A stretch of 64,000 nucleotides of DNA, from the NCBI RefSeq assembly GCF_000425465.1, contig NZ_AUDM01000010.1, positions 62,001-126,000 on the forward strand, written 5' to 3'. Position 1 is the first letter of the stretch. Every line of letters starts with the position of its first letter. Both the position numbers and the translations under genes were made by a program. The notes below the pieces were generated by a model that worked only from the letters and a program-made list of their open reading frames with translations, did not search any database and had not been told where the DNA came from. This DNA comes from Flavobacterium filum DSM 17961 (GTDB taxonomy: Bacteria; Bacteroidota; Bacteroidia; Flavobacteriales; Flavobacteriaceae). Shown here piece after piece: positions 1-64,000 of this stretch.

Positions 1-498
1 CGTAGTTCTATCCCACAAAATAATAGTTTCAATGGCCCAATCCAAATAGCTTTTATCTCTTACACTCAAGTACTTTTCATACAATTTCAAACGTTGAGTG
101 ATTGTTGAACCAAACGAAAACTTGGCCATCGATTCAACATTTTGAATTAATCCGGTTGGAAGAATTTTGTACGCTTTTGTTGTTTTAGCCAATTTCATTC
201 TTCTAGGAAATTCACGATTGGTTTTTACACTCGAAATGATGATTGTTTTTCGAACCGAAATTACCTTTGATAATTCCTGAACAATTACTCCTCCAAACGA
301 AACACCAATTAAAACGGGTTGTTCGTGTTTTATATTTTCAGCCAAACGTTTAACATAGGCTGAAATAGGTTCATTTGGAATCGGTAAAATCCATTCTAAA
401 AAAAATTGCTCAAATTGCTCTTCAGGCAAATGAATGCGTTCAAAAATTGTTGGACTTGCCGCCAAACCGGGCATAAAATAAACAGGGATTTTTTCCAT
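1..498 (-). CDS. Alpha/beta hydrolase, C-terminal part outside the window
   Basis: This is an open frame on the minus strand from the ATG at 498 to the window edge, 166 codons with no stop. The protein begins MEKIPVYFMPGLAASPTIFE and contains GVSFGG around residue 80, which fits the nucleophile-elbow motif GxSxGG of alpha/beta hydrolases with Ser as nucleophile. The early PGLAAS segment fits an oxyanion-hole loop. The Asp/His part of the triad would lie beyond the edge. Substrate cannot be read from the sequence; esterase or thioesterase-like activity is the general family expectation. It is divergent from the acetyltransferase gene at 667. Confidence 0.8.
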   Translation of the reverse strand, partial: MEKIPVYFMPGLAASPTIFERIHLPEEQFEQFFLEWILPIPNEPISAYVKRLAENIKHEQPVLIGVSFGGVIVQELSKVISVRKTIIISSVKTNREFPRRMKLAKTTKAYKILPTGLIQNVESMAKFSFGSTITQRLKLYEKYLSVRDKSYLDWAIETIILWDRTT

Positions 499-666
499 TA
501 TTACAGAATTGGCATAAAATTACACTTTTCGTTTTATTCAAACGTAAATAGCTCGTTAAATATCTACTTATTTATAAGAAATACATTAACATTTTGGTTA
601 AAAAAGCTAATTGATAATTTTGTAACTTTGCAATCAATTCCTTTCACTTTATTCAATTTGAAAACC

Positions 667-948
667 ATGGAAATCAAAGACAATCAACTATTGAGACAAT
701 TTGAAACCCAAACGCCAAATGGTCTTTTGGTAATGGAATATGCCATACAAGAGAAAAAATTATTTTTGACTAAATTAATAGTTCGTGAAGAAGCCGATGC
801 GTCTTTGAGTGAAGATTTTATGAAAGCTATTTTAGCATTAGCAACTGAAAAAAAATTCAAAGTGGTACCCACTCACCCGCTTGTGGCACAGTTTTTCAGA
901 AAAAATCCGGTGTATAAAGAATTACTTCCTCCGGGAATCAAAATTTAA
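667..948 (+). CDS. Small GNAT-fold N-acetyltransferase (YjdJ/NATD1-like)
   Basis: The product is 93 residues. I chose the ATG at 667 because homologues of this small family are about 90-100 residues and begin just before the first beta strand; an open frame extends upstream to 406 but runs through the divergent promoter region and overlaps the neighbouring hydrolase. The pattern (LLVMEYAIQ, then LFLTKLIVREEADA, then helix, then FKVVPTHPLVAQFFRKNP) matches the minimal GCN5-related domain, in which the last part is the acetyl-CoA-facing C(x)P-V-like segment. The acceptor is unknown. The methyltransferase gene follows after 2 bp, so the two are probably co-transcribed. Confidence 0.75.
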   Translation: MEIKDNQLLRQFETQTPNGLLVMEYAIQEKKLFLTKLIVREEADASLSEDFMKAILALATEKKFKVVPTHPLVAQFFRKNPVYKELLPPGIKI

Positions 949-950
949 TC

Positions 951-1577
951 ATGAAATGTCCGTTGTGTGTCGATATTGCCAATCATTTTTATACGCACAA
1001 ACACCGTGAATTTTATTTTTGTTCCACTTGTTTTTCAGTCTTTTTAGACACTAAAAACTATATGTCTGAATCGGATGAAAAAAAGCATTACGAATTTCAC
1101 AATAATGATGTAAACGATAAAGGCTATCAGCAATTTGCTTCGCCTATTGTAAAAATTGTATTGAACGATTTCACACCCAAACACTCCGGTTTAGATTTCG
1201 GTGCAGGAACCAACTCGGTGATTGTGAAATTATTGAAAGACAAAAAATACAACATAGTAGAATACGACCCTTTCTTTTCCAACCAACCTGAAGTTTTGGA
1301 AAAACATTACGATTACATCACCTGTTGCGAAGTGATTGAACATTTTCACCATCCGTTTGAGGAATTTAAAAAACTATACCAACTTCTAAAACCAGGTGGA
1401 AAACTCATCTGCATGACCGATTTTTTCTCCGAAACTCAAAATTTTGACACCTGGTATTACAAAAATGACCATTCACATGTGTTCTTCTATCATCCCAAAA
1501 CAATGGAATGGATTACTAAAAATATTAGTTTTTCGAGTTATACGATTGATGGGAGAGTGACGGTTTTTGAGAGGTAG
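951..1577 (+). CDS. Class I SAM-dependent methyltransferase with N-terminal Cys cluster
   Basis: The product is 208 residues. The N-terminus has a CPLC pair (residues 3-6) and a second Cys pair (FCSTC near residue 24), with a His nearby, which suggests a small zinc site as seen in several Methyltransf_23-type proteins. The SAM-binding motif I is GLDFGAGTNS (about residue 80), followed by an acidic residue after the next strand (VEYDP) and by CCEVIEHFHHP, the typical post-II region of the family. The substrate is unknown. It starts 2 bp after the acetyltransferase stop. The frame is complete. Confidence 0.75.
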   Translation: MKCPLCVDIANHFYTHKHREFYFCSTCFSVFLDTKNYMSESDEKKHYEFHNNDVNDKGYQQFASPIVKIVLNDFTPKHSGLDFGAGTNSVIVKLLKDKKYNIVEYDPFFSNQPEVLEKHYDYITCCEVIEHFHHPFEEFKKLYQLLKPGGKLICMTDFFSETQNFDTWYYKNDHSHVFFYHPKTMEWITKNISFSSYTIDGRVTVFER

Positions 1578-1617
1578 TATTCAGTTTACAGTTTATAGTC
1601 GCAGTCTCTTGCTAGTT

Positions 1618-1725
1618 GTGTCATTCCGACGAAGGAGGAATCTCATAACGTTTAAAGTGCTTAGTTATTCCTAATAAAAATAATTTGCCATAGATTATGT
1701 GATTTCTCCTATCGTCGAAATGACA
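1618..1725. repeat. Palindromic intergenic repeat
   Basis: Two complementary arms of about 26-28 bases (1618-1645, beginning gtgtcattccgacgaa, and 1700-1725, ending gtcgaaatgacac) enclose about 55 AT-rich bases. The arms match with a few mismatches. It lies between the methyltransferase and the convergent mtaB. The layout is that of non-coding palindromic repeats scattered between genes in many bacteria; a related but shorter element sits near 63641-63693. It could also serve as a transcription stop between the convergent genes. Confidence 0.65.
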
Positions 1726-1748
1726 CAAAATAAGAAAAATTCTAATTT

Positions 1749-3095
1749 TTAAATAGAGACAACATCCCTCACAAATTCCATCCTCACAGAACCATCTTCA
1801 TCAATTTTTGTCAATTTGATTTCGTGCAAAGTGTTCACCAATTCAGGATTCCAAGGGGTTTTTACTTTTACATAGTTTTCGGTAAAACCGTGAATATAAC
1901 CTTCTTTATTTTCGGCTTCAAACAAAACGGTTCGGGTAGTTCCTAGTTGACTTTCGTAGAATGCTCTTCTTTTCTTTACAGATAATCCACGAAGCATCTT
2001 ACTTCTTTTGGAGCGAACATTCATCGGCACAACTCCATCCATTTCAGCGGCTTCTGTGTTATCTCTTTCAGAATAGGTAAAAACATGCAAATAAGAAATA
2101 TCCAAGTCATTCAAAAAGTGATAGGTTTCTAAAAAATGTTCATCCGTTTCACCTGGAAAACCGACAATTACATCCACGCCAATACACGCATCCGGCATCA
2201 CCTCGCGAATTTTATTCACGCGATCTACGTACAATTCACGCAAATAACGACGTTTCATTTTCTTCAAAATGTCATTGCTCCCTGATTGTAACGGAATGTG
2301 AAAATGCGGTACAAATGTTCGGCTTTTGGAAACAAAATCAATGGTTTCGTTTTTTAATAAATTCGGCTCGATAGACGAAATTCGCAAACGCTCAATGCCT
2401 TCTACTTCATCCAACGCTTGTACTAATTCTAAAAAAGTGTGTTCGTGTTTTTTGTTGCCAAATTCACCTTTCCCATAATCGCCAATATTCACACCGGTCA
2501 ACACGATTTCTTTGATGCCTTGTTGCGAAATTTCCTTGGCGTTTTTCAACACATTTTGCAATTCATCACTGCGAGAAATACCACGAGCCAAAGGAATCGT
2601 ACAATAGGTACATTTATAATCGCAACCGTCTTGCACTTTCAAAAAAGCTCGGGTTCGGTCGCCAATGGAATAGCTTCCCACATAAAAATTAGCTTCTTCA
2701 ATCTCACAGGAATGTACTTCGCCCAAATCATTTTTGGTCAAATCATTCAAATAATCGGTGATTTTGAATTTTTCTGTCGCACCCAAAACCAAATCTACAC
2801 CATCCACAGCGGCCAATTCTTCAGGTTTCAATTGAGCATAACATCCCACCGCAGCCACAAACGCTTTCTCGTTGTTTTTCAATGCTTTTTTGACAATTTG
2901 TTTGAATTGTTTATCCGCATTTTCAGTTACCGAACAGGTGTTAATCACATAAATATCAGCAACTTCTTCAAAATCAACACGTTCAAAACCTTCTTGTTGA
3001 AAATTTCGAGCAATAGTAGAGGTTTCTGAAAAATTCAGTTTGCAACCTAAGGTGTAAAAAGCGACTTTTTTTGGGCTTGCTATCATATTCTGCAT
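1749..3095 (-). CDS. mtaB: tRNA (N6-threonylcarbamoyladenosine(37)-C2)-methylthiotransferase MtaB
   Basis: The protein (448 residues) is a radical-SAM methylthiotransferase that adds a methylthio group to t6A37 of tRNAs reading ANN codons. The UPF0004 domain comes first, with cluster-binding Cys in TLGCKLNFSET, NTCSVTENA and AVGCYAQ. Next is the radical SAM motif CDYKCTYC (CxxxCxxC, near residue 158) and a C-terminal TRAM-like region. GCKLN rather than the MiaB-type sequence favours MtaB over MiaB or RimO. Length is normal. An alternative ATG lies three codons in (3086). It stands alone, divergent from the binding lipoprotein gene at 3178. Confidence 0.9.
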   Translation of the reverse strand: MQNMIASPKKVAFYTLGCKLNFSETSTIARNFQQEGFERVDFEEVADIYVINTCSVTENADKQFKQIVKKALKNNEKAFVAAVGCYAQLKPEELAAVDGVDLVLGATEKFKITDYLNDLTKNDLGEVHSCEIEEANFYVGSYSIGDRTRAFLKVQDGCDYKCTYCTIPLARGISRSDELQNVLKNAKEISQQGIKEIVLTGVNIGDYGKGEFGNKKHEHTFLELVQALDEVEGIERLRISSIEPNLLKNETIDFVSKSRTFVPHFHIPLQSGSNDILKKMKRRYLRELYVDRVNKIREVMPDACIGVDVIVGFPGETDEHFLETYHFLNDLDISYLHVFTYSERDNTEAAEMDGVVPMNVRSKRSKMLRGLSVKKRRAFYESQLGTTRTVLFEAENKEGYIHGFTENYVKVKTPWNPELVNTLHEIKLTKIDEDGSVRMEFVRDVVSI

Positions 3096-3177
3096 TTCCT
3101 AAAATTGGAAAAAGGGTTTCTTTACTTATATTTACCCTATTAAAAAGAGTGCAAATTTACACACAATATTTGGTAAA

Positions 3178-4782
3178 ATGAAATCATTACTTCGCTATCT
3201 ATCACTATTTTACTTTTTTACAGTGTTCAATTCCTGTGGAAATAAGAAAGCGGAAACCAATGACAACCTCGTTTTCAGATACAACGAAAGTGCAAACATT
3301 GCCACGTTAGACCCAGCTTTTTCCAAATCGCAAAACATCATTTGGGCGTGTAATCAATTGTTTAACGGATTGGTTCAGTTGGATGATAGTTTACACATTC
3401 AGCCCGATATTGCTAAACGTTGGACGATTTCGGAAGATGGAAAAACGTATCAATTTATGTTGCGAAACGATGTCTATTTTCACAAGAATCATTTGTTTGG
3501 GAAAGATTCCACCCGAATTGTGAAAGCAAGTGATTTTGAATACAGTTTGAATCGTTTGAAAGACGAAAAAATCGCTTCGCCCGGCGGATGGATTTTGCAA
3601 AATGTAGAAAATTTTGAAGCGAAAAACGATTCGATTTTCGAAATAAAACTCTCCAAATCATTTCCGGCTTTTTTAGGATTATTATCGATGAAATATGCGT
3701 CGGTTGTTCCAAAAGAAATCATCGAAAGTCCGAATTATGATTTCAGAACAAAACCCATCGGAACCGGACCGTTTCAATTTAAATTTTGGGAAGAAAATGT
3801 CAAATTGGTTTTACGACGAAATCCTATTTACTTTGAAAAAGATGAAAAAGGAAAGCAATTACCTTATTTAGAAGCTGTTGCCATTACTTTTTTACCCGAT
3901 AAACAAAGTGGCTTTTTGGAATTTATACAGGGAAAAATTGATTTTGTTTCCGGTTTAGATCCGTCGTATAAAGATGAAATTCTTACGCAAAAAGGCGAAT
4001 TGCAACCGAAATATAAAGAAGATGTAAATTTGATTAGCGGTTCCTATCTCAACACGGAATATCTCGGTTTCAGAATGGATGGTTCGGATAAAACGATTTT
4101 GGACAAACGCATTCGTCATGCCTTAAATTATGGTTTTGACAGAGCGAAGATGATTACCTATTTGCGAAATAATATGGGAATTCCGGCCACCAGCGGAATC
4201 ATTCCAAGCGGTATGCCGAGTTTTAACAACCAAAAAGGATATGATTTTGAACCTGAAAAAGCCAAAGCATTGGTAGCCGAATTTGTCAAAGAAACCGGAA
4301 TTAAAAAACCAAAAATCGTTTTGAGTACGAATGCAACTTACATTGATATTGGCGAATTTTTACAACGCGAATGGCAGAAAATCGGTTTGGATATTGAAAT
4401 TGATGTGAATCCACCATCTACATTACGCCAAGCGATTGCAATCGGAAAAGTTACTTTTTTCAGAGCGAGTTGGATTGCCGATTATCCGGATGCGGAGAAT
4501 TATTTATCGCTTTTTTACAGTAAAAACTTTGCTCCCAACGGACCCAATTACACGCATTTTTCTAATCCTAAATTTGATGCGTTATATGAAAAAGCATTCC
4601 TTGAAACCGATGATGCCAAACGATTTGAATTGTATCAACAAATGGATCAAATCATCATTGAAGAAGCTCCGGTGATTCCGTTGTTTTATGATAAAGTGGC
4701 GAGGTTTACACGAAAAAATGTGGAAGGTTTGGGAATTAATCCGTTGAATTTGTTGAGTTTGAAAAAGGTTAAGAAGATTTAA
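3178..4782 (+). CDS. ABC transporter substrate-binding lipoprotein, oligopeptide/nickel type (SBP_bac_5)
   Basis: The product is 534 residues with a lipoprotein signal (hydrophobic stretch ending FNSC at residues 17-20), so it should be anchored at a membrane facing the periplasm. The family signature is clear: the early NIATLDPAFSKSQNI segment, a WTISEDGKTYQFMLRNDVYFH strand pattern, GTGPFQF, and the late FFRASWIADYPDAENYL region typical of DppA/OppA-like proteins. No permease or ATPase genes are adjacent, so this may be an orphan receptor or use a transporter encoded elsewhere. The ligand is probably a peptide but is not determined by the sequence. Confidence 0.85.
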   Translation: MKSLLRYLSLFYFFTVFNSCGNKKAETNDNLVFRYNESANIATLDPAFSKSQNIIWACNQLFNGLVQLDDSLHIQPDIAKRWTISEDGKTYQFMLRNDVYFHKNHLFGKDSTRIVKASDFEYSLNRLKDEKIASPGGWILQNVENFEAKNDSIFEIKLSKSFPAFLGLLSMKYASVVPKEIIESPNYDFRTKPIGTGPFQFKFWEENVKLVLRRNPIYFEKDEKGKQLPYLEAVAITFLPDKQSGFLEFIQGKIDFVSGLDPSYKDEILTQKGELQPKYKEDVNLISGSYLNTEYLGFRMDGSDKTILDKRIRHALNYGFDRAKMITYLRNNMGIPATSGIIPSGMPSFNNQKGYDFEPEKAKALVAEFVKETGIKKPKIVLSTNATYIDIGEFLQREWQKIGLDIEIDVNPPSTLRQAIAIGKVTFFRASWIADYPDAENYLSLFYSKNFAPNGPNYTHFSNPKFDALYEKAFLETDDAKRFELYQQMDQIIIEEAPVIPLFYDKVARFTRKNVEGLGINPLNLLSLKKVKKI

Positions 4783-4824
4783 CCGAAAAGGACGCAAAGG
4801 GTTACGCTAAGAACACAAAAGTTA

Positions 4825-4884
4825 TTTCTCGCAAAGACACAAAGTCGCCAAGTTTTTCTTTGCGTCTCTGCGTCTTTGCGAGAA
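4825..4884. repeat. Palindromic repeat tttctcgcaaag...ctttgcgagaaa
   Basis: Arms of about 23 bases (tttctcgcaaagacac at 4825 and its partner ending at 4884) are complementary with few mismatches and separated by about 13 bases. The element lies between two convergent genes. The sequence type (repeated aaagtcgc / gcgtctttgcg words) looks like a dispersed non-coding repeat, and it may also act as a bidirectional hairpin terminator. Confidence 0.6.
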
Positions 4885-4896
4885 ACTATAAATAAA

Positions 4897-6072
4897 CTAC
4901 TCCTTCCTCCATTTCTTCGTCTCCTCAAACACATGTTCTAAAATCTTAGCATCTTGTTCAGTAAATTCTACATGACGACGAGACATCACAATACGAGCAG
5001 TTTCAAACGCTTTTTTGGTGATATAGGTTGTAAACCCGGCTGCTCCACCCCAACTGAAACTTGGTACAAAATTGCGTGGAAATCCGCTACCGAAAATATT
5101 GGTCGAAACACCAACAACCGTTCCGGTGTTAAACATGGTGTTGATACCACATTTACTGTGATCACCCATCATGAGTCCGCAAAACTGTAAGCCTGTTTTG
5201 GCAAAACCTTCGGTTTCGTAACTCCACAATTTTACTTCTTCGTAGTTGTTTTTAAGATTTGAATTGTTGGAATCTGCTCCAATGTTGCACCATTCTCCTA
5301 GAACAGCATTACCTAAAAATCCATCATGACCTTTATTGGAATACCCAAAGAGAACAGAATTATTCACTTCGCCGCCAATTCTGCAATGTGGGCCAACGGT
5401 GGTGGCTCCATACACTTTGGTGGCTAATTTTACTTGAGCTTCTTCGCATAATGCAAAAGGCCCACGAATGACAGAACCTTCCATGATTTCAGCATTATAT
5501 CCAATATAAATCGGTCCTGTTGAAGCATTTAAAGTCACAAATTCAAGTTTTGCACCTTTTTCAATAAATATATTTTCGGGCGAAATCACATTCACACTTT
5601 TTGGAATCGGTTGTGATGTTCTTCCTTCGGTTAATAAATCGAAATCTTCGCGAATGGCGGCATCGTTTTTGGCAAAAATATCCCATGTATGTTCGATGCG
5701 TAAACCGTCTTCGTTATAATCAATGATTTCATAGGTATCAAAATCTACTTCTTCTTGCGTATCATTCGTATAGAACGCAACTACTTCTTCCCCTTTAAAA
5801 ATCGCTTGGTTTTTTTCCAAACTTTTAATCATTTCTACCAACACATCATTTGGTAAAAAAGAGGAATTGATTAGGATATTTTCTTCCATTTCTACCATAG
5901 GATATTTTTCAGATAAATAGTCCTCAGTGATAGTTGTAGTGGTATAACCTAAATATTTTTCCCATTTTTCACGAATGGTTAAAATTCCGATGCGAATGTC
6001 TGCCACAGGTCGTGTAAATGTAAATGGTAAAAGAGCGTTACGAACCGGTCCGTCAAAAAGTATGTAGTTCAT
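4897..6072 (-). CDS. Bacteroidetes-type GlmU-like sugar-1-phosphate nucleotidyltransferase
   Basis: The product is 391 residues. The N-terminal half (YILFDGPVRNALLPFTFTRP) belongs to the alternative GlmU group, in which the usual GxGTRM signature is replaced. The C-terminal half is a left-handed beta-helix of hexapeptide repeats (IYIGYNAEIMEGSVIRGPFA, VGPHCRIGGEVNNSV), the acetyltransferase-like fold. The expected role is UDP-GlcNAc formation or related sugar activation for peptidoglycan and polysaccharides in the cytoplasm. This is inferred from the family named alternative bacterial GlmU and is not proven here. Length fits that family and is shorter than E. coli GlmU (about 456). Confidence 0.8.
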   Translation of the reverse strand: MNYILFDGPVRNALLPFTFTRPVADIRIGILTIREKWEKYLGYTTTTITEDYLSEKYPMVEMEENILINSSFLPNDVLVEMIKSLEKNQAIFKGEEVVAFYTNDTQEEVDFDTYEIIDYNEDGLRIEHTWDIFAKNDAAIREDFDLLTEGRTSQPIPKSVNVISPENIFIEKGAKLEFVTLNASTGPIYIGYNAEIMEGSVIRGPFALCEEAQVKLATKVYGATTVGPHCRIGGEVNNSVLFGYSNKGHDGFLGNAVLGEWCNIGADSNNSNLKNNYEEVKLWSYETEGFAKTGLQFCGLMMGDHSKCGINTMFNTGTVVGVSTNIFGSGFPRNFVPSFSWGGAAGFTTYITKKAFETARIVMSRRHVEFTEQDAKILEHVFEETKKWRKE

Positions 6073-6103
6073 TTTTGATATTTTTTTTGAAATTCAAAGT
6101 TAT

Positions 6104-6132
6104 AAAAAAGCCCTCACAAATGGAGGGCTTTT
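6104..6132 (-). terminator. Rho-independent terminator of the FG-GAP gene
   Basis: The hairpin agccctc / gagggct (6109-6115 and 6123-6129) is followed, read on the minus strand, by a run of T. It lies about 25 bp after the stop of the minus-strand gene ending at 6157. Confidence 0.85.
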
Positions 6133-6156
6133 CAAAATTTAGTTTGGTTAGGTTGT

Positions 6157-8205
6157 TTATTGTTTGATCAACTTGTGTGTTGATAATGTTCCTTCGCTGT
6201 CTTTTGCTAAAAGAATGTATGTTCCTGTTGATAAAGACTGAACCGAGAATGATTCATTAACCACAGCAGATTCTAGTACTTTTCTTCCGTTAAGGTCAAA
6301 AATTTCAGCTGAAACTACATCAAAATTATTACCTGATTTAATGTTCACAATATCTTTTGCAGGATTAGGATAAATACTAAATGAAGTAAAATCATTTCCT
6401 CCAACACTTAAAGTAGAACCTTCAACCACCAAAATAGCTTGATTTGGGTCAGGATTTACGATTGTATCCACAATACCGGATGGCCATCTGATAATTACTT
6501 GATCAATTGCAGTGGCTTGACCAATTCCGAAGTGAACATTTAATGAACTCATGTATTCAAAACCGTCACCACTTCTGGCATCACGAATTTGTTTACCCCA
6601 TGCCCCATAAATTTCAATTCTGGCACCAATTCCATTTCGGTTACTTTGAATTCCTTGTAAATAAAATTTTATCCATTTATTAGAGTTACCATTGTTCATT
6701 CTAATTGTAGAACCATTTAAAACATCTAAGAAACCATCATTATTTAAATCTCCTACTGCACCTACTCCAAAACCAACACTTGAAGGACCAAAAGTTCCAT
6801 CACCTTTATTGTACATAATTTTGTTTCCTCCACCCATTACATCAACAAAACCATCGTTATCAAAATCATGAGCAATGTGTTCAATATTAGTACTTGTGTT
6901 GGTATCCCAACCTGAACCTGCTGTAATATCTGTAAAGGTGCCATTTCCATTGTTTCTCATGTATTTGTGTGATCCATCAGCGGTAGAACTAGCTCCAACT
7001 AAAGCATCCATGTCACCGTCATTATCAAAATCTGCCCATGCAGAAGACCAAGTTTGTACTGGGTCTGCCATACCAGCTATTGAAGAAACATCTGTAAATG
7101 TTCCGTTGCCATTGTTTCTATGTAACTCATTAATTTTTGCAGTTCCAGATCCACCTCTACATTTAGCAATAAATAAATCTTGGTCACCATCATTATCATA
7201 ATCAATCCAAATAGAACCATAGTTTCCACCATTTGGATGAATACCCAATAACATAGCTCCAGGAGTAACATTTGATTGATAAAAAGTTAATTGTCCTGAT
7301 CCATTATTAAGAAAATATACATTAGGCTGAACATCATGACAAGAAAAAGCATCTAAGTTACCATCATTATTCAAATCAACAAAATTTGTACGTTGACAAA
7401 ATACATATTGTGTAAAATTTTCTTTTACAAAACCAGTTCCATTAGCTGTAGATTTCATAAATGTTACTCCATTTCCACCACCATACATCAAATCATTGAA
7501 CCCGTCTTTATTATAATCGCCAGCAGCCAAACTCCATGAAGGCATGTTGTTTGCAGCCTCAGTTGGATAGTTAAAAATTGTAAAACCAGGCACTACAGAA
7601 TTTTGTCTGTGTACTTTAATATTAGTAGAACTTACACCTACTATATCATCTAAAAAGTCACCATTCATATCAACAACAGCAATATTATATTGACTATCTA
7701 TTGTTGAAATGGATTGATTAGTGAAAGTCACAGGTTGACCTATCGGTTCTTGATAAGCTGATTCTGTTACTTGAAAGGTAAATCCATTTGCGGTCCATCT
7801 GTTGTCAAATGCAATATAGTAGGTTGTATTCGCTAAAACTGGGAAAGAATCTTCAGAAGAATAATTTTCTCCAGAATCATCATCACCTGCATGACAAACT
7901 AAAGCACCACATACTCCTGTGTAAACATGAAAACGAGTGTCAATTCTTGGAGTATTTTGTGAAATATTAGTGCTTATGGTAAGCGTATAATTTTGAGCCG
8001 GAGTATAAGTGTACCACTCTGCTCTTGGATTATTTGTAATTGCACCATTCTCTGTACAAACAGGTGTAGCAGCTTGAGTGCCATCTACTGTAGTTACAAC
8101 ATACAATCCGGGTCCAGGAATTACCTGAGCAGTAGCACAAGTATTTTGGGCATTCATCGAATGAAATGCCAAGCAAAATAAAAGTAAAAAAGTAATTTTT
8201 TTCAT
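6157..8205 (-). CDS. T9SS-secreted FG-GAP/VCBS repeat protein with ASPIC/UnbV domain
   Basis: The protein is 682 residues with signal peptide MKKITFLLLFCLAFHSMNAQ. A cysteine-containing N-terminal beta domain (about 20-150) is followed by many FG-GAP/VCBS blades with calcium-type loops (for example DYNKDGFNDL, DFDNDGDMDAL, DLNNDGFLDVL), spanning about 170-510. Next is an ASPIC/UnbV-type module (GIGARIEIYGAWGKQ ... IIRWPSG, about 520-590). The last 75 residues (SIYPNPAKDIVNI ... GTYILLAKD) are a type A sorting domain for type IX secretion. It should be exported and attached at the cell surface. It lies 26 bp downstream of the cytochrome gene, probably in one operon. The ligand is unknown. Confidence 0.88.
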   Translation of the reverse strand: MKKITFLLLFCLAFHSMNAQNTCATAQVIPGPGLYVVTTVDGTQAATPVCTENGAITNNPRAEWYTYTPAQNYTLTISTNISQNTPRIDTRFHVYTGVCGALVCHAGDDDSGENYSSEDSFPVLANTTYYIAFDNRWTANGFTFQVTESAYQEPIGQPVTFTNQSISTIDSQYNIAVVDMNGDFLDDIVGVSSTNIKVHRQNSVVPGFTIFNYPTEAANNMPSWSLAAGDYNKDGFNDLMYGGGNGVTFMKSTANGTGFVKENFTQYVFCQRTNFVDLNNDGNLDAFSCHDVQPNVYFLNNGSGQLTFYQSNVTPGAMLLGIHPNGGNYGSIWIDYDNDGDQDLFIAKCRGGSGTAKINELHRNNGNGTFTDVSSIAGMADPVQTWSSAWADFDNDGDMDALVGASSTADGSHKYMRNNGNGTFTDITAGSGWDTNTSTNIEHIAHDFDNDGFVDVMGGGNKIMYNKGDGTFGPSSVGFGVGAVGDLNNDGFLDVLNGSTIRMNNGNSNKWIKFYLQGIQSNRNGIGARIEIYGAWGKQIRDARSGDGFEYMSSLNVHFGIGQATAIDQVIIRWPSGIVDTIVNPDPNQAILVVEGSTLSVGGNDFTSFSIYPNPAKDIVNIKSGNNFDVVSAEIFDLNGRKVLESAVVNESFSVQSLSTGTYILLAKDSEGTLSTHKLIKQ

Positions 8206-8231
8206 TCTTTAAGGTTTAGTTTGTTTTAGTT

Positions 8232-9323
8232 TTAATTACAAGGTGACAACGATTCAATCCATTGTCTTATCAATTCTTTTCCTTCTTCATGAATGACAGA
8301 ACGACCAATTAAAGGCATCATATACGATTCATTATCTGTATCTAATCTGTAAAACATCATTGAACGATTTGGATTGCCAGGCGTAACGATTCTGCTCAAA
8401 GCAGAAGGAAAATCTGCCATGTCTTGTGTATCAACACAGACACCTAAATTTGTTCTATTTGTTGTTTCATTGAAGGCAAAACGCATCGGACGATAATCGC
8501 AATGGCTATTATCGCGATGACAATGAGCACAATTCATGTCTAAATACGATCTTACTCTTAATTCTAAAGGCTGCGTTTCATCTTTATAATTAACTGTAGT
8601 TTCAATTGTTGAAGGCAAATTATTTTCTAAATAGCCAACTTCAATCCATTTCGCTAATTGATTTTTCATACCTGAAGAAAAGGCAAAATCTTTATTCAAA
8701 CTTTGTGGTTTGATTCCAATCGGAATGGCTTTTTCATCAAACTTATGACACGTCAAACATTGAGCTTCAGAGGGAATTCTGTAATTAGATACCGTTTTTA
8801 TTCCACTTTCCTCCGTCCAAGAAACACTTGTAAATCCACCATCCATGTTTAAAAAAGCTTCTGTTTGTTCATCATTCCATACATATTCGGCAAAAATCCA
8901 ACCGTTTTGTTTTCGAATCATGATTCTGGTTTCAATAATTCTGGTAGCATTAGAAGGCAATGTATTTTCGTAATAAAAGTTTTTGATAATTGCTGCTCCA
9001 ACCGGCAATTCTAGTACATTGCCATCTCCGTTGTAAGTTGCTTTTGTACCTTTTGGCATCCAAACAAATCGCTTTTTATGAGCATAATCAGTAAAAAGTT
9101 GAGAAATAGGCTCATAAGGCAAAACATCTAAGGAGGGTATTTGATTTTTCATTTCCCCTTCAAAGAATTTATAATCTGATAATTTTGGATATGGAACTTG
9201 GGTTAAATCCACCACTACTGGTGAAACAGGTTCATAATTAGTTTCTTTGTCTTCATCCGAACAAGAAATAAAAATGGCAATAGATAAAATTAATAAGGAT
9301 ACTAAAAAGTATAATTTTTTCAT
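8232..9323 (-). CDS. Diheme c-type cytochrome lipoprotein (SO2930/HNE_0200 family)
   Basis: I took the ATG at 9323 (363 residues), which gives a proper lipoprotein signal: MKKLYFLVSLLILSIAIFIS followed by Cys21. The frame is open 11 codons further up but without a signal. Two CxxCH heme-attachment sites are visible, CLTCH (189-193) and CAHCH (265-269). The segment YPKLSDYKFFEG and the following region match a conserved family of periplasmic or outer-membrane diheme proteins (TIGR03806 type). Its electron-transfer partner and substrate are not known. It is the first gene of a likely pair with the secreted FG-GAP protein downstream. Confidence 0.85.
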   Translation of the reverse strand: MKKLYFLVSLLILSIAIFISCSDEDKETNYEPVSPVVVDLTQVPYPKLSDYKFFEGEMKNQIPSLDVLPYEPISQLFTDYAHKKRFVWMPKGTKATYNGDGNVLELPVGAAIIKNFYYENTLPSNATRIIETRIMIRKQNGWIFAEYVWNDEQTEAFLNMDGGFTSVSWTEESGIKTVSNYRIPSEAQCLTCHKFDEKAIPIGIKPQSLNKDFAFSSGMKNQLAKWIEVGYLENNLPSTIETTVNYKDETQPLELRVRSYLDMNCAHCHRDNSHCDYRPMRFAFNETTNRTNLGVCVDTQDMADFPSALSRIVTPGNPNRSMMFYRLDTDNESYMMPLIGRSVIHEEGKELIRQWIESLSPCN

Positions 9324-9443
9324 GCGTAATTGGAAATTTGATTCCAAAAGTAACAAAAAAATTGAATTAACCTATTTTTAGTTCTAATTTTATTTATAAC
9401 AATCAACAAATTAGTGAATTTGTTTCGTTATTCACAATTTAAT

Positions 9444-10805
9444 TTATTCAGAAAAATCTCCCTCTGCTCTTTTCAAAATAGCATCAGGTAATGCTTTTTT
9501 GGCTTTGGCACCCATTTTTTTCAATCGCTCCACACTACCAATAAGATTGCCTTTCCCTTCAACCAATTTACCCATGGCATTGCCGTATTCCGTTTTGGCC
9601 TCTTCCATTTTTTTACCAATTTTGATTAAATCCGAAACCAAACCTTCAAATTTATCATATAAAGCTCCGGCTTGACGGGCAATTTCCAACGCATTTTCTT
9701 GTTGCTTTTGGTTCGTCCACATGCTATCGATGGTTCGCAATGTGGCTAACAAAGTAGTTGGCGTAACGATGATAATATTTCGCTCAAATGCTTTGTTATA
9801 CAACGAATTATCCTCATTCAAAGCAATGGCAAAAGCAGATTCAATTGGAATAAAAAGCAACACAAAATCCGGACTTTCCATTTGATACAAATCGTGGTAA
9901 TTTTTATCACTCAATTGCTCCACATGACGTTTAATGGAATTGATATGATCTTTTAAAAAAGCTGTTTTTTGAGCATCATCTTCTTCATTCGCAAAACGTT
10001 CATACGCCGTTAGCGAAACTTTAGAATCCACAATCATTTTTTTGCCGTCGGGTAAATTAATCACCACATCAGGTTGAACACGATTGCCTTCTTCGGTTTG
10101 AAAACTTTGCTGCACTTCATATTCCCGCCCCTTTTCTAAACCGGATTTTTCAAGTACCCGTTCCAAAATTAATTCGCCCCAATTCCCTTGCATTTTACTA
10201 TCTCCTTTGAGAGCTTTGGTCAAATTGAGCGTTTCTTTGCTCATTTGCTCATTCATTTCTTTCAACCCAACAATTTGCTGACGAAGAGCGGCATGATAAT
10301 CAATACTTTCCTTGTGCGTATCTTCTACTTTCTTTTCAAAATGCTGAATTTTTTCCTGTAAAGGCGATAAAATAGTTTTGAGATTCTCTTTATTTTGCTC
10401 AGTGAACTTCACCGTTTTTTCTTCTAGAATTTTATTCGCTAAATTTTCAAATTCTTTGGTAAATTTTTCCTGCAATTCCTCTACTTCTTGTTTTTGTTCT
10501 TTATTGCGTTGCCAAAGATTTTCAAAATCGGCTTCTTTTTTGGTGAGTTGTAAGGATAAGGAATCTTTTTTACGACGAATTTCTTCTTTTTCTTTTCTTT
10601 CCAATTCTAAATTTTTGGTAAATTGATTCTGCTCTTCTTGAAAACGAATTTTCAGTTGGTCAATTTGGGATAATAATCCATTAATTCGTTCTTCTAATCC
10701 TGATTTTTCAGATTTGGATTGAGCGGTAAACAATAGTTTTCCTATATAAATTCCGATAGCTAAAGCAAGAATAAATACGACGGTAAAAATAATAATGTCT
10801 GACAT
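9444..10805 (-). CDS. rmuC: DNA recombination protein RmuC homologue
   Basis: The start is the ATG at 10805 (453 residues, MSDIIIFTVVFILALAIGIY), which places one membrane helix at residues 4-25. A long coiled coil follows (about 30-190, rich in E/K/Q), and then the conserved RmuC nuclease-like domain: GNWGELILERVLEKSGL, VQPDVVINLPDGKKMIVDSK and the SPDFVLLFIPIE segment. In E. coli RmuC limits inversions at short repeats; its biochemical activity is unsettled. Length fits the family. A weak hairpin (aaattgtgaat / attcactaattt on the minus strand, about 9410-9440) may end the transcript. Confidence 0.9.
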   Translation of the reverse strand: MSDIIIFTVVFILALAIGIYIGKLLFTAQSKSEKSGLEERINGLLSQIDQLKIRFQEEQNQFTKNLELERKEKEEIRRKKDSLSLQLTKKEADFENLWQRNKEQKQEVEELQEKFTKEFENLANKILEEKTVKFTEQNKENLKTILSPLQEKIQHFEKKVEDTHKESIDYHAALRQQIVGLKEMNEQMSKETLNLTKALKGDSKMQGNWGELILERVLEKSGLEKGREYEVQQSFQTEEGNRVQPDVVINLPDGKKMIVDSKVSLTAYERFANEEDDAQKTAFLKDHINSIKRHVEQLSDKNYHDLYQMESPDFVLLFIPIESAFAIALNEDNSLYNKAFERNIIIVTPTTLLATLRTIDSMWTNQKQQENALEIARQAGALYDKFEGLVSDLIKIGKKMEEAKTEYGNAMGKLVEGKGNLIGSVERLKKMGAKAKKALPDAILKRAEGDFSE

Positions 10806-10876
10806 TTGGCGATGATTTTTGAAAAGTAAAAATACACAAAAGTAAAGTACTTTCACAAAATCTTACTGGAATAAAA

Positions 10877-11119
10877 TTAGTTCACCATTTTCAGAAGAGC
10901 TAAAATAAAAAAAGTAAAAACCAAAATCAAATGCACAATCAACCATACTTTTTGCCAAGTTGGTCTTTCATTAAAAGGTTGTTTTTGGTCAAATGGATCA
11001 AATGCTAATGCAATTCCTAACATCATTCCGGCATCACCAAAGTTTTGAGAAAAAATAGCGTAATACAATCCGAACAAAACAAAACCGCCGTATAAAAATC
11101 TGTAAAATTTAGCATCCAT
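10877..11119 (-). CDS. Small membrane protein, unknown function
   Basis: The product is 80 residues with about three hydrophobic stretches: YRFLYGGFVLFGLYYAIF, GDAGMMLGIALAF and VWLIVHLILVFTFFILALL. A short polar link (DPFDQKQPFNERPTWQK) sits between the second and third. I do not recognise the family; small proteins of this layout are common beside housekeeping genes in Flavobacteriaceae. It lies 71 bp upstream of rmuC on the same strand and may be transcribed with it. Confidence 0.6.
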   Translation of the reverse strand: MDAKFYRFLYGGFVLFGLYYAIFSQNFGDAGMMLGIALAFDPFDQKQPFNERPTWQKVWLIVHLILVFTFFILALLKMVN

Positions 11120-11201
11120 ACTCTACTCATTTTAAGTTTGTTAATAAGTAGAGTTTCAATTTATTTTGTTACTTGAACGAATGTAAAGAAATGGTTAAAT
11201 C

Positions 11202-11972
11202 TCAAATGATAACAAATTTCCCTATGGTTGCATCAAATTGAATATGTTCATTATTAAATAGCGAAGAAAAAACACCTTTAGAAATTAAATTACACGGTTG
11301 ATCTTGTATGATGGTTTTTCCATTCATCACAATCATTTCATCACTCAATTGAATGGCTAAATCTATATCGTGAGTAGAAAATAAAATGCATTTTTGTGTT
11401 TCGGTGGTTAATTTTTTTAAGAGCTTAAATAGTGAAACTTTGTGCAATAAATCCAAATGCGTTGTAGGTTCGTCTAAAACAATCAACGGTGTGTCTTGTG
11501 CTAATGCTCTGGCTATTAAAACTTTTTGCAACTGACCGTCACTGATTTCATTATGTTTTTGATGGATTAAATGATAAATTTCGGTTAATGCAATGGCTTT
11601 GTCAATTTGGATTTTATCTTCGTCTGTCAATTTTCCCAGCCAATTGGTGTAGGGCTGTCTTCCCAAAGCAATTAATTCATAAACGGTCAAATTGCTTGGT
11701 GGTAATTTTTCGGTTAACACCACACTGATTTGTTGAGCCAAATCTAAGGACTCAAAAGATTCGATTGATTTTTCATTTAGCGAAACCGTTCCTGAAAGTG
11801 GTTTCTGAATTCCGGTTAGCGTTCGCAATAAAGTTGATTTTCCAATACCGTTGGCTCCTACCAAACCAATTAATTTTCCGGGTTCTAATTGAATAGTAAC
11901 GTCTGAAGCAATTATTTTGGTAGTTGCTTTTGAGTTGTAACCGATGGAGAGGTTTTGGGTTTGGAGGATCAT
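11202..11972 (-). CDS. btuD: ABC transporter ATPase, cobalamin/iron-chelate type (BtuD-like)
   Basis: The product is 256 residues. Walker A is GANGIGKS (39-46), the signature is ISDGQLQKVLIARA (a variant of LSGGQ), and Walker B is LIVLDEPTTHLDL, followed by the H-loop FSTHDID. This is the FecE/BtuD/HmuV class that powers FecCD-type permeases. It is the last gene of btuF-higB-higA-btuC-btuD. The B12 assignment comes from the neighbouring cobalamin riboswitch with btuB and a btuG-like gene, not from the ATPase itself; a siderophore or heme substrate is the alternative. Confidence 0.8.
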   Translation of the reverse strand: MILQTQNLSIGYNSKATTKIIASDVTIQLEPGKLIGLVGANGIGKSTLLRTLTGIQKPLSGTVSLNEKSIESFESLDLAQQISVVLTEKLPPSNLTVYELIALGRQPYTNWLGKLTDEDKIQIDKAIALTEIYHLIHQKHNEISDGQLQKVLIARALAQDTPLIVLDEPTTHLDLLHKVSLFKLLKKLTTETQKCILFSTHDIDLAIQLSDEMIVMNGKTIIQDQPCNLISKGVFSSLFNNEHIQFDATIGKFVII

Positions 11973-11980
11973 AATTTGAG

Positions 11981-12012
11981 GTGCTGAGTTGCTGAGATAC
12001 TGAGTTACTGAG
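11981..12012. repeat. Four tandem octamers ending in ctgag
   Basis: The spacer between btuC and btuD is made of gtgctgag, ttgctgag, atactgag and ttactgag in direct tandem. It looks like simple-sequence expansion. If expressed it lies in the untranslated gap of the operon, so copy-number changes would alter the btuC-btuD spacing. Confidence 0.75.
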
Positions 12013-12018
12013 TTTTTT

Positions 12019-13032
12019 TTAAATCATTAAATTCCGTTTTCTGACTAAAAGCCAAACCACAACCGGAGCTCCAACCATAGAAGTAATGGCATTGATAGGT
12101 AACGTATAATCACTTCCGGGAAGTTGGGCGATGCAATCGCAAACCAACATCAAAATGGCTCCGATTAGCAAGGTACTCCAAAATAATATAAAATGATTAC
12201 TGGTTTGAAAAAGCAATTTAGCCAAATGCGGAACAGCCAATCCGACAAAAGCAATGGGTCCGGCAAAAGCAGTGATGCTTCCGGCTAAAATACTGGTGGC
12301 AAATATGATAATTAATCGCGTTTTTTTGAAATTTAGTCCGAGACTTTTGGCATAATTTTCTCCTAGTAACAATGCGTTCAAAGGTTTAATGCCGAAAATA
12401 CTCAACATTAATCCTAAAACGCAACAAATGGCTAAAATTAAGATGGAACTCCAAGGTAAATTAGCCAAACTTCCCATAGACCAAAAGGTGAATTTTTGCA
12501 GTTCTTGAGCGGTGCTAAAATAACTCAACACACTCACAATAGCACTGGTGAAACTTCCAAACATAAGTCCAACAATTAATATTGCCATCGTGTCACGTAA
12601 TTTTTGGGAAACGACTAAAACCGCCAATAAAACTAAAAAACTTCCCAACGAAGAAGCCAAAACAATTCCGTAATCGGAAACTAAAAAAGAGGGCAAAAAT
12701 CCGGCTCCCATAATTACAAAAGCAACACCGAGACTTGAACCCGAACTTAATCCGAGTACATAAGGTCCGGCAAGCGGATTTCTAAATAAGGTTTGCATTA
12801 ACAAACCCGAAATCGATAAACCCATTCCCACTAAAATGGCTGTGATGGCTTTTGGTAAGCGGAAATTCCACAGTATGATTTCCCAAGAAGTTTTGATTTC
12901 GTTACCAAGGATGGAATTAAAAATTTCGCTTGTTGGAATAGAAACGGAACCTAAACTTAAATTAAGCAAAAACGTTCCGATTAAAGCGAAAGATAAAAAA
13001 AGGAATAGTATTTTATTTTTTTGAGTTGGCAA
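12019..13032 (-). CDS. btuC: FecCD-family ABC transporter permease (BtuC-like)
   Basis: The product is 337 residues with about ten hydrophobic helices, typical of the FecCD family. Recognisable pieces are WNFRLPKAITAILVGMGLSISGLLMQTLFRNPLAGPYVLG-type sequence near residues 55-95, and the ATPase-contact and late regions GPIAFVGLAVPHLAK and LPINAITSMVGAPVVVWLLV. It should form the inner-membrane channel for the substrate delivered by the downstream-bound lipoprotein BtuF. It lies 49 bp after higA and 46 bp before btuD, so it is in the same transcription unit. Confidence 0.85.
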   Translation of the reverse strand: MPTQKNKILFLFLSFALIGTFLLNLSLGSVSIPTSEIFNSILGNEIKTSWEIILWNFRLPKAITAILVGMGLSISGLLMQTLFRNPLAGPYVLGLSSGSSLGVAFVIMGAGFLPSFLVSDYGIVLASSLGSFLVLLAVLVVSQKLRDTMAILIVGLMFGSFTSAIVSVLSYFSTAQELQKFTFWSMGSLANLPWSSILILAICCVLGLMLSIFGIKPLNALLLGENYAKSLGLNFKKTRLIIIFATSILAGSITAFAGPIAFVGLAVPHLAKLLFQTSNHFILFWSTLLIGAILMLVCDCIAQLPGSDYTLPINAITSMVGAPVVVWLLVRKRNLMI

Positions 13033-13081
13033 TTTTTTGAACCGTTAATAGGATGATGTTGAGAAATTAAAAACTAAATAA

Positions 13082-13438
13082 TCAATATTTTTGAATCAAA
13101 ACTTCGGTTGGAATTCGGAGTTTTTCGCTAAGACTCCTCACCATTTCTATCGTTAATTTTCGTTTTTTATTTAAAATTTCACTCACTCGGCTATTGAAAC
13201 CAACAGCTTCCGCTAAATCTTTTTGTTTCATACCAAGTTGATCCATTCTAAATTTTATGGCTTCAATAGGATCCGGCATTTCTATTGGGAAATGTTTTGA
13301 TTCATATTTTTCAATTAAAATAGACAGAATTTCAAGCTCATCACCTTCTTTTGAATTAGGTTTTGCATCAAAAATTTCCTCTAATCGCTCTAAAGCGAAT
13401 TGATAATCTTGTTCTGTTTTTACAGGTTTTATGTTCAT
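13082..13438 (-). CDS. higA: HigA-type XRE antitoxin
   Basis: The start is the ATG at 13438 (118 residues, MNIKPVKTEQDYQFALERLE), matching the usual HigA N-terminus and falling 1 bp after the higB stop; longer readings would overlap higB. The second half is a Cro/C1-type helix-turn-helix (MDQLGMKQKDLAEAVGFNSRVSEILNKKRKLT). It should neutralise the upstream toxin and repress the module. The toxin-first order is the hallmark of HigBA. The pair sits between btuF and btuC on the same strand. Confidence 0.88.
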   Translation of the reverse strand: MNIKPVKTEQDYQFALERLEEIFDAKPNSKEGDELEILSILIEKYESKHFPIEMPDPIEAIKFRMDQLGMKQKDLAEAVGFNSRVSEILNKKRKLTIEMVRSLSEKLRIPTEVLIQKY

Positions 13439-13439
13439 C

Positions 13440-13733
13440 TTAAATGTTTTTTGCATCAATTTTATCATATTCGGCATGTGTTCCAACAAATCGAATCCAA
13501 GCCATTTGATAATGAAGATTAAATTTCACAATTACTCTATATTTATTTCCTTTAATATTGAAAACTACACGATTGTCAACCAATATACTTGCATTGGGAT
13601 ACTCATTTTTAAGTTCATTATAGTTTTCCCAATTGGCATTTTCAACCTCTTGAAACCATGTTTTTAAAGCTTGTTCTGCATCAGCATGATTTTCCCAAAA
13701 TGATCGTAATGTTTTTCTCGATATTATCCTCAT
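13440..13733 (-). CDS. higB: HigB-type mRNA interferase toxin
   Basis: The product is 97 residues, normal for HigB (RelE superfamily). It starts MRIISRKTLRSFWENHADAE, and the conserved core reads VVFNIKGNKYRVIVKFN, then MAWIRFVGTHAEYDKID, as in HigB toxins that cleave mRNA on the ribosome. Lys and Arg in the core and the terminal His/Tyr region are present, so it looks intact. The gap to higA is 1 bp. The module lies 43 bp after btuF, inside a transporter operon, which is unusual. Confidence 0.88.
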   Translation of the reverse strand: MRIISRKTLRSFWENHADAEQALKTWFQEVENANWENYNELKNEYPNASILVDNRVVFNIKGNKYRVIVKFNLHYQMAWIRFVGTHAEYDKIDAKNI

Positions 13734-13776
13734 GGCTTACAAAATTACATAATTTTTACCAAAATGGTAACTTTTT

Positions 13777-14907
13777 TTATTTCAATTTCTCGAAAAAGTA
13801 CAATTCATAATCCTTCATTACATCCGGATGCAGAATTTTGATTAAATCTTTTAATACTAAATCCGGGCGGTTAGAGGCTAATTCGTAGTAAATAATTCCG
13901 CCGGTTTTTCCCTTTTTGGAACTGAACGAATAGACATTTTTGTTTTGAACGGCTTTAAAATGTTTGTAGTTGGGATTGGCTTTTTCGAGTTGTTCAAAGG
14001 AAGTGAATTGCCCGGGACCAATCCAAAAATCGGCATTTTGAGCGGTTTCAAAAACAGTTTCAAAGGAAAGAGATAAACTTCCGGTTCCTTCGGTAGCTGC
14101 CCAAAGATAATTCCCACCGGCATTATCTAGAAATTGTGCTGCCCAACTTTTCCCTTGTGGCAAATACCACTGGTCTTGGTAAACTGAACCACTGAAAATG
14201 GTTGGCTTATTGGAAACATTCTGCACTAATTCTTTGGCTTGAATATAATCTTTTTCGATGGTTTTGAATACTTGATCTGCTTTTTCTTCAAGTCCGAATA
14301 AAGCTCCAAACAATTGAATCCATTCGGCACGACCAAGCGGATGCTGCTCTGTCCAATCGCCATTGTAAAGAATTTTTAGTCCGTTTTGTTGTAAATTGTC
14401 ATAGGTTTTCTTTTCGCCATCTACGCCAAAACCGATAATAACATCAGGTTGCATATCGAGTAAAACTTCGGTGTTTAAACTTTGATTGGTGCCGATTTCA
14501 CGGATTTTTCCGGTTTCGATTAAGGTTCTCGTTTTTTCGGAAGAAATATAATCAGTGTTGGGAAAAGCAATCAACTTGTCTTCAACTCCTAATAATTCTA
14601 ATGCCGGAATGTGTGTAGTTGAAGTCACTACAATGGATTGTATAGGAACTTGAATTGAAGCATATTTTTGTAAACTATCCGGAATGATAGCATTTTCTTT
14701 ATATAAAACATAAGTATAATTTTTATCGGATGTTGGCCACGGATTGGAAACAGTTACGATGGAAAAATCGTCCTGCTTTTGAATGGAAAGTCCGCTGGCG
14801 TAACGAATGTAATTTTCTTGAGATTGGATTTCTTTTTTGTTTTTCTCTTTTTGCTGACAAGAAATAAAGAAGAAAGAAATGAGTAAAAGTAAAATGTATT
14901 TTTTCAT
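13777..14907 (-). CDS. btuF: Substrate-binding lipoprotein of the cobalamin-type ABC transporter (BtuF-like)
   Basis: The ATG at 14907 (376 residues) gives a lipoprotein signal MKKYILLLLISFFFIS before Cys. The body is a helical-backbone binding protein of the BtuF/FepB cluster: VPIQSIVVTSTTHIPALELLG and LNTEVLLDMQPDVIIGF in the first lobe, then a long helix (DQVFKTIEKDYIQAKELVQ), then ADFWIGPGQF in the second. It is longer than E. coli BtuF (about 266), as is usual for Bacteroidetes versions. It is first in the operon with higBA, btuC and btuD. B12 is inferred from the riboswitch-controlled receptor nearby; iron-siderophore cannot be excluded. Confidence 0.82.
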   Translation of the reverse strand: MKKYILLLLISFFFISCQQKEKNKKEIQSQENYIRYASGLSIQKQDDFSIVTVSNPWPTSDKNYTYVLYKENAIIPDSLQKYASIQVPIQSIVVTSTTHIPALELLGVEDKLIAFPNTDYISSEKTRTLIETGKIREIGTNQSLNTEVLLDMQPDVIIGFGVDGEKKTYDNLQQNGLKILYNGDWTEQHPLGRAEWIQLFGALFGLEEKADQVFKTIEKDYIQAKELVQNVSNKPTIFSGSVYQDQWYLPQGKSWAAQFLDNAGGNYLWAATEGTGSLSLSFETVFETAQNADFWIGPGQFTSFEQLEKANPNYKHFKAVQNKNVYSFSSKKGKTGGIIYYELASNRPDLVLKDLIKILHPDVMKDYELYFFEKLK

Positions 14908-14993
14908 TGACTGCTTTTTTGCAAAGGTAACGGTTTGTAACAAATGTTATCGTGGGAAAAAAATTGACTATTTACTTTTACAGAAAAAATATA

Positions 14994-15107
14994 ATGCGAG
15001 ATTCCAATTTATTTATGTATATCGTTGGAGGAATTATTTTGCTTCATTTTGTAGTGGGTTTTATTTGGTTGTGGATGAAGATGAATAAGAAAAATGACGA
15101 ATCTTAA
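14994..15107 (+). CDS. Candidate 37-residue single-span membrane protein
   Basis: The frame runs from an ATG at 14994 to TAA at 15105-15107. It encodes a short polar start (MRDSNLF), one hydrophobic span (YIVGGIILLHFVVGFIWLW), then a basic and polar tail (MKMNKKNDES). This positive-inside layout is what a genuine small membrane protein would have. It lies between the divergent btuF and the riboswitch-btuB unit. I do not recognise a family and there is no clear ribosome-binding site, which is normal for Flavobacteria. Chance occurrence is possible in AT-rich DNA. Confidence 0.5.
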   Translation: MRDSNLFMYIVGGIILLHFVVGFIWLWMKMNKKNDES

Positions 15108-15135
15108 GTCAAATTTTCTTTGAAGCACGCTCTCC

Positions 15136-15277
15136 TAGCCCGGATTGTAACGGAAAGCTTTTTTTGAAAAAGCAAATTAGTTTTGTTGGTTTGGCAAAGC
15201 AACCTTGGGAGCTCTTGCCAAACCTTACAAAACTTTTGCTTTGAAAAAAAACTTGTAGTGAAAAGCCGGAATAGCTT
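15136..15277. repeat. Long imperfect palindrome (about 140 bp)
   Basis: The inner arms 15170-15197 and 15215-15241 (both containing ggtttggcaa or its complement) match over about 27 bases with three or so mismatches. Outer arms 15137-15169 and 15241-15276 pair more loosely (agcccgg ... ccggaatagct). The central loop is 15198-15214. As RNA it would form one long hairpin. It sits just after the 37-codon ORF and just before the cobalamin riboswitch. It may be a dispersed palindromic repeat or a structured RNA; the annotated-looking minus-strand frame over it is a by-product of the symmetry. Confidence 0.7.
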
Positions 15278-15312
15278 CTGAAAAAAATTAAGAATTGTTT
15301 ACTTAAAATGTT

Positions 15313-15320
15313 TACTTTTG
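15313..15320 (+). promoter_or_regulatory. Probable -7 element (TActTTTG) for the riboswitch-btuB transcript
   Basis: The octamer tacttttg matches the Bacteroidetes -7 consensus TAnnTTTG and would start transcription just before the riboswitch. A TTG at 15295-15297 is only 15 bases upstream (consensus about 19), so the -33 part is weak. Confidence 0.5.
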
Positions 15321-15327
15321 GCAAGTA

Positions 15328-15584
15328 TTTTGGTTGCAACGCCTTTTTTGGGCCGAGCATTAAAAGGGAATCAGGTGAAGATTGGAGATTGTTGATTGGA
15401 AATTGTTGATTTTAGAACTGTTCTGAAATCGAAAGTCAAAAATCAAAAATCGTTAATTAAAATCCTGAGCTGTACCCGCAACTGTGAGCTAATTAGCTTG
15501 TTGTTATCTTTCATGCCATTGTTCGCCTAGGCGAATGAGAAGGCCAACAACAAGACGCAAGCCAGGAGACCTGCCAAGTGCTTA
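15328..15584 (+). ncRNA. Cobalamin riboswitch
   Basis: The conserved blocks are in order: the aaaagggaatcaggtg element (15362-15377), then atcctgagctgtacccgcaa running into actgtga (15462-15487), and the B12 box agccaggagacctgcc (15560-15575). In the Rfam cobalamin family only a few bases lie between ggtg and tcc. Here about 80 bases intervene (15380-15460) and themselves fold as a hairpin (gattttagaac / gttctgaaatc at 15408-15430, extended by imperfect pairing). A small stem (aacctt / aaggtt, 15595-15614) just before the btuB start may be part of the expression platform. It should reduce btuB-btuG expression when cobalamin is abundant. Confidence 0.92.
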
Positions 15585-15618
15585 ACAATTATCGAACCTT
15601 CGGGAAGAAAGGTTTTGG

Positions 15619-17457
15619 ATGAGTATGACTTGGAAATTTCTCTTTTGTGGCTTGGCTTTGTTGCTGTTTCAATTTGTTTTGGGACAGAACGACTCGATTG
15701 TGCGTTTGCAGGAAGTGGTGGTTTCTGACTCGAAATTGCGAAAGTTTTCAGATGCTCAACAAGTTGTGTTTTTGAACGACAGTATTTTATTGAAAAACAA
15801 CGGCTCGTTCACCAATTTGCTTCTTCTTCACTCGACTATTTATTTTAAAGAAAATGGTGCCGGAATGGTTGCTTCGCCCTCGTTTAGAGGAACTACGGCT
15901 CAGCAAACTGCGGTGATTTGGAATGGTATCAATATTAATTCGCAACTCAACGGCCAGACTGATTTTAATACGATCAATGCCACCGATTTTAATTCGATTG
16001 GCATTCGTTCCGGTGGTGGTAGCGTTTTGTATGGTAGCGGAGCAGTTGGCGGAAGTATTCATTTGAACAATTTGTTGATGTTTAACACTGAAATTGAACA
16101 TGAATTTAGATCGAATTATGGTAGTTTTAATACGCTTGGTCTAAATTATAATGTGAAAGGCGGTTCGGAAAAATGGGCTTTTCAAGTTGGTATTACGAGA
16201 AATAGTTCTGATAATGATTATGAGTACATAGGTAGAAATAGGAAAAATGAAAACGGTGAATATTATAATCAAAGTCTGAATTTTTCTGCCGGATATAAAA
16301 TCAATGAAAATAATTTTTTAAAGTTTTATAGTCTTTTGTTTGACGGCGAAAGGCATTTTTCGGGCACAATCACGGTGACTTCTAAAAACAAATACCAAGA
16401 TTTTACTACGAGAAACATGCTGGAATGGGTAAGTTTCAGAAACAAATTTACTTCTAAACTGAAGTTGGCCTATTTGACTGAAGAATACAACTATTTTGAA
16501 AACAAAGACAATCCGTTTTTTACTTTCGGAAAAGTAAATACGCTCTTGGGGCGATATGATTTAAGCATTAAAGTTTCGGAAAAAATTGATCTTAATTCTG
16601 TTTTTGACATTAGTCAGAATCAAGGTGAAGGATCAGATATTGAATCGAAAAAAAGAACAATTGGAAGCGGTAGTCTTGTTTGGAAACATCAATTATCGGA
16701 GAAATGGAATTATGAATTAGGTATTCGGAATGAGATTTCGGATCGTTATGAAAGTCCACTTCTGTTTTCTGCAGGAACAAGATTGAATTTGAATGATTTT
16801 TATACTATAAAATTTAATGCTTCTAAAAACTATCGAATCCCCACTTTCAATGATTTGTATTGGCAAGGAAGCGGAAATGCTGAATTGAAACCGGAACACG
16901 CTTTGCAAGCAGAAATTGGGCAAGAATTCAACTACAAAAACACAAAACTTACTGTAACAGGATATTACGTCAAACTTCGCGATATGTTGCGATGGATTCC
17001 GAATTCATCCGGACTTTGGCAACCGCAAAACACGGACAAAGTGACCGTGTACGGTTTAGAAACGTTGTTAGAAAATAAATTGACTTTTGGCAATCATCAT
17101 TTTTCTTTGAACGCTTCGTATGCTTATACTATTTCGGAACGAGATGATTTAAAAAAACAGTTGATTTATGTTCCTATTCACAAAGCAAATGGTTCATTGG
17201 CTTATTCTTATCAAAAAATAACAGCTTATTTTCAAACGTTGTTTAATGGTGAAGTGTTTACTTCTTCTGATAATTTCTATAGTTTGGATTCCTATCATTT
17301 TTCAACTATTGGAGTCGATTATGATTTTGGGAAGAAAAACACCTATCGACTAGGTTTTCAGGTATTAAATCTCGAAAACACAAACTATCAAAACGTTGCT
17401 TCTCGCCCGATGCCGGGAAGACATTTTCAAGTGTATCTAACTTTAAATCTTAAATAA
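15619..17457 (+). CDS. btuB: TonB-dependent cobalamin receptor (BtuB-like)
   Basis: The product is 612 residues with a signal peptide ending near FVLGQ. The plug domain starts with LQEVVVSDSKL and includes the AVGGSIHLNN segment (about residues 140-155). The remainder is a 22-strand barrel pattern ending with the aromatic-rich GRHFQVYLTLNLK. Length equals E. coli BtuB (about 614). The substrate call comes from the cobalamin riboswitch directly upstream. A second ATG is two codons downstream (15625). The btuG-like gene begins at the base after its stop, so the two are translationally linked. Confidence 0.9.
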   Translation: MSMTWKFLFCGLALLLFQFVLGQNDSIVRLQEVVVSDSKLRKFSDAQQVVFLNDSILLKNNGSFTNLLLLHSTIYFKENGAGMVASPSFRGTTAQQTAVIWNGININSQLNGQTDFNTINATDFNSIGIRSGGGSVLYGSGAVGGSIHLNNLLMFNTEIEHEFRSNYGSFNTLGLNYNVKGGSEKWAFQVGITRNSSDNDYEYIGRNRKNENGEYYNQSLNFSAGYKINENNFLKFYSLLFDGERHFSGTITVTSKNKYQDFTTRNMLEWVSFRNKFTSKLKLAYLTEEYNYFENKDNPFFTFGKVNTLLGRYDLSIKVSEKIDLNSVFDISQNQGEGSDIESKKRTIGSGSLVWKHQLSEKWNYELGIRNEISDRYESPLLFSAGTRLNLNDFYTIKFNASKNYRIPTFNDLYWQGSGNAELKPEHALQAEIGQEFNYKNTKLTVTGYYVKLRDMLRWIPNSSGLWQPQNTDKVTVYGLETLLENKLTFGNHHFSLNASYAYTISERDDLKKQLIYVPIHKANGSLAYSYQKITAYFQTLFNGEVFTSSDNFYSLDSYHFSTIGVDYDFGKKNTYRLGFQVLNLENTNYQNVASRPMPGRHFQVYLTLNLK

Positions 17458-18528
17458 ATGAATTTTAAAAAACTTTCCATTTTAGCTATTGCTGCAGGTC
17501 TATTCATTACATCTTGTAGCGATGATGATCAAAAAGAAAAATCATTAGGCGATTATGATAATGGCCTTTTAATTTTAAATCAAGGAAATTTTGGTGGTGG
17601 AAACAGCTCTATTTCCTTCTGGTCAGATGATTTACTAACATTTCAACTAAATGCCTTTTCAGCAGTTAATCCTAGTATTGAATTAGGAGATACCGGTCAA
17701 GATATAGGATTTCTAAATGAAAAAGCATTTGTGGTTATGAATAATTCTAATAGTATTCAAGTTATAAATCGTTATACGCTTCAACATATAACAACTATTT
17801 CTTCCGGATTAAGTAATCCGAGAAATATTACATTTTCAAATGGAAAAGGTTACGTAACTAACTGGGGAAGCGGAATGAATCCGAATGATGACTATATAGC
17901 TGTTATTAATTTAACCAACTATACTGTTATTTCAAGCATTCCTGTTGTTGAAGGACCCGAAAAAATTATCGAGCATAATGATAATTTATATGTAGCACAT
18001 CAAGGTGGATTTGGATTTGGCGAAACCATTTCAGTAATCAATACAACAAACAATACTGTTTCAAACACTATAAATGTTGGATACGTACCAAACTCAATGT
18101 TCATATCTAATAATACTCTTTATGTATTGTCAGGAGGTTTACCATCATGGTCTGGTAATGAATCTGGTGGTAAGTTATCAAAGATTAATTTATCTACAAA
18201 TAATGTTGCGAGTAGTCTTGATTTTGGTTCAACTCAACATCCTTCCAACTTAGTTGAAGAAGATGGTCAACTTTATTATACGATTGATTCTGATGTTTAT
18301 AAAGCATCAATTACAACAACAAGTTTACCTACTACTCCAATTTTCAGCACAACAGCACAAGGAGTTTATGGTGTTTATAGTTTTACTGTAGAAGACAATA
18401 AAATTTATGTTGGAGATGCTGTTGATTATAATTCTAACGGAAAAATTTATATTTATTCTTTAAACGGTAGTTTAATAGATCAACAAACAGTTGGAGTAAT
18501 TCCGGCAGGATTTTACTTTAATGACTAG
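17458..18528 (+). CDS. btuG: BtuG-like surface beta-propeller lipoprotein (DUF5074/YncE)
   Basis: The product is 356 residues with lipobox LFITSC (Cys20) followed by SDDD, an acidic stretch consistent with export to the surface. It has a series of beta-propeller repeats (VINRYTLQHITTIS, VINLTNYTVISSI, VINTTNNTVSNTINVGYVPNSM). In Bacteroides, BtuG proteins of this fold cap BtuB and bind B12 with very high affinity. The position directly after btuB, behind the same riboswitch, supports the same role here. Other YncE-like propellers bind different ligands, so the symbol is an inference from context. Confidence 0.8.
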   Translation: MNFKKLSILAIAAGLFITSCSDDDQKEKSLGDYDNGLLILNQGNFGGGNSSISFWSDDLLTFQLNAFSAVNPSIELGDTGQDIGFLNEKAFVVMNNSNSIQVINRYTLQHITTISSGLSNPRNITFSNGKGYVTNWGSGMNPNDDYIAVINLTNYTVISSIPVVEGPEKIIEHNDNLYVAHQGGFGFGETISVINTTNNTVSNTINVGYVPNSMFISNNTLYVLSGGLPSWSGNESGGKLSKINLSTNNVASSLDFGSTQHPSNLVEEDGQLYYTIDSDVYKASITTTSLPTTPIFSTTAQGVYGVYSFTVEDNKIYVGDAVDYNSNGKIYIYSLNGSLIDQQTVGVIPAGFYFND

Positions 18529-18544
18529 TTTGTAGAATTACTCC

Positions 18545-18580
18545 AAAAAAAGGATGTTCGTTTTGAACATCCTTTTTTTT
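18545..18580. terminator. Bidirectional terminator between btuG and the S41 gene
   Basis: The hairpin aggatgttc / gaacatcct has A-runs on the left and T-runs on the right, so it can stop transcription of both convergent genes. Confidence 0.9.
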
Positions 18581-20027
18581 ATTGCAAAATTTGAAACAAT
18601 CCTTGCGGAACATCATTTAAATACATTTCATTTCCATAAGGCAGCATTGATTTTCTATCTTTGAAATACAATTTTCCGTCTTCTGTATAAGTTGCTCTTG
18701 GACGACCAAATTCTAAAATATAATTTATGGTAGTATTTAATAGTGGTTCATTAACATCTCCAAGTGTTCCCAAATTTGCTATATTCTCATCTTGCGGAAC
18801 ATTTGGACTCAATCCGTTTACATAATCACCTTCTCCTAATTTATTAGCAATTCTTAACACAATTGGTTGCATGGCATAACGATGATTATTATTTCTGTTA
18901 GATTTTCCAAAAGTTGGGGAATCATAAAGTGTTATTGATCCTACATTTTTACCCTCCGTTTTGGTTCCGATTTGAACTACCGAAATATGTGGCTTCAAAC
19001 CATTAATAATCAACTCGCTTGCAGATGCAGTGCTTGGTGAAGTAATAATATAAATTTTATTCAAATTAAGGTTGTTGATTAAATTTCCATTCGAAATAAC
19101 ATTGGTAAAACGATTAACCAATGAACTTGGATCGTTTTGATTTAAGTAATCTTCCACCTTTTGATTCCATTGTTGACGGGCAAAAACATCATTATTGAAT
19201 TGACCCGTGATCATACTGGCCAATCGAGTTGCCGTATCAACTGAACCACCGGAATTATATCTCAAATCTAAAATTAAATGTGTTATTCCTTGATTTTTTA
19301 ATTGCCCAATTGCTTGATTGAGTTGATTTTCAAATGAGGTAAAAAAACCATTGTAAATCAAGTAACCAATTTTTTTATCACCATAATCATAAACATTCGT
19401 CAAATAAACCGGATTTTCGGCATAATCTGTTTTTGTTAAACTAACAGATTGACCATTTGGTGAAATATTTCCACCATTAAAATCAGCTAAATTTAAGGTG
19501 TAAGTATCATTTGACAACAATGAATTATAATTATCAACCGTTAAAGGCGTTCCGTTAACCGCATAAAAAATATCACCTCTTTGAATCGGTTTTGAGGAAG
19601 CATCTGAGCTAGGTAAAATATATCGAACCCAACCATAAATTTCATTTGAACCTGGAGTTATTCTTTTTAGACCATAATCTACTCCATTACTTTTGGAAGT
19701 ACCTGTTAAAATTCCTTCGAGCACACGATAATCACTAAAAATAACGCTGTAACGATCAGTAGAACGTTCCACAAGCAAATCTTCAAATAATGCTTCGGGA
19801 GATGCAAATGTTTCATTGAAAGCATTCAAATCTCGCTGAGTAGCAAAACGGTCATCGGCCAAATTTGGTTCTTGTCCTTGCCAAAAGTAATAGAGGTTTA
19901 AACCTTTCCAAATAAAATCTTTAATTTCTAAAGAACTTGGTGCCGGTTTATCATCAATGTCATCACAAGAAAGAAAAACAAGTGAAAAAACAAAGAATGA
20001 TAAAACAATTTTTAATGTATTCTTCAT
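18579..20027 (-). CDS. S41 family carboxy-terminal processing protease, lipoprotein
   Basis: The product is 482 residues with a lipoprotein signal (FSLVFLSC, Cys20). The N-terminal helical cap (IKDFIWKGLNLYYFWQGQE) is typical of Bacteroidetes S41 lipoproteins. A PDZ-like region follows (about 110-190, QRGDIFYAVNGTPL). The peptidase core has LILDLRYNSGGSVDTA, the catalytic Ser region TSPSTASASELIINGL, and the Lys in TKTEGKNVGS. It should act in the periplasm or at the outer membrane on unfolded or C-terminal substrates. It is convergent with btuG and divergent from the sigma-factor operon. Confidence 0.88.
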   Translation of the reverse strand: MKNTLKIVLSFFVFSLVFLSCDDIDDKPAPSSLEIKDFIWKGLNLYYFWQGQEPNLADDRFATQRDLNAFNETFASPEALFEDLLVERSTDRYSVIFSDYRVLEGILTGTSKSNGVDYGLKRITPGSNEIYGWVRYILPSSDASSKPIQRGDIFYAVNGTPLTVDNYNSLLSNDTYTLNLADFNGGNISPNGQSVSLTKTDYAENPVYLTNVYDYGDKKIGYLIYNGFFTSFENQLNQAIGQLKNQGITHLILDLRYNSGGSVDTATRLASMITGQFNNDVFARQQWNQKVEDYLNQNDPSSLVNRFTNVISNGNLINNLNLNKIYIITSPSTASASELIINGLKPHISVVQIGTKTEGKNVGSITLYDSPTFGKSNRNNNHRYAMQPIVLRIANKLGEGDYVNGLSPNVPQDENIANLGTLGDVNEPLLNTTINYILEFGRPRATYTEDGKLYFKDRKSMLPYGNEMYLNDVPQGLFQILQ

Positions 20028-20086
20028 AGCAGTTTTTTATTTTAAGAACGTAAATTTAATAACTTTAGTTTTATTTTCAATTTCTT

Positions 20087-20112
20087 TGTAACAAAAATTA
20101 GTTTGATTCGTC
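20087..20112 (+). promoter_or_regulatory. ECF-type promoter ahead of the sigma-factor gene
   Basis: The sequence tgtaacaaa at 20087, then 16 bases from AAC to cgtc (20109-20112), fits the AAC-N16/17-CGT pattern recognised by many ECF sigma factors. It lies 32 bp before the sigma start codon, suggesting that the factor activates its own operon. Confidence 0.6.
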
Positions 20113-20144
20113 TTGACTATATAACCAACCAATAACCAATTGAT

Positions 20145-20654
20145 ATGAACCAAAATGAGTTCATTTTGATGATTAATCCTTTTAAGGATAAACTTTTCAG
20201 ATTAGCCAAACGATTATTGGTCAGTCATGAAGAGGCTCAAGATGCTACTCAAGAAGTATTAGTAAAACTTTGGGACAAAAAAAATGGTTTAGAAAAGTAT
20301 TCCAGTATTGAAGCTTTTGCGATGACGATGACTAAAAATTATTGCTTGGATCAGCTAAAATCAAAAAGAGCTAATCATCTGAAAATTGTACATTCCAATT
20401 ATGTTGCTAAAGAGGCAACGTTGGACCAAGCAACTGAAGACAATGATAGCTGGAATTGGGTAGAAAAAATGATAAACGAATTACCTGATCAACAGAAGTT
20501 AATTATTCAAATGCGTGATATTGAACAATATGAGTTTGAAGAAATTGCCAAAATATTGGATATGAACGAAACAGCTGTTCGCGTTAATTTATCAAGAGCC
20601 CGAAAAATGATTAGAGAAAAAATGAATAAAACCCATGCATATGGAATTAGCTAA
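20145..20654 (+). CDS. ECF (sigma-70 group 4) RNA polymerase sigma factor
   Basis: The product is 169 residues. Region 2 is seen in FRLAKRLLVSHEEAQDATQEVLVKLWDK, and region 4 in LPDQQKLIIQMRDIEQYEFEEIAKIL with the helix-turn-helix MNETAVRVNLSRARKMIREK. It directs RNA polymerase to a small regulon. The next gene overlaps its end and has a short cytoplasmic segment followed by one membrane helix, the layout of an anti-sigma factor. DUF4252 genes follow, so the regulon includes small exported proteins of unknown role. Confidence 0.92.
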   Translation: MNQNEFILMINPFKDKLFRLAKRLLVSHEEAQDATQEVLVKLWDKKNGLEKYSSIEAFAMTMTKNYCLDQLKSKRANHLKIVHSNYVAKEATLDQATEDNDSWNWVEKMINELPDQQKLIIQMRDIEQYEFEEIAKILDMNETAVRVNLSRARKMIREKMNKTHAYGIS

Positions 20655-21102
20655 AATAGAACAATTAGTAGAAAAGTATTTTGATGGCGAAACCACTTTA
20701 GCAGAAGAAAACGAATTAAGAACGTATTTTTCTTCTCCAAGAGTAGCACCACATTTGGAACACTATCAATCACTATTTCAGTTTTTTGTAAAAGAAAAAG
20801 AAGCTCAATTTTCACCTTCGATTTTGCAAAAAACGAAAAATAAAAAACCAATGATTGGTTTAGGACTTGCAGCCAGCATGGTGTTATTTGCCGGTTTACT
20901 TACGTTCTTACATTTTAACGGTAAAGCTCAAAATGAATCCGTTTCAACTGCTGATTTAGGTCAATTTGAATCACCGGAAGAAGCATTTGAAGAAACACAA
21001 AAAGCTTTAGCACTTTTATCATCTAATGTAAATGTTGGCATGAAAAGTGTTAACTATATAAATGAATATCAAAACTCAAAAAAATTAATCTTTAAAAAAT
21101 AA
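20641..21102 (+). CDS. Putative membrane-bound anti-sigma factor
   Basis: It is 153 residues from the ATG at 20641 (another ATG two codons earlier at 20635 is possible); it overlaps the sigma gene by about 14 bp. The N-terminal 70 residues (LAKIEQLVEKYFDGETTLAEENELRTYF) resemble the short alpha-helical anti-sigma-like segment found after ECF genes in Bacteroidetes. One membrane helix follows (IGLGLAASMVLFAGLLTFLHF, about 75-98) and a short outer tail. Sequence similarity to characterised anti-sigma factors is not obvious; the call rests on position and topology. Confidence 0.7.
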   Translation: MELAKIEQLVEKYFDGETTLAEENELRTYFSSPRVAPHLEHYQSLFQFFVKEKEAQFSPSILQKTKNKKPMIGLGLAASMVLFAGLLTFLHFNGKAQNESVSTADLGQFESPEEAFEETQKALALLSSNVNVGMKSVNYINEYQNSKKLIFKK

Positions 21103-21106
21103 AATC

Positions 21107-21640
21107 ATGTCTAAAATTATAACCTATTTGTTAGTTTTCGTAACATTATTAATTTCTCAAATCATGTCAAGTCAGTCCATTTTTGACAAATTTGACGGAC
21201 CGGATGATGTAAAAACCATCATTGTCAACAAAAAAATGTTTGAAATGATGAGTAAAGTAAAAGCAAACGACAAGGAAACACAACAATATGTAAGTTTGCT
21301 TAAAAAATTAGAAAATTTAAAAGTATTTATCACTTCAAGTCCGAAACAAATTGCAGAAATGCGTTCAACGGCAGATAAATATCTAAAAACATCCGGAATG
21401 GATGAATTGATGAGAATTTCTGATGGCGGAAAAAATGTAAAAATTTACATGCGTTCCGGTGCCACTGAAAACTCAGTGAAAGAATTATTTATGTTCATTG
21501 AAGGAAATGCTAAAGACAATGAAACCGTCTTGTTTTCATTAACCGGTAATTTTAATTTGGATGAAATTTCAGCCTTAACGGAACAAATGAATTTACCTGG
21601 AGGTGACGATTTGAAAAAAGCCTCAAAAGGAAAAAAATAA
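21107..21640 (+). CDS. DUF4252 domain protein, exported
   Basis: The product is 177 residues with signal peptide MSKIITYLLVFVTLLISQIMSSQ. The body carries the DUF4252 pattern: IFDKFDGPDDVKTIIVNKKMFEMMSKV, then LENLKVFITSSPK, ending with FSLTGNFNLDEISALTEQMN. The function of this family is unknown. It is 4 bp after the anti-sigma-like gene and so belongs to the sigma operon. A basic C-terminus (KKASKGKK) follows the domain. A related lipoprotein version lies two genes downstream. Confidence 0.8.
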   Translation: MSKIITYLLVFVTLLISQIMSSQSIFDKFDGPDDVKTIIVNKKMFEMMSKVKANDKETQQYVSLLKKLENLKVFITSSPKQIAEMRSTADKYLKTSGMDELMRISDGGKNVKIYMRSGATENSVKELFMFIEGNAKDNETVLFSLTGNFNLDEISALTEQMNLPGGDDLKKASKGKK

Positions 21641-21660
21641 AACTAAATGTTTTTAAAATA

Positions 21661-21700
21661 AACTTTGTCAAAAGCCAATTTTGGCAAAGTTTTCTTATTT
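21661..21700 (+). terminator. Terminator after the first DUF4252 gene
   Basis: A 13-base stem (aactttgtcaaaa / ttttggcaaagtt, with one G-U-type mismatch) is followed by ttcttattttt. It should partly or fully separate the sigma genes from the carboxypeptidase-regulatory-like gene downstream. Confidence 0.75.
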
Positions 21701-21728
21701 TTATACAAAATAATTTACGCTAACATCC

Positions 21729-22937
21729 ATGAAACAAATTACATTCCTTTTCTTCCAATTTTTATTTATAACCTCTTTTGGACAAACTGTTTTTGAAGGG
21801 AAAATTATCGATAAAAACACAAAAGAAAGTATTCCTTTTGCCAACATTTTTGTACAAAATTCTACCCAAGGAGTGATTTCAAATGAAGACGGTATATTTA
21901 AGTTTTACATTCCAAACGGAGTAGAAAAAATTGAAGTTAGTCACATCGGTTACAAAAGCCAAATTTTTGATGTAAAACTAATCCAAAAAGAAAGTATAAC
22001 TATTTTTCTTGAAGCAGACGAAATGGCATTAGAAGAAGTTATCGTGACCAATAAACCGATTAATCAAATCTTAGCCGGAATTCTATCGAATTCTAAAAAT
22101 CAATTGGATAAAAGTATCAAATTAGAAACGTATTATCGTGAATTTGTAAAAATCAATAACAAGTATTCAAAATTTTCTGACGGAATGATTGATTTTTATG
22201 TTCAACCTAAACGAAAAGAAAAAGTTGAAGCGAAACTAATTGTTAGTCAAAGTAGGGCTTTTCAACTAGCCAGCGTTGATGAGATTGAAAAAAAAGGCAA
22301 AGCAGATTTAAGTGAATTAGATTCTTTCTTTGATATACAAAAAGCGGCTAATGGTTTTTTTACCTACGAATATATAGACAGAATTTCATCTGATAAAGCC
22401 AATGAAAATTACGAATTTGAATTACGTTCTAAAAAAGACCAGTTTGGAAATGCATTAGAAGTGATTTATATCAAGCCAAGAGCAAATGTTGAAAAATCAC
22501 TGATGGCTGGTAAAATTACGTATGACCCAATTAATAAAGTTGTTTTAGATATTGATATAAAAATGTCTGATAATCACAAACAATATGTAGAAACCATCAA
22601 TGCTTTGATTATGAAGTTTGCAATTCATGACATTCAAATCAAGCAAACCTATAAGTACTTAAACGGAAAATATATTCCTAGTTATCGGAAATCTATTCTT
22701 GATATTCATATTAAATTTGGCAAACAAATGAATGACCGAATGACGAGTATTAGCGATTTGGTTGTGACAGATTATCATGATAACGTTTCCATTTTGCCTG
22801 AAAAAAATTCATTTTTTAAATCCCGAAGTTTATATGATAACGGTATGAATTTTACTGAAAAGTTTTGGGAAACAAACAATACGTTTCCTTTATCAGAAAA
22901 AGAAGAAAGAATATTACAATTTTTAAAAGAAAACTAA
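21729..22937 (+). CDS. Carboxypeptidase-regulatory-like domain protein, exported
   Basis: The product is 402 residues with signal peptide ending near TSFGQ. The N-terminal immunoglobulin-like CarboxypepD_reg domain (VFEGKIIDKNTKESIPFANIFV ... ISNEDGIFKFYIP, about 20-105) is the same module seen at the start of SusC-like receptors. The rest (110-402) has the pattern of DUF5686-like proteins without a barrel and has no known function. It stands before the second DUF4252 gene (2 bp gap), so both are probably made together. Confidence 0.75.
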   Translation: MKQITFLFFQFLFITSFGQTVFEGKIIDKNTKESIPFANIFVQNSTQGVISNEDGIFKFYIPNGVEKIEVSHIGYKSQIFDVKLIQKESITIFLEADEMALEEVIVTNKPINQILAGILSNSKNQLDKSIKLETYYREFVKINNKYSKFSDGMIDFYVQPKRKEKVEAKLIVSQSRAFQLASVDEIEKKGKADLSELDSFFDIQKAANGFFTYEYIDRISSDKANENYEFELRSKKDQFGNALEVIYIKPRANVEKSLMAGKITYDPINKVVLDIDIKMSDNHKQYVETINALIMKFAIHDIQIKQTYKYLNGKYIPSYRKSILDIHIKFGKQMNDRMTSISDLVVTDYHDNVSILPEKNSFFKSRSLYDNGMNFTEKFWETNNTFPLSEKEERILQFLKEN

Positions 22938-22938
22938 C

Positions 22939-23466
22939 ATGAAAAAAATATTGATTTTACTCATTATTGTCAGTGTTTGGTCTTGCCAAAACGAACCAAC
23001 CTTACAAAAATATTTTGTAGAAAAAACAGAATCAACTGATTTCATCACGGTTGATGTCTCACCTAGCATATTAAACATTCAACCGGATGCATTAACCATT
23101 GAACAACAAAATGCTTTGAAAACATTTAAAAAAATGAATGTACTAGCTTTCAAAATGAATGAAAAAAATAAAGCATCTTTTGACGGTGAACGCATGGAAG
23201 TGACAGAAATTTTGAAAAATGAAAAATACCAACAATTAATGAAATTTGGTTCCGGAAAAGATGGTGCTGCTGTTTATTTTGTTGGAAAAGATGATGCTAT
23301 TGAAGAATTTGTATTGTATGGCAGCCAAGCTGAAAATGGTTTTGCCGTAGTTCGAATTTTAGGTGATAAAATGAATCCTGAAAATTTTATGACTTTGTTG
23401 GAAGCCTTAAAAAAATCAGACATCGATATGGATCAACTCAAACCTCTGGAAGGAATTTTTAAATAG
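22939..23466 (+). CDS. DUF4252 domain lipoprotein
   Basis: The product is 175 residues with lipobox SVWSC (Cys16). The domain core includes ALKTFKKMNVLAFKMNEKNK, DGAAVYFVGKDDAIEEFVLYG and FAVVRILGDKMNPENFMTLLEAL, fitting DUF4252. It differs from the upstream copy in being lipid-anchored. A function is not known; linkage to an ECF sigma factor suggests a role in an envelope response, which is inference. Confidence 0.75.
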   Translation: MKKILILLIIVSVWSCQNEPTLQKYFVEKTESTDFITVDVSPSILNIQPDALTIEQQNALKTFKKMNVLAFKMNEKNKASFDGERMEVTEILKNEKYQQLMKFGSGKDGAAVYFVGKDDAIEEFVLYGSQAENGFAVVRILGDKMNPENFMTLLEALKKSDIDMDQLKPLEGIFK

Positions 23467-23482
23467 GAAATTGATAAAAACA

Positions 23483-23511
23483 AAAAATCCCGATTGCTCG
23501 GGATTTTTTTA
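23483..23511. terminator. Bidirectional terminator
   Basis: The hairpin atcccga-ttgc-tcgggat is flanked by A-run and T-run, between the convergent DUF4252 lipoprotein gene and rpmE. Confidence 0.92.
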
Positions 23512-23528
23512 TGATTTGTAACGTAAAC

Positions 23529-23780
23529 TTATTTAGCTCTGTTAGCATATTTGTTTTTGAACTTGTCAATACGACCTGCAGTATCAATAAGTTTCGATTT
23601 ACCTGTGTAAAAAGGGTGTGATGTTCTGGAAATCTCCATTTTAAACACCGGATATTCAACTCCTTCGTGTACAATTGTTTCTTTAGTCTCTACTGTTGAT
23701 TTAGTAATAAAAACATCTTCATTTGACATGTCTTTGAAAGCTACTAATCTGTAATTTTCTGGGTGAATTCCTTTTTTCAT
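23529..23780 (-). CDS. rpmE2: 50S ribosomal protein L31, type B
   Basis: The start is the ATG at 23780 (83 residues, [20 protein letters not shown]); the frame is open further upstream but the family begins here. The sequence [35 protein letters not shown] is the L31 core. The zinc-binding Cys residues of type A are absent, so this is the zinc-independent form of the large-subunit protein. A good promoter lies about 105 bp upstream. Confidence 0.95.
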
Positions 23781-23886
23781 TTTGTGTAAATCTTTTTCTA
23801 TTAATGGTTGTGCTACATTTTGCGGCTTTTCACTTTGAAAAGGTATAAACTTCACACAACTTTTTGTTTATACTAATTTTGAGGTG

Positions 23887-23915
23887 CAAATTTACACTAT
23901 TTTTTGAATATACAA
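23887..23915 (-). promoter_or_regulatory. Promoter of rpmE2
   Basis: Read on the minus strand, TTG (23915-23913), an 18-base spacer and TAAATTTG (23894-23887) match the Bacteroidetes -33/-7 consensus. This leaves a leader of about 100 bases before L31. Confidence 0.7.
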
Positions 23916-24010
23916 ACCTTCCAATTGACTTTTTTTGTAACAATTCACATTTCTATATCATTATAAATTACGACCATTAATTACTATATTTGTATTTTAA
24001 AACTAAAAGT

Positions 24011-24538
24011 ATGGAAAACAGTATCAAAAAGATCGGTTTAACAAATGGTGTAATTTTAGGTGTAATCTTAATTCTCATCACCACTACAATGTATGTAGTT
24101 GATTTATCATTGTTTACAAATTGGTGGGTTGGAATTATAAATTTCTTAATCATCATAGGATTAGCTATTTACAGTTCAATAACTTCCAAAAGATTTTTAA
24201 ATGGAATCATGAGTTACAAAGAAGCATTCATAAGCTTCATTCTCCCTATCATCGTTGGAATTGGGCTTTTTGTATTATTTAACATTCTACTTTTTAATGT
24301 AGTTGATCCCGGAGCAAAAGATACATTAACCGATAATGTTATTTCCATGACAAAAGAAATGATGGTTAAATTTAAAGTACCCGCTTCAGAAATCAATAAA
24401 GCCATTGAAGAGATTGAAAAAACGGATAATTTTGGTCCATTTGCTCAATTTAAATCTTATTTTTTCCAAATTGCTTTTTATGCGGTTTTAGGATTATTGG
24501 TTGCACTTATTTTTAAAACCCCATCCCACAAAGAGTAA
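24011..24538 (+). CDS. DUF4199 membrane protein
   Basis: The ATG at 24011 (175 residues, MENSIKKIGLTNGVILGVIL) follows a TATATTTG element at 23985. Four hydrophobic helices are visible (about 10-32, 38-58, 75-100 and 150-170). An amphipathic loop rich in Lys/Glu separates the last two (MTKEMMVKFKVPASEINKAIEEIEK), the usual DUF4199 arrangement. Function is unknown. The glycosyltransferase gene starts at the next base after the stop, so the two are translationally coupled and may work together in the membrane. Confidence 0.85.
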   Translation: MENSIKKIGLTNGVILGVILILITTTMYVVDLSLFTNWWVGIINFLIIIGLAIYSSITSKRFLNGIMSYKEAFISFILPIIVGIGLFVLFNILLFNVVDPGAKDTLTDNVISMTKEMMVKFKVPASEINKAIEEIEKTDNFGPFAQFKSYFFQIAFYAVLGLLVALIFKTPSHKE

Positions 24539-25498
24539 ATGAATATTTCAATCGTTATTCCATTATTAAACGAGGATGAATCCTTAAAGGAATTACATGA
24601 ATGGATTTTAAAAATCATGAATGAAAATAACTTTAGTTATGAAGTAATTTTTATTGATGATGGTAGCACCGATCAATCTTGGCATGTAATCGAACAACTT
24701 ACGCAACAAAACCCGAATGTAAAAGCCATCCGCTTTTTGAAAAACTTTGGAAAATCGCAAGCTCTTCATGCCGGATTTGCCAAAGCTCAAGGTGATGTTG
24801 TCATTACTATGGATGCCGACTTGCAAGACAACCCTGAAGAAATTCCGGAATTGTATAATATGATTATGCAAGAGAATTTCGATTTGGTTTCCGGTTGGAA
24901 AAAGAAACGTTATGATGCGGTTGTTTCAAAAAATCTACCTTCAAAACTATTCAATTGGGCAGCCAGAAAGACTTCCGGTGTGCAATTGAATGATTTTAAT
25001 TGCGGCTTAAAAGCCTATAAAAATTTGGTCATCAAAAACATCGAAGTATCAGGCGAAATGCACCGCTATATACCGGTTTTGGCTAAAAATGCCGGTTTTT
25101 CAAAAATTGGTGAAAAAGTGGTGAAACACCAAGCTCGAAAATATGGCGAAACTAAATTTGGTATGGAACGCTTTATCAACGGTTTTTTAGATTTAATCAC
25201 CATTTGGTTTTTGTCTCGCTTTGGAAAACGACCCATGCATCTTTTTGGAGCTTGGGGTGTAGTCATGTTTATGATAGGATTTTCTACCGCCGGTTACATT
25301 GGTATCTCAAAATTATACCGATTGTACAACGACTTACCTTATGATTTGGTAACCAATAGTCCGTATTTTTATATTTCCTTAACCACTATGATTATTGGAA
25401 CACAATTATTCTTAGCCGGATTTTTAGGAGAACTAATTTTACGCAGTAAAAATGCAAGTGAAAATTATAAAATAGCAAGCGAATTAAATCTGAAATAA
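24539..25498 (+). CDS. Family 2 glycosyltransferase, polyprenyl-phosphate sugar transferase type
   Basis: The product is 319 residues. The GT-A domain shows ISIVIPLLNEDESL, FIDDGSTDQSW and MDADLQDNPEEIPEL with the DXD-type metal site; the segment NDFNCGLKAYKN is typical of DPM1/GtrB/ArnC-like enzymes. Two C-terminal membrane helices (about 232-255 and 268-300) place it at the inner membrane. It probably transfers a sugar from a nucleotide donor to undecaprenyl phosphate. The sugar cannot be read from the sequence. It is coupled to DUF4199 upstream. Confidence 0.88.
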   Translation: MNISIVIPLLNEDESLKELHEWILKIMNENNFSYEVIFIDDGSTDQSWHVIEQLTQQNPNVKAIRFLKNFGKSQALHAGFAKAQGDVVITMDADLQDNPEEIPELYNMIMQENFDLVSGWKKKRYDAVVSKNLPSKLFNWAARKTSGVQLNDFNCGLKAYKNLVIKNIEVSGEMHRYIPVLAKNAGFSKIGEKVVKHQARKYGETKFGMERFINGFLDLITIWFLSRFGKRPMHLFGAWGVVMFMIGFSTAGYIGISKLYRLYNDLPYDLVTNSPYFYISLTTMIIGTQLFLAGFLGELILRSKNASENYKIASELNLK

Positions 25499-25538
25499 AA
25501 ATATATGCCATTACAAAAAATTAATAAACGCCAAAATC

Positions 25539-26027
25539 ATGAAAGCAGAAATTATTCAACAACAAATTATTGAAATTAGAGGTCAAAAAGTAATGCTCGA
25601 TTTTCATTTAGCTAACTTATATGAAATCGAAACAAAAGTTCTTAAACAAGCCGTTAAAAGAAACATAAATCGTTTTCCAACTGACTTCATGTTTGAACTC
25701 AATAAAGAGGAGTTCGAAAGTTTGAGGTCACAATTTGTGACCTCAAAAAGAGGTGGTTTACGTTACATGCCTTTTGCCTTTACTGAACAAGGAGTGGCCA
25801 TGCTTTCAAGTGTGTTAAACTCTGATAAAGCCATTGCAATCAATATCGCTATCATGCGAACATTTGTATCGATTAGGCATTTTAGCTTGCTATACAAAGA
25901 ATTGAATGACAAAATAACAGAAATAGAAAAACAGTTTCCGGACATTTATAAAATTTTGAATTTTTTAATGGACAAAGAAAGTAAACCCGGAAACTTAGAA
26001 CGAAACAAAATAGGATACAAAAAATAA
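25539..26027 (+). CDS. ORF6N domain DNA-binding protein
   Basis: The product is 162 residues. The first 110 match the ORF6N domain: [51 protein letters not shown], then the aromatic-rich region [20 protein letters not shown]-terminal alpha-helical tail follows. ORF6N domains are found in phage regulators and in many solitary chromosomal genes of Bacteroidetes. No other phage genes are nearby. It lies between a glycosyltransferase and a phosphohexomutase gene, both metabolic, so it looks like an insertion. The target is unknown. Confidence 0.88.
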
Positions 26028-26031
26028 GCAT

Positions 26032-27759
26032 ATGCATATCTCTGAAAACATATTAAGCAAAGTAAACGAGTGGCTAACACCAACTTTTGACAATGCGACT
26101 CAAGAAGAAATCAAAAACATGATGACTTCTTCACCCAAAGAATTAGAGGAAAGTTTCTATAAAAACTTAGAATTCGGAACGGGTGGAATGCGAGGAATCA
26201 TGGGCGTTGGTTCTAATCGCATCAATAAATATACGTTGGGAAAAAACACTCAAGGTCTTTCCGATTACTTGAAAAAAGCTTTTCCAAACGAACAATTAAA
26301 AGTGGTGATCGCTTATGATTGTCGTCATAATAGTAATACTTTAGCCAAGGTAGTTGCCAATGTTTTTTCCGCTAACGGAATCAAAGTTTACCTTTTTGAA
26401 GAATTACGTCCAACTCCGGAATTATCATTTGCTTTAAAATATTTAAACTGCCATGCCGGTATTGTTTTGACCGCGTCTCATAATCCACCGGAATACAATG
26501 GATATAAAGTATATTGGCAAGATGGAGGGCAATTAGTACCGCCACAAGATGAAGAAATCATTCAGGTAATCGAAGATTTGGCGTATGACGAAATTAAATT
26601 TGAAGCCAACGAAAACCTAATTGAATATATTGGAGCAGAAGTTGATGAAGCTTTTTTCAACTCAACGATTGAAAATGCCAGTTTCAATACACCGGCTACT
26701 GCTAAAGAAAACCTCAAAATAGTTTACACTTCTTTACACGGAACTTCTATAAAAGCCATTCCGGCCGTATTAGCCAAAGCAGGCTATACCGATGTAAACA
26801 TAGTAAAAGAGCAAGAAGTGCCGGATGGAAATTTTCCAACGGTAAAATCGCCCAACCCTGAAGAGCCGGAAGCTTTGACTATGGCTTTAGCTTTAGCAGA
26901 AAAAACTAGTGCCGATATTGTAATAGGCACTGACCCTGATTCTGACCGTTTGGGAGTAGCAGTTCATGATACCGAAGGGAAAATGATTTTACTCAACGGA
27001 AACCAAACCATGGTTATCATGACTGCTTTCTTGTTAGAACAGTGGAAACGTGAAGGAAGATTCAAAGGTAATGAATTCATTGGCTCAACCATCGTATCTA
27101 CACCCATGATGTTGGAATTAGCTGCCGCCTATGGTGTGGAATGCAAAGTAGGACTTACCGGATTCAAATGGATTGCTAAATTCATCAAAGACTTTCCTAA
27201 TCAAAAATTTGTGGGCGGTGGAGAAGAAAGTTTTGGGTTTATGGTTGGCGATGCCGTTCGCGATAAAGATGCCGTAGCGGCTACCCTACTCGTTTGCGAA
27301 ATTGCCGCACAAGCCAAAGCCGCCGGAAGTTCATTGTACAAAGAACTGTTGAACTTATATATAGATCACGGTTTTTATAAAGAATATTTGATTTCTTTGA
27401 CTAAAAAAGGAATTGAAGGGGCCAACGAAATCAAACAAATGATGATTGATCTTCGCGAAAATCCATTAAAGGAAATCAATGGGCAACGTGTGGTTTGTGT
27501 AGAGGATTATCAAAATTCAACAGCAAAGAACCTCATCACAGAAGAAGTAGAACCTATTCACATTCCGAAATCTAACGTATTAATATATTATTTAGAAGAC
27601 GGCACCAAAATTTGTGCTCGACCAAGTGGAACCGAACCTAAAATCAAATTTTATTTTAGTGTAAATGAACCACTAGACTCCTTAGATAATTTCAAAAAAG
27701 TAGAAGCCGATTTAGATCAAAAAATTAAAAACATCGTTGCAGAGATGCACCTCAACTAA
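26032..27759 (+). CDS. Phospho-sugar mutase (phosphoglucomutase/phosphomannomutase)
   Basis: The product is 575 residues, matching the long form (PGM2-like) of the alpha-D-phosphohexomutase superfamily. The catalytic phosphoserine loop is [16 protein letters not shown], the Mg-binding loop is [12 protein letters not shown], the sugar-binding loop is [12 protein letters not shown], and the phosphate-binding loop near the C-terminus is [13 protein letters not shown]. It interconverts 1- and 6-phosphates of glucose or mannose in the cytoplasm and supplies sugar-1-phosphates for cell-surface glycans. Preference between substrates is not decided. It shares one base with the following ABC transporter start. 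Confidence 0.92.
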
Positions 27760-29606
27760 TGGATGAAAATTTAAAGAAAATATTTCCGTTTTTAAAACCC
27801 TACAAAACCAATGTGGTGTGGAATATTGTATTCAATATATTGTATGCCTTATTCAGCACTCTCTCTTTTATAGCACTTATTCCCATGTTGGATGTGTTGT
27901 TTAAAGATGCCGAAAAGATTGAAACCAAACCGGTTTACACGTCAATATGGAAAATTGGTGATTTCGGAAAAGACTACTTGTATTTTTACATCACCAAACT
28001 TTCCGAAGAAAACGGCCCACAATATGCTTTGTTATTGGTAGTGACCATCATCATTATTACCTTTTTATTAAAAAACCTATTCAATTACCTGGCTTTAAAT
28101 CATTTATTGTTGTTGAAAAATGGCGTTTTGAAAGACATTCGAAACAAAATGTTTGATAAAATCATTGATTTACCGGTTTCTTACTATTCCGAAAAGCGAA
28201 AAGGTGATGTGATGGCTCGCATGTTAAACGATGTAAATGAGGTAAAAAACTCCTTTTTCTCCATTTTAGAATTGGTAGTAAAAGAACCTATGACTATCAT
28301 TTTCACTATTGGAGCAATGTTAGCAATTAGTTTTAAACTGACTTTATTTGTTTTTATTTTTATTCCAATTTCCGGATTTATCATTTCTAAAATTGGAAAA
28401 AGCTTAAAAGCCAAATCTAAAAAAGCACAAGATGAAAACGGTTATTTAATTTCAATTGTAGAAGAAACCTTGGGTGGTTTAAAAGTGGTTAAAAGTTATA
28501 ATGCAGAAAATACGTTTACCAAAAAATTCAACGATTCTATTTTCAGATTGTATCGATTAACCAATAGTATTGGTAGAAAAAACAACCTTTCTTCACCTAT
28601 GAGTGAATTTTTAGGAATTGTAGTCATCGCTATTTTGCTTTGGTATGGAGGAAATATGGTTTTGGTAGAAAAATTTGCAAATGGCTCTCCTTTATTGGAA
28701 GGCTCTAAATTTTTAGCCTATATGGGATTGGCCTATAATATTCTCACACCGGCCAAAGCCATTTCAAAAGCATCCTACCAAGTAAAGACGGGATTGGCTG
28801 CAGCCGAAAGAGTTTTTGATGTTTTAGAAGTGAAAAATGAAATTGTGGATAAAGAAAATGCTCTATACAAAAAAGAGTTTAAAACATCTATTTCCATTCA
28901 AAATATCAACTTTAGCTATGAAGAAGATGCCGTTTTGAAAAACTTTTCATTAGAAATACCAAAAGGAAAAACGGTAGCTTTAGTTGGTCAATCCGGTAGT
29001 GGTAAAAGTACGATTGCCAATTTATTAACGCGTTTTTACGATGTAAACAAAGGAAGTATCCAAATTGATGGTGTGGATATCAAAGATATTTCCATGAACT
29101 CGTTGCGACATTTGATGGGATTGGTTACACAGGATTCGATTTTGTTTAATGATACCATTAAAAATAATATTCTGATAGGAAAACAAAACGCAACCGATGA
29201 TGAAATCATTGAAGCGTTGAAAATTGCCAATGCGTATGAATTTGTAAAAGATTTACCAAACGGAATTAATACGAATATTGGAGATGCCGGAGGTAAACTT
29301 TCAGGCGGTCAAAAACAACGCCTTTCAATAGCTCGTGCTGTTTTGAAAAATCCACCCATTATGATTTTGGATGAAGCCACTTCTGCTTTGGATACCGAAA
29401 GTGAAAAATTAGTACAAGTAGCTTTGGAAAACATGATGCAAAACAGAACTTCTATTGTAATTGCTCACCGCCTTTCTACCATTCAAAAAGCCGACGTAAT
29501 TGTAGTCATGCAAAAAGGAGAAATTGTAGAACAAGGTACACATGACGAATTATTGGCTAAAAATGGGATGTATGCCAAATTGGTAATGATGCAGTCGTTT
29601 GAGTAG
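27759..29606 (+). CDS. ABC exporter with fused membrane and ATPase domains (MsbA-like)
   Basis: The product is 615 residues. The first 340 form the six-helix membrane domain (FFSILELVVKEPMTIIFTIGAMLAI and so on). The ATPase half has Walker A GQSGSGKST, signature LSGGQKQRLSIARA, Walker B IMILDEATSALD and H-loop IAHRLST. It belongs to the lipid A or multidrug exporter group; flippase activity on lipid-linked material is plausible given the upstream glycosyltransferase and mutase but is not shown. Its ATG overlaps the mutase TAA by one base. Confidence 0.9.
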   Translation: MDENLKKIFPFLKPYKTNVVWNIVFNILYALFSTLSFIALIPMLDVLFKDAEKIETKPVYTSIWKIGDFGKDYLYFYITKLSEENGPQYALLLVVTIIIITFLLKNLFNYLALNHLLLLKNGVLKDIRNKMFDKIIDLPVSYYSEKRKGDVMARMLNDVNEVKNSFFSILELVVKEPMTIIFTIGAMLAISFKLTLFVFIFIPISGFIISKIGKSLKAKSKKAQDENGYLISIVEETLGGLKVVKSYNAENTFTKKFNDSIFRLYRLTNSIGRKNNLSSPMSEFLGIVVIAILLWYGGNMVLVEKFANGSPLLEGSKFLAYMGLAYNILTPAKAISKASYQVKTGLAAAERVFDVLEVKNEIVDKENALYKKEFKTSISIQNINFSYEEDAVLKNFSLEIPKGKTVALVGQSGSGKSTIANLLTRFYDVNKGSIQIDGVDIKDISMNSLRHLMGLVTQDSILFNDTIKNNILIGKQNATDDEIIEALKIANAYEFVKDLPNGINTNIGDAGGKLSGGQKQRLSIARAVLKNPPIMILDEATSALDTESEKLVQVALENMMQNRTSIVIAHRLSTIQKADVIVVMQKGEIVEQGTHDELLAKNGMYAKLVMMQSFE

Positions 29607-29618
29607 GTTATAGGTGAA

Positions 29619-29648
29619 TGGTAATGGGTAATGGGTAATGGGTAATTG
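29619..29648. repeat. Tandem heptamers ggtaatg
   Basis: Four copies of ggtaatg or ggtaatt in a row follow the exporter gene (stop at 29606). It is a simple tandem repeat in an intergenic gap of 84 bp, with no further structure seen. Confidence 0.8.
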
Positions 29649-29690
29649 GAAAACTCTAAATCTGAAAATCGAATAATTTAAGAATCAAAA

Positions 29691-30392
29691 ATGTACATAC
29701 ACAATCCAAACATTATTCTTCCGGATGACCCAAACACCATCGTTTGGAAATATTTGGATTTGTCTAAATTTTTGGATTTGTTGTTGTCTAAAAAATTATT
29801 CATGTCGCGGTCCGACAAATTTGAAGACCAATACGAAGGAACGTTTAGCGAACCCACTTATGAAGAAATTCGAAAAATAGCTGAAAACAATCCGAAGTTT
29901 TTGGATTATTACAAATCGCATCGCGAAAAAATTGTCATAAGCAGTTGGCACATTAACGAATACGAATCGTTTGCCATGTGGCAAATTTTCACCAAAAACA
30001 ACGAAGGATTAGCCATTCAATCCACCGTAAAAAGATTACAAGAAGCCTTAAAACCGGAAAGAAATACGGAACAATACATTGGCGAAGTCAATTATATCGA
30101 CTACAAAAAAGAACACATCCCATTTGATGATACATTTTTCCCTTTTCTATTTAAGCGGAAAAGTTTTCAATACGAAAGAGAAATTCGCATCATTACGGAT
30201 GTTACGTCCAACAACATTTCCATTAATGATGGTTTAAAAATTGAGGTCGATATTCATCAATTAATAGAACGAATTTACATTCATCCCAAATCTGAGAATT
30301 GGTATAAAAATTTAGTTATTCAGTTGATGGAACAACTCGGGTTTAATTTTACAATCGAAAAATCCGATTTGGAAAGTGATATTTTGATTTAA
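29691..30392 (+). CDS. DUF2971 domain protein
   Basis: The product is 233 residues. DUF2971 features are visible: VWKYLDLSKFLDLLLSKKLF and MSRSDKFEDQYEGTFSEP near the N-terminus, then ISSWHINEYESFAMWQIFTKNN with GLAIQSTVKRL, and KRKSFQYEREIRII. The family is soluble and of unknown function, frequent in phage defence and mobile regions but also as solitary genes. Here it stands alone, and its 3' end overlaps the convergent lipoprotein gene by 4 bp. No defence genes adjoin it. Confidence 0.8.
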   Translation: MYIHNPNIILPDDPNTIVWKYLDLSKFLDLLLSKKLFMSRSDKFEDQYEGTFSEPTYEEIRKIAENNPKFLDYYKSHREKIVISSWHINEYESFAMWQIFTKNNEGLAIQSTVKRLQEALKPERNTEQYIGEVNYIDYKKEHIPFDDTFFPFLFKRKSFQYEREIRIITDVTSNNISINDGLKIEVDIHQLIERIYIHPKSENWYKNLVIQLMEQLGFNFTIEKSDLESDILI

Positions 30393-31111
30393 TTAAACGG
30401 TTTGTATTCGTTTACTTTCCATTCTTTATCTAATAAATCTACAAAGAAATAGAACACCGCATCGTCTTTGTCAAAATCACCGTTTTTATTGGAATCTTGA
30501 ATGGTTCTAAAATAAAGTCGGTTTTTAAGCTCAAGTACATTCCAATCGATAAGTTCCTGATAATCCGGAGTTAATTTGGTGAAATTTTCACCGGATGACA
30601 AACTTAAAAACAATGCTTTAATATCATTTTGGTCTAATTTGCTATCGCGATTGGTATCCATATCTGCAACAGTGTACACCATAATTTGCTTTTTACTTTT
30701 TTCGGCAAAAGTAGTAAGATAGGTAGCTGATTGAATGATCATTTGTTTATCCGTCAATGGTTTTGTAGAAGAAGAATCAATATGTTGAAAATATAGATTA
30801 TCCAAGTATCCGGTAATTTCATATCGATTATAATTGGAAACCGCATAACTAACTCTACTTGTGCTCGAAGAACCATAACTTGCTTTTGATTTAACATCAT
30901 ATACACGCAACTCGCCTACTGGATGAATGATATAAGAAGTCCCATCCATAAAAACAGGTAAATCAGCAACTCTTATTTGGGTTGTATCTTTTTTAGTGAT
31001 GGCTTCTTTTGTTGCCTCTTCATAGATTACTTTAGGCTGATCTACTTCTTCTTTACAACTAAAGAAAACAAGCATCAAAGCGAGAAACAAATGATTGAAA
31101 TTAATTTTCAT
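30389..31111 (-). CDS. Lipoprotein with two EF-hand-like calcium loops
   Basis: The product is 240 residues with lipobox VFFSC (Cys19). A beta-rich middle (HPVGELRVYDVKSKASYGS) is followed by two acidic loops, DTNRDSKLDQND (about 150-165) and DSNKNGDFDKDD (about 205-216), which fit dockerin or EF-hand calcium loops. I do not recognise a named family. It is the third gene of the leftward unit headed by the M23 peptidase and TonB receptor (44 bp gap), which points to an outer-membrane role. Confidence 0.7.
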   Translation of the reverse strand: MKINFNHLFLALMLVFFSCKEEVDQPKVIYEEATKEAITKKDTTQIRVADLPVFMDGTSYIIHPVGELRVYDVKSKASYGSSSTSRVSYAVSNYNRYEITGYLDNLYFQHIDSSSTKPLTDKQMIIQSATYLTTFAEKSKKQIMVYTVADMDTNRDSKLDQNDIKALFLSLSSGENFTKLTPDYQELIDWNVLELKNRLYFRTIQDSNKNGDFDKDDAVFYFFVDLLDKEWKVNEYKPFN

Positions 31112-31154
31112 TGTTTTTATACTGATTTATTCAAAGGTATAAAATTTATTGCAA

Positions 31155-33620
31155 TTATAATTTAGCCGTTAACTTTAAATTGAAAACCCGAGTGGTCATA
31201 TAATTCGGAACGCCATACTGTGTTTTTGTATAAACATCTCTAACCCATGTATTAGTAATGGCATTTTGATTGTTGAACATATTAAAAATCTCAACACCAA
31301 AAGATAAATCTTTAAAACGTTTAAGCCAATGTCCGTCTGGTCGAGTGGCATTTTTCTCTGTTAAAACATACAAAAATCCAATATCCGCTCTTCTGTAATC
31401 TCTCAATCTGGATTGATATAAATAAGGATCAGCATAGGAAGGTGAACCTCCTGGTAAACCGGTATTATAAACCAAATTCAAATACATTTTCATGCTTGGA
31501 ATATTGGGCACATAATCTTGAAAAAGTACTCCAAATTTAAGTCGCTGATCAGTTGGTCGTGGAATAAATCCTTTGTTTTGATAATTCTCTTCCGTTTTCA
31601 TGTAGCCAAAACTAAACCAAGATTCGGTTCCGGGAACAAACTCACCGTTCAATCGCATGTCTAAACCATATACGTACGCTTCTGCTTCATTATCCGCGAT
31701 ATATCGAATTCTCACATTATCTAACGTATATGTATTTACATCCGTTAAACTTTTATAATATAATTCACTAATTAATTTAAACGGTCGATTCCACATTTTA
31801 AAACTATAATCATTTCCTAAAACAATATGAGTCGATTGTTGAGCTTTTACATTCGGACGTACTTGACCGTCAAAACCTCTGAGTTCACGATAAAAAGGAG
31901 GTTGATGATACAATCCACCGGAAATTCTGAACACCATATCTTTTTGCCACAAAGGTTTAATGGAAAATTGAGCTCTTGGACTAAAAACCATTTGACTTTT
32001 TCCATCAACATTATCACCTGAAACTTGCCATTGGTGCATTCGCACACCTGCATTATACCATACTTCACTTGTACCTATATATGATTTTCTACTCCATTGA
32101 GCATATCCGGAAAAACGATCGATGGTATTAAAATTAGTCGCTCGAACACTTTGAAATGGAACTAACGGTCCGGTATAAGGATTGTAAGGTTGATCATTTA
32201 CAGGAAATTCACGAGGCGGATTTAAAGAAAAACCGGCAGAATCAATTACTTCCCACTCTACTATTCGATCACGAATATCTTCTCTTGTATATTTTAATCC
32301 CCATTCAACAGTATTTTCTTTTACTTTATGAAAACCTTTAATTTCAGCATTCACAATTAGAGCATCTAAATCATTTCGACCATGGTTCAATTGTGTTCCG
32401 ATTCCGCGATTAAATTTTACATCACCAAATGTATCCGAACCAATGTTTCCATCTACTTCACCTAAAAAATAAGCCGCAAAAATATCAAAGTATTCCTGTT
32501 CTTGCGTATGATAAACAGAACTGATAAACTTGAACGTATTGTTTTCATTATAATCAAAAGAAGCTTTGAATGCACCAAATAACGTTTGATATCTATCTTT
32601 TTCCTGTCCGTCATAAAAAATTTGTAAGGCAATTGGTTCGTCAATGGTTCCAAAATTGGTTTGACGAGTCAACGGTTCAAAATTGTATTTATTTTGAGAC
32701 GCATTTCCTAAAAATCCAAATTGCCATTTTTTGTTGGGTGTAAACGTAAGATAGGTTTGCACATCCATAAAAGTTGGGCGGAAATTACTACTCGTTTCCT
32801 GACTATTTACTAACAAACTGTTATCTCGGTAACGAATACCGGTTACGTTAGCCCATTTTTGATTTTTACTTACACCTTCAAGCGTTAAACTTCCACCCAA
32901 GAAACTCGCCTCAAAAGCAGCAGCATATCGCGTTGGAATCCGATACGTAATGTCTAATACAGAAGACATTTTATCCCCGTATTTTGCTTGAAAACCACCG
33001 GCAGAAAAATCAACATTCTGCACCATATCTGTATTAGTGAAGCTTAACCCTTCTTGCTGACCCGAGCGAATTAAAAACGGACGATAAATTTCAATTTCAT
33101 TCACATAAACCAAATTTTCATCAAAATTACCACCACGAACAGAATATTGGGTACTCAATTCATTATTGGAATTTACTCCGGGTAGTAATTTCAAAATATT
33201 TTCAACACCGGCATTCGTTCCGGGAATTTTACGAATAACAGCCGGTTCAATAGTTGTAATACCTTCTACTCTTTTTCTATTTCCGGCAGTCACGATTACT
33301 TCCCCTAATAATTCTTCCGAATCGCTCATTTGAAAATTATGCTCATAATCCTCATTTGGTTTTAATTCAATTTTTAAAGTGGCTGTTTTTAACGTAACAT
33401 GTGAAAAAACAAGTGTAATTTTTTGGTTAGCTGGAATAGTTAATACGTAAAAACCATTGTTATTGGTGGTTGTTCCTTTATCTTGATAGTTGATATTTAC
33501 TCCTTCAACCGGATTATTATTTTTATCTAAAATAATTCCTTTTATACGGGCAGTTTGGGCATTTGCAAAAAAAACGAGGCAAAAAAACACCCAAGTAAAA
33601 AAATGTGACTTTGTTTTCAA
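31155..33620 (-). CDS. TonB-dependent receptor with carboxypeptidase-like N-terminal domain
   Basis: The product is 821 residues with signal peptide MKTKSHFFTWVFFCLVFFANA. A CarboxypepD_reg domain (ARIKGIILDKNNNPVEGVNI, about 22-105) precedes the plug (GEVIVTAGNRKRVEG, PGVNSNNELSTQYSVRGGNFDENLVYVNEI), and a barrel completes the protein (ending VPNYMTTRVFNLKLTAKL). No SusD partner is adjacent, so it is not a typical SusC. Its ligand is unknown. It starts 9 bp after the M23 peptidase stop, and a lipoprotein gene follows; the three probably form an operon. Confidence 0.9.
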   Translation of the reverse strand: MKTKSHFFTWVFFCLVFFANAQTARIKGIILDKNNNPVEGVNINYQDKGTTTNNNGFYVLTIPANQKITLVFSHVTLKTATLKIELKPNEDYEHNFQMSDSEELLGEVIVTAGNRKRVEGITTIEPAVIRKIPGTNAGVENILKLLPGVNSNNELSTQYSVRGGNFDENLVYVNEIEIYRPFLIRSGQQEGLSFTNTDMVQNVDFSAGGFQAKYGDKMSSVLDITYRIPTRYAAAFEASFLGGSLTLEGVSKNQKWANVTGIRYRDNSLLVNSQETSSNFRPTFMDVQTYLTFTPNKKWQFGFLGNASQNKYNFEPLTRQTNFGTIDEPIALQIFYDGQEKDRYQTLFGAFKASFDYNENNTFKFISSVYHTQEQEYFDIFAAYFLGEVDGNIGSDTFGDVKFNRGIGTQLNHGRNDLDALIVNAEIKGFHKVKENTVEWGLKYTREDIRDRIVEWEVIDSAGFSLNPPREFPVNDQPYNPYTGPLVPFQSVRATNFNTIDRFSGYAQWSRKSYIGTSEVWYNAGVRMHQWQVSGDNVDGKSQMVFSPRAQFSIKPLWQKDMVFRISGGLYHQPPFYRELRGFDGQVRPNVKAQQSTHIVLGNDYSFKMWNRPFKLISELYYKSLTDVNTYTLDNVRIRYIADNEAEAYVYGLDMRLNGEFVPGTESWFSFGYMKTEENYQNKGFIPRPTDQRLKFGVLFQDYVPNIPSMKMYLNLVYNTGLPGGSPSYADPYLYQSRLRDYRRADIGFLYVLTEKNATRPDGHWLKRFKDLSFGVEIFNMFNNQNAITNTWVRDVYTKTQYGVPNYMTTRVFNLKLTAKL

Positions 33621-33629
33621 AAGAAATAA

Positions 33630-35330
33630 TTAAGGTTTTTGACTTCTATAAAAATGTGTTTCAAATATAGTAGAATTTCCAACATTATCGACTACTTCTA
33701 TTTTTAAATCATTTTTACCCTCTATAACGACATTATCTGAAAAATCGTGTGTAATTAAATTGGTTTTAAAATCATAATCCAATAAAATCCATTTTCCATT
33801 TAAAAATCCATTATACGTTTTTATTCCGGAAAGATCATCAGTAATGCTTAATTGAATGGTGTTTTGCTTACTTAACCACTTACCTTCTTCAAAATTAATA
33901 AGTTTGATTAAAGGAGCTTTCGAGTCTTCCAAAAGTTGATATTGTCCTAAATTTTTTACCCAAGCAGTAAATGTGTTTCCTTTTATTTTAGTAGAATGAT
34001 AACTTTTTTTTGCTCCGCTTACTGAAGCAATAAAATATTTTTCCCGTTTTATTTCGGGAATGGTATCATTTTGAAATGCAATTGAAAAATTAGCATGAAC
34101 CGGAATGGTTTCATCATGTAGTTTTAAAATTCCTTTAGTCACATCAATGTTTAAAAAAGTATCTTGATAAAATACATTCTCCGGAAAATAAATGGATACA
34201 TTTTCCTTTGTGAAATAATGTTCCCGCTCAGATTTAATTTTAAATTCTGTTTTGGCCATCGGTTTTACAATTTTTGCTGCTGAATTGGCAAATTGAATTG
34301 GCACTACTACTTTTGATTTATTTCCATGAAAATCAATTATTTCAACGTTAAAAACATGTGACAAATTATTTTCTACTTGGATGATTCCATTCCCGTTTGG
34401 TGCAGAAATTATACTAAGCGGATATTTTTTATGATAAAAAAGTTGTTGCACCCTTTGATTTAATTTTTTGTAACGAGTGTAATCGATATAGGCATTTACA
34501 TAACGTGTTTCATCAAATCCAAAAGTGGAGAAATCTACTGAAAATGCATTTTTTCCATCCAAAACGGATGTAATTTTAAACACACCATTTTTACCATAAT
34601 TATTATCCGATTGATCATAAGTGTTGATTCCAAAACCAATTGCTCCTTTAGCCAAAACTTTTGAGGCCAAATAGGTTCCGTCTTTTTGAAGTGAAAGTGG
34701 CAATGAAATCGGGAGTTGTGATTGATTTACCACCGCATCAACGCTTAATGGATAAACAATTATCTCATTGATTACAGGTGCTTTGGTATCTTTTATGAAA
34801 GCATCATATCCAAAATAGAATGGGTTTATAATTTTTTCTGTTGCTGTATTGCGAATTTCAAAATGAAGATGCGGACCACCCGAACCGCCACTATTGCCGG
34901 ATAAAGCAATAACTTCTCCTTTTTTGACCGGTAGTTCATTTGGCTTAGGAAAAACATCTATTTCAAATTGTTGTAATTGATAATGCTGTTGCTTAATATA
35001 CAATTGAATATTTCCTGATGCTCTTTGCAAGTGACCGTAAACACTAGTGTAACCATTTGCATGTGTGATATAAATTGCTTTACCATAACCAAAAGTGGAA
35101 ATTTTAATTCTGGAAACATAACCATCCGCAATGGCATAAACATTCAGTCCTTCTTTTTGTTGAGTACGAAAGTCTAAACCGGAATGAAAATGATTGGAAC
35201 GCAATTCACCAAACGAACCGGACAACGATAATGGAATGTCAAGTGGAGAAATAAAATCAGTTGTAGGAAATTGAGTTTGAGAAAAAAACAACTGATTGAC
35301 GAATAACAAAATGAATAAATAGTACTTCAT
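33630..35330 (-). CDS. M23 family metallopeptidase, exported
   Basis: The product is 566 residues with signal peptide ending near LFFSQ. The LytM-type M23 domain lies at the N-terminus: SGSFGELRSNHFHSGLDFRT with the His/Asp zinc ligands, GYVSRIKISTFGYGKAIYITH, and GGPHLHFEIRN (HxH motif). Residues about 180-566 are a large beta-sandwich extension. It likely cleaves peptidoglycan peptides or acts as an activator of such enzymes in the periplasm. Start codon and length are typical for Bacteroidetes copies. It heads the unit with the TonB receptor. Confidence 0.88.
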   Translation of the reverse strand: MKYYLFILLFVNQLFFSQTQFPTTDFISPLDIPLSLSGSFGELRSNHFHSGLDFRTQQKEGLNVYAIADGYVSRIKISTFGYGKAIYITHANGYTSVYGHLQRASGNIQLYIKQQHYQLQQFEIDVFPKPNELPVKKGEVIALSGNSGGSGGPHLHFEIRNTATEKIINPFYFGYDAFIKDTKAPVINEIIVYPLSVDAVVNQSQLPISLPLSLQKDGTYLASKVLAKGAIGFGINTYDQSDNNYGKNGVFKITSVLDGKNAFSVDFSTFGFDETRYVNAYIDYTRYKKLNQRVQQLFYHKKYPLSIISAPNGNGIIQVENNLSHVFNVEIIDFHGNKSKVVVPIQFANSAAKIVKPMAKTEFKIKSEREHYFTKENVSIYFPENVFYQDTFLNIDVTKGILKLHDETIPVHANFSIAFQNDTIPEIKREKYFIASVSGAKKSYHSTKIKGNTFTAWVKNLGQYQLLEDSKAPLIKLINFEEGKWLSKQNTIQLSITDDLSGIKTYNGFLNGKWILLDYDFKTNLITHDFSDNVVIEGKNDLKIEVVDNVGNSTIFETHFYRSQKP

Positions 35331-35453
35331 GGCATATAATTTTTGCTAATTTAAAAAATGATTAACAAAAAACAAACCAAAAAATGCAATTTTAGTAGAA
35401 TTCAACCAATTGACAAATCATTTCTGAAAATTGATAAAATTTATTTTTTTTAT

Positions 35454-35484
35454 TTGCGTTAATGAAATAGGAATACTAACTTTG
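35454..35484 (+). promoter_or_regulatory. Promoter of the coiled coil-zapA unit
   Basis: TTG (35454-35456), 20 bases, then TAACTTTG (35477-35484) match the Bacteroidetes promoter consensus. The first ATG is 28 bases downstream. Confidence 0.7.
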
Positions 35485-35511
35485 TAATTCGTGTAATGAA
35501 ATTAGATTATC

Positions 35512-35802
35512 ATGAGTGAAATGATAGAAATGGTTGATTCTCTTGAAAGTAAACTCTCCAAATTAATTGAAAAATCAAGGAGTTTGGAGTTACAGATACA
35601 AGATTTAAAGAATGAACTACAACAATCTATCGAAATCAGACAAAATCAAGCAACAGAAATTGAACACTTGAATAAAAAGTTTGAAACACTCAAAATTGCT
35701 AATTCATTATTAGGCAGTGACGAAAACAAAAGAGATACGAAGCTAAAAATAAATTCATTAATTCGTGAGATTGATTACTGTATTGCACAGTTATCTGACT
35801 AA
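35512..35802 (+). CDS. Small coiled-coil protein upstream of zapA
   Basis: The product is 96 residues, nearly all alpha-helical with heptad patterning from residue 5 to about 70 (LESKLSKLIEKSRSLELQIQDLKNEL), then a Lys/Arg-rich helix (INSLIREIDYCIAQLSD). The size and layout resemble ZapB-type division proteins, and it is followed 6 bp later by zapA, so a role with ZapA at the Z-ring is reasonable. Direct similarity to E. coli ZapB cannot be shown by eye. Confidence 0.7.
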   Translation: MSEMIEMVDSLESKLSKLIEKSRSLELQIQDLKNELQQSIEIRQNQATEIEHLNKKFETLKIANSLLGSDENKRDTKLKINSLIREIDYCIAQLSD

Positions 35803-35808
35803 TACAGC

Positions 35809-36102
35809 ATGAACGAAAAGCTTAAAATTAAACTATCAATTGCAGATCGAGTTTATCCGTTGACGGTTGACCCGACTCAAGAAGAAGGACTCAGAAGTGC
35901 TTCCAAAAAAATTGATGCCATGATTAAGCAATTTGAACAAAATTATGCTGTGAGAGACAAACAAGATGTATTAGCCATGTGTGCTTTGCAATTTGCCTCA
36001 CAATTAGAACAAAAATTAATAGACAAATCTGAAGATTACAACGAATCATTAGAAAAGTTAAAAAAATTAAATGAAAAATTAGCTGACTATTTAGAAAAAT
36101 AA
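35809..36102 (+). CDS. zapA: Cell division protein ZapA
   Basis: The product is 97 residues. KIKLSIADRVYPLTVDPTQEEGLRSASKKIDAMI is the ZapA globular domain and the rest (about 55-97) is the dimerising coiled coil. ZapA crosslinks FtsZ filaments in the cytoplasm. Its place directly before a 6S-like RNA repeats the zapA-ssrS order known from E. coli, and rny follows. Confidence 0.92.
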   Translation: MNEKLKIKLSIADRVYPLTVDPTQEEGLRSASKKIDAMIKQFEQNYAVRDKQDVLAMCALQFASQLEQKLIDKSEDYNESLEKLKKLNEKLADYLEK

Positions 36103-36130
36103 ATACGTTCTTACTCATTAATTAAGATAC

Positions 36131-36293
36131 TGCCTACATTAGTTTCTATTTGATAAACTCAACACTAACAATTTAGAATGAGCAAATCGTCATTACTAAA
36201 GCATGCCCATCTTGTAGTGGGATCCTTGAACAGTGAGTTAGCTCAAAACTTGTCATAACGAGTTTATGCAATCACCTAATGTAGGCTTTTTTT
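36131..36293 (+). ncRNA. ssrS: 6S RNA, Flavobacteria type
   Basis: The terminal stem gcctacattag (36132-36142) pairs exactly with ctaatgtaggc (36276-36286), followed by a T-run. A second stem, ttgataaactc (36150-36160) with gagtttatgcaa (36260-36271), nests inside. A central unpaired region and an apical stem (ccca...tggg near 36205-36222) complete a rod with an open middle, as 6S RNA needs to mimic an open promoter and bind sigma-containing RNA polymerase. The position between zapA and rny fits. Length is about 160 nt. Identity with Rfam 6S-Flavo is my inference. Confidence 0.78.
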
Positions 36294-36314
36294 ATATATA
36301 AACCTAAACAAACA

Positions 36315-37880
36315 ATGGACAGTACATTACTATTAATTATCGCCGGAATTGTTGGAGTTGCTGTGGGTTTTGCAATCGCAAAAGTCATCGAAAAAAGCAA
36401 TGTTTCCAACTTGATTAAAAATGCAAAAAAAGAAGCGGCATCTATTTTAAAAGATGCTAAAGTGGAAGCTGAAAATATTAAGAAAGATAAACTTTTACAA
36501 GCAAAAGAAAAATTTCTGGAATTAAAATCTGAACACGAAAAAGAGATTTTAGCCAAAGACAAAAAAATTGCAGAAGTTGAAAAAAGAACACGTGACAAAG
36601 AATCTCAAGTTTCTAATGAATTAGCCAGAGCAAAAAAATCAGCTGATGATTTTGACGTAAAAATTGCAGATTACAACAATCGTTTAGAAGTGTTGGACAA
36701 AAAGCAGATTGAGCTTGAAAAACTACACAAAAGCCAAGTAGATCAATTGGAAGTTATTTCCGGATTATCGGCAGAAGAGGCAAAAGAACAATTGGTGGAA
36801 AGCCTAAAAGCCGAAGCCAAAACAAAAGCAATGGCTCACATTCAAGACACGCTTGAAGAAGCTAAATTAACCGCTCAACAAGAAGCTAAAAAAGTTATTA
36901 TCAACACCATTCAACGTGTTGGAACAGAAGAAGCCGTTGAAAATTGTGTTTCTGTTTTCAACATTGAATCGGATGATGTAAAAGGTAGAATTATTGGTCG
37001 TGAAGGTAGAAATATCCGTGCGTTAGAAGCGGCTACCGGCGTTGAGATCATTGTTGATGATACTCCGGAAGCGATTATACTCTCTTGTTTTGACCCCGTT
37101 AGAAGAGAAATCGCTCGTCTAGCTTTACATAAATTGGTAACTGACGGACGTATTCACCCGGCTAGAATTGAAGAAGTGGTAGCAAAAACCACAAAACAAA
37201 TTGATGATGAGATTATTGAAGTAGGTAAACGAACCGTTATCGATTTAGGAATCCACGGTTTACATCCGGAACTAATTAAAATTGTAGGAAGAATGAAATA
37301 CCGTTCTTCGTACGGACAAAATTTATTGCAACACTCACGTGAAGTAGCCAAATTATGTGGAATCATGGCAGCTGAATTAGGCTTAAATGTAAAATTAGCT
37401 AAACGTGCCGGACTTTTACACGATATTGGAAAAGTGCCGGATACAGAAAGTGAATTACCTCACGCTATTTTAGGTATGCAGTGGGCAGAAAAATATGGTG
37501 AAAAAGAAGAAGTATGCAACGCAATAGGTGCTCACCACGATGAAATCGAAATGAAATATTTGATTTCGCCAATTATTCAAGTATGTGATGCAATTTCTGG
37601 TGCAAGACCGGGAGCAAGACGTCAAGTGTTAGATTCATACATCCAACGTTTGAAAGATTTAGAAGCGATTGCATTTGGATTTAATGGTGTGAAAAGTGCT
37701 TATGCTATTCAAGCCGGACGTGAATTACGTGTAATTGTAGAAAGTGAAAAAGTTTCCGACGAACAAGCTTCAAAACTATCTTTTGAAGTTTCTCAGAAAA
37801 TTCAAACGGAGATGACGTATCCAGGACAAGTAAAGATTACAGTTATTCGTGAAACAAGAGCTGTAAATATTGCAAAATAA
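36315..37880 (+). CDS. rny: Ribonuclease Y
   Basis: The product is 521 residues. An N-terminal membrane helix ([21 protein letters not shown]) is followed by a long coiled coil (about 30-200), then a KH domain ([31 protein letters not shown]) and an HD domain (HDIGK near residue 376, AHHDEIE) that holds the metal-dependent active site. It starts mRNA decay at the inner membrane. Length is standard. It probably lies in the transcript that also yields the 6S RNA or has its own start in that region. Confidence 0.95.
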
Positions 37881-37903
37881 ATCAATAAAAAATAAATGAA
37901 AAG

Positions 37904-37932
37904 AAATAGGGTTACTACCCTATTTTTTTTTT
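37904..37932 (+). terminator. Terminator of rny
   Basis: The hairpin aaatagggt / accctattt is followed by at least nine T residues. Confidence 0.9.
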
Positions 37933-37961
37933 ACTTTTAATTCGAATAATTCATTTTAGCA

Positions 37962-39524
37962 ATGAGCGGAGAAACTTCTAATGAAACAAAAACATTGTTC
38001 AAACAATGGCTAGAAAAATTGCAACAAGAATCTTGGCAATTAGAATTACTTATTTCTGGTTTCGCCCTTTTTGGTATTTATTCTTCACGAATATTAATAG
38101 CTGATTTTGGCTTGTATATTGAAAATGATATCTCAAGTGATAATTTAAAATCATTAGTTAAACCCTTTTTTATCATTTTAAAAGTAGGTTGGGTAATTTT
38201 CTTTTTCAATTTATTAGGTCACGTAATCATGAGAGGCTTGTGGATTGGTGCTATCGGCTTACGATATGTTTCACAAGAGATAGAATATGATAAATTTAAT
38301 TACTCAGATATTTTTACCAATTTTTTAAAGAAAAAAGTAGGTAGCTATGATGATTGGATTGAGCGATTAGAGATGTTATGTAGTGTGATATTTGCATACA
38401 CATTTCTACTTTTTGCATTGTTTATGTCATTGGTCATTTTTTTTGTTCCCATAATTATAATTAGGCTTTTATTTGAACTTTTTTTAAATGATTATGCTTT
38501 AAACAGTATTTTTGGTTTAACCGTTTTAGCATATGTTGGTATTGGTTTATTTGTTTTATTTGATTTAATTACTTTAGGAGGTCTTAAAAGAATAAAGGAA
38601 AAATCAATTAGTAAAATTTATTTCTATATCTATCGGTTTTACAGTACAATTACATTATCTTTTCTTTACAGACCTTTATTGTATAACTTTATTGATCATC
38701 CCTACACAAAAAAATTATTTTATTTATCCATACCCTACATACTATTGGTTTTTTTAGGTGGTCAAATGTTCACCAACACCTATAATCCATATGCTCCGGA
38801 CAGAGACACATTATTAGAAACCGGCGAATTACTTGATGACTATTACTATGATGATTTAAGAGAAAAATATTTGGTTGAATATCCCAATGAAGAACGAAAA
38901 ATCAATAAAGAAATCATTAAAAGGATTTCTTTAGAGCATTTTAATATCAGAGAAAATTTTTCATCTGTATTCATCAAAATTACACCTGAACTGATTGAAT
39001 TGCTTGAAAATGACAAATCTTTATCTCCCTATACTACAAAGGGGTTATCCTTTACATTTTTTACCGGAAACGAAATAGATGATCCAACAATTACTTTATT
39101 GGAACAACAAAAATCCAAAATCATTTCGACATTATTAAAAGAAAAAAGAAACCTCAAAAAAGAAAAATCTGATGCACAAAAAAAATTGAAAATTGATAAT
39201 ATAGAACGTAAAGTAGAAATAGAAAAAAAGAAATGGGATAAAAAAATAAAACAAGCAGAAATTGATAAGTCTAATAAAATTAAAAAAGCATTTCTATCAA
39301 GTTTTGAACTATATATTGACGACAAGAGGATTACTAAAGATAACTCCGTTTACTACACCCATCCTCATAAAAATGAAAAAGGATTAAAATGCATTTTTGA
39401 AACCGATTCATTAACCAAAGGATTACATCAATTCAAATTTTATTACAACTATTTAAAAACAGATATTGATGCAAAAAAAATTATTGCAAAAGATTCACTA
39501 ATTTTACCGATGCTAAAACACTAA
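37962..39524 (+). CDS. Large multi-pass membrane protein, unknown
   Basis: The product is 520 residues that I do not recognise. Six or so hydrophobic helices lie in the first 270 residues (about 28-47, 68-95, 135-170, 183-205, 218-240 and 250-268). After them comes a 250-residue soluble part with a strongly charged coiled coil (about 385-435, LLKEKRNLKKEKSDAQKKL). The final segment (FELYIDDKRITKDN ... TDSLTKGLHQFKFYY) looks like a small beta domain. By the positive-inside rule the side of the soluble part is unclear. A DUF4199 gene follows after 5 bp. Confidence 0.8.
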   Translation: MSGETSNETKTLFKQWLEKLQQESWQLELLISGFALFGIYSSRILIADFGLYIENDISSDNLKSLVKPFFIILKVGWVIFFFNLLGHVIMRGLWIGAIGLRYVSQEIEYDKFNYSDIFTNFLKKKVGSYDDWIERLEMLCSVIFAYTFLLFALFMSLVIFFVPIIIIRLLFELFLNDYALNSIFGLTVLAYVGIGLFVLFDLITLGGLKRIKEKSISKIYFYIYRFYSTITLSFLYRPLLYNFIDHPYTKKLFYLSIPYILLVFLGGQMFTNTYNPYAPDRDTLLETGELLDDYYYDDLREKYLVEYPNEERKINKEIIKRISLEHFNIRENFSSVFIKITPELIELLENDKSLSPYTTKGLSFTFFTGNEIDDPTITLLEQQKSKIISTLLKEKRNLKKEKSDAQKKLKIDNIERKVEIEKKKWDKKIKQAEIDKSNKIKKAFLSSFELYIDDKRITKDNSVYYTHPHKNEKGLKCIFETDSLTKGLHQFKFYYNYLKTDIDAKKIIAKDSLILPMLKH

Positions 39525-39529
39525 ATTGT

Positions 39530-40054
39530 ATGAAAAAAATTCAACCATTTCTTAAATACGGAATTATATATGGAATCATTTCTATATGTATTTCATTATT
39601 CACCTTTCATGTTTATTATTTTGGCATGTTGATGCAAACCCTTTTATCTTTTGGTCTTTTAGTGTTATTCCATTATTTTACAGCTAAAGACTATAAAAAA
39701 GAAAATGAAGGTTATTTGAGTTACGGTGAGACATTCAAGTATTTATTTTTGATGAGTGTTATTGGTTTTGCCATCAGTACCATTTATGTTATTATTTATA
39801 TGAATTATATTAATCCTGATGCAAGTGCTTTTCTAACTGAAAAATTAGTGGAAGGAATTGAATCAACCTACAGAACAATGGGATTACCTGAAGAACAAAT
39901 ATTAATTGCAATGGAAAAAATGGAAGAAGAACTCCAAAAAGAAGATCGATTTTCTATTGGCAATATGCTAATGAGCTTTTTCTCAAATTTATTTTTTGTT
40001 GTTTTCTTGGTAGCCATAACTTCTTTATTATTTAAGAAAGTAAAAAAAGAATAA
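39530..40054 (+). CDS. DUF4199 membrane protein
   Basis: The product is 174 residues with about four hydrophobic helices (10-30, 36-48, 72-92 and 145-165). A polar segment rich in Glu/Met precedes the last helix (EQILIAMEKMEEELQKEDRFS), the DUF4199 layout also seen in the copy at 24011. Function is unknown. It lies 5 bp after the large membrane protein and is probably co-transcribed with it. Confidence 0.8.
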   Translation: MKKIQPFLKYGIIYGIISICISLFTFHVYYFGMLMQTLLSFGLLVLFHYFTAKDYKKENEGYLSYGETFKYLFLMSVIGFAISTIYVIIYMNYINPDASAFLTEKLVEGIESTYRTMGLPEEQILIAMEKMEEELQKEDRFSIGNMLMSFFSNLFFVVFLVAITSLLFKKVKKE

Positions 40055-40077
40055 ACCATTTCTAATAAGGAATAATC

Positions 40078-40110
40078 AAACCGTTTTAAAATAGTAAGAC
40101 GGTTTTTTTA
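40078..40110. terminator. Bidirectional terminator
   Basis: The stem aaaccgt / acggttt with a T-run on one side and A-rich sequence on the other lies between the DUF4199 gene and the convergent xerD. Confidence 0.7.
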
Positions 40111-40142
40111 TTTTAACTGAGACTGAAAACTGCAACTACAAA

Positions 40143-41039
40143 CTACTTCCTCGGATGAAACTGATTAACCACTTGTGTTAAGTGTTTACGGTCCAAATGT
40201 ACATAAACTTCTGTGGTAGTAATTGATTCATGACCGAGCATCAATTGAATGGAACGTAAGTCAGCACCGTTTTCTAATAAATGTGTGGCAAACGAGTGAC
40301 GAAACGTATGTGGACTAATAATCTTGTTCAAGTTAATTTTTACAGCCAACTCTTTGATAATAGTAAAAACCATTGCTCTTGTCAATTGCCTTCCTCTTCG
40401 GTTTAAAAACAAGGTATCTTCATGTCCTTTTTGAATGGAAAGATGGGTTCTGATTTGGGTTCTATACAATTGAATATATTTCATTGTAGCGTTACCAATA
40501 GGAACAAAACGCTGTTTATTTCCTTTGCCGGTAATTTTTATAAAGCCTTCGTCAAAAAACAAATCAGATATTTTTAAAGAAATTAACTCCGAAACCCGCA
40601 AACCACATCCGTATAACGTTTCCAACATGGCACGATTGCGTTCGCCTTCGTCTTTTGATAAGTCAATGGCAGCAATTAATGTATCAATTTCTTTAACGGA
40701 GAGAGTATCAGGTAATTTTCTACCTATTTTGGGGGTTTCAATCAATTCCATTGGATTATCTTGGCGATAATCTTCTAAAATTAAATAGGAAAAAAAACTT
40801 TTCAATCCGGAAATGATTCTCGCTTGCGAACGTGGTTTTACTTCTTTTGAAACCGCATAAATAAATTGCTGAATCATTTCTTCTTTAATAGAAATGGGAT
40901 TATCAACACTACTATTTTCCTCTAAAAAATGAACTAACCGCATTAAATCAAATGAATAGTTGTCAATGGTATTGGCAGACATTCCTCTCTCAATTTTAAG
41001 ATAGGATTGAAAACTTTTGATATACGTTGACCAATTCAT
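40143..41039 (-). CDS. xerD: Site-specific tyrosine recombinase XerD
   Basis: The product is 298 residues, the standard Xer length. The N-terminal core-binding domain (SFQSYLKIERGMSANTIDNYSFDL) is followed by the catalytic domain with Arg in YGCGLRVSELISL, Lys in GKGNKQRFVPI, HTFRHSFATHLLENGADLRSIQ, and the nucleophile Tyr in TEVYVHLDRKHL. It resolves chromosome dimers at dif with its partner. The length and lack of neighbouring mobile genes argue against an element integrase. Confidence 0.92.
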   Translation of the reverse strand: MNWSTYIKSFQSYLKIERGMSANTIDNYSFDLMRLVHFLEENSSVDNPISIKEEMIQQFIYAVSKEVKPRSQARIISGLKSFFSYLILEDYRQDNPMELIETPKIGRKLPDTLSVKEIDTLIAAIDLSKDEGERNRAMLETLYGCGLRVSELISLKISDLFFDEGFIKITGKGNKQRFVPIGNATMKYIQLYRTQIRTHLSIQKGHEDTLFLNRRGRQLTRAMVFTIIKELAVKINLNKIISPHTFRHSFATHLLENGADLRSIQLMLGHESITTTEVYVHLDRKHLTQVVNQFHPRK

Positions 41040-41068
41040 TCGTTAAAGTTCGGGAATTTTAGGGAATA

Positions 41069-41096
41069 AAAAAACCACGCTCAAAGCGTGGTTTAT
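41069..41096 (-). terminator. Terminator of the 205-residue beta-barrel gene
   Basis: On the minus strand aaaccacgc / gcgtggttt (41072-41080 and 41086-41094) precedes a T-run. It is nearly the same hairpin as that after the paralogous gene at 41909. Confidence 0.9.
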
Positions 41097-41112
41097 ATTT
41101 ATAACTATTCAA

Positions 41113-41730
41113 TTAGAATTTATAATTAACTCCAAAAGTTACAGCTCTCCAATCTCCACCAAAAGAGAAAGTGTTTGTTTTATCTGCACCGTCACCACCA
41201 TTATCATTAGATGCATAACCTAACACCCCAACACCAGCTTCAATTGAAAAATTAGATGAAACAAAATAATTCATTCCAAAACCTAATCCGAAACCAATTT
41301 CTTTGCTTTCAACTGATGTTTCAGGAGCAAATAATTCACCATCAATAATAAAATATTCATTGTCAAAAGAGGTGTAATTAACACCTAATTCAGCAAATAA
41401 AGAAAATTTACTCGCAGGTGTAAAATAGTAACGACCAAAAGCTCCTAAACCTAAACCTGTATTAGCAACATCTTCTCCGTCAAAATCAAGTTTGTTTGAC
41501 TGATATCCAATTGACCCACCTATTGCAATATTTTCTGTAACAAAATATCCCACTTTAGGCGCCACTTCAAAAGAGTTTACTTTAAAATCTCCTGTTTTAG
41601 AAGTACTAAAAGAAAAAGCTCCTGAAATAAAAAGATCTCCTTTAGCAAATCCTGCTTCGTTAGAAGTTTCTTGTGCATTAGCTGTTCCAAAAGTAGCAAC
41701 TGCTAAAAGTGATAAAATAATTTTTTTCAT
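41113..41730 (-). CDS. Outer-membrane beta-barrel protein (porin family)
   Basis: The product is 205 residues with signal peptide MKKIILSLLAVATFGTANAQ. The rest is beta-strands with alternating hydrophobics and many glycines, and ends with a strand finishing VTFGVNYKF, the C-terminal Phe typical of barrels inserted by BamA. The signal peptide, the final residues and the terminator closely resemble the neighbour at 41909, so the two arose by duplication although the bodies differ. A role as a small eight-strand barrel is likely. Confidence 0.85.
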   Translation of the reverse strand: MKKIILSLLAVATFGTANAQETSNEAGFAKGDLFISGAFSFSTSKTGDFKVNSFEVAPKVGYFVTENIAIGGSIGYQSNKLDFDGEDVANTGLGLGAFGRYYFTPASKFSLFAELGVNYTSFDNEYFIIDGELFAPETSVESKEIGFGLGFGMNYFVSSNFSIEAGVGVLGYASNDNGGDGADKTNTFSFGGDWRAVTFGVNYKF

Positions 41731-41861
41731 GTTTTAATTGTTTTAAAATTTTTGCAAAAATAATAAAAATACTACACAAAGTAATAAAACAATTAAAATC
41801 ATTCTCTATTTTTTATATGTCTTTAAAAACCAATACAATAAAACAAGTATTTATCATTAAT

Positions 41862-41890
41862 AAAAAAACCACGCACTAGGCGTGGTTTTA
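41862..41890 (-). terminator. Terminator of the 166-residue beta-barrel gene
   Basis: On the minus strand the stem aaccacgc / gcgtggtt (41868-41875 and 41880-41887) is followed by a run of T. Confidence 0.9.
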
Positions 41891-41908
41891 AACTATATAA
41901 AAATTCAA

Positions 41909-42409
41909 TTAGAATTTGTAGTTGAATCCTAAATTAATAGAAGAAAAAGTACCTCCATCAACAGCAATTCCTTTGTAACCAGCATAAACCTCAAATTTTT
42001 CAGCTTGGTAACCTACTTTTGGTTGGTATAATAAACCACCATTCATTCCACTTGGGCTAACTCCTAAAGCATAACCTAAATCTAAACCACCGAAAATGTT
42101 ATCAGTGAAAGAATATTGAGCAGTACCAGCAATTGGAATAAGTCCAGCATCTTCAACATCAACTTCAATACCAAATCCTAAATCAACAGTTTTACCCATG
42201 TAATGAGCATAACCAGTAGTTACACCAGCACGGAATTTATCAGCTACTTCCCATGTATAAGCTACATCAAGACCTACTGCTAAAGAGTAAGAATCTTTAA
42301 TGTCACCCATTGGTAAACCAACATTGATACCAGCTTTAAATCCACCATCTTGTGCATTAGCAGTTCCAAATGCTGCAACCGCTAAAATTGATAAAATAAT
42401 TTTTTTCAT
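41909..42409 (-). CDS. Outer-membrane beta-barrel protein (porin family)
   Basis: The product is 166 residues with signal peptide MKKIILSILAVAAFGTANAQ, almost identical to that of the gene downstream. The start of the mature part, GGFKAGINVGLPMGD, and the last strand, SINLGFNYKF, are typical of PorT/OmpX-like barrels. It has its own promoter (42438-42466) and terminator and probably forms a small outer-membrane barrel of unknown ligand. Confidence 0.85.
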   Translation of the reverse strand: MKKIILSILAVAAFGTANAQDGGFKAGINVGLPMGDIKDSYSLAVGLDVAYTWEVADKFRAGVTTGYAHYMGKTVDLGFGIEVDVEDAGLIPIAGTAQYSFTDNIFGGLDLGYALGVSPSGMNGGLLYQPKVGYQAEKFEVYAGYKGIAVDGGTFSSINLGFNYKF

Positions 42410-42437
42410 GTTTTAATTGTTTTATAATTAATATTAA

Positions 42438-42466
42438 CAAAATTAAAAAAAATATTGGTATTTCAA
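42438..42466 (-). promoter_or_regulatory. Promoter of the 166-residue beta-barrel gene
   Basis: Read on the minus strand: TTG (42466-42464), 18 bases, TAATTTTG (42445-42438), 29 bases before the ATG at 42409. Confidence 0.7.
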
Positions 42467-42775
42467 AATCAATAAACTTGAGTTATTAACAAGTTTGTTG
42501 ATAACTTAAAAATGATTTTTAAATATTTAATATACTGATTTTCAATTTATTAATTTAAATAAATTTAAGTATAGTAAAATAAATGTTAAAAAACTTACTT
42601 TTTTACAACAAAGTAAACTTATATAAAACATCAAAATATTCCCATTTTTAATATATATATTTATAAAACTAAATGAATTTATAAACCAATTCAGTTATTT
42701 TTACAAATAATAAACTCAATCAAAATAAGTTATAACTAAAAGAATTCAAATTAAAATCAACTAAAATCTATCACA
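42467..42775. other. AT-rich intergenic region without genes
   Basis: This gap lies between the divergent beta-barrel genes at 42409 and 42776. It is very AT-rich and contains no reading frame that I would trust, no clear hairpin terminator and no second promoter of consensus type. It probably carries the regulatory sites of the gene at 42776, but I cannot point to them. Confidence 0.6.
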
Positions 42776-43318
42776 ATGAAAAAAATCATTTTTATTAGTG
42801 CATTTCTTTTAATTGGCATTTTTCAGGCAGATGCTCAAATGCTAAAATTTGGTGTAAAAGCCGGGGCCAATTTTAATAGCCTAGATGGTGATGATGCTCA
42901 AGGTCTTGACACCTATACTAGTTTTCATTTTGGAGCTTTATTGGAAGTAAAAGTTTTCGAGAACTTTGCCATTCAACCCGAGTTATTGTATTCTTCTCAA
43001 GGAGCAAAAGTAAATGAAGAAAATATTAAGGACATCAATTTTAGCTATATCACAGTTCCTGTATTGGCGAAATTCTATCTCATCACCGATAAATTGAGTT
43101 TAGAAGCAGGACCACAATTTTCGTTTTTGGTAAATGAAAATGTGCCTGATCAATTTGAGTCTAAATCTTTTGATTTTGCCGCTGTTGGCGGTTTAGGATT
43201 TAATTTTACTGAAAATATTTTTGCTCAAGCACGCTACGTAGCCGGTTTAACGGATACTACAAAAGATGCGGAAATCAAAAATCGAGTTATTCAAGTTTCA
43301 GTGGGTTACCGTTTCTAA
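42776..43318 (+). CDS. PorT-family outer-membrane beta-barrel protein
   Basis: The product is 180 residues with signal peptide ending at ADAQ. The conserved FGVKAGANFNSLDG, the IQPELLYSSQGAK strand, and VPVLAKFYLI are characteristic of the PorT/outer-membrane beta-barrel family (OMP_b-brl_2). The final strand is IQVSVGYRF. Whether it is the type IX secretion component PorT or one of the many other members cannot be decided; its short length favours a generic member. The long inverted repeat at 43338 follows it. Confidence 0.82.
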   Translation: MKKIIFISAFLLIGIFQADAQMLKFGVKAGANFNSLDGDDAQGLDTYTSFHFGALLEVKVFENFAIQPELLYSSQGAKVNEENIKDINFSYITVPVLAKFYLITDKLSLEAGPQFSFLVNENVPDQFESKSFDFAAVGGLGFNFTENIFAQARYVAGLTDTTKDAEIKNRVIQVSVGYRF

Positions 43319-43337
43319 GGCATACTGCTTTTTTTTT

Positions 43338-43391
43338 AACCATATAAGGCATATAAGTTTAATTAGCTAAACTTATATGCCTTATATGGTT
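43338..43391. repeat. Perfect 24-bp inverted repeat, 6-base loop
   Basis: Arms 43338-43361 (aaccatataaggcatataag...) and 43368-43391 are exact complements around attagc. It lies between convergent genes (stops at 43318 and 43404), and runs of T flank it on the left. It probably ends transcription in both directions, but it is far longer and less GC-rich than the other terminators in this window. Confidence 0.9.
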
Positions 43392-43403
43392 TAAATTCTA
43401 CTA

Positions 43404-45155
43404 TTACTTTCCTACTTTATCCGAAACAAAACCGCCTTTTGCACTGGATACTTCAACAGTTGCTCCATTCGGATTGCCACTTACAATCCATCTCACTTTT
43501 ACATTACCCATTCCGGAAATATTGGCCACTTTGATGGTTTGTGGTGAATTTTTTTGTTCAGTAAATAAATTTAAATCTTCATTTTCAACTGTCATTCCTG
43601 TAATCACTTTCACCCCTTTCAAACTGATGTAATCAGGACGCTCAATTTTGTTTTTTATGTCATGTGTTGAATGCGTCGGAATGATTCTAGTATTCATAAT
43701 TGTTGCTGTAACCGCTGTTAATCCACCTTGCAATTTCTCTGTTTTAATATCTACAATCTCCAATTTTGGTGTTTGATACGCATGATATAAGGTAAAAGCC
43801 ATGTTTCGATGAGCGTCTTCCTGCAACATAAAACCAGGGTGATTTCTGATATAGTTTTTCTTAGCTCCGCCAATTTCAATTTCGCCAAACTGAGGATGAT
43901 TGAAGGGTTTCCATTCTACATATCCATCACCAAACAACAAATATTTGTCAAATTCATTAAATTCATCATTGTCCCATCTGCTCCAAGAACTTTTTTGATT
44001 GAACAATTTATAGGAAGTCATCAATTCATTACTAAACGTAAAAATTCCTCTTGTAAGCGACAAATAATCAATTTCACCACCATAAACGGTATATAAATCT
44101 TTATGCAAAATGAAATAATTATAACCCGGAATCATTTTTTCACCCAATTTTCCGATGTTATCATACACTTCAATATCTTGTCTGCTATACAACGGATCAT
44201 CTTCTGCCGCACCCGGTCCGCGTAAAAACATTCCACCATAATTATGATAACTTTGAGCTCCTGCAATATTTGGATGTTTGGTGACAAAATCTTTTACTGC
44301 CCGAGTTTCAGGTAAGGTCCCAGGATAAAATAAGGCACCGTTTTGTACATAATTGGGTTGCCAATTCCACCCCCAATCACGATTAGGATCATACGTTCCC
44401 ACTTGATCTTCGTTTACTAATCCATCGCCGTCATTGTCCATTCCTTCGTATCCTAACATTTCATATTCGCCTTTTTCATCACCACGCACTTGATACATTC
44501 TAGTGGGATATTTAGGATCAATTTTAAAACGACCGGTTTTCGATTTGCGTCGCATCATCACAATGTTTCCATCGCTATCTAAATCATCCAATTTATCTTC
44601 ATTTACCAAACCATCGCCATCGTTATCAAATGGTCGCATTCCGGAACGGGAAGTGTTGGAATTGTTTTCTTTGTAAATAAAATTTTCTCTCGCATCCGGA
44701 CTAATGGTTAAAGCGATGTAAAATACTTTTTCTTTCAATAAATTAGCGATAAATTTAACTGAATGAAAGTTTTCTGCAAGATACCAAGCCGTATACATGG
44801 AAACTTCTACTCCTTGTAATTCATTCGCATGAATACCACCATCGATATAAAATCCGGGTTTATTTTTTTCTTCTCCTGTTTTAAAGTCGGTTAAGGTCAA
44901 CACCCAAATGTCTCGTCCTTCAAATGACTTTCCAATGGATTCCATCTTAACCAAATTGGGATACGCTTTTACTAAATCTTTACCAAATTGTGTAATTTGA
45001 GCATAATCATGATAGCGATCCCACGACATTCTAACTTTTGGGTTGGCAGGAGAACCAATGGCTCGCATACCATTTAAATCTTGAGGAGCAATATTTTGAG
45101 CATAAATAGCTGTTGAAAACAAACTGATTAAGGCGAAGTATATTATTTTTTTCAT
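43404..45155 (-). CDS. M14 family zinc carboxypeptidase, exported
   Basis: The product is 583 residues with signal peptide MKKIIYFALISLFSTAIYAQ. The zinc site is complete: H109 and E112 in GGIHANELQG, and H304 in QSYHNYGG. The general-base Glu is E377 in FTFSNELMT. Two inserted acidic loops (DNDGDGLVNEDKLDDLDSDG at about 177-196 and DNDGDGLVNED at 240-250) look like calcium-binding sites. A C-terminal beta domain follows (about 450-583). It should remove C-terminal residues from peptides in the periplasm or outside. It lies 7 bp after a second M14-like gene and shares an operon with it. Confidence 0.9.
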   Translation of the reverse strand: MKKIIYFALISLFSTAIYAQNIAPQDLNGMRAIGSPANPKVRMSWDRYHDYAQITQFGKDLVKAYPNLVKMESIGKSFEGRDIWVLTLTDFKTGEEKNKPGFYIDGGIHANELQGVEVSMYTAWYLAENFHSVKFIANLLKEKVFYIALTISPDARENFIYKENNSNTSRSGMRPFDNDGDGLVNEDKLDDLDSDGNIVMMRRKSKTGRFKIDPKYPTRMYQVRGDEKGEYEMLGYEGMDNDGDGLVNEDQVGTYDPNRDWGWNWQPNYVQNGALFYPGTLPETRAVKDFVTKHPNIAGAQSYHNYGGMFLRGPGAAEDDPLYSRQDIEVYDNIGKLGEKMIPGYNYFILHKDLYTVYGGEIDYLSLTRGIFTFSNELMTSYKLFNQKSSWSRWDNDEFNEFDKYLLFGDGYVEWKPFNHPQFGEIEIGGAKKNYIRNHPGFMLQEDAHRNMAFTLYHAYQTPKLEIVDIKTEKLQGGLTAVTATIMNTRIIPTHSTHDIKNKIERPDYISLKGVKVITGMTVENEDLNLFTEQKNSPQTIKVANISGMGNVKVRWIVSGNPNGATVEVSSAKGGFVSDKVGK

Positions 45156-45162
45156 GGCACAC

Positions 45163-46806
45163 TTATTTTAAATCAATACTAATTTCTTTTACACCAGTGG
45201 TGGCACATCCTGTTGTGATAACCACTTTTCCTTTTCCGGCTATCAACCATGAATATTCTTCAGATTCATCCGGTTGAAGTGCATTTCGAAGAAAATATTT
45301 TCTACCGGATAACATCGATTGAATGGCATTCAATTTAATCTCAGTTTTCATTCTGGAAATAAAACGGATTTTATCACCAATTTCTGTGTAGGTTGGCAAT
45401 AAACCTTTATTAGCTACTTTTAAAGTAACGCGATAAACATCTCCTTCTAATTTTTCAATTAACGGCTGAGTAGTCTCAATTTTTGGCATTGCACTAACCA
45501 AATCGGTTAAAAATAGTTTATGCTTATTTACTGCTTCATCTAAAAATTGAGCGGGCGGATTATGCATCACAAAAGGTAAAAATCCACCAACTTCCACTTT
45601 TTGATTCGGAAAATCAGGATGTTTAATTTCTGTCCAATTTAAAAACACATTTTTTACTTCATTTCTTTCTGCCCATTTTAAAAATTCAAGTTCTGGAAAA
45701 ACTTCATTCATTTCTCCTTTTTTTGGTTTTTCCACTTTTGGAGCTGTTGAATCTTTTTTCATTTCTTCTTTTGGAATCCACCATCCGGGAGTAGAAAAGC
45801 TGAATCTTCCGGCATGAAAATAAGCAGTTTGGGCAAAATTTCCTTTAGTCATTGGCATTTTTGGTGCATCTTTTAAACCTGCTTTTTGCGAATATATTTT
45901 TGAAACTTGTTCAGCAGCTTTCACATCTTTTTCCATCCAACCTTTAATAATTCTACCCGAAGAAGATTTACTATCAAACTTAGGTGCCTCTGATAAGTTA
46001 TTATGCATGCCAAACGTTATGACACCATAAATTTGTGGATTGAGGTATAAAAAATCTAGCAATGCTTTTGTTTCCGGTTCTGATGCAGCATAATTTCCAG
46101 CTCCTTTTTCAAATGCCGGATAATCAAAAGTAAAATTTTTATCGATGTTAACACCTTCTGAAAAGTCTTCGTTAAATTCACCATCTTTATCATTGTCTTT
46201 TCCTTCTGTAAACAATAGATATTTTCCAATTTGATTTTTACTTTGATCCGCTTTTACCAAAATCCTGTTGTCATCTGCATTTTCAATATAATTTCCGGCT
46301 ACACTTTCCACTCGCATTTGTGAAATATAACCATCACTATTTAAGTCTTCAAATCCGTCTTCACCAAATTCACCGTCTTTGTCATCATCAGTTACCGTTG
46401 CATTTCCGCTTTTTTCAAATTTCAATTTACTGAAATAAGCAGCCGTTGCATCCGGATTTACGGAAGGAACAAAATAAAGCGTTTTTTCCTCCAAAACTTT
46501 AGAAAATGCATTATCAGTCAACAATTGTTCCATCAATTTTATCGACATCAATGTACCAGACTGATGCTTACCATCAATTCCGGCTGTAATTAATAAAGAA
46601 GGTTTAGTTTTTTCGCTTGAAGACAATGTAATCAACCAAATATCTTTACCTCCACTACTTTTGCCAATGGATTTGACTTTACAGTTTTTGTGTTTACTTT
46701 CTAAATCTTTTACCTTTTTAGAAAGACTTTCATACGAATAATAGTCACTTTGTGCTTGCATTATTCCAACACAAAACAGTGAAAAGAGTAATAATTTTAA
46801 TTTCAT
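45163..46806 (-). CDS. M14-like protein with altered active site
   Basis: The product is 547 residues with a signal peptide ending near GIMQAQ. It has the same layout as its neighbour, with acidic loops (DDDKDGEFGEDGFEDLNSDG about 140-159 and DNDKDGEFNED about 204-214) and a C-terminal beta domain. At the zinc site, however, the HxxE motif reads D78-G-K-H81 in AGIDGKHQSG; H268 (FGMHNN) is kept. The base Glu position reads FSFSTPGW. It is therefore probably not a standard carboxypeptidase; it may be a pseudo-enzyme partner of the downstream one or use a different metal arrangement. Confidence 0.82.
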   Translation of the reverse strand: MKLKLLLFSLFCVGIMQAQSDYYSYESLSKKVKDLESKHKNCKVKSIGKSSGGKDIWLITLSSSEKTKPSLLITAGIDGKHQSGTLMSIKLMEQLLTDNAFSKVLEEKTLYFVPSVNPDATAAYFSKLKFEKSGNATVTDDDKDGEFGEDGFEDLNSDGYISQMRVESVAGNYIENADDNRILVKADQSKNQIGKYLLFTEGKDNDKDGEFNEDFSEGVNIDKNFTFDYPAFEKGAGNYAASEPETKALLDFLYLNPQIYGVITFGMHNNLSEAPKFDSKSSSGRIIKGWMEKDVKAAEQVSKIYSQKAGLKDAPKMPMTKGNFAQTAYFHAGRFSFSTPGWWIPKEEMKKDSTAPKVEKPKKGEMNEVFPELEFLKWAERNEVKNVFLNWTEIKHPDFPNQKVEVGGFLPFVMHNPPAQFLDEAVNKHKLFLTDLVSAMPKIETTQPLIEKLEGDVYRVTLKVANKGLLPTYTEIGDKIRFISRMKTEIKLNAIQSMLSGRKYFLRNALQPDESEEYSWLIAGKGKVVITTGCATTGVKEISIDLK

Positions 46807-46934
46807 AAATGGTATTTTAATTTAAAACGTGAAAATAATGGATTAAATATTCAATTTTGTTAATTTTAATCTAATGTTTTAAAATGTTGTTTTTGAAAGT
46901 TATTAATTACTAATTTTACTCAAAACAACACATC

Positions 46935-47351
46935 ATGCAAATTCTACTTTTGAATGGCCCTAATTTGAACTTATTAGGCAAACGCGAACCCGATATTTAT
47001 GGGAAGGAAGATTTTGAAACTTTTTTTGATTCATTGAAAAATAAATATCCACAAGTAAATCTTCACTATTTTCAAAGTAATATTGAAGGTGAAATCATCA
47101 ACAAAATTCAAGAAGTTGGTTTTCATTATGATGGTATTATTTTGAATGCTGCGGCCTATACACATACTTCTATAGGAATTGGCGATGCTATAAAAGCGAT
47201 TACCACTCCGGTTATTGAAGTACATATCTCGAATACATTTAGCAGAGAATCTTTTCGACATCAATCTTATATTGCTCCCAATGCAGCCGGAATCATTGTT
47301 GGTTTTGGTTTAAAAAGTTATGAATTAGCCTTACTTTCTTTCTTAAAATAA
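46935..47351 (+). CDS. aroQ: 3-dehydroquinate dehydratase, type II
   Basis: The product is 138 residues, slightly shorter than the usual 145-150. MQILLLNGPNLNLLGKREPDIYG is the family start, with the catalytic Arg/Tyr loop; NAAAYTHTSIGIGDAI and VEVHISN-type sequence (IEVHISNTFSRESFRHQSYI) with the catalytic His follow. It is the third step of the shikimate pathway, forming dehydroshikimate in the cytoplasm. The next gene follows after 6 bp. Confidence 0.93.
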   Translation: MQILLLNGPNLNLLGKREPDIYGKEDFETFFDSLKNKYPQVNLHYFQSNIEGEIINKIQEVGFHYDGIILNAAAYTHTSIGIGDAIKAITTPVIEVHISNTFSRESFRHQSYIAPNAAGIIVGFGLKSYELALLSFLK

Positions 47352-47357
47352 AAACCA

Positions 47358-49835
47358 ATGAAATCTATTTTTACCTTTATTTTTATCTTTTTCAATCTTA
47401 TTTCTAATGCTCAAGTAAAAGGAATTGTTTCCGATGAAAACGGAAATCCTTTGCCATATGTTAATATTTATATCGAAAATACCTATATCGGCACTACTTC
47501 AAATGAAAAAGGTCAATATGAATTACAAGTGCAAAATAAAGAACAAGTGACCGTGATATTTCAATATTTGGGATATAAAACGCAAAAACAAATTTTAAAC
47601 ATCACACAATTCCCTTACTTTTTGGATGTTAAACTTAAAGAAGAAAACTATTCTCTACAAGAAGTTGTCATCAGTTCAAAAGAAAATCCTGCCATACCCA
47701 TTATTCGAAAAGCAATTGCAGCCAAAACTGTAAACTCTGATAAAACAGGAAAATTTACAGCTGATTTTTATTCGAAAGGGATTTTTAAATTAAAAAATGC
47801 TCCAAAGAAAATTCTCGGTCAAGAAATTGGCGATATGGATGGTGCGTTAGATTCAACCGGTTCCGGAATAATTTACCTTTCGGAAACGGTTTCAAAAATT
47901 ACTTATGAGAAACCTAACAACTTAAAAGAGAAAATAATTGCCTCTAAAATCAGTGGAAACAATAATGGTTTTAGTTACAATACAGCTCAAGGCACACGAT
48001 TTGACTTTTATGACAACGTTGTTGAATTGGGAACAAACATGATTTCTCCTATTGCTGACAACGCTTTTAGTTATTATAAATACACGCTAGAAGGAACTTT
48101 TTATGACGAACACAATCAATTGATTAATAAAATAAAAGTTACACCGAGAAGAGATGTAGAACCTGTTTTTGAAGGTTATATTTTTATTGTTGAAGATTCT
48201 TGGGCGATTTATGGTATTGATTTACAAACAAAAGGATACCGAATGAAGCAGGAATTTGTAAACACAATGTCGGTTACTCAAAACTTTAGTTATAATCCAA
48301 TTTCAAAAATATGGGCAAAAAACGTTCAGGGTTTACAATTTGATGCAGGTGCTTTTGGTATCGTCTTTTCAGGAAAATTTACTTACGTTTTTAGTAATTA
48401 TGAGTTTAAAGAGAGTTTTGAAAAGAAAACATTCACAAGTGAAATCTTAAGTTTTGAAGACCAAGCCAATAAGAAAGATACCAGTTATTGGAATACCATG
48501 CGTCCGGTTCCATTAACAGATGAAGAATCAATTGATTATCTGAAAAAAGACAGTATTCAAACATTACGAAAATCTAAACCCTATTTGGATTCTATTGACC
48601 GGAAAAACAATAAATTCAAGATTTTGAAAGCCTTAACAGGATATAGTTATCAAAATTCAGAAAAAAATTGGAGAATTAGCTATGATGGAATTTTAAAATC
48701 AATTTATTTTAATACCGTTCAAGGTTGGAATGTTACATCCAACATAACCTATACCAAGAGAAATGAAGATGAACGCACGTTTACCTCTTTTGGCACAAGA
48801 TTAAATTATGGATTTGCAGAAGAGAAATTCAGAGCTACTGCCTTTTATACCACACGCTTAAATGCTAAAAACTTCAGTACACTATCATTCAGAGGAGGAA
48901 GTCAGGCTGTTCAGTTTAATCAAAATCAACCTATAAGTGCTCTTTTAAACAGTGTTGCTACCTTGTTTTTTAAAGAGAATTACATGAAATTATTCGAAAA
49001 GAATTTTATCAATGCCTCTTATAGTCAAGAAGTAGTAAACGGTTTTTATACTTCCGTTGCACTAGAATATGCTGAACGTAAACCATTATTTGACCAAACC
49101 GATTATACTTTAATTAAAAACAAAAAAGCCTATTTATCAAATAATCCACTTGATCCTACCGATTTTGATAATTCAGCGATTGAAAAACACAATTTGGTAA
49201 AATTTAACCTCAATACGCGTTTCAATTTTGGTCAAAAATACCTATCCCGACCGGATGGAAAAATTCCGGTTTCCGATGATGCATATCCAACACTTTATTT
49301 AGGATATGAAAAAGGGTTCGCAGGAAATGAATCTAACTATAATTATGATTTTGTTGCCGGAAGAATTTTCTATGAGCGTTCCCTTTCCAATAAAGGAAAT
49401 ATAGCCCTGAATGTAAAAGGTGGTACGTTTTTCAATGCCGATGATATTTCATTTGTAGATTACAGACATTTTAATGGCAACCAAATCAATGTGAGTACTG
49501 ATAATCGTTATGTAAATCAATTTCTTCAACTACCTTATTACGCTTATAGCACCAATAAAAGTTATATGGAAACGCATATTGAATACGATACTGAAGGATA
49601 TATTATGAATAAAATTCCGTTGTTGAACAAATTAAAATCAACGTTGATTTTGGGTTATCATCAACTAGCCATTCCCGATGTTAGACCGTATCAGGAGTTT
49701 AGTGTTGGATTAGACAAATTAGGTTTTGGAAAATTCAAATTGCTTCGTTTAGATTATGTTCGTTCGTATAGCGGAAGCAGTTATGTTGGCGATGGATTTA
49801 TGTTTGGTATGCAATTTTTAAGCGTTTTAGAATAA
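47358..49835 (+). CDS. DUF5686 / carboxypeptidase-regulatory-like outer-membrane protein
   Basis: The product is 825 residues with signal peptide ending at SNAQ. CarboxypepD_reg comes first (VKGIVSDENGNPLPYVNIYI ... TSNEKGQYELQV, about 20-105). A DUF5686 region (IIRKAIAAKTVNSD ... VTPRRDVEPVFEGYIFIVEDSWAIYGIDL) follows and then a long beta-barrel-like portion with many aromatic strand ends, ending DGFMFGMQFLSVLE. No TonB plug is seen, so it is not a standard receptor. The function is unknown; it should reside in the outer membrane. Confidence 0.85.
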   Translation: MKSIFTFIFIFFNLISNAQVKGIVSDENGNPLPYVNIYIENTYIGTTSNEKGQYELQVQNKEQVTVIFQYLGYKTQKQILNITQFPYFLDVKLKEENYSLQEVVISSKENPAIPIIRKAIAAKTVNSDKTGKFTADFYSKGIFKLKNAPKKILGQEIGDMDGALDSTGSGIIYLSETVSKITYEKPNNLKEKIIASKISGNNNGFSYNTAQGTRFDFYDNVVELGTNMISPIADNAFSYYKYTLEGTFYDEHNQLINKIKVTPRRDVEPVFEGYIFIVEDSWAIYGIDLQTKGYRMKQEFVNTMSVTQNFSYNPISKIWAKNVQGLQFDAGAFGIVFSGKFTYVFSNYEFKESFEKKTFTSEILSFEDQANKKDTSYWNTMRPVPLTDEESIDYLKKDSIQTLRKSKPYLDSIDRKNNKFKILKALTGYSYQNSEKNWRISYDGILKSIYFNTVQGWNVTSNITYTKRNEDERTFTSFGTRLNYGFAEEKFRATAFYTTRLNAKNFSTLSFRGGSQAVQFNQNQPISALLNSVATLFFKENYMKLFEKNFINASYSQEVVNGFYTSVALEYAERKPLFDQTDYTLIKNKKAYLSNNPLDPTDFDNSAIEKHNLVKFNLNTRFNFGQKYLSRPDGKIPVSDDAYPTLYLGYEKGFAGNESNYNYDFVAGRIFYERSLSNKGNIALNVKGGTFFNADDISFVDYRHFNGNQINVSTDNRYVNQFLQLPYYAYSTNKSYMETHIEYDTEGYIMNKIPLLNKLKSTLILGYHQLAIPDVRPYQEFSVGLDKLGFGKFKLLRLDYVRSYSGSSYVGDGFMFGMQFLSVLE

Positions 49836-49851
49836 CCCTTTTCCCTATACA

Positions 49852-49893
49852 AAAATGCCCCAAACAGTTAAATACTATTTGGGGCATTTTTTT
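49852..49893. terminator. Bidirectional terminator
   Basis: The 13-base stem aaaatgccccaaa / tttggggcatttt is followed by T on one side and preceded by A on the other, between the DUF5686 gene and murA (convergent). Confidence 0.93.
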
Positions 49894-49906
49894 ATTTCTT
49901 TATGAT

Positions 49907-51217
49907 TTACACACGAACAATTTGAGCACCAATTGCTCTTAAACGTTCGTCAATTTTTTCATATCCTCTATCAATTTGTTCAATGTTTTGAATAGTACTG
50001 GTTCCTTTTGCAGATAATGCCGCAATCAACAAGGAAATTCCGGCACGAATATCCGGCGATGACATTGTTGTAGCTTTCAACTGAGATTGGAAATTATGAC
50101 CAATTACGATTGCTCTATGCGGATCACACAAGATAATTTTGGCTCCCATGTCAATCAATTTATCAACAAAGAACAAGCGGCTTTCAAACATTTTTTGATG
50201 AATCAACACCTCGCCTTTTGCTTGAGTAGCAACTACTAATACAATACTCAATAAATCAGGTGTAAATCCCGGCCAAGGAGCATCTGCAATGGTTAAAATA
50301 GAACCATCAATATCTTTTTTAATTTCATATCCATCTTTGTGCTCAGGAATATAAATATCATCACCTTTTCTTTCAATGGTAATGCCTAATTTTCTAAACA
50401 CATTCGGAATAACACCAAGATTATCCCAACTCACATTCTTAATTGTAATTTCACTTCTAGTCATGGCTGCTAATCCAATCCAGCTTCCAATTTCAATCAT
50501 ATCTGGAAGAATGCGATGTGTGCAACCACCCAAACTTTCTACTCCCTCAATTGTAAGCAAATTAGAACCTACTCCGGTGATTTTGGCACCCATTGAGTTT
50601 AACATTTTACACAATTGTTGCAAGTAAGGTTCACAAGCAGCATTATAGATGGTGGTTACTCCTTCTGCTAATACGGCAGCCATTACAATATTGGCTGTTC
50701 CGGTAACGGAAGCTTCATCCAGTAACATGTATGTTCCTTTTAATCTTCCTTCATTTTCAACACCGTAAAAATGGTCTTCGCGATTATATCTGAATTTTGC
50801 ACCAAGATTGATAAACCCTTCAAAGTGCGTATCTAAACGTCTTCTTCCGATTTTATCGCCACCCGGTTTTGGAATATAACCTCTTCCAAATCTGGCTAAT
50901 AAAGGGCCAACAATCATGATAGAACCTCGCAAAGAACCACCTTCTTTTTTGAAAGCTTCTGTTTCTAAATAACCAACATTCACTTCATCAGCTTGAAAAG
51001 TAATGGAGCCTGGCCCGTTCTTTTGCATTTTCACACCTAAATTACCCAACAGCGTAATTAACTTATTCACATCTATAATATCCGGAATATTGTTGATGGT
51101 TACTTTTTCAGCTGTTAATAAAACGGTACAAAGGATTTGAAGAGCTTCATTTTTTGCTCCTTGCGGATGTATTTCACCTTTTAAACGATGACCACCTTCT
51201 ATTTTAAATGTTCCCAT
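49907..51217 (-). CDS. murA: UDP-N-acetylglucosamine 1-carboxyvinyltransferase
   Basis: The product is 436 residues. MurA features: GAKNEALQILCTVLLTAEKVTI at the N-terminus, the loop KPGGDKIGRRRLDTHFEGF, and the late segment DIRAGISLLIAALSAKGTSTIQN. The residue that attacks phosphoenolpyruvate, Cys115 in E. coli, is replaced by Asp121 here (PGGDKIG), as in the natural variants known from Chlamydia and mycobacteria. It makes the first committed peptidoglycan precursor. It is last in the leftward DUF493-DUF4290-murA unit, 10 bp after DUF4290. Confidence 0.95.
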   Translation of the reverse strand: MGTFKIEGGHRLKGEIHPQGAKNEALQILCTVLLTAEKVTINNIPDIIDVNKLITLLGNLGVKMQKNGPGSITFQADEVNVGYLETEAFKKEGGSLRGSIMIVGPLLARFGRGYIPKPGGDKIGRRRLDTHFEGFINLGAKFRYNREDHFYGVENEGRLKGTYMLLDEASVTGTANIVMAAVLAEGVTTIYNAACEPYLQQLCKMLNSMGAKITGVGSNLLTIEGVESLGGCTHRILPDMIEIGSWIGLAAMTRSEITIKNVSWDNLGVIPNVFRKLGITIERKGDDIYIPEHKDGYEIKKDIDGSILTIADAPWPGFTPDLLSIVLVVATQAKGEVLIHQKMFESRLFFVDKLIDMGAKIILCDPHRAIVIGHNFQSQLKATTMSSPDIRAGISLLIAALSAKGTSTIQNIEQIDRGYEKIDERLRAIGAQIVRV

Positions 51218-51227
51218 GAAAATCTAA

Positions 51228-51932
51228 CTATTGCTTTTGATTGTTGTTTTTAAATGCTTTCGGGTTATTTTTATTTTTCTTTATTAAAATCTTTTTATTG
51301 TTTTGAGGAAGATTTTTATTAGAAACTTTTTTGTTAGTTCGCATCAAATCAGTTGTATTTGATAACTCTTCACTGCTTTGATGTAAATCAATTTTTCCGT
51401 TAGATAATTCCAATAAATGGTCAAAAATAGCTTTGTCGTCAACAGTATCTTTGTTCCAACTCAAATATGATTTTTTCATGTGATTGGCAATTACCTTGAT
51501 CAATGCACTTTTCATTTCGCCCTCTTCCCATTTATTAGCCACATCAATCATGTATTTGATATTATTGCCATAAAAACGGTATTTCGGGTTTTTCTGTGGA
51601 TATTCTAAACGTTCCGGTTTTAGATTGATAACTTCTCGTGTAGGAATTGGATATGGACTATCAACATCTAATTTAAAATCAGACATGATAAACAATTGAT
51701 CCCACAATTTATGTTGAAAATCCAACACATCTCTCAGGTGCGGATTTAAACTTCCCATCACTTTGATGATGTATTTTGCCGCTTTATTCCGCTCTTCCCT
51801 ATCTTCAATAACGGTGGCTTGATCAATTAATTTTTGCAAATGACGACCATATTCCGGTATCATTAAATGAGGTCGCTCTGCGTTATATTCTAAAAGATGC
51901 ACAACTTGATGTGCTTTTTCGCTTTGATTCAT
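51228..51932 (-). CDS. DUF4290 protein
   Basis: The product is 234 residues, soluble, alpha-helical in the first 180 (VHLLEYNAERPHLMIPEYGRHLQKLIDQA is the DUF4290 start). A very basic, Lys/Asn-rich disordered tail follows from about residue 205 (NKKILIKKNKNNPKAFKNN). The function is unknown, but it is restricted to Bacteroidetes as far as I know. It is always noted near murA in the genomes I recall; here it lies 10 bp before murA and 8 bp after the DUF493 gene. Confidence 0.85.
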   Translation of the reverse strand: MNQSEKAHQVVHLLEYNAERPHLMIPEYGRHLQKLIDQATVIEDREERNKAAKYIIKVMGSLNPHLRDVLDFQHKLWDQLFIMSDFKLDVDSPYPIPTREVINLKPERLEYPQKNPKYRFYGNNIKYMIDVANKWEEGEMKSALIKVIANHMKKSYLSWNKDTVDDKAIFDHLLELSNGKIDLHQSSEELSNTTDLMRTNKKVSNKNLPQNNKKILIKKNKNNPKAFKNNNQKQ

Positions 51933-51940
51933 TTGTTGCT

Positions 51941-52225
51941 TTATAAAGAAATTATTCCTTCAATAGTAGAAACTTCTAAGTATTTTTCAACTACGTGTTC
52001 CGGACTTTGCATGGGTACATTTACAGAAACACTTGTAAATTTACCGGTTTTTGATTGCGTTGTATTGATTACTGCACCCATGTTATCAAATGCATTTTCA
52101 ACGGCTATTATTTTTGATTGATCGGTTGGCACAATAAATTTATATAAATATAAGGTCGGCCAAGACGAAGTTGTTCTTAATTCCTCTTTTAACCTTTCGT
52201 AAAATTCTTCTGTTTTTTTATCCAT
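51941..52225 (-). CDS. DUF493 family protein
   Basis: The product is 94 residues. It fits the DUF493 (YbeD-like) ferredoxin-like fold: FYERLKEELRTTSSWPTLYLYKFIVP, then the middle NAFDNMGAVINTTQSKTGKFTSVSVNV and the final helix. E. coli YbeD is linked to the lipoyl pathway, but its role is uncertain. A TATATTTG element at 52250-52243 on the minus strand probably drives the three-gene unit ending in murA. Confidence 0.85.
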   Translation of the reverse strand: MDKKTEEFYERLKEELRTTSSWPTLYLYKFIVPTDQSKIIAVENAFDNMGAVINTTQSKTGKFTSVSVNVPMQSPEHVVEKYLEVSTIEGIISL

Positions 52226-52247
52226 GCTTAAATTATTACACGCAAAT

Positions 52248-52296
52248 ATACAGCATTGATTTTGAATTTCGATTTTCTTCGGGTCGCATGCTGTAT
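52248..52296. promoter_or_regulatory. Inverted repeat atacagcat...atgctgtat in divergent promoter region
   Basis: Nine-base complementary arms (52248-52256 and 52288-52296) lie 31 bases apart, overlapping the upstream edge of the DUF493 -7 element, between two divergent genes. It could be an operator; chance is possible at this length. Confidence 0.35.
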
Positions 52297-52411
52297 TTTT
52301 ATCAACTTTTTATGTATTTAAGCAAAATTTGTTCCCAAAAAGGTTTAAAATGTATGACTCACTTGTTTTTGAAACAATATATTCTCAATTTTACCCCTTT
52401 ATTTTACAAAA

Positions 52412-52945
52412 GTGAACAAGCAAATTATTGTTATAACGGGCGGACCCGGAACCGGAAAAACAACTTTAATAGAAGGATTGATTAAAACCGGATATAATTG
52501 TATGCCTGAAATTTCAAGAGAAATTATAAACGAGGCCCGAAAACAAGGTATTGAACAGCTTTTTTTAGAAAAACCTTTGTTGTTTAGCGAATTACTTCTG
52601 GAAGGAAGAAAAAAACAATTTCATAACGCCTCTCAACATGAAAATAATATTGTTTTTTTAGATCGAGGCATTCCTGACATTTTGGCTTACATGCATTATA
52701 TTGGCGACAGTTATCCTGCATTTTTTGATGAAGCCTGCAAAGAAAATACGTATTCAAAAGTTTTTATTTTGCCACCATGGAAAGCTATTTATATGTCTGA
52801 TGAACATCGATATGAAAATTTTGAACAAGCCAAATTAATCTATTCGCATCTTAAAGAAACCTACGAACATTATGGTTATGAGCTGATTGAAGTGCCAATG
52901 GATACCGTTGAAAACAGAATTCAATTTATTTTAGACGCATTGTAA
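52412..52945 (+). CDS. AAA-type P-loop NTPase with GTG start
   Basis: The product is 177 residues starting at GTG 52412; the next in-frame ATG would cut off Walker A, so GTG is the start. Walker A is GGPGTGKTT. LDRGIPDILAYMHY (DRG motif) and the late HRYENFEQAKLIYSHLKETY with ELIEVPMDTVENRIQFIL are typical of the AAA_28 family (kinase-like NTPases, including predicted nucleotide-metabolism enzymes). The substrate is unknown. recQ follows after 8 bp and then fmt, so it is probably the first gene of that operon. Confidence 0.8.
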   Translation: MNKQIIVITGGPGTGKTTLIEGLIKTGYNCMPEISREIINEARKQGIEQLFLEKPLLFSELLLEGRKKQFHNASQHENNIVFLDRGIPDILAYMHYIGDSYPAFFDEACKENTYSKVFILPPWKAIYMSDEHRYENFEQAKLIYSHLKETYEHYGYELIEVPMDTVENRIQFILDAL

Positions 52946-52953
52946 ATTCAAGA

Positions 52954-54849
52954 ATGCAAAAACCGGAAGAAATACTAAAAAAATATTGGGGATATTCTTC
53001 TTTTCGAGAACCGCAATTAGACATCATTCAATCGGTTTTGGATGGAAAAGATACTATTGGTTTGTTGCCTACCGGTGGCGGTAAATCGGTATGTTTTCAA
53101 GTTCCGGCGATGATGAACGATGGAATTTGTTTGGTTATTTCTCCTTTGGTTGCTTTAATGAAAGACCAGGTTGACCAATTAAAAAAAAGAGACATCAAAG
53201 CGGTGGCGTTAACGGGTGGAATTTCTGTTGATGATATTACCACTTTGTTTGACAACTGTTTGTATGGCAATTATAAATTCTTGTATCTCTCACCTGAAAG
53301 ACTTGAACAAGATTGGATTATTGAGAAAATAAAGAATCTTCCTGTCAATCTCATCGCAATTGATGAAGCACATTGTATCTCGCAATGGGGCCACGATTTT
53401 AGACCTTCCTATTTAAAGGTAAATGTATTGAAACAACATTTTCCGGGAGTTCCATTTTTAGCCTTGACAGCAACGGCAACCCAGCGAGTGAAACAGGATA
53501 TTATTGAACAATTAAATCTAGAAAAACCTCAACTTTTCCAAAAATCGTTTGCTCGAGAAAATTTAAGTTATCACGTTATTCCTTCGGAAGATAAATTATA
53601 TCAAATTACGCAGATTTTAAATCGGCAACCTGAACCTTCAATTATCTATGTCCGCAATCGAAAAAACTGTGTTGAAATTGCAGAACAACTTTCCAAACTA
53701 GGATTTAAAGCTAATTTTTATCATGGTGGATTAACCATGCGGGAAAAAACCAAAAATATGGAAGATTGGATGACTGAAAAAACACCAATTATGGTCGCCA
53801 CCAATGCTTTTGGAATGGGAATTGACAAAGCAAATGTTCGAACAGTTATTCATTTTCAACTTCCCGATAATTTAGAAAACTATTATCAAGAAGCCGGAAG
53901 AGCCGGAAGAAATGGTGAAATGGCTCAAGCAATCTTATTGTTAGGACCCAACGACTGTAACCAAGTTCAATCACAATTGAACAATAGTTTGCCGGACAAA
54001 GAATATTTGAAATCGGTTTTTACTAAATTGTGTAATTACTTTCAAATTGCCTATGGAGAAGGAATTGATGATGAATTTTCATTTAACCTGAATCATTTTT
54101 GCATTCAATATCAGTTGCCCGTTGTAAAAACATACAACGCATTAATTTTTTTAAACAATCAAGGAATCATTCATTTTAGTCAAGAGTTTTCTGAAAAAGT
54201 CTTGCTTCAATTTATCATCGAAAGTAAAGAAGTCATTCGCTATATTAGTTTGCATCGCCATCAAGAGGAAATTATTTTAACGATTTTACGAACCTATTCC
54301 GGTATTTACGATACCACAACTGCCATTAACGTTTCTTTGATTGCAAAAAAATCAGGTGTTTCGGAATCAGATGTAGAAGATGTATTATCGCAATTACATC
54401 AAAAAGGAATTGTTTCCTATGCCGCAAAAAGCAATGATTCTAAAATTACCTTTTTAGAAGTAAGAGAAGACGACAGAACATTGAGCAGAACATTTAAATA
54501 TTTAACTTCACAAAACGAATTAAAAACAGCACAGTTATCAAGTGTGATTAACTATGTTTCTGATACCAAAACGTGTAAAAGTGTCTTACTTTTGCAGTAC
54601 TTTGGTGAAAAAAATGTGAAAAATTGCGGACATTGTTCTTCTTGCAAATCATCCAAAGCCCTTACGTCTGAAAATGATAAATTGAAAGATAAAATTATAT
54701 ATCTGTTAACAGAAAGAGAACTAAGCTCAAGAGAATTACAACAAATTGTTTTAGCAGAAGACGAACCTTTACTTCAAGCCATCAGAGAACTTTTAGACGA
54801 ACAAAAAATTATAGTATTACCCAACAATAAATTTAAATCAAAACAATAA
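52954..54849 (+). CDS. recQ: ATP-dependent DNA helicase RecQ
   Basis: The product is 631 residues. Motif I GLLPTGGGKSVCF, motif II DEAHCISQWGHDFRPSY, motif III LTATATQRV and motif VI YYQEAGRAGRNGE are all present. The RQC zinc site reads CKSVLLLQYFGEKNVKNCGHCSSC in part (Cys at four positions, about 565-590). The C-terminus (LSSRELQQIVLAEDEPLLQAIRELL) is a short winged-helix-like region; a separate HRDC domain is not seen. It unwinds DNA 3' to 5' in recombination. Its stop overlaps the fmt start by one base. Confidence 0.92.
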   Translation: MQKPEEILKKYWGYSSFREPQLDIIQSVLDGKDTIGLLPTGGGKSVCFQVPAMMNDGICLVISPLVALMKDQVDQLKKRDIKAVALTGGISVDDITTLFDNCLYGNYKFLYLSPERLEQDWIIEKIKNLPVNLIAIDEAHCISQWGHDFRPSYLKVNVLKQHFPGVPFLALTATATQRVKQDIIEQLNLEKPQLFQKSFARENLSYHVIPSEDKLYQITQILNRQPEPSIIYVRNRKNCVEIAEQLSKLGFKANFYHGGLTMREKTKNMEDWMTEKTPIMVATNAFGMGIDKANVRTVIHFQLPDNLENYYQEAGRAGRNGEMAQAILLLGPNDCNQVQSQLNNSLPDKEYLKSVFTKLCNYFQIAYGEGIDDEFSFNLNHFCIQYQLPVVKTYNALIFLNNQGIIHFSQEFSEKVLLQFIIESKEVIRYISLHRHQEEIILTILRTYSGIYDTTTAINVSLIAKKSGVSESDVEDVLSQLHQKGIVSYAAKSNDSKITFLEVREDDRTLSRTFKYLTSQNELKTAQLSSVINYVSDTKTCKSVLLLQYFGEKNVKNCGHCSSCKSSKALTSENDKLKDKIIYLLTERELSSRELQQIVLAEDEPLLQAIRELLDEQKIIVLPNNKFKSKQ

Positions 54850-55796
54850 TGGAAAAACTTCGAATCGTTTTTATGGGAACACCTGATTTTGCGGTTGGCA
54901 TTTTAGATGCGTTGCTCCAAAACCATTATAATGTAGTTGGTGTGATTACAGCTGCTGACAAACCCGCCGGTCGTGGTCAAAAAATGAATGTTTCAGCAGT
55001 AAAAGAATATGCTTTATCAAAACAGCTTACACTTTTGCAACCTACCAATTTAAAAGACGAAGGATTTATTGAAAAATTAAAAAGTTTGCAGGCCAATTGT
55101 CAAGTGGTTGTTGCGTTTAGAATGTTGCCTGAAGTCGTTTGGAAAATGCCAAAATTCGGCACCTTTAATCTTCATGCTTCATTATTGCCAAACTATCGTG
55201 GAGCAGCACCCATCAATTGGGCAATAATTAATGGAGAGATAAAGACCGGAGTTACCACTTTTTTTATTGACGACAAAATTGATACGGGTGCCATCATTCT
55301 TAAAGAAGAAACAAACATCGAACCCAACGAAAATGCCGGTCAACTTCATGATCGATTGATGCAAATGGGTTGTAAAACAGTTATCGAAACGTTACAATTA
55401 ATTGAAAATAACACGGTAACCACAACTATTCAAGTGGATACACCGGAAATTAAAACGGCCTACAAGCTAAACCGCGACAATTGTAAAATAAATTGGCAAA
55501 AACTAGGAATTGAAATTTTTAATTTAATTAGAGGACTTTCCCCTTATCCAACGGCTTGGTCTTTAATTAAAGATGGAGAAGAAGAATGGGCTGTTAAAAT
55601 TTATGAAGCAACCTTTGTAGCCAGCAACCATTCTTTACCGATTGGAAAAATACAAACAACAAAAAAAGAAATGAAAATAGCGGTTCACGACGGATTTATC
55701 CACATTCATGCTATTCAATTTCCGGGAAAAAGAAAAATGCTTACTGCCGAGTTGCTCAACGGGATGACATTTTCTGAAAATGCTCAAGCCTTGTAA
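54849..55796 (+). CDS. fmt: Methionyl-tRNA formyltransferase
   Basis: The product is 315 residues. LRIVFMGTPDFAVGILDAL is the N-terminal fold; AADKPAGRGQKM is the tRNA-recognising loop; FNLHASLLPNYRGAAPINWAI contains the catalytic Asn/His. The Asp of the triad lies in FFIDDKIDTGAII. The C-terminal OB domain (SPYPTAWSLIKDGEEEWAVKIYEA) completes the enzyme, which formylates initiator Met-tRNA with 10-formyl-THF. TAA of recQ and ATG share one A. Confidence 0.95.
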   Translation: MEKLRIVFMGTPDFAVGILDALLQNHYNVVGVITAADKPAGRGQKMNVSAVKEYALSKQLTLLQPTNLKDEGFIEKLKSLQANCQVVVAFRMLPEVVWKMPKFGTFNLHASLLPNYRGAAPINWAIINGEIKTGVTTFFIDDKIDTGAIILKEETNIEPNENAGQLHDRLMQMGCKTVIETLQLIENNTVTTTIQVDTPEIKTAYKLNRDNCKINWQKLGIEIFNLIRGLSPYPTAWSLIKDGEEEWAVKIYEATFVASNHSLPIGKIQTTKKEMKIAVHDGFIHIHAIQFPGKRKMLTAELLNGMTFSENAQAL

Positions 55797-55902
55797 GGAC
55801 TGATTTTTGCTAGAAAAACACTTAAAAAGTGCCGTTTGTCGTGGCTTTATCAACAAAAACATTGAAGTTATCAACAAAACACACGAAAAATCACGAAAAG
55901 TC

Positions 55903-55932
55903 TTGCCTAGTAAGGAAATCCTATTAAATTTG
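55903..55932 (+). promoter_or_regulatory. Promoter of the HU gene
   Basis: TTG (55903-55905), exactly 19 bases, then TAAATTTG (55925-55932) is a full match to the Bacteroidetes promoter consensus. The ATG is 45 bases downstream. Confidence 0.85.
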
Positions 55933-55976
55933 TTACAATTAACTTTATGTTTAACCAACAATTAATAACTATTATT

Positions 55977-56249
55977 ATGAACAAATCAGAATTAATCGAT
56001 GCTATTGCTGCTGACGCAGGAATTACTAAAGCAGCTGCAAAATTAGCTTTAGAATCATTTTTAGGAAATGTAGGTGCTACTTTGAAAAAAGGTGGAAGAG
56101 TTTCTTTAGTAGGATTTGGATCTTGGTCAGTATCTAAAAGAGCTGCAAGAGAAGGAAGAAATCCACAAACTGGAAAAACTATCAAAATTGCTGCTAAAAA
56201 TGTAGTTAAATTTAAAGCAGGTGCTGAATTAGAAGGTTCTGTTAACTAA
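55977..56249 (+). CDS. hup: DNA-binding protein HU
   Basis: The start ATG 55977 gives 90 residues (MNKSELIDAIAADAGITKA), the standard HU size; a longer frame begins at 55947 but the family starts here. The core FLGNVGATLKKGGRVSLVGFGSWSVSKRAAREGRNPQTGKTIKI is the DNA-bending arm region, with the conserved Pro in RNPQTGK. It compacts and bends DNA. A consensus promoter and a strong terminator frame it as a single-gene unit. Confidence 0.95.
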   Translation: MNKSELIDAIAADAGITKAAAKLALESFLGNVGATLKKGGRVSLVGFGSWSVSKRAAREGRNPQTGKTIKIAAKNVVKFKAGAELEGSVN

Positions 56250-56269
56250 TTTAATTTAGTAGATATAAA

Positions 56270-56300
56270 GAAAATCTTCCTTTACGGAAGATTTTTTTTT
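56270..56300 (+). terminator. Terminator of the HU gene
   Basis: The stem aaatcttcc / ggaagattt around tttac is followed by about eight T residues. Confidence 0.92.
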
Positions 56301-56370
56301 TGACATTTTTAAGAAAATATTTGGACTTTTATGATAAAATTCTGTAATTTTATTAAAAATTTGTTGCCAA

Positions 56371-56931
56371 ATGATTAAAGAAAAACTTAAAAAAGGTCAT
56401 TTGCTCATAGCAGAACCTTCCATTTATGGTGATTTGTCTTTTAATAGGTCGGTAATTTTATTAGCCGATCATAATCCTGAAGGCACAGTTGGTTTCATTT
56501 TAAACAAACCTTTAGAATATACCCTTACTGATTTGGTTCCTGAAATCGAATCTTCCTTTACCGTTTACAATGGCGGTCCGGTTGAACAAGATAATTTATA
56601 CTTTATTCATACTGTTCCTGAATTAATTCCGGATAGTGTTGAGATTTCTAACGGAATTTATTGGGGTGGCAACTTTGAAAAAACCAGAGATTTAATTAAT
56701 GATGGTGTTATTCAAAAAGAAAATATTCGATTCTTTTTAGGGTACACCGGTTGGAGTGCCAATCAATTGGAAGACGAATTGAATGCCAATTCCTGGATTT
56801 TGATTGAAAACAATTTCAAACAAAACATCTTGATGAAATCATCGGTCGATTTTTGGAAAGAACAATTAATCGAACTCGGTGGCGAATATTTAATTTGGTC
56901 AAACGCTCCTGAAAATCCGATGTTAAATTAG
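56371..56931 (+). CDS. YqgE/AlgH family protein
   Basis: The product is 186 residues. The family pattern is clear: KGHLLIAEPSIYGDLSFNRSVILLADHNPEGTVGFILNKP, then VYNGGPVEQDNLYFIH, and FFLGYTGWSANQLEDEL. YqgE-type proteins are soluble and of uncertain role; AlgH was first named in alginate regulation. Its 3' end overlaps the convergent aminotransferase gene by 9 bp. Confidence 0.92.
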   Translation: MIKEKLKKGHLLIAEPSIYGDLSFNRSVILLADHNPEGTVGFILNKPLEYTLTDLVPEIESSFTVYNGGPVEQDNLYFIHTVPELIPDSVEISNGIYWGGNFEKTRDLINDGVIQKENIRFFLGYTGWSANQLEDELNANSWILIENNFKQNILMKSSVDFWKEQLIELGGEYLIWSNAPENPMLN

Positions 56932-57747
56932 TTCATTTACTTTTTCTAAAAGTAATTTTGACCAGTTTGTTTCAAATTCTTTCTTGCGGTATTTTGTAAT
57001 AGGTTGAATACCTGTGATTACATTTGTAATGAATAATTCTGATGCTTTTTGTAAATCAAATGGCGAAATTGGTGCTTCGGTAACCGTTAATCCTTCTATA
57101 TTTTTTGCTATTGAGAGAAGTTGCTTACGTAATATGCCATTCAAACAGCCTTCGGTTAAGGGTGGTGTAATTAATGTATCGCCCATCATCATAAACAAAT
57201 TCCCATTTAACGCCTCCACTACTGATTTTTCTTCGTTGAGTAACAAGCAATTTTGATAACCGTTTTCTTCTGCATAAATACTGCCTACAACTTGAATGGC
57301 TTTATTAGTTGTTTTGAGTGTAGAAAGTAATTGTTTCGTTATATAGAAATCTTTATACAATTCAACTTCGTAGTTATCAGAAGAAAAATGATACTTTTTA
57401 TCTAGAAGAGGTTGAACAGAAATTAAATACGAAACCGCATTATCCTTTGGTAAATAAAAACCACCATCATTTCTAAAAACCGTTAATCGAACTCTTGAGG
57501 ATTCCGTTAAATTGGCTTCTTTAACTAATTTCAAAACTTCATTTTCCAAAAATTCTAATGTAAAACTCATTGGAATTTTCATTCTAAGAATTCGCATGGA
57601 AGCCATCAGTCGGAAATAATGGTCTTCAAAAAATAAAATTCTTCCTTCAACAATTTTTAACGTTTCAAAAACTGCATCACCGTATAGAAAAGCTCTATTG
57701 GTTGACAACATCATTTCGTCTTGAATACTCCCATTAAAATTAACCAT
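56923..57747 (-). CDS. Class IV aminotransferase, probably 4-amino-4-deoxychorismate lyase
   Basis: The product is 274 residues. The PLP fold-type IV features are NRAFLYGDAVFETLKI, DNYEVELYKDFYITKQLLSTLKTTNKAIQV with the Schiff-base Lys in TNKA, and LNEEKSVVEALNGNLFMMMGDTLITPPLTEGCLNGILRKQLL. Short length and the ITPP...GCLNGI segment favour PabC (folate branch, makes p-aminobenzoate) over branched-chain aminotransferase, but D-amino-acid aminotransferase is also possible. Its ATG lies only a few bases after the T-run of an upstream hairpin terminator, which could limit read-through or act as an attenuator. Confidence 0.8.
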   Translation of the reverse strand: MVNFNGSIQDEMMLSTNRAFLYGDAVFETLKIVEGRILFFEDHYFRLMASMRILRMKIPMSFTLEFLENEVLKLVKEANLTESSRVRLTVFRNDGGFYLPKDNAVSYLISVQPLLDKKYHFSSDNYEVELYKDFYITKQLLSTLKTTNKAIQVVGSIYAEENGYQNCLLLNEEKSVVEALNGNLFMMMGDTLITPPLTEGCLNGILRKQLLSIAKNIEGLTVTEAPISPFDLQKASELFITNVITGIQPITKYRKKEFETNWSKLLLEKVNELI

Positions 57748-57772
57748 AAAAAAAGCCCTGAAAATTCAGGGC
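57748..57772 (-). terminator. Hairpin terminator abutting the start of the aminotransferase gene
   Basis: On the minus strand gccctgaa / ttcagggc (57772-57765 and 57762-57755) is followed by a run of T ending at the ATG (57747). It terminates the START-like gene. Its stem ends 7 bases before the next start codon. Confidence 0.88.
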
Positions 57773-57794
57773 AAATATAATTCAAATCCTATAA

Positions 57795-58187
57795 TTAAAC
57801 TGAACCAATAACATGCTTCAAATCAGAAATTTGATTTTCCCACAATAATTTGGACTCTTCAATTTCATCTTCATAAGCAAAATCAATCACTACTAAAGAA
57901 ACATCTTTTGTAATTTCATCTTCCATGATTTTTAATTCAAAATAATATTCGGTGTCTTTGTCATTTTCATCAATCCATTTGAATTTGATACGTTCACCTG
58001 TTTTTTTGGAAGCCAAACGAGCACGCTCTTTTGTATCGTCCCAAATAAAAGTAAACAACTCACCTCTTGAATTTACGTTGTCTGCAAACCATTCTGATAA
58101 CCCGGAAGGAGTAGAAATATATTGATATAGAAGTTGTGGCGAAGAATTAATCGGAAACTCTATTTCATAACGTAGTTTTGAATCCAT
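57795..58187 (-). CDS. START-like (SRPBCC) domain protein
   Basis: The ATG at 58187 (130 residues, MDSKLRYEIEFPINSSPQLL) is the family start; the frame continues upstream but those codons are AT-rich and unsupported. The pattern LLYQYISTPSGLSEWFADNVNSRGELFTFIWDDTKERARL is the AHSA1/START-like helix-grip fold, followed by strands to ISDLKHVIGS. The ligand is unknown. The tRNA-Met gene is upstream on the other strand. Confidence 0.82.
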   Translation of the reverse strand: MDSKLRYEIEFPINSSPQLLYQYISTPSGLSEWFADNVNSRGELFTFIWDDTKERARLASKKTGERIKFKWIDENDKDTEYYFELKIMEDEITKDVSLVVIDFAYEDEIEESKLLWENQISDLKHVIGSV

Positions 58188-58272
58188 ATTTAGAAAAATT
58201 TTGAGCAATATATTGAATATAAACACAAAAAAAAAGCGATTTTTAAAATAAAAATATTTTATCATTATATGT

Positions 58273-58302
58273 TTGGAAGCTTTACTATTATTTATATATT
58301 TG
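58273..58302 (+). promoter_or_regulatory. Promoter of tRNA-Met
   Basis: TTG (58273-58275), 19 bases, then TATATTTG (58295-58302): a full consensus match, 33 bases before the mature tRNA. Confidence 0.85.
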
Positions 58303-58335
58303 CACCCGCATTCACAAAGTGATGAATCCTTATTT

Positions 58336-58409
58336 GGCGAGGTAGCTCAGTTGGTTAGAGCGTTGGATTCATAACCCAAAGGTCACGGGTTCAACTCCCG
58401 TCTTCGCTA
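58336..58409 (+). tRNA. tRNA-Met, anticodon CAT
   Basis: The cloverleaf is visible: acceptor ggcgagg with cttcgct, D stem gctc/gagc, anticodon stem-loop ttgga-ttCATaa-cccaa (position 31/39 mismatch), and T arm acggg-ttcaact-cccgt. CCA is not encoded. Initiator features (three G-C pairs in the anticodon stem) are absent, so it is an elongator Met or, less likely, the lysidine-modified Ile(CAT) tRNA; the sequence alone does not exclude the second. Confidence 0.93.
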
Positions 58410-58411
58410 CT

Positions 58412-58437
58412 AAAAGTCCCCGATTGGGGACTTTTTT
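58412..58437 (+). terminator. Terminator of tRNA-Met
   Basis: The stem aaaagtcccc / ggggacttttt around gatt, 3 bases after the tRNA, ends in a T-run. Confidence 0.93.
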
Positions 58438-58611
58438 ATTTTTACGCTATTTCTTTTCGTTTAAAAAAGCACTACATATTTTCTGTTTTTAAACTTTTTC
58501 ACCTCATTCAAGCTATAAATTACAATTATTTCCATCTTTATTTATAAAACTTCCACATCTAAAATGATTACATTTTGTAAGTTATTTATATTAACTTTTA
58601 ATATTTTTATG

Positions 58612-58646
58612 CATTTCATCGATTATTTTATACATTTTATCGATTA
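58612..58646 (+). promoter_or_regulatory. Direct repeat CATTTYATCGATTA, possible operator
   Basis: Two copies of the 14-base word catttYatcgatta (58612-58625 and 58633-58646) begin 21 bases apart, two turns of the helix, so a protein dimer could bind both on one face. A -7-like element taccTTTG (58662-58669) lies 16 bases downstream, placing the repeats at the -33 region and above. The large secreted-protein gene follows at 58709. The remainder of the gap 58438-58708 is AT-rich without other structure. Confidence 0.5.
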
Positions 58647-58708
58647 ATTGAAAATCGTTTTTACCTTTGAATCGTCAAAAATCTAAAATCAATTTAACCT
58701 CATTAACG

Positions 58709-61351
58709 ATGAAAAAGGTTATTGTAAAAAAATCTATTTTCACATTGCTACTCTTAGTCATGTGCCAAATAGAAAGTAACGCAAAAAGTGAAGTAAAAGA
58801 ATGTAAACCCATTCAAGCTCACACAAACGGCCAAGAATCCGTATTGAATAGTAACCAAAAAGCGTTTTTGCATTTTAATGGAATTAATGCATATGGAACC
58901 GCTGATGGCATTTTAGAAGGACTGGAAAAAACAACCTTGATGGGTTGGATAAGTTTATCACCTCAATTTCAAAATGATGCCTTTATCATGGGGGAAAACA
59001 ATTTCAATATCAGTTGTACTACCAACAGAAAAATTGTTGTGACTTGTAATGCAATTACATTGACAAGCTCCATCTCGTTAGATACTTCACGCTGGTATCA
59101 CATTACAGCTTCTTACAATGGTTCAAGCTTAAAATTGTACCTTAACGGAAAATTAATACAACAACAAAATTCGACCGGTACCATTCAACAATCAGAAAAT
59201 GATACTTTTTCAATAGGAAAAAATCCTACTCAAAACACCCACTATTTTAATGGAAAATTAGATGAAGTAAGGGTTTTTAATGAAAGTTTATCGGATACTC
59301 ACATCCAGCAAATGGTGTACCAAGAAATTACCAATCATAATGGTACGGTAAGAGGCGTAACTATCCCAAAAAACTTCACAAACCTAAATTATAGTGCTTT
59401 GATTCGCTATTACAAAATGGATTTGATTCAAAACAGTATAGTACAAAATCAAACACAAAATACACCTGATAACGCTGAAGGAATTCAACTTTTTAATATC
59501 AACGCTGTTGGTATTCAAGAAGCTCCAATGCCTTTAGTAACAAAAAGAAACGGCAATTTTACCACAGCTATTCAAGATGATTCAACCGATATTTTCGGAA
59601 AAGATGCCGAAACCTATCCTTGGGCTATCATCCAAGTGAGTCATGACATTACACAATTTGCGAATGTCGTTAACTTAGGTCTAATTGTGGATTCGGGTAA
59701 AAAAATCACCCTGTTAAACGACACAAAAATCGAAAACAGAGGATACTTAAAACTAAACGGTAAAATCGATTTGGAAGGTGAAGCACAACTTATTCAAACC
59801 AGTGAAAGTATTTTAGACCCAACCAGTTCAGGTATATTGGAAAGAGACCAACAAGGTCAGTCCAATCGATACAATTACAATTATTGGTCGTCGCCGGTTA
59901 GCACGCCTAATGCAACAACCATCAATCACGGTTATACTGTAGCCGGTGTAATGAAAGACGGCAGCAATAGTCAACCACAAAATATTGCTTGGGTAAGTAG
60001 CACAAATAACCCTACCACCAGCAATCCAATTACACTTAGTAGCTATTGGATTTATAAGTTTCAGAATTTAACGCCTCTTTATGCCAATTGGTCAACTGTT
60101 GGACAAAATGGATTATTGCAAGCCGGACAAGGCTATACTTTAAAAGGTAGCGGTACAGATGCTCCATTTCAAAACTATACGTTTGTGGGAAAACCTAATA
60201 ATGGAACCATTACTGTTCCGGTTTCGCCTAACAATTTGAATTTGGCCGGAAACCCCTATCCTTCTGCCTTAGATGCACATACATTTATTAAAGACAATTG
60301 TAATGTAATCAACGGAACCTTATATTTTTGGGAACATTTTGCCAGCAATAATACCCATAATTTATCCGGTTATCAAGGGGGTTATGGAGCCATAACGCTT
60401 GTTGGCGGTATCAAACCGGTAGCTCAGACTGGTGAAAATAATTTGAGTTCAAACACCAAAACTCCGGGACGTTTTATTCCGGTAGGACAAGGTTTTTTTG
60501 TAACAGGTAATGACCAAGGCGGTTTAATTACGTTCCAAAACAGTCAGCGTTTGTTTATTAAAGAAATCAATGAACAGTCTTTTGATTTATTTCGTCCGGC
60601 ATCTACTACTGCTTTGGCGAATGATCAACTTCTTCCTGACAACATCGAAGACCCGATTGAAGAGGAAGCTTTTGCCAAAATTAAAATCGGATTTAATTCG
60701 TATAACAACTACCATAGAGAAATTTTATTAGGCTTCATGAACGAATGGGCTACCGATAATATCGACCCCGGCTATGATGCCATTCATATTGATAATCAAC
60801 AAAATGACATGTATTTCATGAATGGTTCCAATAAATTGGTCATTCAGGGAGTGGGTTATTTTGATGTAAACAAAAAATACCCGTTAGGAGTAAAAACCTA
60901 TGAAGCCGGAAACGTTCAATTTACTTTAGACGAGGTTATGAATTGGGATGAAAACATTGATATTTTCATTCTAGACAAAACCACCGGAATACATCACCCG
61001 ATTCAAAATGGTCCTTTTACGGTTTATTTGGCACAAGGCGAAATACACAACCGTTTTGAATTAACGTTTAGCAACCAAGCGTTATCCAATCCTGATTTTA
61101 GCTTAGCCCAAGAAATTGGAGTTGCTTTTTCAAATGCCCAAAATTTACTTACTATACAAAACTTAACCGATGTTACTGTGCAAACAGTGAATATCATTAC
61201 AATCCTGGGCCAGACCCTTGCCACCTGGAATGTTGAAAACGAAACCCAAACCAACATTTCGTTACCGGTGAGCAACGTGAGTACTGGCACCTACATTGTT
61301 CGTTTGCAAACAACTGCCGGAACAATTAGCAAAAAAATCATTATTAAATAG
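58709..61351 (+). CDS. Large secreted LamG-domain protein with T9SS sorting domain
   Basis: The start ATG 58709 gives 880 residues with a signal peptide (MKKVIVKKSIFTLLLLVMCQ). A LamG/concanavalin-like domain (about 55-205) has the typical FLHFNGINAYGTADGIL, LMGWISL, WYHITASYNGSSLKLYLNGKLI and GKLDEVRVFNESLSD. A long beta-rich middle region follows, with GNFTTAIQDDSTD and a conserved RYNYNYWSSPV found in many T9SS-exported proteins. The last 75 residues (VQTVNIITILGQTLATWNV ... GTYIVRLQTTAGTISKKIIIK) form a type A sorting domain. A surface role, perhaps adhesion or glycan binding, is inferred. Confidence 0.85.
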   Translation: MKKVIVKKSIFTLLLLVMCQIESNAKSEVKECKPIQAHTNGQESVLNSNQKAFLHFNGINAYGTADGILEGLEKTTLMGWISLSPQFQNDAFIMGENNFNISCTTNRKIVVTCNAITLTSSISLDTSRWYHITASYNGSSLKLYLNGKLIQQQNSTGTIQQSENDTFSIGKNPTQNTHYFNGKLDEVRVFNESLSDTHIQQMVYQEITNHNGTVRGVTIPKNFTNLNYSALIRYYKMDLIQNSIVQNQTQNTPDNAEGIQLFNINAVGIQEAPMPLVTKRNGNFTTAIQDDSTDIFGKDAETYPWAIIQVSHDITQFANVVNLGLIVDSGKKITLLNDTKIENRGYLKLNGKIDLEGEAQLIQTSESILDPTSSGILERDQQGQSNRYNYNYWSSPVSTPNATTINHGYTVAGVMKDGSNSQPQNIAWVSSTNNPTTSNPITLSSYWIYKFQNLTPLYANWSTVGQNGLLQAGQGYTLKGSGTDAPFQNYTFVGKPNNGTITVPVSPNNLNLAGNPYPSALDAHTFIKDNCNVINGTLYFWEHFASNNTHNLSGYQGGYGAITLVGGIKPVAQTGENNLSSNTKTPGRFIPVGQGFFVTGNDQGGLITFQNSQRLFIKEINEQSFDLFRPASTTALANDQLLPDNIEDPIEEEAFAKIKIGFNSYNNYHREILLGFMNEWATDNIDPGYDAIHIDNQQNDMYFMNGSNKLVIQGVGYFDVNKKYPLGVKTYEAGNVQFTLDEVMNWDENIDIFILDKTTGIHHPIQNGPFTVYLAQGEIHNRFELTFSNQALSNPDFSLAQEIGVAFSNAQNLLTIQNLTDVTVQTVNIITILGQTLATWNVENETQTNISLPVSNVSTGTYIVRLQTTAGTISKKIIIK

Positions 61352-61380
61352 GGTTTTGATAATTGATTTTTGACACCGAA

Positions 61381-61405
61381 AGGCCCCTCGACGTGAGGGG
61401 CTTTT
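61381..61405. terminator. Terminator after the LamG gene
   Basis: The stem aggcccctc / gaggggctt with a T-rich tail follows the stop at 61351 by about 30 bases. The same hairpin is also positioned as a terminator for the leftward hisS remnant next to it (61507-61415). Confidence 0.9.
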
Positions 61406-61414
61406 CATTTTTAT

Positions 61415-61507
61415 TCAAATTATTAACTTAGAAAGTTTTACTTTCAATCCCTCAAAATCCAACTTCACTTGTTCACCGGTTTGTAAATTTTTCCATCCAA
61501 AAATGTT
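61415..61507 (-). pseudogene. Diverged copy of the 3' end of hisS
   Basis: On the minus strand 30 codons read [20 protein letters not shown] then LKVKLSKLII and a stop. The true hisS end reads [20 protein letters not shown] then LKRELF and a stop. At DNA level 46 bases (61444-61489) match hisS 62252-62297 with one difference, while the flanks have diverged. There is no upstream part of hisS here, so this is a remnant, separated from hisS by the toxin-antitoxin pair. Its stop is 10 bases from the terminator hairpin, as if it were the original end of hisS. Confidence 0.85.
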
Positions 61508-61536
61508 AAAAACAAAAGTTATACGGATGTAATTCA

Positions 61537-61552
61537 TATATTTGTACGTACA
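61537..61552 (+). promoter_or_regulatory. -7 element with overlapping palindrome of the RHH/PIN module
   Basis: TATATTTG (61537-61544) fits the -7 consensus, and the 10-base perfect palindrome tgtacgtaca (61543-61552) overlaps its end near the expected transcription start. A ribbon-helix-helix antitoxin usually binds such a site to repress its own operon. A matching TTG is not seen at the ideal distance. Confidence 0.6.
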
Positions 61553-61562
61553 ACATATCGCT

Positions 61563-61814
61563 ATGGATACAAAATTGACATTAAAATTAAATCAAGAAAT
61601 CATTGAGAAAGCGAAGGTTTATGCTGCTCAAAAGAAAGTGAGTTTGTCTCGAATTATCGAGAATTACTTGAAATCGCTTACCAATGATACAAAAAATGAG
61701 GATTCCATTGAAATCTCTCCATTTGTAAAAAGTATAAAAACCGGTAATTCAATTCCTGCCGATTTGGATTACAAAAAAGAATATGCTGAACATCTTTTGA
61801 ACAAACATAAATGA
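61563..61814 (+). CDS. Ribbon-helix-helix antitoxin (DUF6364-like)
   Basis: The ATG at 61563 gives 83 residues. The start MDTKLTLKLNQEIIEKAKVY with AAQKKVSLSRIIENYLKSL is the ribbon-helix-helix DNA-binding fold typical of small antitoxins. The C-terminal part (SIPADLDYKKEYAEHLLNKHK) is the expected toxin-binding tail. The PIN toxin gene overlaps by 4 bp. It should also bind the palindrome at 61543 and repress the pair. Confidence 0.85.
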   Translation: MDTKLTLKLNQEIIEKAKVYAAQKKVSLSRIIENYLKSLTNDTKNEDSIEISPFVKSIKTGNSIPADLDYKKEYAEHLLNKHK

Positions 61815-62224
61815 GTAAAAAGTTATTCTTAGACACTAACATCATACTTGATTTTCTTGGGGAACGAGAACCTTTTTACCTTCCAAGTGCACAATTGGCA
61901 ACTTTAGCCGATCACAAAAAAGTAAAATTGATTGCCTCTCCTATTTCATTTGCAACGGTAAATTATTTTCTCACCAAATCGGAAGGAATTTCAAATGCAA
62001 AAGAAAAATTGAGAAAGTTTAAAATTCTTTGTGAAATAGCTGTAATGAATGAAAGCATTGTGGAAAAAGCTTTACATTCAGAATTTGAAGATTTTGAAGA
62101 TTCATTACAATACTTTTGTGCTTTAGATTCAAAATGCGACATCATCATCACTAGAAATCAAAAAGATTTTAAACATTCATTACTACCAATCATGTCGGCA
62201 GAAGAATATGTAAAAAGTCTATAA
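61811..62224 (+). CDS. PIN-domain toxin (VapC-like)
   Basis: The product is 137 residues. The acidic metal site is seen as FLDTNIILDFLGERE (Asp near residue 8), a middle Glu/Asp region (EFEDFEDSLQYFCALDSKCD), and IIITRNQKDFKHS with the last Asp. It is expected to be an endoribonuclease checked by the antitoxin. It ends 10 bp from the 3' end of hisS, convergent with it. All PIN residues look intact. Confidence 0.85.
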   Translation: MSKKLFLDTNIILDFLGEREPFYLPSAQLATLADHKKVKLIASPISFATVNYFLTKSEGISNAKEKLRKFKILCEIAVMNESIVEKALHSEFEDFEDSLQYFCALDSKCDIIITRNQKDFKHSLLPIMSAEEYVKSL

Positions 62225-62234
62225 AAATTGTATT

Positions 62235-63602
62235 CTAGAACAACTCCCTCTTCAACCCCTCAAAATCCAACTTCACTTGTTCACCGGTTTGTAAATTCTT
62301 CAAACCAAAACAATTTTGTTCCATCTCCGATTGTCCGGCAATCACCGCAAAAGGTATTCCGCGTTTGTCGGCATGTTGAAATTGTTTAGCGATTTTAGCA
62401 GCATCAGGATACAATTCTACTTTGATTCCGCTACGGCGTAAGTTGGAAATCGCTTCCATCGCATACAAACTTTCTTGATTGCCATAATTGATAAAAAGTG
62501 CTTTAGTAGTTGCCGTCACCGTTTCCGGGAATAAACCTAATTCTTCCAACACCAAATAAATACGGTCTAATCCAAACGAAATGCCGACACCACTCATATT
62601 CTTTAAACCAAAAATACCGGTTAAATCATCATAACGCCCGCCACCACCAATCGAACCCATTGCTACGTGTGGAGCAACGACTTCAAAAATAGCTCCGGTG
62701 TAATAATTTAAACCTCTGGCTAACGTAACATCCAAATCAATGATGGCAGTTTGCAAACCTAATTTTTGAATGGTTTCACATATAAATTGAAGCTCCTCTA
62801 CTCCTTTTTTTCCTTCGTCAGACGAGGCCAACAACTGATTCAACTTTGTAATTTTTTCAGCAACTGTTCCCGAAAATTGAAACAACGGTTGCACTTTTTC
62901 GATGGCGAATGCCGAAATTCCTTTTTCAAGCATTTCTTTTTTCACGCCGTCTTCGCCTATTTTGTCTAATTTATCTAACGCGACTGTAAAATCAATTAAT
63001 TTATCTTTTGCTCCAATCACTTCTGCAATGCCGGATAAAATTTTTCGGTTATTGATTTTGATGGTGGCTCCGCCTAAACCTAATTGGGTGAAAACCGCAT
63101 CATACAATTGCACCAACTCCACTTCTTGCCACAACGACGTAGAACCTACTACATCGGCATCACATTGATAAAACTCTCTAAACCTTCCTTTTTGCGGACG
63201 ATCGGCTCTCCAAACCGGTTGAATTTGGTATCGTTTGAACGGAAATTCAATTTCGTTTTGGTGTTGAACCACGTATCGTGCGAAGGGAACGGTTAGGTCG
63301 TAACGAAGGGCTTTTTCGGAGATTTTAGAAGTTAGTTTTTTATAATCAATGTTTGATAATTCGTCTTGACTTACTTTATCCAAATAATCCCCCGAATTCA
63401 ATATCTTAAAAATCAATCGGTCACCTTCTTCCCCGTATTTTCCCATCAACGTCTCTGAATTTTCAAACGAAGGCGTTTCAATTGGCTGAAAACCAAAGAC
63501 CTCAAAATGATGTTTCATAATCGAACTGATGTAATTGCGTTTCGCCACCTCTGCCGGTGAAAAATCTCTCGTTCCTTTTGGAATACTGGGTTTTTGTGCC
63601 AT
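62235..63602 (-). CDS. hisS: Histidyl-tRNA synthetase
   Basis: The start ATG 63602 gives 455 residues ([20 protein letters not shown]). Class II motifs and the His-specific loops are seen: [25 protein letters not shown]-type sequence ([17 protein letters not shown]), [47 protein letters not shown], and [14 protein letters not shown]. The C-terminal anticodon-binding domain ends [17 protein letters not shown]. It charges tRNA-His. The stop is 10 bp from the PIN toxin stop and no hairpin follows; a diverged copy of its last 30 codons lies beyond the toxin-antitoxin pair. Confidence 0.95.
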
Positions 63603-63640
63603 TTTAAAATTATTTCTTTGGATTATAAGGTTCATTTTTG

Positions 63641-63693
63641 CCCGCTATGCGGGAGATTGCTATTTCGACTTCGTCATCTTGCGGAATGACAAA
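63641..63693. repeat. Short palindromic repeat upstream of hisS
   Basis: A perfect stem cccgc-tat-gcggg (63641-63653) is followed by a sequence whose minus strand begins tgtcattccg and ends aatctcccgc, resembling the arm of the element at 1618-1725. It looks like a remnant of that class of dispersed palindromic repeat in the gap between divergent hisS and the permease gene. Confidence 0.5.
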
Positions 63694-63780
63694 AATGAAA
63701 AGCTCTGCAAATATCTTACTTTTAAAATAATTTTCCTTGTCGCTTGTAACAAAATATGCATAAATGTGACAAATATAAAC

Positions 63781-64000
63781 ATGACCGGATTAGTAAAAGA
63801 AAACATCAAAATTGCATTAGGTTCCATCAAAACACAATTGTTGCGAACCATTCTAACGATTATCATTATAGCCATTGGAATTACGGCTTTGGTAAGTATT
63901 TTGACGGTGGTATCTGCATTGGAAAACACTATTTCTTCTAACTTTTCGATGATGGGAGCCAATACATTTACGATTCGACAATATGAATTAGAAGTGAGAA
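63781..64000 (+). CDS. ABC transporter permease, MacB/FtsX type, N-terminal part
   Basis: The ATG at 63781 opens a frame that runs off the window (73 codons seen). MTGLVKENIKIALGSIKTQL is a cytoplasmic start; LLRTILTIIIIAIGITALVSIL is the first membrane helix; then SALENTISSNFSMMGANTFTIRQYE begins the periplasmic MacB domain. The family exports peptides, siderophores or lipoproteins or works in signalling; its role here is undetermined without the rest. Confidence 0.85.
   Translation, partial: MTGLVKENIKIALGSIKTQLLRTILTIIIIAIGITALVSILTVVSALENTISSNFSMMGANTFTIRQYELEVR

Follow-up and report, generated by a model that had tools for sequence, protein, structure and literature searches.

The window analysed here, a stretch of 64,000 nucleotides of the Flavobacterium filum DSM 17961 genome, carries two neighbouring genes for homologues of M14 metallocarboxypeptidases, only the second of which encodes a complete active site, and this raises the question of what a peptidase-like protein lacking the catalytic residues does beside an intact relative. 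Both genes lie on the minus strand, P0001 (547 aa) at 46806-45163 and P0002 (583 aa) at 45155-43404, and the spacing of 7 bp reported in the first-pass annotation is indeed that between the stop of P0001 and the start of P0002.

45163..46806, minus strand: P0001, predicted inactive M14 homologue, first gene of the pair (PF00246, 68.6 bits; M14 fold of the predicted model)
45156..45162, minus strand: spacer of 7 bases separating P0001 from P0002 (74 related loci have a median spacer of 13 bases, with starts chosen automatically)
43404..45155, minus strand: P0002, M14 peptidase with a complete predicted active site, second gene of the pair (PF00246, 115 bits; carboxypeptidase T, E 8.2e-16)

Both PF00246 scores exceed the curated cut-off of 21.6 bits, and the NCBIfam search yielded no usable model for either protein. 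A signal-peptide-like segment can be read from the sequence at the N-terminus of both proteins, and their C-terminal regions can be aligned with each other; among the NCBIfam and Pfam matches at E up to 1, a non-exhaustive set, there was no C-terminal type IX sorting-domain model for P0001 or P0002. A weak AbiEi match of P0001 (E 0.0084, 13.9 bits), which would have hinted at an anti-phage role, was ignored. The two genes make up a homologous pair with a metal site in one member only, as is characteristic of active/inactive peptidase heterodimers.

The relatives compared were the best 80 of 314 loci from genome contigs together with samples of the family and the phylum, their ORFs being classed by two profiles. 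The resulting alignments comprise 115 inactive and 107 active sequences, the window proteins included (72.2 and 44.9 effective rows after weighting, respectively), and consist of ORFs longer than 450 aa, which places fragments such as those of the partner split in L067 or of the inactive gene split in L180 outside the conservation sets. Some records are doubled via two collections; L008 and L120, for instance, apparently represent a single contig. The closest named relatives at the window's locus, among these best 80 of 314, are Flavobacterium species (L068-L074).

In P0002, the residues listed by the first-pass annotation (H109-A-N-E112, H304 and E377) are all present, as are other hallmarks of the family:

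44820..44831, minus strand: H109-A-N-E112, putative zinc motif of P0002 (H in 106/107, E in 107/107 active sequences)
44379..44384, minus strand: N258-R259, putative substrate carboxylate pair of P0002 (N in 104/107, R in 106/107)
44244..44246, minus strand: H304, putative third zinc ligand of P0002 (106/107, the remaining row having X)
44025..44027, minus strand: E377, putative catalytic base of P0002 (107/107)

The three ligands and the Glu are kept in 106 or 107 of the 107 active sequences, and the whole set, comprising H109, E112, N258, R259, H304, Y355 (the Tyr248 equivalent) and E377, in 104 to 107 of them. In carboxypeptidase A the substrate carboxylate is held by an Asn-Arg pair (Asn144, Arg145), Arg127 and Tyr248 having their roles likewise, and R170 of P0002 is, by its alignment column, what we take to be the equivalent of Arg127. 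A table in a review of metallopeptidase pseudoenzymes names H69, E72, H196, R127, R145 and E270 (PMC11266112). The best-scoring solved structure for P0002 by sequence is carboxypeptidase T, and P0002 is a predicted zinc-dependent carboxypeptidase, the M14 domain match of which starts at residue 54.

The corresponding regions of P0001 are as follows:

46750..46806, minus strand: signal-peptide-like segment of P0001, residues 1-19 (read from the sequence)
46564..46575, minus strand: D78-G-K-H81 of P0001, in the columns of the HxxE zinc motif (0/115 inactive sequences with His78, 0/115 with Glu81)
46357..46395, minus strand: putative calcium-type acidic loop 1 of P0001, residues 138-150 (D140, D142, D144, G145, E149, D150)
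46165..46197, minus strand: putative calcium-type acidic loop 2 of P0001, residues 204-214 (D204, D206, D208, N212, E213, D214)
46138..46143, minus strand: D222-K223 of P0001, in the columns of the Asn-Arg pair (alignment of 115 inactive sequences)
45994..46011, minus strand: residues 266-271 of P0001 at the third zinc-ligand column, G266 followed by N269-N270-L271 (G 101, N 108, N 108, L 114 of 115)
45778..45795, minus strand: S338-T339-P340-G341-W342-W343 of P0001, at the catalytic Glu segment (counts over the 115 inactive sequences are given below)

All 115 sequences of the inactive group satisfied a lenient home-made rule for an h-region or a lipobox. The replacements noted earlier, D78-G-K-H81 in the HxxE columns and T339-P340 in those of N376-E377, were both confirmed, and the match between the two proteins in length, calcium-type loops and C-terminal domain was recovered too: the loops occupy matching places, and the listed residues of both loops are kept at 90% or more in both clades. 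The predicted model of P0001 (pLDDT 87.6, pTM 0.87) gave Z values of about 30 against the carboxypeptidases T, A and B, from which the fold is judged to be whole; the best hit was carboxypeptidase T (3prt; Z 30.7, rmsd 2.8 over 288 residues). P0001 thus falls within M14 by profile and fold, and has neither the zinc ligands nor the catalytic Glu. Since the HxxE ligands and the distal His are absent, P0001 is, judging by its sequence, a non-peptidase homologue and not an M14 peptidase.

The loss is common to the entire inactive set. Its zinc-His column contains E 54, D 42, K 11, Q 3, N 3 and S 2, its zinc-Glu column H 82, Q 11, L 10, Y 5 and seven others with no Glu at all, and its third-ligand column G 101, S 12, A 1 and E 1, while the column of the catalytic Glu (residue 340) is Pro in 109 of the 115 sequences, P0001 among them. 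In the merged alignment, fixed switches from the active to the inactive set were found at R170 (N135), H304 (G266), G307-G308-M309 (N269-N270-L271) and N376-E377 (T339-P340), and both clades retained the acidic loops despite these switches. The Asn-Arg pair was partly retained in the inactive set (residue 223, K 87 and R 20; residue 222, N 79 and D 26, n = 115), in which Y329, H331, N135, N269, N270 and T339 are near-invariant.

The question whether the altered residues are conserved received a divided answer. The segment replacing the catalytic Glu is conserved (S 85, T 110, P 109, G 101, W342 112 and W343 104 of 115), its residues ranking above 86% (T339), 84% (P340), 93% (W342), 77% (G341), 76% (W343) and 65% (S338) of the columns; the deepest inactive members, e.g., L176, L178, L179 and L183, lack TPGWW. 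The other pair highlighted in the first-pass annotation, D78 and H81, is of average conservation (above 59% and 57% of the columns, respectively), D..H and E..H each occurring in 32 of the 115 sequences, and its state follows the clade: 7 of 8 Hymenobacteraceae have E..Q, 11 of 13 members of a group with the code f23 have K..H, and 3 of 19 Flavobacteriaceae have D..L. That annotation therefore needs correction, in that D78/H81 is a local, clade-level state and the TPGWW segment the more general one.

These data bear on the proposal that P0001 binds metal in a new way through D78 and H81, which they disfavour: the two residues vary between clades, and a conserved His at the third ligand is missing. 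As D78 and H81 represent clade-level states, a conserved metal site there is unlikely. A shifted site with H268, two residues past the third-ligand column, as the general ligand was rejected, His being found there in only 8 of 115 sequences, and H331, which is His in 112 of 115, is but a single His. It may nevertheless be asked whether P0001 is still an enzyme, using a metal held by D/E78 and H81 or a metal-free chemistry. Loss of a ligand does not always mean inactivity, Csd4 of Helicobacter pylori being an M14 enzyme reported to work with Gln replacing a zinc His; moreover, residue 78 is acidic in 96 and residue 81 is His in 82 of 115 sequences, and the near-invariant residues listed above are a further point in favour. 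Considering that residues 78 and 81 show no more than average conservation and differ between clades, that the third ligand is not conserved and that Pro replaces the catalytic Glu, we regard such an enzyme as quite unlikely. A related reading, to which we would assign a slightly better but still low chance, is that the pocket of P0001 (E/D78, H81, N135, N222-K223, N269-N270, Y329, H331, T339 and W342) is re-modelled for a new activity or for the reading of specific peptides, so that P0001 is no passive scaffold and the pair works as an M14 machine with two sites; the activity of P0001 would then be metal-free or differently coordinated, and one site would recognise or modify a peptide which the other trims.

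A further possibility is that P0001 is simply a duplicate decaying into a pseudogene. The inactive gene does evolve about twice as fast as the active one, and in one relative (in L180/L265) the first gene is broken in two frames. Against this, the reading frames are open and, where computable, NG86 dN/dS ranged from 0.05 to 0.19 in the inactive gene and from 0.013 to 0.08 in the active one, several dS values being near or beyond saturation, so that dN/dS lies far below 1 and both genes are under purifying selection. Furthermore, the inactive and the active sequences form one clade each, with support of 99 for both in one tree and of 92 and 100 in the other (both trees being quick searches with long rows included); catalysis therefore seems to have been lost once. 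Because the sister relation of the two clades had a support of only 34, we do not claim a direct duplication of one clade into the other. An old clade of 115 relatives that share conserved new residues leaves ongoing decay, the condition under which the first-pass annotation would have fallen, with practically no probability.

The two genes also travel together. Among the best 80 of the 314 related loci, 79 named ones had room for a neighbour, and in 77 of these the active gene is next downstream of the inactive one, being intact in 76 and in two reading-frame pieces in one (L067). At the two exceptions, L096 (Raineya) and L102, the active gene is absent from the locus and encoded elsewhere in the genome, and in one sampled genome beyond the 80 loci (G367) the two genes are on different contigs. 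In the phylum sample (296 genomes, the same in both searches), strong matches to the inactive protein were found in 30 genomes and to the active one in 31, with 30 in common, the limits of "strong" (1e-60 and 1e-150) having been set after the lists were seen; in the odd genome, G311, the active gene lies at base 26 of its contig, so that any upstream gene would be cut off. At the default limits 36 of the 296 genomes matched in each search, and six of the 36 (G224, G304, G311, G315, G335 and G355) matched, as far as examined, only by way of the partner or other M14 proteins. Both genes are present in the same 7 of 120 genomes of the family sample; in the genus sample a full-length match was obtained only in the window's genome (1/61), and weak partial matches in five further genomes. 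The recurrence of the same residue losses and the same gene order over the phylum goes far beyond chance.

Clustering of the neighbouring ORFs of at least 150 aa revealed no third gene family that accompanies the pair, the next real neighbour, an ABC transporter, occurring in 11 of 80 loci. A larger operon was considered and discounted, as the biggest cluster, with 67 ORFs from 36 loci, and another from 8 loci consisted of minus-strand ORFs over the M14 genes. No fusion of the two genes was seen among the classified loci, where the longest matching ORF was 691 aa, and the plasmid search for the pair returned one record, a haloarchaeal M14 protein with an intact site, which is not a pair.

Gene order and shared inheritance could also be explained if P0001 and P0002 acted separately in one exported peptide-use pathway, their neighbourhood reflecting co-regulation only. 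Co-transfer and order would also be expected of proteins active in a common pathway but never in contact, no fusion of them was seen, and both genes are retained where they are unlinked, which is the case in two named genomes and, judging by its contigs, in one more. Nevertheless, the nearly constant order in the absence of any constant neighbour is more than mere co-regulation usually brings, and we consider separate action improbable.

Inheritance of the pair was examined with 30 genomes hand-picked for diversity from the 80 loci, the window's own genome being left out. Distances between the inactive proteins followed those between the active ones (r 0.835; partial r 0.811 given RecA), and none of 2000 shuffles reached either value, whereas the correlation with RecA distances was r 0.44 for the inactive and r 0.34 for the active protein. 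In two Flavobacterium loci (L069 and L071) RecA is nearest, after each other, to that of Winogradskyella, Gaetbulibacter, Polaribacter and Cellulophaga, and both members of the pair are nearest to those of Emticicia and other Cytophagia. The two genes were thus transferred together. What separates an outer-membrane gene (42776-43318) from aroQ in the window is exactly the two M14 genes; none of 25 same-genus genomes compared has the pair, and in 17 of them a gene like this outer-membrane one is directly upstream of aroQ. The comparison of sites shows gain or loss of exactly the two-gene unit, and the distances favour gain.

Taken together, purifying selection, near-strict co-occurrence and order, and joint transfer support the view of the first-pass annotation that the inactive paralogue has been retained because it functions as a partner. 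For a dead homologue that combines conservation and a re-modelled pocket with inheritance alongside a live protein, the best explanation is a role as subunit or dedicated cofactor of the latter, and we consider it probable that the pair forms an exported heteromeric M14 carboxypeptidase in which the dead subunit binds the substrate or stabilises the enzyme. The pair would be an old, mobile two-gene unit, the second gene of which would supply the zinc-dependent catalytic subunit, while the product of the first, as the other subunit, would share this fold and, having lost the zinc ligands and the catalytic Glu, still keep a conserved, re-modelled pocket. This predicted pocket, read from alignment columns, would include Asn135 in place of Arg, Asn/Asp-Lys/Arg at 222-223, Asn269-Asn270, Tyr329, His331 and the Thr-Pro-Gly-Trp-Trp segment. 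The first subunit most likely pairs with the active one in the periplasm or outside, where it may bind, present or gate the peptide substrate or keep its partner in an active shape.

Alternatively, P0001 could be a dedicated regulator of its partner, i.e., an inhibitor, a folding helper or a decoy for the same peptides, and not a lasting subunit. Co-occurrence and co-transfer fit this explanation equally well, P0001 is translated first with the order kept, and the early start of the M14 match in P0002 leaves no room for a long propeptide. The sequences do not separate a regulator from a subunit; the changed pocket columns are, however, conserved, as would be expected of a ligand-binding protein more than of one concerned with folding alone, and we therefore give the regulator a minor, though not negligible, share of the probability.

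The heteromeric carboxypeptidase favoured here has counterparts in other peptidase families. M16B heterodimers, namely the mitochondrial processing peptidase, SPH2681/SPH2682, TTHA1264/TTHA1265 and AlbE/AlbF, likewise consist of two homologous subunits with the zinc motif in one, and the prokaryotic ones are encoded by a two-gene operon, both parts being needed (PMC12731061, PMC11266112). M16B is, however, another family with another fold, and its complexes have been solved, whereas the M14 complex is inferred. Membership of M16B itself, a family marked by the HxxEH motif and the M16 fold, was rejected, P0001 and P0002 being M14 by profile, the former also by fold and the latter by sequence similarity to M14 structures, and the relation of the pair to M16B is one of analogy only. 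In Csd1:Csd2 of Helicobacter pylori (M23B), a zinc-bound protein and a metal-free homologue with incomplete metal ligands (Csd2) form a heterodimer; here too metallopeptidase homologues are paired and only one has a metal site, but the family is M23 with a LytM domain and dimerisation is driven by helical domains (PMC5053510).

Within M14, the eukaryotic pseudopeptidases AEBP1, CPXM1, CPXM2, CPD domain III and Ecm14 share with P0001 the fold and the changed catalytic residues; His69 survives in all five and Glu72 in four of them, whereas P0001 has lost both residues, and the available part of the review describes no gene-paired active partner for them (PMC11266112). The M14 cases named in that part are from animals and yeast, with no bacterial one (PMC11266112), and the open-licence literature, judged by listings and the beginnings of abstracts, provided no bacterial active/inactive M14 pair. 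Carboxypeptidase T of Thermoactinomyces vulgaris has the highest sequence score of all solved structures against P0001 and P0002 alike, and in the fold comparison of P0001 it ranks near the top; it is, however, a 323-residue chain with an active site, against 547 and 583 aa in the pair. As active/inactive peptidase pairs are already known, we class the bacterial M14 version as a new variant and not as a new kind.

Many Bacteroidota thus carry an exported M14 pair with one member intact and the other devoid of catalytic residues, and their joint inheritance suggests that the two work as a team. Annotation as a solo M14 carboxypeptidase would be misleading for the first gene and incomplete for the second. 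A live/dead M14 pair spread over the phylum would extend to this family the principle of active and inactive subunits found in M16B and M23, and the 76 named loci where both genes are intact and side by side make a natural set for testing the role of a dead peptidase subunit.

The flank of the M14 pair in the window contains the following feature:

41113-43318, between xerD and aroQ: small genes resembling those of outer-membrane beta-barrel proteins.

In 17 of 25 genomes of the same genus, the empty site (the locus lacking the M14 pair) can be recognised by a homologue of one gene of this stretch, 42776-43318, the homologue lying directly upstream of aroQ there.

In the closest relative among the best 80 of 314 (locus L067; 96% identity to the inactive homologue P0001), the active gene is broken across two reading frames (7640-9395), due to either a true frameshift or an assembly error in this MAG. 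A three-gene M14 array was observed at L265 (G293:C74:5900-11800), in which the inactive gene, split into two frames, is followed by two active M14 genes. Loci L262 and L263 carry a second, deeper type of inactive/active pair (inactive protein of 691-734 aa, active one of about 600 aa) with the same gene order as the window's pair type, and both types are present in genome G270.

A separate M14 group was found at L256-L261 (652-694 aa; six proteins examined). According to the alignment of these six, HxxE and the catalytic Glu are retained, while the third zinc-ligand column appears to be occupied by Asp (motif MDTRVPM).

Additionally, the plasmid NZ_CP119797.1 of the haloarchaeon Halomontanus rarus (L255:4983-6617) encodes an M14 protein of about the length of P0001 and 24% identical to it, with HxxE, His and Glu all intact in its sequence and with no annotated M14 partner across the 11.6 kb covered; the plasmid record also holds a second match. 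The M14 protein at L255:4983-6617 may be similar to the active ancestor of the inactive clade.
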